Shown: piece by piece, positions 1 to 20,542 of the stretch | How positions within the stretch are numbered: the first letter of the stretch is position 1 | How the letters are laid out: the number at the start of each line of letters is the position of its first letter | Virus record (IMG/VR): IMGVR_UViG_3300028829_002723 | Location: 1-20,542 of that record | Strand: one strand, 5' to 3' | Length of the DNA: 20,542 nucleotides | DNA from: a virus | Notes under the pieces: model-generated | The model's database searches: none | What the model saw: the letters and a program-made list of their open reading frames with translations, nothing else | Told to the model about the DNA's origin: nothing | Translations under genes and position numbers: made by a program

Positions 1-547
1 CATTCTCCATAAGCCAGACCTTATCTGGTTGTCCAGTATATCCTAAGTCAATGCTACCTAGAACCATCTCAGTATCTAATAGTACCGCACCACGTCTGTG
101 CATTGTGTTTAGAAACTTATGACCAGCATCAATCATTCTATTACCAATCTCTATTTGTTCTTCGTCACATTCAAAGATTGGTTTTCTTACTTCCTTATCA
201 GACTTATACATCTTAAGTAAGTCTGTTTCTAATAGAAAATGGACTCTAGAACCAGTACTATTTGCATAGGTTGCAGTTGCTCTCCATTTAGTTAATAATG
301 TATCTTGCAAGCCAATATGACCATCACACATATCTAAAGATTTAGATAGGTCATCAAACGGTTCATAGAATTGTGTGATTACTGTGGACACACTAGGTAG
401 GTTACTAACAATCTTACCTTCTTTGTTTTTGATGTAATAGGTGTGAGTGTCTTCAACGAAAGAAAGTTCTAATTCCTTTTGTTTCTTGTCAACCACATCT
501 CTTATGTCCTCAGCAATTTTTAATAATTTTTCTTTGTTAATACTCAT
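1..547 (-). CDS. PD-(D/E)XK (RecB/Cas4-like) nuclease, C-terminus cut by window edge
   Basis: Translating the minus strand from the ATG at 547 gives 182 residues open to the window edge, so only the N-terminal part is here. It matches the layout of phage PD-(D/E)XK exonucleases. An N-terminal beta unit (HTYYIKNKEGKIVSNLPSVS, residues 35-54) leads into a helix. W88 is followed by GSRVHFLLE (residues 99-107), the usual G-x-x-x-H-x-x-x-E helix. Then comes LLDTEMVLGSIDLGYTGQPD (residues 156-175), which supplies the expected acidic residues E160 and D175. The (D/E)xK lysine should lie just beyond position 1 and cannot be checked. The family resects DNA ends or cuts branched DNA in recombination and replication. 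The gene lies downstream of the primase on the same strand but is separated from it by the oppositely oriented GNAT gene, so it probably has its own promoter at 548-605. It is not RuvC-like; a Cas4-type FeS protein is not supported because no Cys cluster is visible. The family call is fairly secure and the exact role is not. Confidence 0.78.
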   Translation of the reverse strand, partial: MSINKEKLLKIAEDIRDVVDKKQKELELSFVEDTHTYYIKNKEGKIVSNLPSVSTVITQFYEPFDDLSKSLDMCDGHIGLQDTLLTKWRATATYANSTGSRVHFLLETDLLKMYKSDKEVRKPIFECDEEQIEIGNRMIDAGHKFLNTMHRRGAVLLDTEMVLGSIDLGYTGQPDKVWLMEN

Positions 548-557
548 TCGTACGAAT
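546..557. promoter_or_regulatory. Perfect 12-base palindrome between divergent genes (possible operator)
   Basis: ATTCGTACGAAT is a perfect palindrome. Its left two bases are part of the nuclease start codon (ATG at 547-545), and it lies in the 58-base gap between the nuclease and the divergent GNAT gene. A second, nested inverted repeat (CGTA at 549-552, TACG at 559-562) overlaps it. Protein binding here would cover the nuclease start and the adjacent promoter-like box, so an operator is plausible. This is inferred from position and symmetry only. Confidence 0.35.
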
Positions 558-562
558 ATACG
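555..562 (-). promoter_or_regulatory. Promoter-like box CGTATATT before the nuclease gene
   Basis: Read on the minus strand the site is CGTATATTCGT, 7 bases before the ATG. The same octamer in almost the same place precedes the primase gene (2616-2623), where it extends into a full TATATTTG. The Bacteroidota housekeeping -7 element is TAnnTTTG; here the box is TATATTCG, one base off. Transcription starting about 7 bases downstream would give a nearly leaderless mRNA. No good -33 TTTG was seen. Confidence 0.3.
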
Positions 563-583
563 TTAATTTATCTAGAAATTCAA

Positions 584-592
584 GTATTTATA
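584..592 (+). promoter_or_regulatory. GTATTTATA leader motif before the GNAT gene
   Basis: GTATTTATA lies 13 bases before the ATG at 606, on the coding strand. Near-identical ATATTTATA occurs on the coding strand just before the genes starting at 7142 and 8896, and a related GTTTATAT precedes the gene starting at 3755. The role could be a phage promoter element or simply an AT-rich ribosome-binding leader, since Bacteroidota do not rely on Shine-Dalgarno pairing. Confidence 0.25.
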
Positions 593-605
593 ATAAAAGA
601 TTCAT

Positions 606-1667
606 ATGAAGAAATTTATCAAAAAAATGTTACATGAACATTGGGGACGTGGGAATGGTGGAATGGCATCAACTGAAGACCCTCTTGGTATGGAACTTGA
701 TGGATTAGCACACCAAGAAATGAGTCCTCGTGAATACCAAATCGCACTTAATAGAATTGAAGATAAATACATGTCTAGATATGCTGAATATGAAGGTGAT
801 AGTTATGGTATTATTGATGCTATAAAAAGATTTATCCCAAATAAACTAGCTGCCTTATATGATGATATGCATCCACATGTTAATATGAATGAATCAGATG
901 AACCAGAAAGTATTGATTCTGTAGATATTTCTTTACTAATGTCTTTAGTTGATGAGTATCCAGATTTGGTTAATTTTTATAAAACATCTCTTCCATCGTT
1001 AAGGTTTAAAATTAACGAAAACGAAGAGTTGGTATATGGGGAACATAGTTTTATATTACCAAGTTATATGATAGAATATAGTGAAATTTTTGATAGAACA
1101 GGATTTAAGGGTTGGAGTGTTAATAAGCATGATTATACACCAAATGGTAGAGATAGAGATAAAACTACACATAAATTTGGACCAGACGAAACTGATAAGG
1201 TTTATAAATTAATGAAAAGAATTATTAATAATCTTATCCGAAAATCTAACACAAGTCAAGTTAGTAATGAAACTCTTAATATGAATGAATCAGAAGAAGA
1301 ATTAAAATTCAATACTGATGGTAGATTCAATAAATCTGGTGCTAATACAATTTATATGGGTGAAAACCCAATAGTTGACTTTGGTGTTGGTGGGATTGGT
1401 GATTTGACTATCAATGGTGAGACAATACCTAACGCACTTTATCTTAAGGGTGGGTATAACGCTTCTGAACAAGGAAAAGGTTATGGTTCTGAGGGACTTA
1501 AGTTTATTTTCCAAAAATTACCTAAAATACAGAATATTGTACTTCAATGTTTCGATACTGCTTGTCCTTTCTGGGTTAAAATGGGTGGTCAAGAGGTTGC
1601 AACTAAAGAAATGGAAAGTGGTCATGTTCTTAGGACACTTAGAATCTCTAGAGACTCATTTGAGTAA
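606..1667 (+). CDS. Three-segment protein with C-terminal GNAT-like acetyltransferase domain
   Basis: This is the only plus-strand gene. The C-terminal part (about residues 232-353) looks like a GNAT N-acetyltransferase. SEQGKGYG (287-294) fits the acetyl-CoA-binding Q/R-x-x-G-x-G/A loop, a helix follows, and CPFWVKMGG (320-328) fits the usual F-Y-x-K-x-G-F element. The substrate is unknown. Segments 1-96 and 98-227 match nothing I recognise. Each ends in the same motif, VNMNESDE (92-99) and LNMNESEE (224-231), encoded by an exact 19-base direct repeat. The N-terminus MKKFIKKMLHE is short, basic, amphipathic and ends in L-x-E, like T4 capsid-targeting peptides cut by the prohead protease. A virion-packaged, processed protein is therefore possible, but this is inference. 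The ATG at 606 follows a 58-base divergent region. The TAA abuts the primase stop with no gap. Confidence is high for the gene, moderate for GNAT and low for packaging. Confidence 0.7.
   Translation: MKKFIKKMLHEHWGRGNGGMASTEDPLGMELDGLAHQEMSPREYQIALNRIEDKYMSRYAEYEGDSYGIIDAIKRFIPNKLAALYDDMHPHVNMNESDEPESIDSVDISLLMSLVDEYPDLVNFYKTSLPSLRFKINENEELVYGEHSFILPSYMIEYSEIFDRTGFKGWSVNKHDYTPNGRDRDKTTHKFGPDETDKVYKLMKRIINNLIRKSNTSQVSNETLNMNESEEELKFNTDGRFNKSGANTIYMGENPIVDFGVGGIGDLTINGETIPNALYLKGGYNASEQGKGYGSEGLKFIFQKLPKIQNIVLQCFDTACPFWVKMGGQEVATKEMESGHVLRTLRISRDSFE
880..898 (+). repeat. 19-base direct repeat, copy 1 (encodes NMNES linker)
   Basis: TTAATATGAATGAATCAGA is identical to 1276-1294 and lies in the same reading frame, 396 bases (132 codons) apart. 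It encodes the NMNES core at residues 93-97 of the GNAT-domain protein. It marks the border between the first and second segments. Confidence 0.9.
1276..1294 (+). repeat. 19-base direct repeat, copy 2 (encodes NMNES linker)
   Basis: Exact second copy of 880-898, in frame, encoding NMNES at residues 225-229. It lies immediately before the GNAT-like domain, so the repeat separates recognisable folding units. Confidence 0.9.
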
Positions 1668-2609
1668 TTAATATAACCTACTTTCTGGAATCTTATTAGA
1701 AATCTTCAATAATTCAATAATACCATGATTACCCCACTTTTGATAAATGAGTGATGGGTCATAACCAGCTAATGGGACACAAATTCTAATTCTATCAAGT
1801 AAGTCACCCATATTTAACGTCTTGTATAACTCAATTGCATCATCGTATGCATCATCATCCAATAATATCACAATATTAGCCGAAGCTTTGGTATAAAGAA
1901 GGTTAAATAGCTTTGGTGAGATAAATTTACCTAGAAGTGGTATTGAGTTTGGGATTACTATGTGGTCAAATACTCCCTCTACAAGATATATCGTCCCATC
2001 CCAGTTAACTTTGTCTTCATTGAAGATAATTTCTTGTTTTTCAGCCTCTGGATTAAGATACTTTGGTTTTGTTCTTCGTGAAAAAGCTCTAGCTATAAAA
2101 TAGTTGAGTTCACCGAACACATCATAAGATGGAATGATAATTCTATCTTTAAATTCACCAGTTAATGTATATCCAATATTATACTTTTCAATAATATCGG
2201 GACCAATTCGTCTATCGGTCAAGTATTTCATTACAGCTTGGTATTTTGGACTATTCTTGGGACATCCATGTAATTTTTTATACCCCTTGGGCATCTTTAC
2301 ATCTTCATATTCCCCAGCACCAGTATTTTCATAGGTATCTGGTTTTAGAACAAGATATTCCCTAAGTAATGCTTCATTCCCAAATCGTTTAATTAGTTTT
2401 GGTACGTGTCCATGCATGTGATTCTTGTACATACAAGACCAACATCTAAAGATACCTCGTTTGTAATTGACTTCAAGATTGTGTTTACCTATCCCATCTC
2501 CCTCTATACCACAGGCTGGACAGTCAAAGGCTAATTGACCCTTTGATTCATTATGTTTTGCGGACTTACCTAAGAATCCTTCCAGTATGTCTATTAAGAA
2601 CATTGACAT
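1668..2609 (-). CDS. DnaG-type DNA primase (zinc ribbon plus TOPRIM)
   Basis: The 313-residue protein carries the parts of a phage DnaG-type primase, which makes RNA primers at the replication fork. A CPAC...CWSC zinc ribbon (C30, C33, C56, C59) is the template-binding N-terminal domain. RIIIPSYDVFGELNYFIAR (156-174) matches the RNA-polymerase-like N-terminal subdomain. The TOPRIM fold shows YLVEGVFD (208-215, acidic E211) and VILLDDDAYDDA (247-258, D251-D253), the expected metal-binding acids. It is much shorter than bacterial DnaG (about 580 residues) and lacks a helicase-binding C-terminal domain, as usual in phages. No helicase is encoded here. The first ATG at 2609 follows a TATATTTG box by 4 bases; a second ATG at codon 3 is possible. 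It is transcribed with the resolvase and zinc-finger genes upstream, and its stop directly abuts that of the convergent GNAT gene. Confidence 0.88.
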   Translation of the reverse strand: MSMFLIDILEGFLGKSAKHNESKGQLAFDCPACGIEGDGIGKHNLEVNYKRGIFRCWSCMYKNHMHGHVPKLIKRFGNEALLREYLVLKPDTYENTGAGEYEDVKMPKGYKKLHGCPKNSPKYQAVMKYLTDRRIGPDIIEKYNIGYTLTGEFKDRIIIPSYDVFGELNYFIARAFSRRTKPKYLNPEAEKQEIIFNEDKVNWDGTIYLVEGVFDHIVIPNSIPLLGKFISPKLFNLLYTKASANIVILLDDDAYDDAIELYKTLNMGDLLDRIRICVPLAGYDPSLIYQKWGNHGIIELLKISNKIPESRLY

Positions 2610-2613
2610 ACCA

Positions 2614-2623
2614 CAAATATACG
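2614..2623 (-). promoter_or_regulatory. TAnnTTTG promoter box before the primase gene
   Basis: On the minus strand the site reads CGTATATTTG, containing TATATTTG, a full match to the Bacteroidota -7 consensus TAnnTTTG. It ends 4 bases before the primase ATG, which would put the transcription start at or inside the start codon. The octamer CGTATATT is shared with the nuclease leader. About 19 bases upstream only TTGTG is seen, a weak -33 candidate. Confidence 0.35.
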
Positions 2624-2652
2624 AAATTTAATTGGATTTCACAACTAAGTTG

Positions 2653-3132
2653 TTATTTTTTGAGTTTATCTAACTCTTCTTGGGCATCTTTACCATTCTT
2701 AACTCTGTATTCTAACTGTTTAATGTGGTTAGCTTGTTCAACACTATCACGTATCTCACCCTTACCCCATCTAACCCACTCATCATAACTTAAGTTACTA
2801 ACCCACTCATAATCAATTTGTTTATAACTACGACCACTATTTGGGTTTTTATGTACCCAATATGGATAACAAATATCTTGACCCACAAATCGTTCTGCTC
2901 TTTCTTTATCATACATCATAACTTTAGTATAATGTAATTGTTGTTTTTCGTAAAGTTCTTTGGTTAAATCCTTACAAATGTGAGTATAGGTTGAAGGAGA
3001 ATGAAGAATTTTTATTGATGCACCACATATTTCACAAGGTAACCATTCATGTGTCCCACCACATATTTTACTATAACCACCTAAATTACTACTAGTACCA
3101 CCAGTTGTGGTACCATAACTATAATAACTCAT
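2653..3132 (-). CDS. Small zinc-finger protein with C-terminal coiled coil, function unknown
   Basis: I place the start at the ATG at 3132, which overlaps the resolvase TGA as ATGA; this gives 159 residues and avoids a TTG start six bases upstream. The N-terminus is flexible and rich in Gly/Tyr/Ser/Thr (residues 1-24). A C2HC finger follows: C33-x2-C36, then H51 and C53 in STYTHIC. The C-terminus (about 131-159) is a charged helix, probably a coiled coil. The middle is rich in Trp and Tyr (YPYWVHKNP, YDEWVRWGKG). I do not recognise a family. Its position, translationally coupled between a RuvC-like resolvase and a primase, suggests a DNA- or protein-binding accessory factor for replication or recombination. 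That is inference from context. Confidence 0.6.
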   Translation of the reverse strand: MSYYSYGTTTGGTSSNLGGYSKICGGTHEWLPCEICGASIKILHSPSTYTHICKDLTKELYEKQQLHYTKVMMYDKERAERFVGQDICYPYWVHKNPNSGRSYKQIDYEWVSNLSYDEWVRWGKGEIRDSVEQANHIKQLEYRVKNGKDAQEELDKLKK

Positions 3133-3755
3133 AACCAAAGACCATCCCTTTTCATGACTGCCTTAACACAAGAATATGCATCAGTCATATCAAAATTTTC
3201 CTTCTTAAGAGTTGCTTTTGATGTGTAAAGCCATGTGATTTGTGGTTCAAGGTCTGCAACCTTTTCCCATACAACCATCTTCTTGTCAACATCGAAACTA
3301 TATCCACCGAACAAGACTGGTTTTTTTCTCTTCATTTCAGTTTCACTGTACGCTTCACCTTTCTTGTTTTTAGTTCTGATTTCCATTAATTCTGGATATG
3401 CAAATGCTCTAGAATCATATGATGATATATACTCTGGTATAATACCAAGGATATTGTAAACTGACCTAGAAACCATACCATTAAATCGTAGAAGTGTTGC
3501 AACTGTATTTACATTGTTGGAGCGTAGAAGTGGTTCCTCAATGATTACTCTTGTGATACCAACATCAGCATACTTATTCAAAAACTCTTCTTCAAAGATA
3601 TTTGCTTTTTCACATAATTCTTCAATCTTAGTTTCTGGTTTTGGTTTAACTTTAGGTGTAACATGAGTTAATACTTTAAGGTCACCCTTACCGTCATTAT
3701 CCTCAAATAATGCCACACCAATTGTTTTGGTTGAAATGTCTAATCCTAGTATCAT
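3129..3755 (-). CDS. RuvC-like Holliday junction resolvase (RNase H fold)
   Basis: The 208-residue protein has the RuvC/RNase H signature. MILGLDISTKTIGVALFE (1-18) forms the first beta hairpin with catalytic D6. RVIIEEPLL (69-77) gives the second acid, E73 or E74. FDMTDAYSC (188-196) gives D189 and D192 in the C-terminal helix. The family cuts four-way junctions and branched DNA, which phages need before packaging and during recombination-dependent replication. The loop between strands 1 and 2 and the Lys-rich segment 127-146 (RTKNKKGEAY...KRKK) are probable DNA-contact regions. It is the first gene after the virion module, with a 46-base gap containing a TAnnTTTG box. Its TGA overlaps the ATG of the zinc-finger gene. 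An RNase-H-fold nuclease of another branch is possible but less likely. Confidence 0.82.
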   Translation of the reverse strand: MILGLDISTKTIGVALFEDNDGKGDLKVLTHVTPKVKPKPETKIEELCEKANIFEEEFLNKYADVGITRVIIEEPLLRSNNVNTVATLLRFNGMVSRSVYNILGIIPEYISSYDSRAFAYPELMEIRTKNKKGEAYSETEMKRKKPVLFGGYSFDVDKKMVVWEKVADLEPQITWLYTSKATLKKENFDMTDAYSCVKAVMKRDGLWL

Positions 3756-3788
3756 AAAACTTTTTTATTTAATATAAACACTATTAGA

Positions 3789-3796
3789 CAAAACTA
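3789..3796 (-). promoter_or_regulatory. TAnnTTTG box in the gap before the resolvase gene
   Basis: The minus strand reads TAGTTTTG here, matching the Bacteroidota -7 consensus, about 33 bases before the resolvase ATG. This would give a leader of roughly 25 bases. The only upstream TTTG is about 25 bases away, wider than the usual spacing of about 19-20. The 46-base gap holds no terminator-like hairpin, so readthrough from the virion genes is equally possible. Confidence 0.28.
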
Positions 3797-3801
3797 AACC
3801 C

Positions 3802-5010
3802 TTAAAGTGTAATTTTAACACCAAAAGATGAGAATCCATCAACTGTCTTCAATATTTGTCTATCAAATTTACCGTATGCTATAAGATTATTATTTATATC
3901 GTAAAGACCTAATTCTGTAATTCTAACCGTATCACCAGTAGCCCATGTTGGGTTGTTTGATGTTCCGAATTCACCTCTACCAGCAATACATGTGATGTTT
4001 TGTACTACATCTGTTGATACGCTATTGAATGTAACAACTGGACCACCAGAGTATCCAGTAGTAAATGCGGCTACTATTGTAGGGTCTGTTATTACCATGA
4101 ATCCTTTGCTTAAGTAAGAGATACCAACCACTGTATCGGCAGTAAGATTTAAGTTACTATTAGATTGAAGGTTAAATAGTTCTTTTTTACCTACTGAAAA
4201 TGGTTTAACCACACCGAAACCTGTTGCCCAACTCTTAGATACGTCACCACCATTTGGTGTAAGTATATCGTCACTTACAAGGAACCCTAAAGAATTTCCT
4301 AAGTGAGTTGTTGTATTTGATGTATCTTTGTATGTAGCATCCTCTTTAGTTGAACTAACTCCTTTGTTTTGGAATGTACTATAAACAGTAAATGTACCAG
4401 CAGATGTTGGGATTGAAACCTTAATTTCACGTCCATCAAGTGTTTCACCATACTTAGAACTATCTACACCAATGATAACAATTTTATCACTAGCAAAACC
4501 ACTAATTGCAGTATCACTCCACCCACCAGATGCGAATGTAGTTGCTGTGTATGTAGACTTTTGTTTTTCTGTTAATGGTAATCCAAAAGAAGTAAAAAGG
4601 TTTACAAGTGTATCAGTAGCGTAATCATTTCTATCAACTATATTTTCTGTGATATATGAAGACCCAGAAAGATTAAGTTCTTGTCCAATTTTTGATACTA
4701 CGTTAGTTACACCAATTGAAGCTGCCTCAACAGCTTTAGCGTTACCACCTCTTGAACTTAAAAATAGTGGGTATTTAACACTAATGTCATTACCACTACT
4801 ATTATTCACAGTATTACCAACACCGATATCACCACCTATTGATGGTACCTCACCAGTTGTAAGTGAATCTGTAACATTATAATTTGCATCAGAATCCCCT
4901 AATGTAAATTTAGCAATTAACGAATTTGTGTTAGTTACCAATAACCTCCTACCTAATGGTGTCAGTTTTGCTGTAAGTGTAGCTGTATCAGCTGTTGTTA
5001 TAAATGCCAT
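3802..5010 (-). CDS. Tail-collar-fibre-like protein (402 aa), paralogue of the 709-aa gene
   Basis: The N-terminus has the layout of phage tail-collar fibre proteins: AKLTPLGRRLL (residues 14-24), then a short spacer and FTLGDSDANY (35-44), comparable with the family's 'T..G...L.......I..i..GD'. The C-terminus has RITELGLYDINNNLIAYGKF (363-382), matching the family's 'I.EiGLyd.dGnLia.G'. The region between is Ser/Thr/Gly/Asn-rich beta structure with no recognised domain. The neighbouring 709-residue protein has the same two ends, so the pair looks like a tandem duplication whose central parts diverged. Such proteins link baseplate and fibres or form short fibres that contact the host. The ATG at 5010 is 2 bases after the preceding stop. 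It is the last gene of the leftward virion module. Confidence 0.65.
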   Translation of the reverse strand: MAFITTADTATLTAKLTPLGRRLLVTNTNSLIAKFTLGDSDANYNVTDSLTTGEVPSIGGDIGVGNTVNNSSGNDISVKYPLFLSSRGGNAKAVEAASIGVTNVVSKIGQELNLSGSSYITENIVDRNDYATDTLVNLFTSFGLPLTEKQKSTYTATTFASGGWSDTAISGFASDKIVIIGVDSSKYGETLDGREIKVSIPTSAGTFTVYSTFQNKGVSSTKEDATYKDTSNTTTHLGNSLGFLVSDDILTPNGGDVSKSWATGFGVVKPFSVGKKELFNLQSNSNLNLTADTVVGISYLSKGFMVITDPTIVAAFTTGYSGGPVVTFNSVSTDVVQNITCIAGRGEFGTSNNPTWATGDTVRITELGLYDINNNLIAYGKFDRQILKTVDGFSSFGVKITL

Positions 5011-5012
5011 AA

Positions 5013-7142
5013 TTAAAAGTCCATTGATAACTCCATCATAATGGTATTACCCACTAATAATGTTGTTGGTTTACTTAGTTTTCCAATAATAACTAGATTT
5101 TTAGCACTATCATAAATACCTACTTCTGATATTCTAATATCTGGTGGATTTGTTGATGTGTCCTTGCTTCTAGTGTTATTACTAGTTGTATCAAATTGCC
5201 CAGAGTTTATTGTTACTGGGAAGAATGTTTTATATATTGTAGCACCAATATATGTTTCTATATTTCCATAGAAGAATCTACTATCACCGAATTGTAAATC
5301 AGTTGGTGTAGTTTTAGGTGCCATATCTAACGACTGTGTAATATCAAATATTGTTGATGCCGTTTGAGTAAGAGTTGTTATTCTAAATCCATTTGCCGCT
5401 GGAGATTGGTTCTCTAACGCTACTGGGGAAATAGTTTCACCACTCACTGTTGTTAATGTTGTGTTTGTATAATCATATACATTCCAAAGTGCTGCATCTG
5501 GTCTATCCTCGATTTCATCAACGATTTGGAATAGAACCTTAATAGAATAAGCATTGAATCCAATACCATCATAACCACCATCTTCAATCTTTCTCATGTA
5601 AGTAAGCATATCAACATTATCAATCTTGAATGAAACATCTTTATTTGTTGATGTTGTATTCGTAACTTTGATATATTTCTGACATGGAAGTGTAGTTGTA
5701 AGACCAGTACCTGTTGAATTCTCTAGACTGTATGTTACATACATCGTCTTATTAGGTTCAAGAACACCAGTGGATGAACCACCAGAGAATGAATCAAGAC
5801 TACATGATAGTTCTGGAAGTGTCCAGTTTCTATTTGACTTATAAGATGTTGCCGCAACAATCTCGTCATCGTGTAATGAAATGGTTTTAAGTTTTGGGTA
5901 TACTCTACCAACAACGTTAGGAGTACCATCAACCAATGTTGGGTCTTCTATCAAGTCAATATAAGTAACCTCAGATGTACCAACAAATTTAGTTTCACCA
6001 GAAGCTAAGAATGTCATACCTAATGTCGTACCAGAACCTGTTGCACCACTTCTTCTGTGATACATAAGTGTTGGGTAATGAAGTTTAACTGTTTTGCTGT
6101 TATCATTATCAATATGGAAATATTCACCATACAAGTTAGATACTGAGTTATTTGTGTAATGTATAAGTGAAACTGATTTGCTTACATCGTCAAGAACCCC
6201 AAGACCGTTAGTATCACAAATAACATCAGCTGTAGATGCGGTACCACCACATTCATATTCGAAGTATGGGTTCTTAGCACCTAAGTATGGGTATGAACCA
6301 AAGTACTCATGACCTTCATAGGTTGTACCTGTAATTCCAGCTAAGTCTTCACACCAAACGTTATTCATATTCCATACTGGTGAATCACCACATGTAACAT
6401 CACAAGATGAGTTAAATGAAAGTGTTCCAGAGTTCCAATAAGATGTTGTATTTCCAGTTGCAATTGTATCATATACCTCACCACCTCTATAAATAAAGAA
6501 TGTTGATGTACTACCAGTTTCGTTACTTAAGTTAGGTAAATCCCTATCAACTGTGATAAGGTCACCAGAACTAGCTTCAATCTTATACCAAAGATTTGGT
6601 ATTGCAATATCATTAGTATAACCAGTTTGAGTACCGATTACATCATTAGTTGCTTTAATAAGAATATAATCACCAACATTTCTAGTTGTCGCAGAGCCAA
6701 TATCAAGACTTGTACCACCAGTTAAATTAGTATTTACTAGTGTACCATAAGAAAGTGTATAAGTATCAGCAGTTAGTGTTGTAAAGCTTGTGTGACCAGA
6801 ATCAGCACTAAAGAAACCCCTCTCGTCTGCTTCATTGTTAATTTGAGCTTTTACAGTTCTAATATTATTTGCTGTTAATGCTTGTAATGGGTCGTTCTGA
6901 CCAGCAGTAATAAACGATTTGATGTCTGGTTGCATATCAAATGGTCTCATCACTCTAGTAACAGCAGAAAGTGTAATATCAGTTGGGTTATCGTCAACGA
7001 TTTCCTCTCTAACATAATTTATTTCTGAATCACCAATAGCCCAGAACGAAAAGTCTAAGGCACCTTTAGCTAATTGCTCTCTACCCACTTGGGTAAGTTT
7101 AATGCTGATGAACGGGTCTGTGTTGTTAATTATATAACTCAT
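5013..7142 (-). CDS. Large tail-collar-fibre-like protein (709 aa)
   Basis: The N-terminal block SIKLTQVGREQLAKGALDFS (13-32) leading to FWAIGDSEINY (33-43), and the C-terminal block IRISEVGIYDSAKNLVIIGK (669-688), align with the two ends of the 402-residue neighbour and with the tail-collar fibre pattern. The approximately 600 residues between are Thr/Ser/Gly/Asn-rich, probably beta-sandwich or beta-prism material, with several Tyr/Trp-rich stretches (for example YEGHEYFGSYPYLG). No enzymatic motif was seen. It probably forms an external fibre or baseplate spike that touches the host surface. The ATG at 7142 follows a 54-base gap, one of the larger gaps in the virion module, with an ATATTTATA motif 4 bases before the start. 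It is followed after 2 bases by its paralogue. Confidence 0.65.
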   Translation of the reverse strand: MSYIINNTDPFISIKLTQVGREQLAKGALDFSFWAIGDSEINYVREEIVDDNPTDITLSAVTRVMRPFDMQPDIKSFITAGQNDPLQALTANNIRTVKAQINNEADERGFFSADSGHTSFTTLTADTYTLSYGTLVNTNLTGGTSLDIGSATTRNVGDYILIKATNDVIGTQTGYTNDIAIPNLWYKIEASSGDLITVDRDLPNLSNETGSTSTFFIYRGGEVYDTIATGNTTSYWNSGTLSFNSSCDVTCGDSPVWNMNNVWCEDLAGITGTTYEGHEYFGSYPYLGAKNPYFEYECGGTASTADVICDTNGLGVLDDVSKSVSLIHYTNNSVSNLYGEYFHIDNDNSKTVKLHYPTLMYHRRSGATGSGTTLGMTFLASGETKFVGTSEVTYIDLIEDPTLVDGTPNVVGRVYPKLKTISLHDDEIVAATSYKSNRNWTLPELSCSLDSFSGGSSTGVLEPNKTMYVTYSLENSTGTGLTTTLPCQKYIKVTNTTSTNKDVSFKIDNVDMLTYMRKIEDGGYDGIGFNAYSIKVLFQIVDEIEDRPDAALWNVYDYTNTTLTTVSGETISPVALENQSPAANGFRITTLTQTASTIFDITQSLDMAPKTTPTDLQFGDSRFFYGNIETYIGATIYKTFFPVTINSGQFDTTSNNTRSKDTSTNPPDIRISEVGIYDSAKNLVIIGKLSKPTTLLVGNTIMMELSMDF

Positions 7143-7146
7143 GTCT

Positions 7147-7155
7147 TATAAATAT
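7147..7155 (-). promoter_or_regulatory. ATATTTATA leader motif before the 709-aa gene
   Basis: On the coding (minus) strand ATATTTATA lies 4 bases before the ATG, in a 54-base gap (7143-7196) that also holds a related GTATTTATT copy and a weak 6-base inverted repeat (TTTACT/AGTAAA). Similar motifs precede the genes starting at 606 and 8896. It may be a promoter element or an AT-rich translation leader. Confidence 0.25.
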
Positions 7156-7196
7156 CTTTATTTCTTATTTACTAATAAATACTCCTAAGTAAACAT

Positions 7197-8660
7197 TTAA
7201 TAGGAATTAATCGCATTTGTTGCAATTGTTATTGGTATTATCTCACTATACGCAATACTTTGTATAATGTCATTTGTAATTGTAACATAATCTTTAATAT
7301 TTGTTACTCTATAATATATTTCCGTGCCAACAGTTCCAGAGATAGTAGTATCTATAGAATATCCATTAGTCGCAACTATATAACTTGTTTCTGCACTACT
7401 AATTTGACTAGTCATAGCTTTGTCTGATGCAAACTCAAGAATAAACTTACCATTCACCACTGTTGGTGGGTTCTGGATTGACCAGTATATTGTTGGGTAT
7501 GTGGTGTTAACACTATCAACAAGGTCCGCACTTTGATTATATGCAACAGTTATAATGTCACCAACTAAGATAGTACCGATTAAAATCAGACGCTTCGGAT
7601 TTGATATTGATTGGTAATAATCAATACCATTAGCTAGGGTAGCACCATTTACCATTAATAATATACTGTCAGAACTAGTTGGGTTAAGTTCTAAGAATAC
7701 TTCATACTGACTAGTTGTCGTATTATAATATATAGTATTTGTACCCTCACCATCAGTTGCACCACTAGTGATTGATGTGACATCGATTACTTCACTTTTT
7801 AAACCATTACCACCAGTAGTACTGGTAGAATATATAAATGTAACAATATCAGTACTCTTGGTTTCAGCTGACATTGTAATTGTATATGGTAAAGTACCAG
7901 CACTATATTGACCAACCGTATAATCAAGACCTTTAGCCATAACCAACCCATTAACAGTAACAATGAAATCACCAGATATATCAGATGATATAATAAAATA
8001 TGTCTGACCATCTGTTGGTATTATTACTTGTTGGAGAAGGACATTTATTGGTGTATCATTAGCTCCGAACGGGTCAAATAATGGTGTATCAGCATGTCTA
8101 GAAATTGACATATAAAAATCCTTATTTGAATTATATAAACCATATTCATCACCAGTCTTGTATAGTGATGTGTCGTTTCTATAACCTAGTCTACTAGCAA
8201 ATTCAGTACAAACTTCATGTGTAAATGAATTTTTAATTAAGTATTCACCGTCTATATCTAGTCTACTAATATCAATCGTTTCTGTGGTTGCACTACCAGT
8301 AGTGTCAGTAAAAGCAGACCATGGAATTTCATCTGAAATATATTGTGGTGATGTGTTGAATAAACCACTGTTTAAATCTAACTTATGAACTTCATATCTA
8401 AATGTTGTATCAGTATCTGATATTGATTCTGTATTAGCTGTTATTGTGAACCCTAAATCTATTGTTGTTGCTGTTGTTATAATATGTATAGACGTATCAG
8501 CACTGGTTACCCCAGTGACAATTTGGTCGGCACCAATCATATCAAATGACGGACCTTCAAATACACAAAAGTCAGAACTAGTATTAACATTTAAAATGTC
8601 TTTATTTCTAACCCCTTGGTATGCTGTTTGAATATATATGTTATTTTCAAAGTAACTCAT
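7197..8660 (-). CDS. Tail fibre/baseplate protein with two VNG beta repeats (487 aa)
   Basis: Two copies of a beta module common in phage fibre and receptor-binding proteins are visible. The first (about 218-278) has DFIVTVNGLVMAKGLDYTVG and ends in DIVTFIYS. The second (about 320-377) has SILLMVNGATLANGIDYYQS and ends in DIITVAYN. The pattern 'V.VNG..L..G.DY...... DiitV.Y' is shared. The C-terminal 100 residues (WSIQNPP...IYYRVTNIKDY) resemble a fibronectin-III-like beta sandwich, though weakly. The N-terminal 200 residues are unrecognised and are a likely attachment region. The start ATG overlaps the stop of the 78-residue gene as TAATG, so translation is probably coupled. No enzymatic motif was seen. 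A structural role on the virion is a fair inference from composition, repeats and neighbours. Confidence 0.6.
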   Translation of the reverse strand: MSYFENNIYIQTAYQGVRNKDILNVNTSSDFCVFEGPSFDMIGADQIVTGVTSADTSIHIITTATTIDLGFTITANTESISDTDTTFRYEVHKLDLNSGLFNTSPQYISDEIPWSAFTDTTGSATTETIDISRLDIDGEYLIKNSFTHEVCTEFASRLGYRNDTSLYKTGDEYGLYNSNKDFYMSISRHADTPLFDPFGANDTPINVLLQQVIIPTDGQTYFIISSDISGDFIVTVNGLVMAKGLDYTVGQYSAGTLPYTITMSAETKSTDIVTFIYSTSTTGGNGLKSEVIDVTSITSGATDGEGTNTIYYNTTTSQYEVFLELNPTSSDSILLMVNGATLANGIDYYQSISNPKRLILIGTILVGDIITVAYNQSADLVDSVNTTYPTIYWSIQNPPTVVNGKFILEFASDKAMTSQISSAETSYIVATNGYSIDTTISGTVGTEIYYRVTNIKDYVTITNDIIQSIAYSEIIPITIATNAINSY

Positions 8661-8896
8661 TAATATGATATATCTAGTGTAATGTATTCTGTTTTATTTT
8701 TAAGACCAAACGTTGGTGGTGGAGTTAAATCCGTAACTATTGGAGCGTATCTGAAATCTTGTAAGAATGCTTCAAAACTTCCTAACTTGATATAATCTTC
8801 TTGTCCATAGTAACCCTCAACCGACCTAATTAATTTAGTGGTTGTCTCGAAATTATCTAGTATTGAACCCTCAATGTTTTGTATTAATTTTGGCAT
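8660..8896 (-). CDS. Small virion-module protein of unknown function (78 aa)
   Basis: A complete 78-residue frame starts MPKLIQNIEGSILDNFETTT and has a mostly helical N-terminal half, a loop rich in Pro (TDLTPPPTFG, residues 56-65) and a short C-terminal strand (KTEYITLDISY). No family is recognised. It is real rather than spurious because it exactly fills the space between its neighbours: 15 bases after the 241-residue gene and a TAATG overlap with the 487-residue gene. A small connector or chaperone for the adjacent fibre proteins is possible, but only context supports this. Confidence 0.55.
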   Translation of the reverse strand: MPKLIQNIEGSILDNFETTTKLIRSVEGYYGQEDYIKLGSFEAFLQDFRYAPIVTDLTPPPTFGLKNKTEYITLDISY

Positions 8897-8899
8897 ATC

Positions 8900-8908
8900 T
8901 ATAAATAT
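8900..8908 (-). promoter_or_regulatory. ATATTTATA leader motif before the 78-aa gene
   Basis: On the minus strand ATATTTATA fills most of the 15-base gap between two genes and ends 3 bases before the ATG. With so little room an AT-rich ribosome-binding leader is more likely than a promoter. It matches the motif at 7147-7155. Confidence 0.22.
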
Positions 8909-8911
8909 CTA

Positions 8912-9637
8912 TTAAGTTGATTGAAATACTTGTATGTCACCATTATTTCTAGTTGAGTCACCAGTAGTATCACTACCACTAACCGTTATGCTACCAACAA
9001 ACTCTGAACCTACATTTATTTGCCATGCACTAACACCAGTACAAACTTCAACCGCTGTCGTTGTTGTAACAGTTGTTGCTGTGGTATCTGTAGTACCTGT
9101 AGACACAAGGTCTTCTACTGGGTTAGGTAATGTTGTTATTGTAACTTCAACATCGTTTGTTGTACCACTTGTTGGACTTGGGAATTCACCATCGATGAAA
9201 CTTGGGTCTGCACAAGTGAAAAGACTATATTTTTTGTATTTAAATTTCTGTTGGTCAAAGATTGTATTACCATATACATATGTTGAACCCCATATGGTTG
9301 TTGATGGGACCACTTGTTCAATAAGGTCAACCCAATATGTACCAACCAATTCTGAGAACCTAATCATATCAGAATAGTCAAATTGTGAACTCAATGTATC
9401 ACAATAATCAGTACTATTCATATATCTCTCATATAACAACTTAAGTGTTGGGTAACTAGACATAGTCTTCCAACCCGAAACATCTATTAGTTCGGTTGAA
9501 ACGATATCCTTGAATTCCTTAAGTGTGGTCATTGTATCTAAATCAGTAGACAATAAATCATCTAAGTTTACACCCAAATCACCACAAGACTCAAATTTCT
9601 CGTTAGTTAACGTTATTACAGTTTTACAATTACCCAT
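8912..9637 (-). CDS. Putative baseplate/fibre adaptor protein (241 aa)
   Basis: The first 145 residues are compact and partly helical. A segment YPTLKLLYERYM (62-73) is followed by IRFSELVGTYWVDLIEQVVP (92-111) and a Trp/Tyr-rich strand region (TIWGSTYVYGN, 114-124). A linker of very high Thr content (about 157-195, including TTDTTATTVTTTT) leads to a short Cys-containing C-terminal beta unit. I know of no named family for it. The layout of globular anchor, extended linker and end domain, placed directly after the repeat-fibre gene, suggests a protein that connects a fibre to the baseplate or that is exposed at the virion surface. The ATG at 9637 lies 5 bases after the preceding stop with an A-rich leader. 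Confidence 0.5.
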   Translation of the reverse strand: MGNCKTVITLTNEKFESCGDLGVNLDDLLSTDLDTMTTLKEFKDIVSTELIDVSGWKTMSSYPTLKLLYERYMNSTDYCDTLSSQFDYSDMIRFSELVGTYWVDLIEQVVPSTTIWGSTYVYGNTIFDQQKFKYKKYSLFTCADPSFIDGEFPSPTSGTTNDVEVTITTLPNPVEDLVSTGTTDTTATTVTTTTAVEVCTGVSAWQINVGSEFVGSITVSGSDTTGDSTRNNGDIQVFQST

Positions 9638-9642
9638 TTATT

Positions 9643-10725
9643 TTATTGTTTAATCATTAATATACCAGCAGCATCTAAAGGAGACGCACCAGCACCAGTC
9701 GTTTGATAAACCATACCTATAGTAAGACCACCAACCCCAGCAGCTGCATCGTCAGCATAAGATGGACAGTTTACAATATTTAAGTCTGGTACATATACCA
9801 TATCAGCTGTAGTACCAGTTATATCACTACCACCTAATACAACTGAATTAGTTGCACCTGTTGTGATGTGGTTATCAGTACCACCTAGTATTGCTGAATA
9901 ATCACTATATACACCCAGCCCAGTTGTAGTAGAATAAAAATGAACAAATGATTCATTACCATCAGCAACACCTCTACGACCACCAGCATGTGAAGCAACA
10001 CCATTAGCTTCTGTGAAATACCCCTCAGCATGTGATTGGTTTCCATTTGCTATTGTAGTAAGACCTTCTGCATGAGCATTAGGTCCACTAGCTATAGTAC
10101 CTTGACCCTCAGCATGTGCTGCAAAATTACTAGTTATTGTATTAAGACCCTCAGCATGTGAATTAGTTCCACCAGCTATAGTTCCACTACCCTCAGCATG
10201 TGATGTAGTACCACTAGCTGTCGTACCGTCACCCTCAGCATGTGATGCGGTACCACTAGCTTGAGTACCATTACCCTCAGCGTGTGATGCGGTACCAGAA
10301 GCTATTGTGTTAACCCCCTCAGCGTGTGATGTGGTACCAGTTGCTAGGGTGGTGTCACCTTCTGCATGTGAATTAGGTCCACTAGCTATAGTAGTGTTAC
10401 CTTCGGCATGTGATGCAGTACCACTTGCTTTTGTACTATCATTCTCAGCATGTGAATAATTACCAGTCGCCCTAGTTAAATTACCTTCCGCAACTGAATA
10501 ATCACCTGTTGATACCGTACCACCACTTATTGTTTTTACTGAACCAGTACCTGTAGAACCAGAGGTCCAATACGAAACCCCATAATATTCAGATAATCCA
10601 CTTAAAGGTATTTTGAATGATGTACCTTCTGCACTGTCAGTAGTATCACTTACATCCACCATGTGAATTACATCATTACCAGCTGGTGTTCCACTAAATG
10701 CGTCTTGACCTGTTAATTTTCCCAT
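9643..10725 (-). CDS. Trimeric tail fibre with YadA-head-like SHAEG repeats (360 aa)
   Basis: Residues 77-258 are thirteen uninterrupted 14-residue repeats of the type SHAEGxxTxASGxx. This is the YadA/Hep_Hag head repeat, which folds as a trimeric left-handed beta-roll in adhesins and phage fibres. It is followed by YSAILGGTDNHITTGATNSV (277-296), a related capping repeat. The C-terminus DDAAAGVGGLTIGMVYQTTG (325-344) resembles the ends of many phage fibres. The N-terminus MGKLTGQDAFSGTPAGNDVI (1-20) is the probable virion-attachment part. The consensus His and Glu recur every 14 residues, so they should line up as ladders along the roll; ten of thirteen repeats carry the intact HAEG. The protein most likely binds a host surface polysaccharide or protein. 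The ATG at 10725 has an A-rich leader typical of Bacteroidota. It belongs to the leftward virion operon. Confidence 0.8.
   Translation of the reverse strand: MGKLTGQDAFSGTPAGNDVIHMVDVSDTTDSAEGTSFKIPLSGLSEYYGVSYWTSGSTGTGSVKTISGGTVSTGDYSVAEGNLTRATGNYSHAENDSTKASGTASHAEGNTTIASGPNSHAEGDTTLATGTTSHAEGVNTIASGTASHAEGNGTQASGTASHAEGDGTTASGTTSHAEGSGTIAGGTNSHAEGLNTITSNFAAHAEGQGTIASGPNAHAEGLTTIANGNQSHAEGYFTEANGVASHAGGRRGVADGNESFVHFYSTTTGLGVYSDYSAILGGTDNHITTGATNSVVLGGSDITGTTADMVYVPDLNIVNCPSYADDAAAGVGGLTIGMVYQTTGAGASPLDAAGILMIKQ
9952..10497 (-). repeat. Thirteen tandem 42-base repeats within the fibre gene
   Basis: Codons 77-258 are 13 x 42 bases with no insertions or deletions. The copies are similar but not identical in DNA, with a core seen on the plus strand as CCCTCAGCATGTGA and variants. 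The inner copies (133-174) are closest to each other. Such an array can change length by recombination or slippage in steps of 14 residues without breaking the frame. Confidence 0.92.
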
Positions 10726-10753
10726 TTTATTTCTATTTTTCTATTTTTTTATT
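10726..10753 (-). promoter_or_regulatory. A-rich translation leader of the SHAEG fibre gene
   Basis: The 28 bases before the ATG contain only A, T and two G on the coding strand, with a repeated AAAAATAGAAA pattern and no Shine-Dalgarno GGAGG. This is the usual form of strong start regions in Bacteroidota and their phages, where A-rich leaders replace the anti-SD pairing. It supports the host assignment. Confidence 0.45.
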
Positions 10754-12898
10754 TTAATTAAATTCATATGGTGTATCATCTTGGAATAAGAAATCTTCAC
10801 CATCTTGGAAGTTCTTAATACAAAGAGTTGTGATATCCAATGTTAAATCAACCTTAAATGTTTCATTTAAATAATTAACACCCTCACAATCTACCACGTC
10901 AGTAAATATAACCTCAGTAGCACCACTTGTAAATTCTAACCCTAATGTTGCAGCAATCCCACTCAACTCAATAAGATACTCTTGTTGTGTTGGTGTATCT
11001 GTGATTCCAGTACTAACATAGAATGAATCGTTACTATAAATAGTCTCACATCCCAAACTAACATCTATACCCCAAATAGTATCTACAGTACACCCACTTT
11101 GGAAGTCTGGCTCACATGCTAACGTTTGTGCTGAAAGTATTGCACCAAAATCATAATCTGTAGACGCAGTTACTGATGTAGTACCAGTTGTACAGTCTAA
11201 TAGACATGGGTTATCCTTAACATAACAATATAAATCTTGTTCTATTGCATTGGCTGGGTTGATATCTAAATCAACTTCTTTACTATTTATTGCAAGTCTA
11301 TAATCCTTAATATTATATCCAGTACCCCTTAATTTAAGGTCGAACTCTCTTTTCTCAGCGTCTTCATTAGTAAGCCATGATTTCTTATTGTCACAAACCC
11401 TTACCAAGTCAAAACTTGGACACTTGTTAATTCTAATGGTAGTACTTTCAGTGTTACTACATTCCTTATTCATTTCGATTCTATCGATTAGGATACCTAA
11501 ATCAAAACAACAATCGTTAATCTTAAGTGATATCTTAATCTCTTGATTCGTAATTCCAGAAATAATTGCTGGGTCAGTTATGTTAATGTCTGCCCCAAGC
11601 CATTCTGAATTAAATGATGTATTTACTAAGTCTACCAATTCAGAATTAGTTTCAAAAATACCAGTTAAGTCTCCAGTTGCATTTATGTCATCAACCAACC
11701 CACCTTCAATAACCTCACATATGTTGTTAGTTTCTGAACCACTAATATAAAATCCAGTTTTACCATTAGCAGATAATAAATAATCTAAGAGATTATCTTC
11801 ACCAATATTAAATATTGTTTCTTCATAAACCGTTGTTGATACTGGTGTGTTAGCTGGTGATGGATAATCAATAACCTCTAATGTCATAGAAACATTAAGA
11901 GTTTCCAACATTTCTAAGAATGTATTACAATTAGTATCACCAATTAAGGTTGCTATTTGAATCTGAATTTCATCACATTCATTTGTAAGTGTTATTATCT
12001 CTTCTTGAGTTTCAGTTATTTGAGTTATTATTTCTTGTCTAGTCGTAACACTAACATCACAAGTACCTATAAGGTCACCACTTCCATTATCTAAATCAAG
12101 AAGTGCATCAACATCAACACATGTATATAGTGAAGTGTTCACACCCTCTGATGCAAACCAAGTATCATAATTTACAGTCCCTAAAATTGTATTCCAAGCA
12201 GTTAAACCATTAGGTGTTAAACAATATGTTACTATTCCATATTCACTTATTGGGAATGCGTTAGGTGGTAATAATGAATTGAATCCACCAACAGTTTTTT
12301 GTGTTTCATGAACTTCATGTTCTGGGTCTTTTATAATTTCACTACACTGAATAACATATGGTGTATTACTCAATTCAGTAGTCAACGAAATAAGATTAAC
12401 CTCAAGTGTACTTACCAATGTAGATATTTCTTCACATCTACCACTTAATTGGAAAACCAATGCTTGAGTATCACCATCTAAGGTAAATAATTGATTTGCT
12501 TGTAGTGCATCATATATAATATCACAATCAAGATTAAATAAATAATCAAATTTAACATTTAATATACAGTCCTCACCATTATCACCGTCAACATCAAAGA
12601 TAACCCCAGCATTACCATTTGGATTTAATACTAATTGATATGGTTTATTATCTTCATCACAACCAGCACCCCATCTACATTGTTGTTCGTTAAAATCAAA
12701 CGTATACGATGGATTAAGCGTCTCGCAACACTCTTTAGTCAATGGTCTGTAACTACCATCATTATTATATACTGATACAGACCCGTCAGAATTCTCATTT
12801 ACAATTCCACCAGTATCTACCACAGCATCACTAGTTTGACAACCAATTGGTCCATCATGACCACTACCATCTTTATTATGTGGAAAAAAATACCCCAT
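10754..12898 (-). CDS. Large Cys-rich virion protein with two coiled coils (714 aa)
   Basis: This protein of unknown fold contains 28 Cys, including pairs CC57-58 and CC463-464, spread along its whole length, which is high for a phage tail protein. Two heptad-like helices are visible: about 155-177 (ISTLVSTLEVNLISLTTELS) and 287-318 (TRQEIITQITETQEEIITLT and following), suggesting oligomeric coiled coils. The C-terminal third has a compact segment SFDLVRVCDNKKSWLTNEDA (495-514) followed by a region with many acidic and hydrophobic strands. There is no enzyme motif and no signal peptide. It lies between the tail-protein-I-like gene, which it overlaps as TAATG, and the SHAEG fibre gene. A fibre shaft or baseplate-peripheral protein is plausible. 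The Cys residues could bind metal or form disulfides once outside the cell; the sequence does not tell which. Confidence 0.55.
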   Translation of the reverse strand: MGYFFPHNKDGSGHDGPIGCQTSDAVVDTGGIVNENSDGSVSVYNNDGSYRPLTKECCETLNPSYTFDFNEQQCRWGAGCDEDNKPYQLVLNPNGNAGVIFDVDGDNGEDCILNVKFDYLFNLDCDIIYDALQANQLFTLDGDTQALVFQLSGRCEEISTLVSTLEVNLISLTTELSNTPYVIQCSEIIKDPEHEVHETQKTVGGFNSLLPPNAFPISEYGIVTYCLTPNGLTAWNTILGTVNYDTWFASEGVNTSLYTCVDVDALLDLDNGSGDLIGTCDVSVTTRQEIITQITETQEEIITLTNECDEIQIQIATLIGDTNCNTFLEMLETLNVSMTLEVIDYPSPANTPVSTTVYEETIFNIGEDNLLDYLLSANGKTGFYISGSETNNICEVIEGGLVDDINATGDLTGIFETNSELVDLVNTSFNSEWLGADINITDPAIISGITNQEIKISLKINDCCFDLGILIDRIEMNKECSNTESTTIRINKCPSFDLVRVCDNKKSWLTNEDAEKREFDLKLRGTGYNIKDYRLAINSKEVDLDINPANAIEQDLYCYVKDNPCLLDCTTGTTSVTASTDYDFGAILSAQTLACEPDFQSGCTVDTIWGIDVSLGCETIYSNDSFYVSTGITDTPTQQEYLIELSGIAATLGLEFTSGATEVIFTDVVDCEGVNYLNETFKVDLTLDITTLCIKNFQDGEDFLFQDDTPYEFN

Positions 12899-15690
12899 TA
12901 TTTTGTATCGTTATTATCGTAATATGTATCGTTATTTACTTCTAAACCATCTACATTCATGTATTGATTATCACATGGTAATTGACCTCCAGCCATACCA
13001 AGAAACAATGTTTCTAAGAAACTAGTTGTTGCACCAGTTGGTGGTGTTGGGTTATTAGTAGTTGGAAAGAATAATTGTATTGACCATTCTAATGTATCAC
13101 CATCTTGTGATAAATAATAATATGTGTTATTATTATTTATGTCATTAAGACCGTTTTTAGTTAACATACAACCAGTACCTGTATTAGGTGAGTTAAATGT
13201 ATCTATAACATCAGTAACTGGTACTGTAAAGTTAATTGGACATGAACATGATGTTGGTACAATATTCGTTTTGTCACCGTTTGGTTTAACAAACACTAAA
13301 AATGGGTTTGGGTGTGGTGGAATTAAAAATAAATTCTTACCAGAAGTTTCTATGGTCCAATTACATGTAGCTGAACATCCACATGAATCAGTTTTACAAC
13401 ATACATAACCACAATTCACCAATGGAGTTGGTTTTGGTGTCACACCAACTGGAAAGCTATAATCACCGAAATCCTCATAGAATAATGGTGCACCACCGTA
13501 AGAACGACAACATTCTGTACTAGCATATATACTAGTATATGTTTGTGGTAATATATTACCTTCTACATCGTAAGTGTTATATATAAATGTAAACCAACCG
13601 TTCTCTGGGTCAATAACTACTTGACCACCTAATTTACCTCTACAGTCAATTGTTAATTTTTCTGAACTACATGTAGTATTAATTAATAATGCGTAATCAT
13701 CCTCATCAACCTCACATCCACAATCACTTATTTCAGATGCTGTTGGGAATGGGTCTGGTACCTTTGTTGTTGTCACAACAACACAATCCGAAATGTCAAC
13801 ACCGTCTGATGTAACATCAACGAAGTAATCACCATCATATTCATTTACAGTACCAGATTCATAATTGGTAAATAAGTTACTTGAATCAGTTGTTACTGTT
13901 GTAGATGAAACTGTAGTTGCACTAAAATTTGGAATCAAACAATTAAATTGATTCATAAATGCCGCACCACCATCGTATGGTCCAACATGTGGATTGTTAC
14001 CACTTGTAATGTCTATTGTTGCACCAGAACCAGCGGTTTGTCTAAACCAAAGACCACCCTTTTGGAAATACATGTCTGGGTTATTATTTTTAATTCTTGG
14101 GTAACCATCAGAATCTAAATTATATAAACTAATATCAGTATCTAAATTATTAGCCTCTAGTAATGTTTTAAATAAGTCAACATCAATTTTATCCTTAGCA
14201 AGGTATATAAACTCATTAAAGTTAATAAGACCATCTGGTGCCCCAATAAATTTAAATAAGAACTCTACGGACTTCCTAGCACCCTTAGATTTCCAAAGCC
14301 AAGGAGTATTAAGGATAATCCTTCTCCACATTTCAACCTCAGCTTCAACTGCTGTATAACCCCTACTCATTCCAGAATATGTAGATTCAGATGATGTCAC
14401 ATAGTTAGCTAATAGGTCATTTTCGAGTACAGATGAAACAAGACCCCAACCAAGTGTTTTAGCTAAATATTTAAGAACAGCATTTGGTGTATTGTCAACT
14501 TCGTTATATGTTACAGTGTTTGCATATTGAATCCCATCAATATATCGTTTAACTTCGTCATATTCTCTACCGTAAATCTTAAGAGTTTTATTCATTCTCT
14601 GACTCTCGGTTTCTACTATACCACCATCACAAGTCTGTACCGTATCAAAATCTGAGATTGCCTCAGCTGTTAAGAAACGAACCATAAGGTTGGTTTTGTT
14701 TTCATCGAAGTTAGTTGAAATGTTGATTAAATCTTCAGCAAATGAAATATATTCTGATGAATTAAAGTCAATATTATAACCATCAGATACGGGCCATGTA
14801 AGGGTATTTGTAGTTGATATAATCGTACCCATCTCATTTCTCTTTGGAACCTTATATACTGATGTATATTTAGGTGTTGTCAATCTATTTAATAGATTAG
14901 CCTCAAAGTCTGGTAATTCTGTATAAAATGTTTCTTCTTTTAGTTTATTTGGTTTAATATGATAATTAATTGTTGATGTAGTACCAGTTATACCACTAAA
15001 TGGATTACCCTTTACGGTTAAATATATATAATCATCAGTAAGATTTGTAGAACCTGTGAAATCTAAAACAGCATATTCTATGTTGTCATTTAACACACTA
15101 TAACTTAAATAATTAACAGATAAGTTACGCATATCATTTCCATTGCTAAATCCATCCACAACAATCCCGTTTTTTAAGAAGTTGATTTGGTATTGGTTTC
15201 TAATTACATTCGTATCTACCTTGAAAGTGGATGTGTCAATAATCGTATCGTATATGTAGTCTTCAACTGTAAGATTGGTTAGATTATCATCGATAATCGA
15301 GTTCATATATATTGAAGCTGGCCACTTGGTAATAATACTTTCAAGTGATACTCTAACATACTCCAACATACTACCAAAATAAGCATAATTACAAAGATTA
15401 GTCTTATCTAATTTTAATTCAACCTCAGCATTATTAAGAAATACATCAGTTTCTTCAACCGTTAAATTAAGATTACAAAGGTTATTAAAATTACTAAACT
15501 TATTTGTCGTAAATATCTTACTTGGTTTAGCGTCAAGTGTAGTGGTTATTGCAAAATTACCTAAGGTAAATAGAGAATCACCCCCAGTGGATTGATTACC
15601 CACTAAGTCATTCGAAAAATTTCTATATTCTATGTTACCATTAAATACTTGTTTCGTTGCGTATCCTACTACCTTAACCTTATTACCCAT
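12898..15690 (-). CDS. Baseplate protein with tail-protein-I-like core and Cys-rich C-terminus (930 aa)
   Basis: The central part (about 375-495) resembles the phage tail protein I / baseplate-wedge type. YDEVKRYIDGIQYANTVTYN (377-396) is followed by NAVLKYLAKTLGW (403-415), then EMWRRIILNTPWLWKSKGAR (453-472) and SVEFLFKFIGAP (474-485). This follows the family pattern of 'L..LA..LG', 'R..I..... . ..KGT' and a closing helix ending in a Gly. The first 340 residues are beta-rich and unrecognised. The last 350 residues hold 19 of the 22 Cys, with a cluster at 760-776 (CGYVCCKTDSCGC). This suggests a wedge core fused to external metal-binding or disulfide-rich domains. The ATG at 15690 is 4 bases after the preceding stop and the gene ends in a TAATG overlap with the 714-residue gene. 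The structural role is fairly likely; the gpI relation is from remembered patterns. Confidence 0.6.
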   Translation of the reverse strand: MGNKVKVVGYATKQVFNGNIEYRNFSNDLVGNQSTGGDSLFTLGNFAITTTLDAKPSKIFTTNKFSNFNNLCNLNLTVEETDVFLNNAEVELKLDKTNLCNYAYFGSMLEYVRVSLESIITKWPASIYMNSIIDDNLTNLTVEDYIYDTIIDTSTFKVDTNVIRNQYQINFLKNGIVVDGFSNGNDMRNLSVNYLSYSVLNDNIEYAVLDFTGSTNLTDDYIYLTVKGNPFSGITGTTSTINYHIKPNKLKEETFYTELPDFEANLLNRLTTPKYTSVYKVPKRNEMGTIISTTNTLTWPVSDGYNIDFNSSEYISFAEDLINISTNFDENKTNLMVRFLTAEAISDFDTVQTCDGGIVETESQRMNKTLKIYGREYDEVKRYIDGIQYANTVTYNEVDNTPNAVLKYLAKTLGWGLVSSVLENDLLANYVTSSESTYSGMSRGYTAVEAEVEMWRRIILNTPWLWKSKGARKSVEFLFKFIGAPDGLINFNEFIYLAKDKIDVDLFKTLLEANNLDTDISLYNLDSDGYPRIKNNNPDMYFQKGGLWFRQTAGSGATIDITSGNNPHVGPYDGGAAFMNQFNCLIPNFSATTVSSTTVTTDSSNLFTNYESGTVNEYDGDYFVDVTSDGVDISDCVVVTTTKVPDPFPTASEISDCGCEVDEDDYALLINTTCSSEKLTIDCRGKLGGQVVIDPENGWFTFIYNTYDVEGNILPQTYTSIYASTECCRSYGGAPLFYEDFGDYSFPVGVTPKPTPLVNCGYVCCKTDSCGCSATCNWTIETSGKNLFLIPPHPNPFLVFVKPNGDKTNIVPTSCSCPINFTVPVTDVIDTFNSPNTGTGCMLTKNGLNDINNNNTYYYLSQDGDTLEWSIQLFFPTTNNPTPPTGATTSFLETLFLGMAGGQLPCDNQYMNVDGLEVNNDTYYDNNDTK

Positions 15691-15694
15691 TTAA

Positions 15695-16615
15695 TTAAAA
15701 GTTTGTTATCTCATTGAATGACTTTGTAAAATCAACATTATCTTTCTCTTCTCTAACCTCAAATAATGGTTCACCAGTAAATTGGTCTTTGATTTCATAA
15801 AGGTTATATTGCTTATAAATTTCATTTCTAAAGTTATATATAGTATAAATACCGTCTTCCAGAGATTTTGACTGATTTCCGAATAAACCAATTGCAAGTG
15901 TTTCAATATCGTGGTCTACCATCTCTATTTCAAGCATAATTGGATTAAAAAATGTGTTTGTAATGATTACCTTTTGATTTGGGTTTCCTATATTTGGTAA
16001 CACATTAGGTTTAACATTACTAGCTGAACTAGGTGTAACTGTACAGAAGGTTAATGTTGAATTGTCATTAAATCTATAACGAATCGCTTTTTGACTTGAA
16101 TTAGTTAAGTTTTGATTAACTGGTTCAGCCTTATTATTACTAGTTATTATTCTAAAAAAGTTATGTAATTTAGTATCAGTTTTATTAGTATTGTCAAGGT
16201 ACTCAATTCTATAACCACTAAGACCACCGTTATCAAATCTAGAGATAAATCTAGAGTCAATATCTGATAAGTCAAATACAAGACCTTTAATATCTGGATA
16301 AGCTGATAATACACCACAATCAACGATAGTTGTTCTAATCTCAACTGGTTTAATCATTATAGTATAAAATCCTTTAACACCAAAATCAGCAACTGGTAAT
16401 TTTAGTGTATATAATCCACTAAATAACTGAAAACTAGTTATTCCAGATTCACCTTTAGATGGGTCATCTATTGGAATTAAATATTCAGCTGGATTATCAA
16501 CCTTAATAATGGTTGAGTTTCCAGTATTTCTATTAGGTGTGTAGTGGATAAAGATATCCACATCGTCTGGTGTTATGTCTGCTGGTCTTACGACCCCGTA
16601 TGTTCCTGTTGCCAT
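15695..16615 (-). CDS. Virion-module protein of unknown function (306 aa)
   Basis: The complete frame starts MATGTYGVVRPADITPDDVD. The N-terminal 100 residues alternate short strands and look like a beta-sandwich (FSGLYTLKLPVADFGVKGFY, 65-84). The middle contains FRIITSNNKAEPVN, and the C-terminus ends with aromatic strands (YTIYNFRNEIYKQYNLYEIK). No signal peptide, membrane helix or catalytic motif was seen, and I do not recognise a family. It lies between the 292-residue gene and the tail-protein-I-like gene with 4- and 15-base gaps, so it is probably translated together with them. A baseplate or tail-completion component is the simplest inference. Confidence 0.5.
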   Translation of the reverse strand: MATGTYGVVRPADITPDDVDIFIHYTPNRNTGNSTIIKVDNPAEYLIPIDDPSKGESGITSFQLFSGLYTLKLPVADFGVKGFYTIMIKPVEIRTTIVDCGVLSAYPDIKGLVFDLSDIDSRFISRFDNGGLSGYRIEYLDNTNKTDTKLHNFFRIITSNNKAEPVNQNLTNSSQKAIRYRFNDNSTLTFCTVTPSSASNVKPNVLPNIGNPNQKVIITNTFFNPIMLEIEMVDHDIETLAIGLFGNQSKSLEDGIYTIYNFRNEIYKQYNLYEIKDQFTGEPLFEVREEKDNVDFTKSFNEITNF

Positions 16616-16630
16616 TTTAAATTTATTTTT

Positions 16631-17509
16631 TTATTGGTCTACTATATTATAAAAACCATTATTATATCTTTCTAAGTGTTCAAGACTCTCAATTTCTGAT
16701 AATCTTAAATGACTTTCTAATACTGTTGTTGCACCCCTATCAATAAATACATCGCTAAATACTTCTGGTGGTTGTGTTATACCAAATAAGTATTCTTCCT
16801 TCGTTAATGCTGAAAGTGATGTATTAGTTCGGTTCCATCCCTCACCCTCATATTGAAAGTTTGTTAGTGGAATTTGACTTGGAAGGAACTCACTTGTAAG
16901 AAATCTAGTTAACCCAGTGTAATCAGTATATAACAACCCAGTAGATTGATTTACCGTACCTATATTTGAATCATCATTAGCATCAAACACGTAGGTTGTT
17001 GCTGAAATAATTTGGTCTGTTATCCTAGTTTTCCCACTAATAGTATCACCTAAATAATTTTCATAAATATTTTTTTCAATATCAAAATTGGTGATATATT
17101 TATTCGTATTATCATATCCCTTAACATTAACTTTCTTAGAATCTGTTGACCCAGTTATTCTACTAGCATAAGCCCAATAATCCTCTAACTCCTTACCGAC
17201 AACCCTTATGTTAGTGGTGTCTGGAGTAGTTAATGGTGTTGGGGGTTGAGTTCCTAACATAAAAGGAAATGTTATACCAGATGCTATTAATTTATTTTCA
17301 AGTATAGTATAATCTGGTTGTGATGCTGGGTCTGTACTACCAGAGATGAATTCAAGGTTGGTCATCATCCCCATATCGTCAATATTCTGAGTAAGTATTA
17401 TGTTGACATAGAAGGTATCTGCGGTCATTTGACCATATTCCACACCTAATTGCCCTTCACCTCTATAAATTGCATCTTCAAGTAATATTTTTCTTCTAAT
17501 AAGTCCCAT
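16631..17509 (-). CDS. Virion-module protein of unknown function (292 aa)
   Basis: The frame starts MGLIRRKILLEDAIYRGEGQ, with a basic, hydrophobic first segment that may pack against a partner, followed by strand-rich sequence. A Pro/Thr-rich linker (PPTPLTTPDTTN, about 89-100) separates it from a middle domain. The C-terminus is a charged helix (LESHLRLSEIESLEHLERYN, about 263-282). No family was recognised. The ATG overlaps the stop of the 283-residue gene as TAATG, so the two are probably made in a fixed ratio. Role in the tail or baseplate is inferred only from position. Confidence 0.5.
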   Translation of the reverse strand: MGLIRRKILLEDAIYRGEGQLGVEYGQMTADTFYVNIILTQNIDDMGMMTNLEFISGSTDPASQPDYTILENKLIASGITFPFMLGTQPPTPLTTPDTTNIRVVGKELEDYWAYASRITGSTDSKKVNVKGYDNTNKYITNFDIEKNIYENYLGDTISGKTRITDQIISATTYVFDANDDSNIGTVNQSTGLLYTDYTGLTRFLTSEFLPSQIPLTNFQYEGEGWNRTNTSLSALTKEEYLFGITQPPEVFSDVFIDRGATTVLESHLRLSEIESLEHLERYNNGFYNIVDQ

Positions 17510-18360
17510 TATAATGCTTGTATTTGATAAAGAGTAATAATGTAATCACCACCATTGGTTAATGTTACGTTATTGAGTCCAGCGTTAGTATTATAAGTCT
17601 CATCTATTGCGTAAAAATAACCAGTACTATTTCTATGTAATATATACTTAGTATATAGTTTATTTACCAATTCTTCAATACCATAGGCAACACCCTCAGT
17701 CATAAGGTTAAGTGTTTTACCATTTGCCGCATTGTTGAATCTAGCTCTCATAAATATTTCCTTAGGTAATTCACTGGTAACCTCATCTTTGTAATTATAA
17801 ATATAATAACCCTCAGCAAATCCTTCTGGGTTTTTTATAGGATTTGATAATGTAAATGTTACTGGAATTTCATTGGCTGGTTTTGGTAAACCTGGCGTTG
17901 GGTCAGTAGCATCTTGAATATTAGCCGATGTTAATCTTGGGAAAATATTAATGAATGATAATAATCTTTGGTCTGTAGCTCTATCAGTATCATAAAACGA
18001 AAGATTAAGAAATGAATTTTCAAATCTCTTCTTACCAAATTTAATATCATCATTAGTAATATCAATATCACTATAAAAACTAGCACTAGTCGGAAATGTT
18101 GATGCACTTAAGAATCTAACATCGTAAATAATGTTGTTAATATCTATTTGTTGATTATCGTCAAAATATATTGGAGTGAATCTAGCCTTCTCATAATCTA
18201 AGATTGGGTTTATACTATTTTCAACCTCAACATCAACGAATTTCTTATTAACTAATTCAGCTTGGTCCACCATATTTGGAGTCATCTCAATTGGAATATT
18301 GATAAATGTATCAGTAACACCTGTTAGGTTTGATATTTTAATTTGATATTTAGCAGACAT
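17509..18360 (-). CDS. Virion-module protein of unknown function (283 aa)
   Basis: I place the start at the ATG at 18360, giving MSAKYQIKISNLTGVTDTFI, because it overlaps the preceding gene by only 11 bases and removes 14 residues of out-of-character sequence that a longer start at 18402 would add from within the upstream gene. The protein is strand-rich, with a hydrophobic helix (VAYGIEELVNKLYTKYILHR) near the C-terminus and a terminal strand ending in ITLYQIQAL. No catalytic or binding motif was seen. It is coupled to the next gene by TAATG. A structural tail or baseplate part is likely from context alone. Confidence 0.5.
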   Translation of the reverse strand: MSAKYQIKISNLTGVTDTFINIPIEMTPNMVDQAELVNKKFVDVEVENSINPILDYEKARFTPIYFDDNQQIDINNIIYDVRFLSASTFPTSASFYSDIDITNDDIKFGKKRFENSFLNLSFYDTDRATDQRLLSFINIFPRLTSANIQDATDPTPGLPKPANEIPVTFTLSNPIKNPEGFAEGYYIYNYKDEVTSELPKEIFMRARFNNAANGKTLNLMTEGVAYGIEELVNKLYTKYILHRNSTGYFYAIDETYNTNAGLNNVTLTNGGDYIITLYQIQAL

Positions 18361-20062
18361 CTTCACCGTTATTAGTTGTAAACTTATCATCCATTGAATC
18401 ACCAGCTGGGTCAGAATTTATTGGTGCTGAATAGTATAAACCAAACATACCAAATGAATCTTGCCTTTTTAGTGTAACACAATAATTCTGGTGAATATAA
18501 TGAGCACCATTTAAAAATGGATATTTAACTGGGTTTTCTTGACCAGCATTGAAACCTATATCTAATAAATCCCTCCAAAGCCATCTACCATCACCTAAGT
18601 CCTCAGCATAATCTGGAATACCAACAGTGTTTATGTCACCTTGTTCAATATATGGTGAAAAATTTCTTATTGTTATAGGGTAGTGTGCTTTGTAGTAATA
18701 ACCCTCTTGTCTAGGACCATTTGCAACATTACCAAGACCAGTTCGATTGGCTGTATTAAATCTATGGTGAACATCGGCAAGTATAGTTTCTTTTGCTTTA
18801 TGTTTATTATATTCAACAACATCACCAAATAAACCATTGGTGCTGATTAATATGTTATTTTCTAGTGGTGTGTGACCCATTGTAGGAACTACACCACCAT
18901 CATGTATTCTTCTTATGTCTGGTATATTTACCTTATAAGGCTCTGCATTCGTCGCTTGAATCTCTGGCATGTAAGGTATCTCAATTCCAGACTTGATGTC
19001 TGTAAATCCATTAAACGACCCATTAACATCATTTCCTTCGGTTTTTATAATTGTAAGAAATAATTCCGACAATGGTCTACCTAGGTTATCAGTTAAATCA
19101 CTAACATCAATGTCCTCATTGAAAACTAATTGACAAACACCATCATTATACACATTATTAGCAAAATTAAGAGGGTAAATCTCATAATCATCATCTTCGA
19201 TAACAGGCTCTACTCTTGTTTTAACTTTTTCAAATACTCTAAAGTAATATACACTTTCTTGTCCACCAACAACTTTCTTGAATCTACTATTAGGTCCAAT
19301 TACTGCAATACTTGGGTCTACGTCGATAACAAAGTAATAACCCATAAGGTCACCATTATCCATACCAACCCTTTGAACCACATAATCACCATCGAAATTA
19401 GTACCCGTTACTCTAACCATTTCACCAGTTTGTATATTATAAAGTACTGGAATACCTAATGCAGTCATCTCACGAGTTGAGACGCTTACTGAAACTTTAT
19501 CAAATACCATAAGACCACCAGTTGTTAATTGAGTGTCGGCACTAGCACTAGGATATGTAACTGTTACTTCCCAATTCTTAATATCATTGTTAAATCTATC
19601 TTTCTTAAATGAGAATCTTCTTCTCTTAGGTTCCATATCTGTAAACGCACAAACATTTACACCGAAGATATCTGGGTTATAATAACCAAACCAACCATCC
19701 ACTTCTTTCAAGTGTTTAGTGACAGATTCAGCATATGTTATATCTTCATCTTCATTGATTGATAAATTTGGTGGGTATGATTGGTCTCTAAATATATTAT
19801 CATTAAAACTTGACCAACTATCAACACCAGAGATGTTGAATAATACATTGCTCATAAGTGGTCTAATTGTACCAACTAATCTATAAAATGGTGATTCTTG
19901 TCTTTCCTTATCAAATCGTTTGTAAGCATCAACAATTCTATTCATATCACCAACAGGTAACATAGCTTCATTGTTTGTTACATCAAGGTTAACATAACCA
20001 TCAACATTTGATGCCTTCTGAGAGCTCTCAATACCCAATCTATGTTTAATTCTATCGTCCAT
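18350..20062 (-). CDS. Virion-module protein of unknown function (570 aa)
   Basis: This 570-residue protein has no domain I can name. The N-terminus (1-60) is charged and helical (MNRIVDAYKRFDKERQESPF, 40-59), followed by FYRLVGTIRPLMSNVLFNIS (59-78) and a strand-rich body with several acidic patches (IEDDDYEIYP). The C-terminal half has conserved-looking aromatic elements (EGYYYKAHYPITIRNFSPYI and GDGRWLWRDLLDIG). No signal sequence or membrane segment was seen. Its ATG overlaps the stop of the Ig-like gene as TAATG and its end overlaps the next gene by 11 bases. It heads a run of four uncharacterised genes before the tail-protein-I-like gene, so a baseplate or tail component is the most likely role. 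Confidence 0.5.
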   Translation of the reverse strand: MDDRIKHRLGIESSQKASNVDGYVNLDVTNNEAMLPVGDMNRIVDAYKRFDKERQESPFYRLVGTIRPLMSNVLFNISGVDSWSSFNDNIFRDQSYPPNLSINEDEDITYAESVTKHLKEVDGWFGYYNPDIFGVNVCAFTDMEPKRRRFSFKKDRFNNDIKNWEVTVTYPSASADTQLTTGGLMVFDKVSVSVSTREMTALGIPVLYNIQTGEMVRVTGTNFDGDYVVQRVGMDNGDLMGYYFVIDVDPSIAVIGPNSRFKKVVGGQESVYYFRVFEKVKTRVEPVIEDDDYEIYPLNFANNVYNDGVCQLVFNEDIDVSDLTDNLGRPLSELFLTIIKTEGNDVNGSFNGFTDIKSGIEIPYMPEIQATNAEPYKVNIPDIRRIHDGGVVPTMGHTPLENNILISTNGLFGDVVEYNKHKAKETILADVHHRFNTANRTGLGNVANGPRQEGYYYKAHYPITIRNFSPYIEQGDINTVGIPDYAEDLGDGRWLWRDLLDIGFNAGQENPVKYPFLNGAHYIHQNYCVTLKRQDSFGMFGLYYSAPINSDPAGDSMDDKFTTNNGEDVC

Positions 20063-20542
20063 TATGTTGTCGTTACTATATTAGAATACGTAAAGCATCC
20101 ATTTGAATCCGTTATTTTACATTGCCAATCTTCACCATTTGAAAATGCATTGATAGTATGTGACTGAGTAGTAATACCCATATCAACACCATTCTTAAAC
20201 CATTTATAAGTATATCCACCCCAACCACCAGTAGGTGTAACTGTGATTGTTGTTTGATTAGGTTGAGTTGCGATACCACTAAGTGCACTTGACGGTACAT
20301 TAGAACCACCAGCAGTTAAATCTATCACACCACTTAAGTTTGTACAACCATTATTTGTTTCAGTAAGTGTAAAATTAATGTTACCAACTGAAACTAAAGT
20401 ACTAAGTGTAATTATAGTCGGAACCCCTACAGCTGCAAATGATTCTGAACCACCCGCCCATGATATTGTAAATGGACCATCTACAGTAACTAGGAATTGT
20501 GGGTATATTTGTGGTGTTGAGCCATCTAACCAACAATATTGT
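20062..20542 (-). CDS. Ig-like (SprB/PKD-type) repeat protein, N-terminus beyond window
   Basis: The frame is open to the right edge: translating upstream of the GTG at 20328 gives a continuous sequence from position 20541, so that GTG is internal and the gene begins outside the window. The visible 159 residues hold two Ig-like units. The last is complete and has YTYKWFKNGVDMG and CKITDSNGCFTYSN, matching the 'W..nG......... C.vtDsnGC' pattern of SprB/PKD-type repeats common in Bacteroidota surface proteins. The unit before it ends in FTLTETNNGCTN, a degenerate version of the same pattern. Phage Ig-like domains are usually found on exposed virion proteins, where they help adhesion to host glycans. 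The stop overlaps the next ATG as TAATG. The relation to host-type repeats supports a Bacteroidota host. Confidence 0.7.
   Translation of the reverse strand, partial: QYCWLDGSTPQIYPQFLVTVDGPFTISWAGGSESFAAVGVPTIITLSTLVSVGNINFTLTETNNGCTNLSGVIDLTAGGSNVPSSALSGIATQPNQTTITVTPTGGWGGYTYKWFKNGVDMGITTQSHTINAFSNGEDWQCKITDSNGCFTYSNIVTTT

Follow-up and report, generated by a model that had tools for sequence, protein, structure and literature searches.

P0001, an open reading frame (ORF) of a viral DNA stretch of 20,542 nucleotides (IMG/VR record IMGVR_UViG_3300028829_002723; hereafter the window) that is a piece of a T4-like phage genome, is best read, with moderate confidence, as encoding a late head cargo of a T4-like jumbo phage, built as a polyprotein with a putative capsid-targeting leader and joints that the prohead protease would cut. 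Since P0001 has a leader shared with other proteins and a capsid-type cut motif at its joints, it is probably loaded into the head, cut and injected into the next bacterium, three steps that we infer from the sequence comparisons described below.

Translation of the ORF bears out the architecture proposed in the initial annotation, namely an 11-residue leader with an L-x-E end (L9-H10-E11) and three segments separated by two nearly identical motifs (V92-NMNESDE-99 and L224-NMNESEE-231) with P1 glutamates E96 and E228 (Table 1). The residue predicted to stand at P1' behind the leader, H, is rare among related leaders. The two junctions share an exact 19-bp DNA repeat that has no other copy in the related sequence examined. 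Searches of IMG/VR, INPHARED phages, PDB, Pfam and PHROGs with P0001 or its segments found no homologue beyond the same phage, and a structure model of the whole protein (pLDDT 38) was useless past secondary structure.

A contig of 73.6 kb (G001) contains a nearly identical copy of the first 11.8 kb of the window, and two further contigs (G016 and G013) overlap G001 at 99.97% identity, which extends the same or a near-identical phage to about 153 kb. The window and these three contigs, an incomplete genome, are referred to below as this phage; its relatives, of up to 369 kb, were reached via a gp6-like protein.

Table 1. Features of the window (positions without a contig name) and of related contigs; a slash marks a putative cut.
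Feature	Position	Strand	Basis or remark
P0001 ORF, 353 aa, three segments	606..1667	+	reading frame and translation, as earlier described
Late-type promoter box TATTTATA	585..592	+	21 nt upstream of the P0001 ATG
Leader MKKFIKKMLHE, residues 1-11	606..638	+	tag match; predicted cut after E11
Segment 1, residues 12-96	639..893	+	predicted helical (low-confidence model)
Junction 1, VNMNE/SDE (cut after E96)	879..902	+	equals L424 gp23 LMNE/S and other cargo junctions
19-bp direct repeat, copy 1	880..898	+	exact DNA repeat
Segment 2, residues 97-228	894..1289	+	contains a further candidate site, INE138 (1011-1019)
Junction 2, LNMNE/SEE (cut after E228)	1275..1298	+	same motif basis as junction 1
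19-bp direct repeat, copy 2	1276..1294	+	exact DNA repeat
Segment 3, residues 229-353, GNAT-like	1290..1664	+	motif-level and secondary-structure support
Zn ribbon-TLNE/S-Nudix	L311, L338
GNAT-MNE/N-leader-metalloprotease	G003:71811-72539
GNAT-MKE-leader-Zn ribbon-NLNE/R-metalloprotease	L334:535-1401
Tagged GNAT-FLNE/A-lysozyme	L332:4513-5697
GNAT-SLNE/A-x-SLNE/G-GNAT	L349:10771-11988
Small Gp23-profile ORFs	G002:16074-16226, G017:35694-35858, G018:226610-226774
Small Gp23-profile ORFs	G004:52615-52761, G007:121592-121738, G010:123973-124134

A leader shared by unrelated phage proteins

The leader, which had been expected to recur on other proteins, does so widely: peptides of the form MKx(F/L)IKK(L/I)LRE, hereafter tags, stand in front of dozens of mutually unrelated enzymes in contigs of T4-like jumbo phages. 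A tag profile built without P0001 was scored on 3117 ORF starts and 10517 internal methionines; 59 of the ORF N-termini and none of the internal methionines scored above 14, while a score above 10 was reached by 62 and 2, respectively. P0001 scores 10.8, a weaker match than the 28-41 typical of most tags because of its residues H10, H12 and W13, and its leader is more than a chance likeness. Besides P0001, seven other unrelated ORFs of this phage carry strong tags: a CCA-adding enzyme (MKEFIRNRIREGL), an HExxH protein (MKEFIRNRIRESL) and ORFs starting MKNFIKKLLREGL, MKSFIKKLLREGL, MKTFIRKLLRESL, MKSFIRTLLRENL and MKQFIRQQLREGL; some of these tags are nearly identical over their first nine residues (e.g., MKNFIKKLL). 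A degenerate DNA scan of IMG/VR returned at least 120 stretches with at least 156 tagged ORFs scoring above 8, and among the matches listed two to five unrelated tagged genes often followed one another.

Tag positions 9 (L) and 11 (E) are near-invariant and correspond to P3 and P1 of the gp21 site, the near-invariance of E11 being partly built in since the scan pattern demands it. Tag codons vary, which rules out a conserved DNA element and indicates that selection acts on the peptide. The MKxFIKKLLRE leader is not universal, as one relative (G004) has an S77 protease and the profile scan detected no tag among its ORFs. In cultured phages, the Synechococcus phage B23 homologue of a metalloprotease found behind MKPIIKQLLRE starts with MNYKQFLRE and the S-SRM01 cytidyltransferase with MKNFHQFITE/A, and both starts look like T4-type leaders; the Flavobacterium isolate vB_FspM_immuto has an S77 protease, a gp23 site IVSE/A and leaders such as MKKSQLRQIIKEAL. 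Our literature searches, which left many journals uncovered, found no published description of this leader.

Two adjacent and otherwise different ORFs of this phage (G001rc 348-785 and 790-1362) share a 26-residue N-terminus of a second type, MRRFDKDKHIKKANLLAESRHLESKG, which lies in a 92-bp repeat of 96.7% identity; from this repeat, leaders seem to spread through DNA copying.

Module junctions resemble the capsid maturation site

The gp21-like protease on which the initial annotation relied was recovered in tag-carrying relatives and not in the available sequence of this phage. A gp21-type S77 protease is encoded in tag-carrying G002 (215512-216237, minus strand), G003, G018 and G019 and in many other tagged contigs, while neither an S77 protease nor a gp23/capsid gene was found in the approximately 153 kb of this incomplete genome; a search for its gp23 yielded no contig derived from the samples of this phage. 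Using homology with the T4 propeptide of about 65 residues (PMC9958956), we placed the probable maturation site of gp23, the major capsid protein, in the relatives at LLTE/S, LLSE/S, LLNE/S, LINE/A and, in L424, LMNE/S. The consensus, L, I or M, then N, T or S, then E before S or A, agrees with the earlier proposal that M-N-E is a cut-site variant, and the L424 site is identical to the NMNE/S of P0001 from P3 to P1'. The P3 methionine of the P0001 linkers occurs once among the listed gp23 sites.

The same cut-like motif was seen at both the gp23 site and module borders in relatives only. When stand-alone homologues were compared with internal ones, (L/I/M)xE fell exactly at the leader end in 14 of 44 alignments, against 1.75% by chance, and in 8 of 38 (p about 3e-7) once internal tag copies were left out; the junction families are not fully independent, and taking six of them gives p 5e-5. 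One such pair involves this phage itself, where NINE/ELTKSDVK (G001rc 25684-26034) aligns with the leader MKEFIKKRLNE/ELTKSDVK of G019. In certain junctions, an entire second leader stands behind the NE motif (Table 1). At the C-termini of G018:14715-16301 and G002:241037-241345, leader-like peptides likewise follow NE (SLNE/SKAFIKNMLREN and INE/NNKILIKRLIKEN), perhaps as remnants of lost fusions.

These junctions in relatives support the earlier idea that P0001 would be cut into two small proteins and an acetyltransferase, which had overlooked INE138. That site matches the cut motif at least as well as the two linkers and may be a third cut site, so that the exact P0001 fragments are uncertain and may differ.

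Two motif counts were also made. In tagged proteins, (L/I/M)NE is 1.70 times as frequent as expected, an enrichment that was rejected as unspecific because most untagged sets from the same genomes reach 1.3-1.6. Inside tagged cargo, (L/I)(T/V/A/Q/F/S)E stood at 0.65 versus 1.15-1.28 in five large genomes and at 0.95-1.05 in two pieces of this phage; a depletion would fit avoidance of cutting, and it is exploratory only because the P2 set was picked after viewing the data.

Some small ORFs located far from the gp23 gene resemble positions 144-206 of the Pfam Gp23 profile over about 50 residues (Table 1), and further small ORFs match its N-terminal 40 or so positions.

Gene position, promoter and cargo

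P0001 is the only long plus-strand gene locally, within a minus-strand block. Genes nearby encode a DnaG-type primase, a RuvC-like resolvase and tail or baseplate proteins. P0001 adjoins the primase, away from known head genes and outside the clusters of tagged genes seen beside capsid genes. In the 50 nt upstream of the start, TATTTAT(A/T) is present for 22 of 43 tagged ORFs (P0001 among them) compared to 338 of 2146 untagged ones (p=1e-7, an optimistic value since the genomes compared are related), and in this phage it also stands before the genes for tail sheath, tail tube and gp25. The primase next to P0001 has a Bacteroidota-type promoter instead, TATATTTG (2614-2621, minus strand). Judging from gene content, TATTTAT(A/T) would mark a late class and TATATTTG an early one. 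The host of this T4-like jumbo phage is probably a member of the Bacteroidota.

Two sets of loci, chosen by gp23 and by gp6 and neither selected by tag, were compared for tagged ORFs. These amounted to 25 of 2277 in the gp23-chosen loci versus 1 of 1560 in the gp6-chosen loci (p=3e-5), and, counted by loci, the comparison is 15 against 1 of 80 (p=3e-4), showing that tagged genes gather beside capsid genes.

Pfam domains found behind the tag are ART-PolyVal, GNAT, Phage_lysozyme, NUDIX and poly(A)-polymerase/CCA, and relatives contain tagged or joined GNAT, lysozyme, Nudix, ADP-ribosyltransferase and metalloprotease modules. A processed, phage-delivered acetyltransferase had been called unusual at the outset, which understates the matter: tagged or joined GNATs are present in relatives, and P0001 appears as one case of a wider system. 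A CCA-adding enzyme stands behind a packaging-type leader in five contigs (G001, G002, G017, G018 and G019), which suggests an injected tRNA-repair enzyme.

The last segment of P0001 carries GNAT-like motifs

The assignment of segment 3 to the GNAT family holds at the level of motifs and finds no significant profile or fold match. The segment contains a Q/RxxGxG motif, QGKGYG (residues 289-294, 1470-1487), in strand-helix-strand order (a beta-alpha context in a low-confidence model), and a second GNAT-like motif, FWxKMG. Searches of Pfam, NCBIfam, PDB sequences and Foldseek gave no significant match; the segment model has a pLDDT of 54, the best Foldseek E-value was about 0.7, and GNATs among the non-significant Foldseek rows were not taken as evidence. 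An hhalign comparison with the GNATs of relatives gave P=0.02 in the correct register, a value equalled by the best of 30 shuffles. Altogether, the motifs are suggestive of a GNAT fold and the profile comparison is marginal; we infer an acetyltransferase activity of P0001. This phage also encodes a separate, Pfam-confirmed GNAT starting MKLMSLYEDAMNE (G001rc 3324-3791).

Alternative explanations

P0001 could be packaged and lose its leader while the remainder travels as one uncut "polyvalent" protein, the NMNES motifs being flexible linkers copied by recombination. Such proteins are a known class that often travels uncut (PMC5512222), ART-PolyVal domains are found behind the tag, and the exact 19-bp repeat shows that the linker DNA was copied recently. 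We nevertheless regard this explanation as unlikely, considering that the motif at the junctions is that of the gp23 maturation site and lines up, residue by residue, with the predicted cut sites of leaders, and that certain junctions contain a whole second leader after an NE motif.

That tags end in a near-fixed L-R-E resembling a gp21 site, that tagged genes cluster by gp23 and that the B23 metalloprotease homologue stands behind a T4-like leader make it very improbable that the leader is an amphipathic helix targeting many late proteins to a membrane or compartment, and no capsid signal, even though MKKFIKKLL is basic and amphipathic and T4 assembles its proheads at the membrane (PMC9958956). 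We find it just as hard to believe that the N-terminus and linkers of P0001 are chance likenesses in an ordinary accessory gene active in the infected cell: the tag score is weak, the databases searched contain no homologue and the gene lies by the primase, away from known head genes, but only about 2 of 10517 internal methionines reach that score, this phage has seven strong tags and P0001 itself carries a late-type promoter.

A putative delivery pathway compared with known systems

If P0001 is indeed head cargo, it would be made late and residues 1-11 would recruit it to the core of the prohead. As the head matures, a gp21-type (S77) protease would cut after (L/I/M)-x-E, freeing the leader after E11 and yielding, after E96 and E228, two small proteins and a GNAT-like enzyme. 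Remaining inside the head, all these products would travel with the DNA into the next host, where they would probably counter defences or help to take over the cell. A single leader would thereby load several effectors in equal numbers.

In T4, the internal proteins IPI-III and Alt carry a capsid-targeting sequence (CTS) that is cut by gp21. There as here, a short N-terminal leader with a hydrophobic-x-E end stands on otherwise unrelated cargo, an S77 protease and gp23 are present (in relatives, here), and the late head cargo includes ADP-ribosyltransferases. Alt, the classic example of a head protein that is injected, belongs to these enzymes (PMC5512222). Within the T4 CTS, targeting depends on residues 4 and 7 and processing on residues 8 and 10 (PMC9026906); by analogy, hydrophobic residues 4, 5 and 8 and the pair 9/11 of the leader may play these roles. 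Unlike the T4 CTS of about 10 residues, the leader here is MKxFIKKLLRE and stands on many more cargo types, which are often polyproteins with several cut-like sites and sometimes a second internal leader. On sequence features, the system would work like the T4 CTS, as a variant of capsid targeting whose cargo includes polyproteins with multiple sites.

Ejection proteins of phiKZ and SPN3US (gp53/54, MANFVKSKLARESVE) are likewise jumbo-phage head proteins with a basic leader and a similar pattern, SPN3US gp53/54 starting MANFVKSKLARE (PMC5694885), and they are cut after x-x-E, comparable to the (L/I/M)-x-E candidate sites here. Their motif is however A-x-E, their propeptides mostly have 111-254 residues, and their multiple cuts trim propeptides and do not free separate modules (PMC5694885, PMC10052503). 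Polyvalent proteins of phages and conjugative elements are also mosaic multi-domain effectors with predicted delivery along with DNA, and they share ART-PolyVal and metallopeptidase-type domains; processing by a built-in metallopeptidase is proposed for them (PMC5512222), whereas the junctions here carry a capsid-protease motif. In phage P1, an N-terminal signal is similarly sufficient for bringing DarB into the head (PMC9024508), but the Dar proteins have no consensus that could be found, no shared leader family and no junction sites.

We give even chances to the broader proposal of a widespread delivery code in T4-like jumbo phages, made of a portable 11-residue leader and a capsid-protease motif used as cargo joint. 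If true, multi-effector polyproteins would be built and reshuffled from one gene and released as separate injected enzymes (acetyltransferases, ADP-ribosyltransferases, Nudix hydrolases, lysozymes and metalloproteases), and the capsid maturation protease would also process polyproteins, a strategy found in many eukaryotic viruses; a new leader-protease pair would be available for loading proteins into phage heads. ORFs starting MKxFIKKLLRE would then be head cargo, so that the proteins which many uncultured jumbo phages inject could be read from sequence; (L/I/M)-x-E joints would predict the mature parts of tagged cargo, and "hypothetical proteins" would become candidates for anti-defence and host-takeover roles.

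Other features of the window

Two further features were noted in the window. A 360-residue protein (9643-10725, minus strand) contains about eight tandem ASGTxSHAEGxxT repeats and is tail-fibre or adhesin-like. About 111 bp (11107-11217), within an ORF of 714 residues (10754-12898), are missing from G001, a difference that is either a population variant or an assembly difference.
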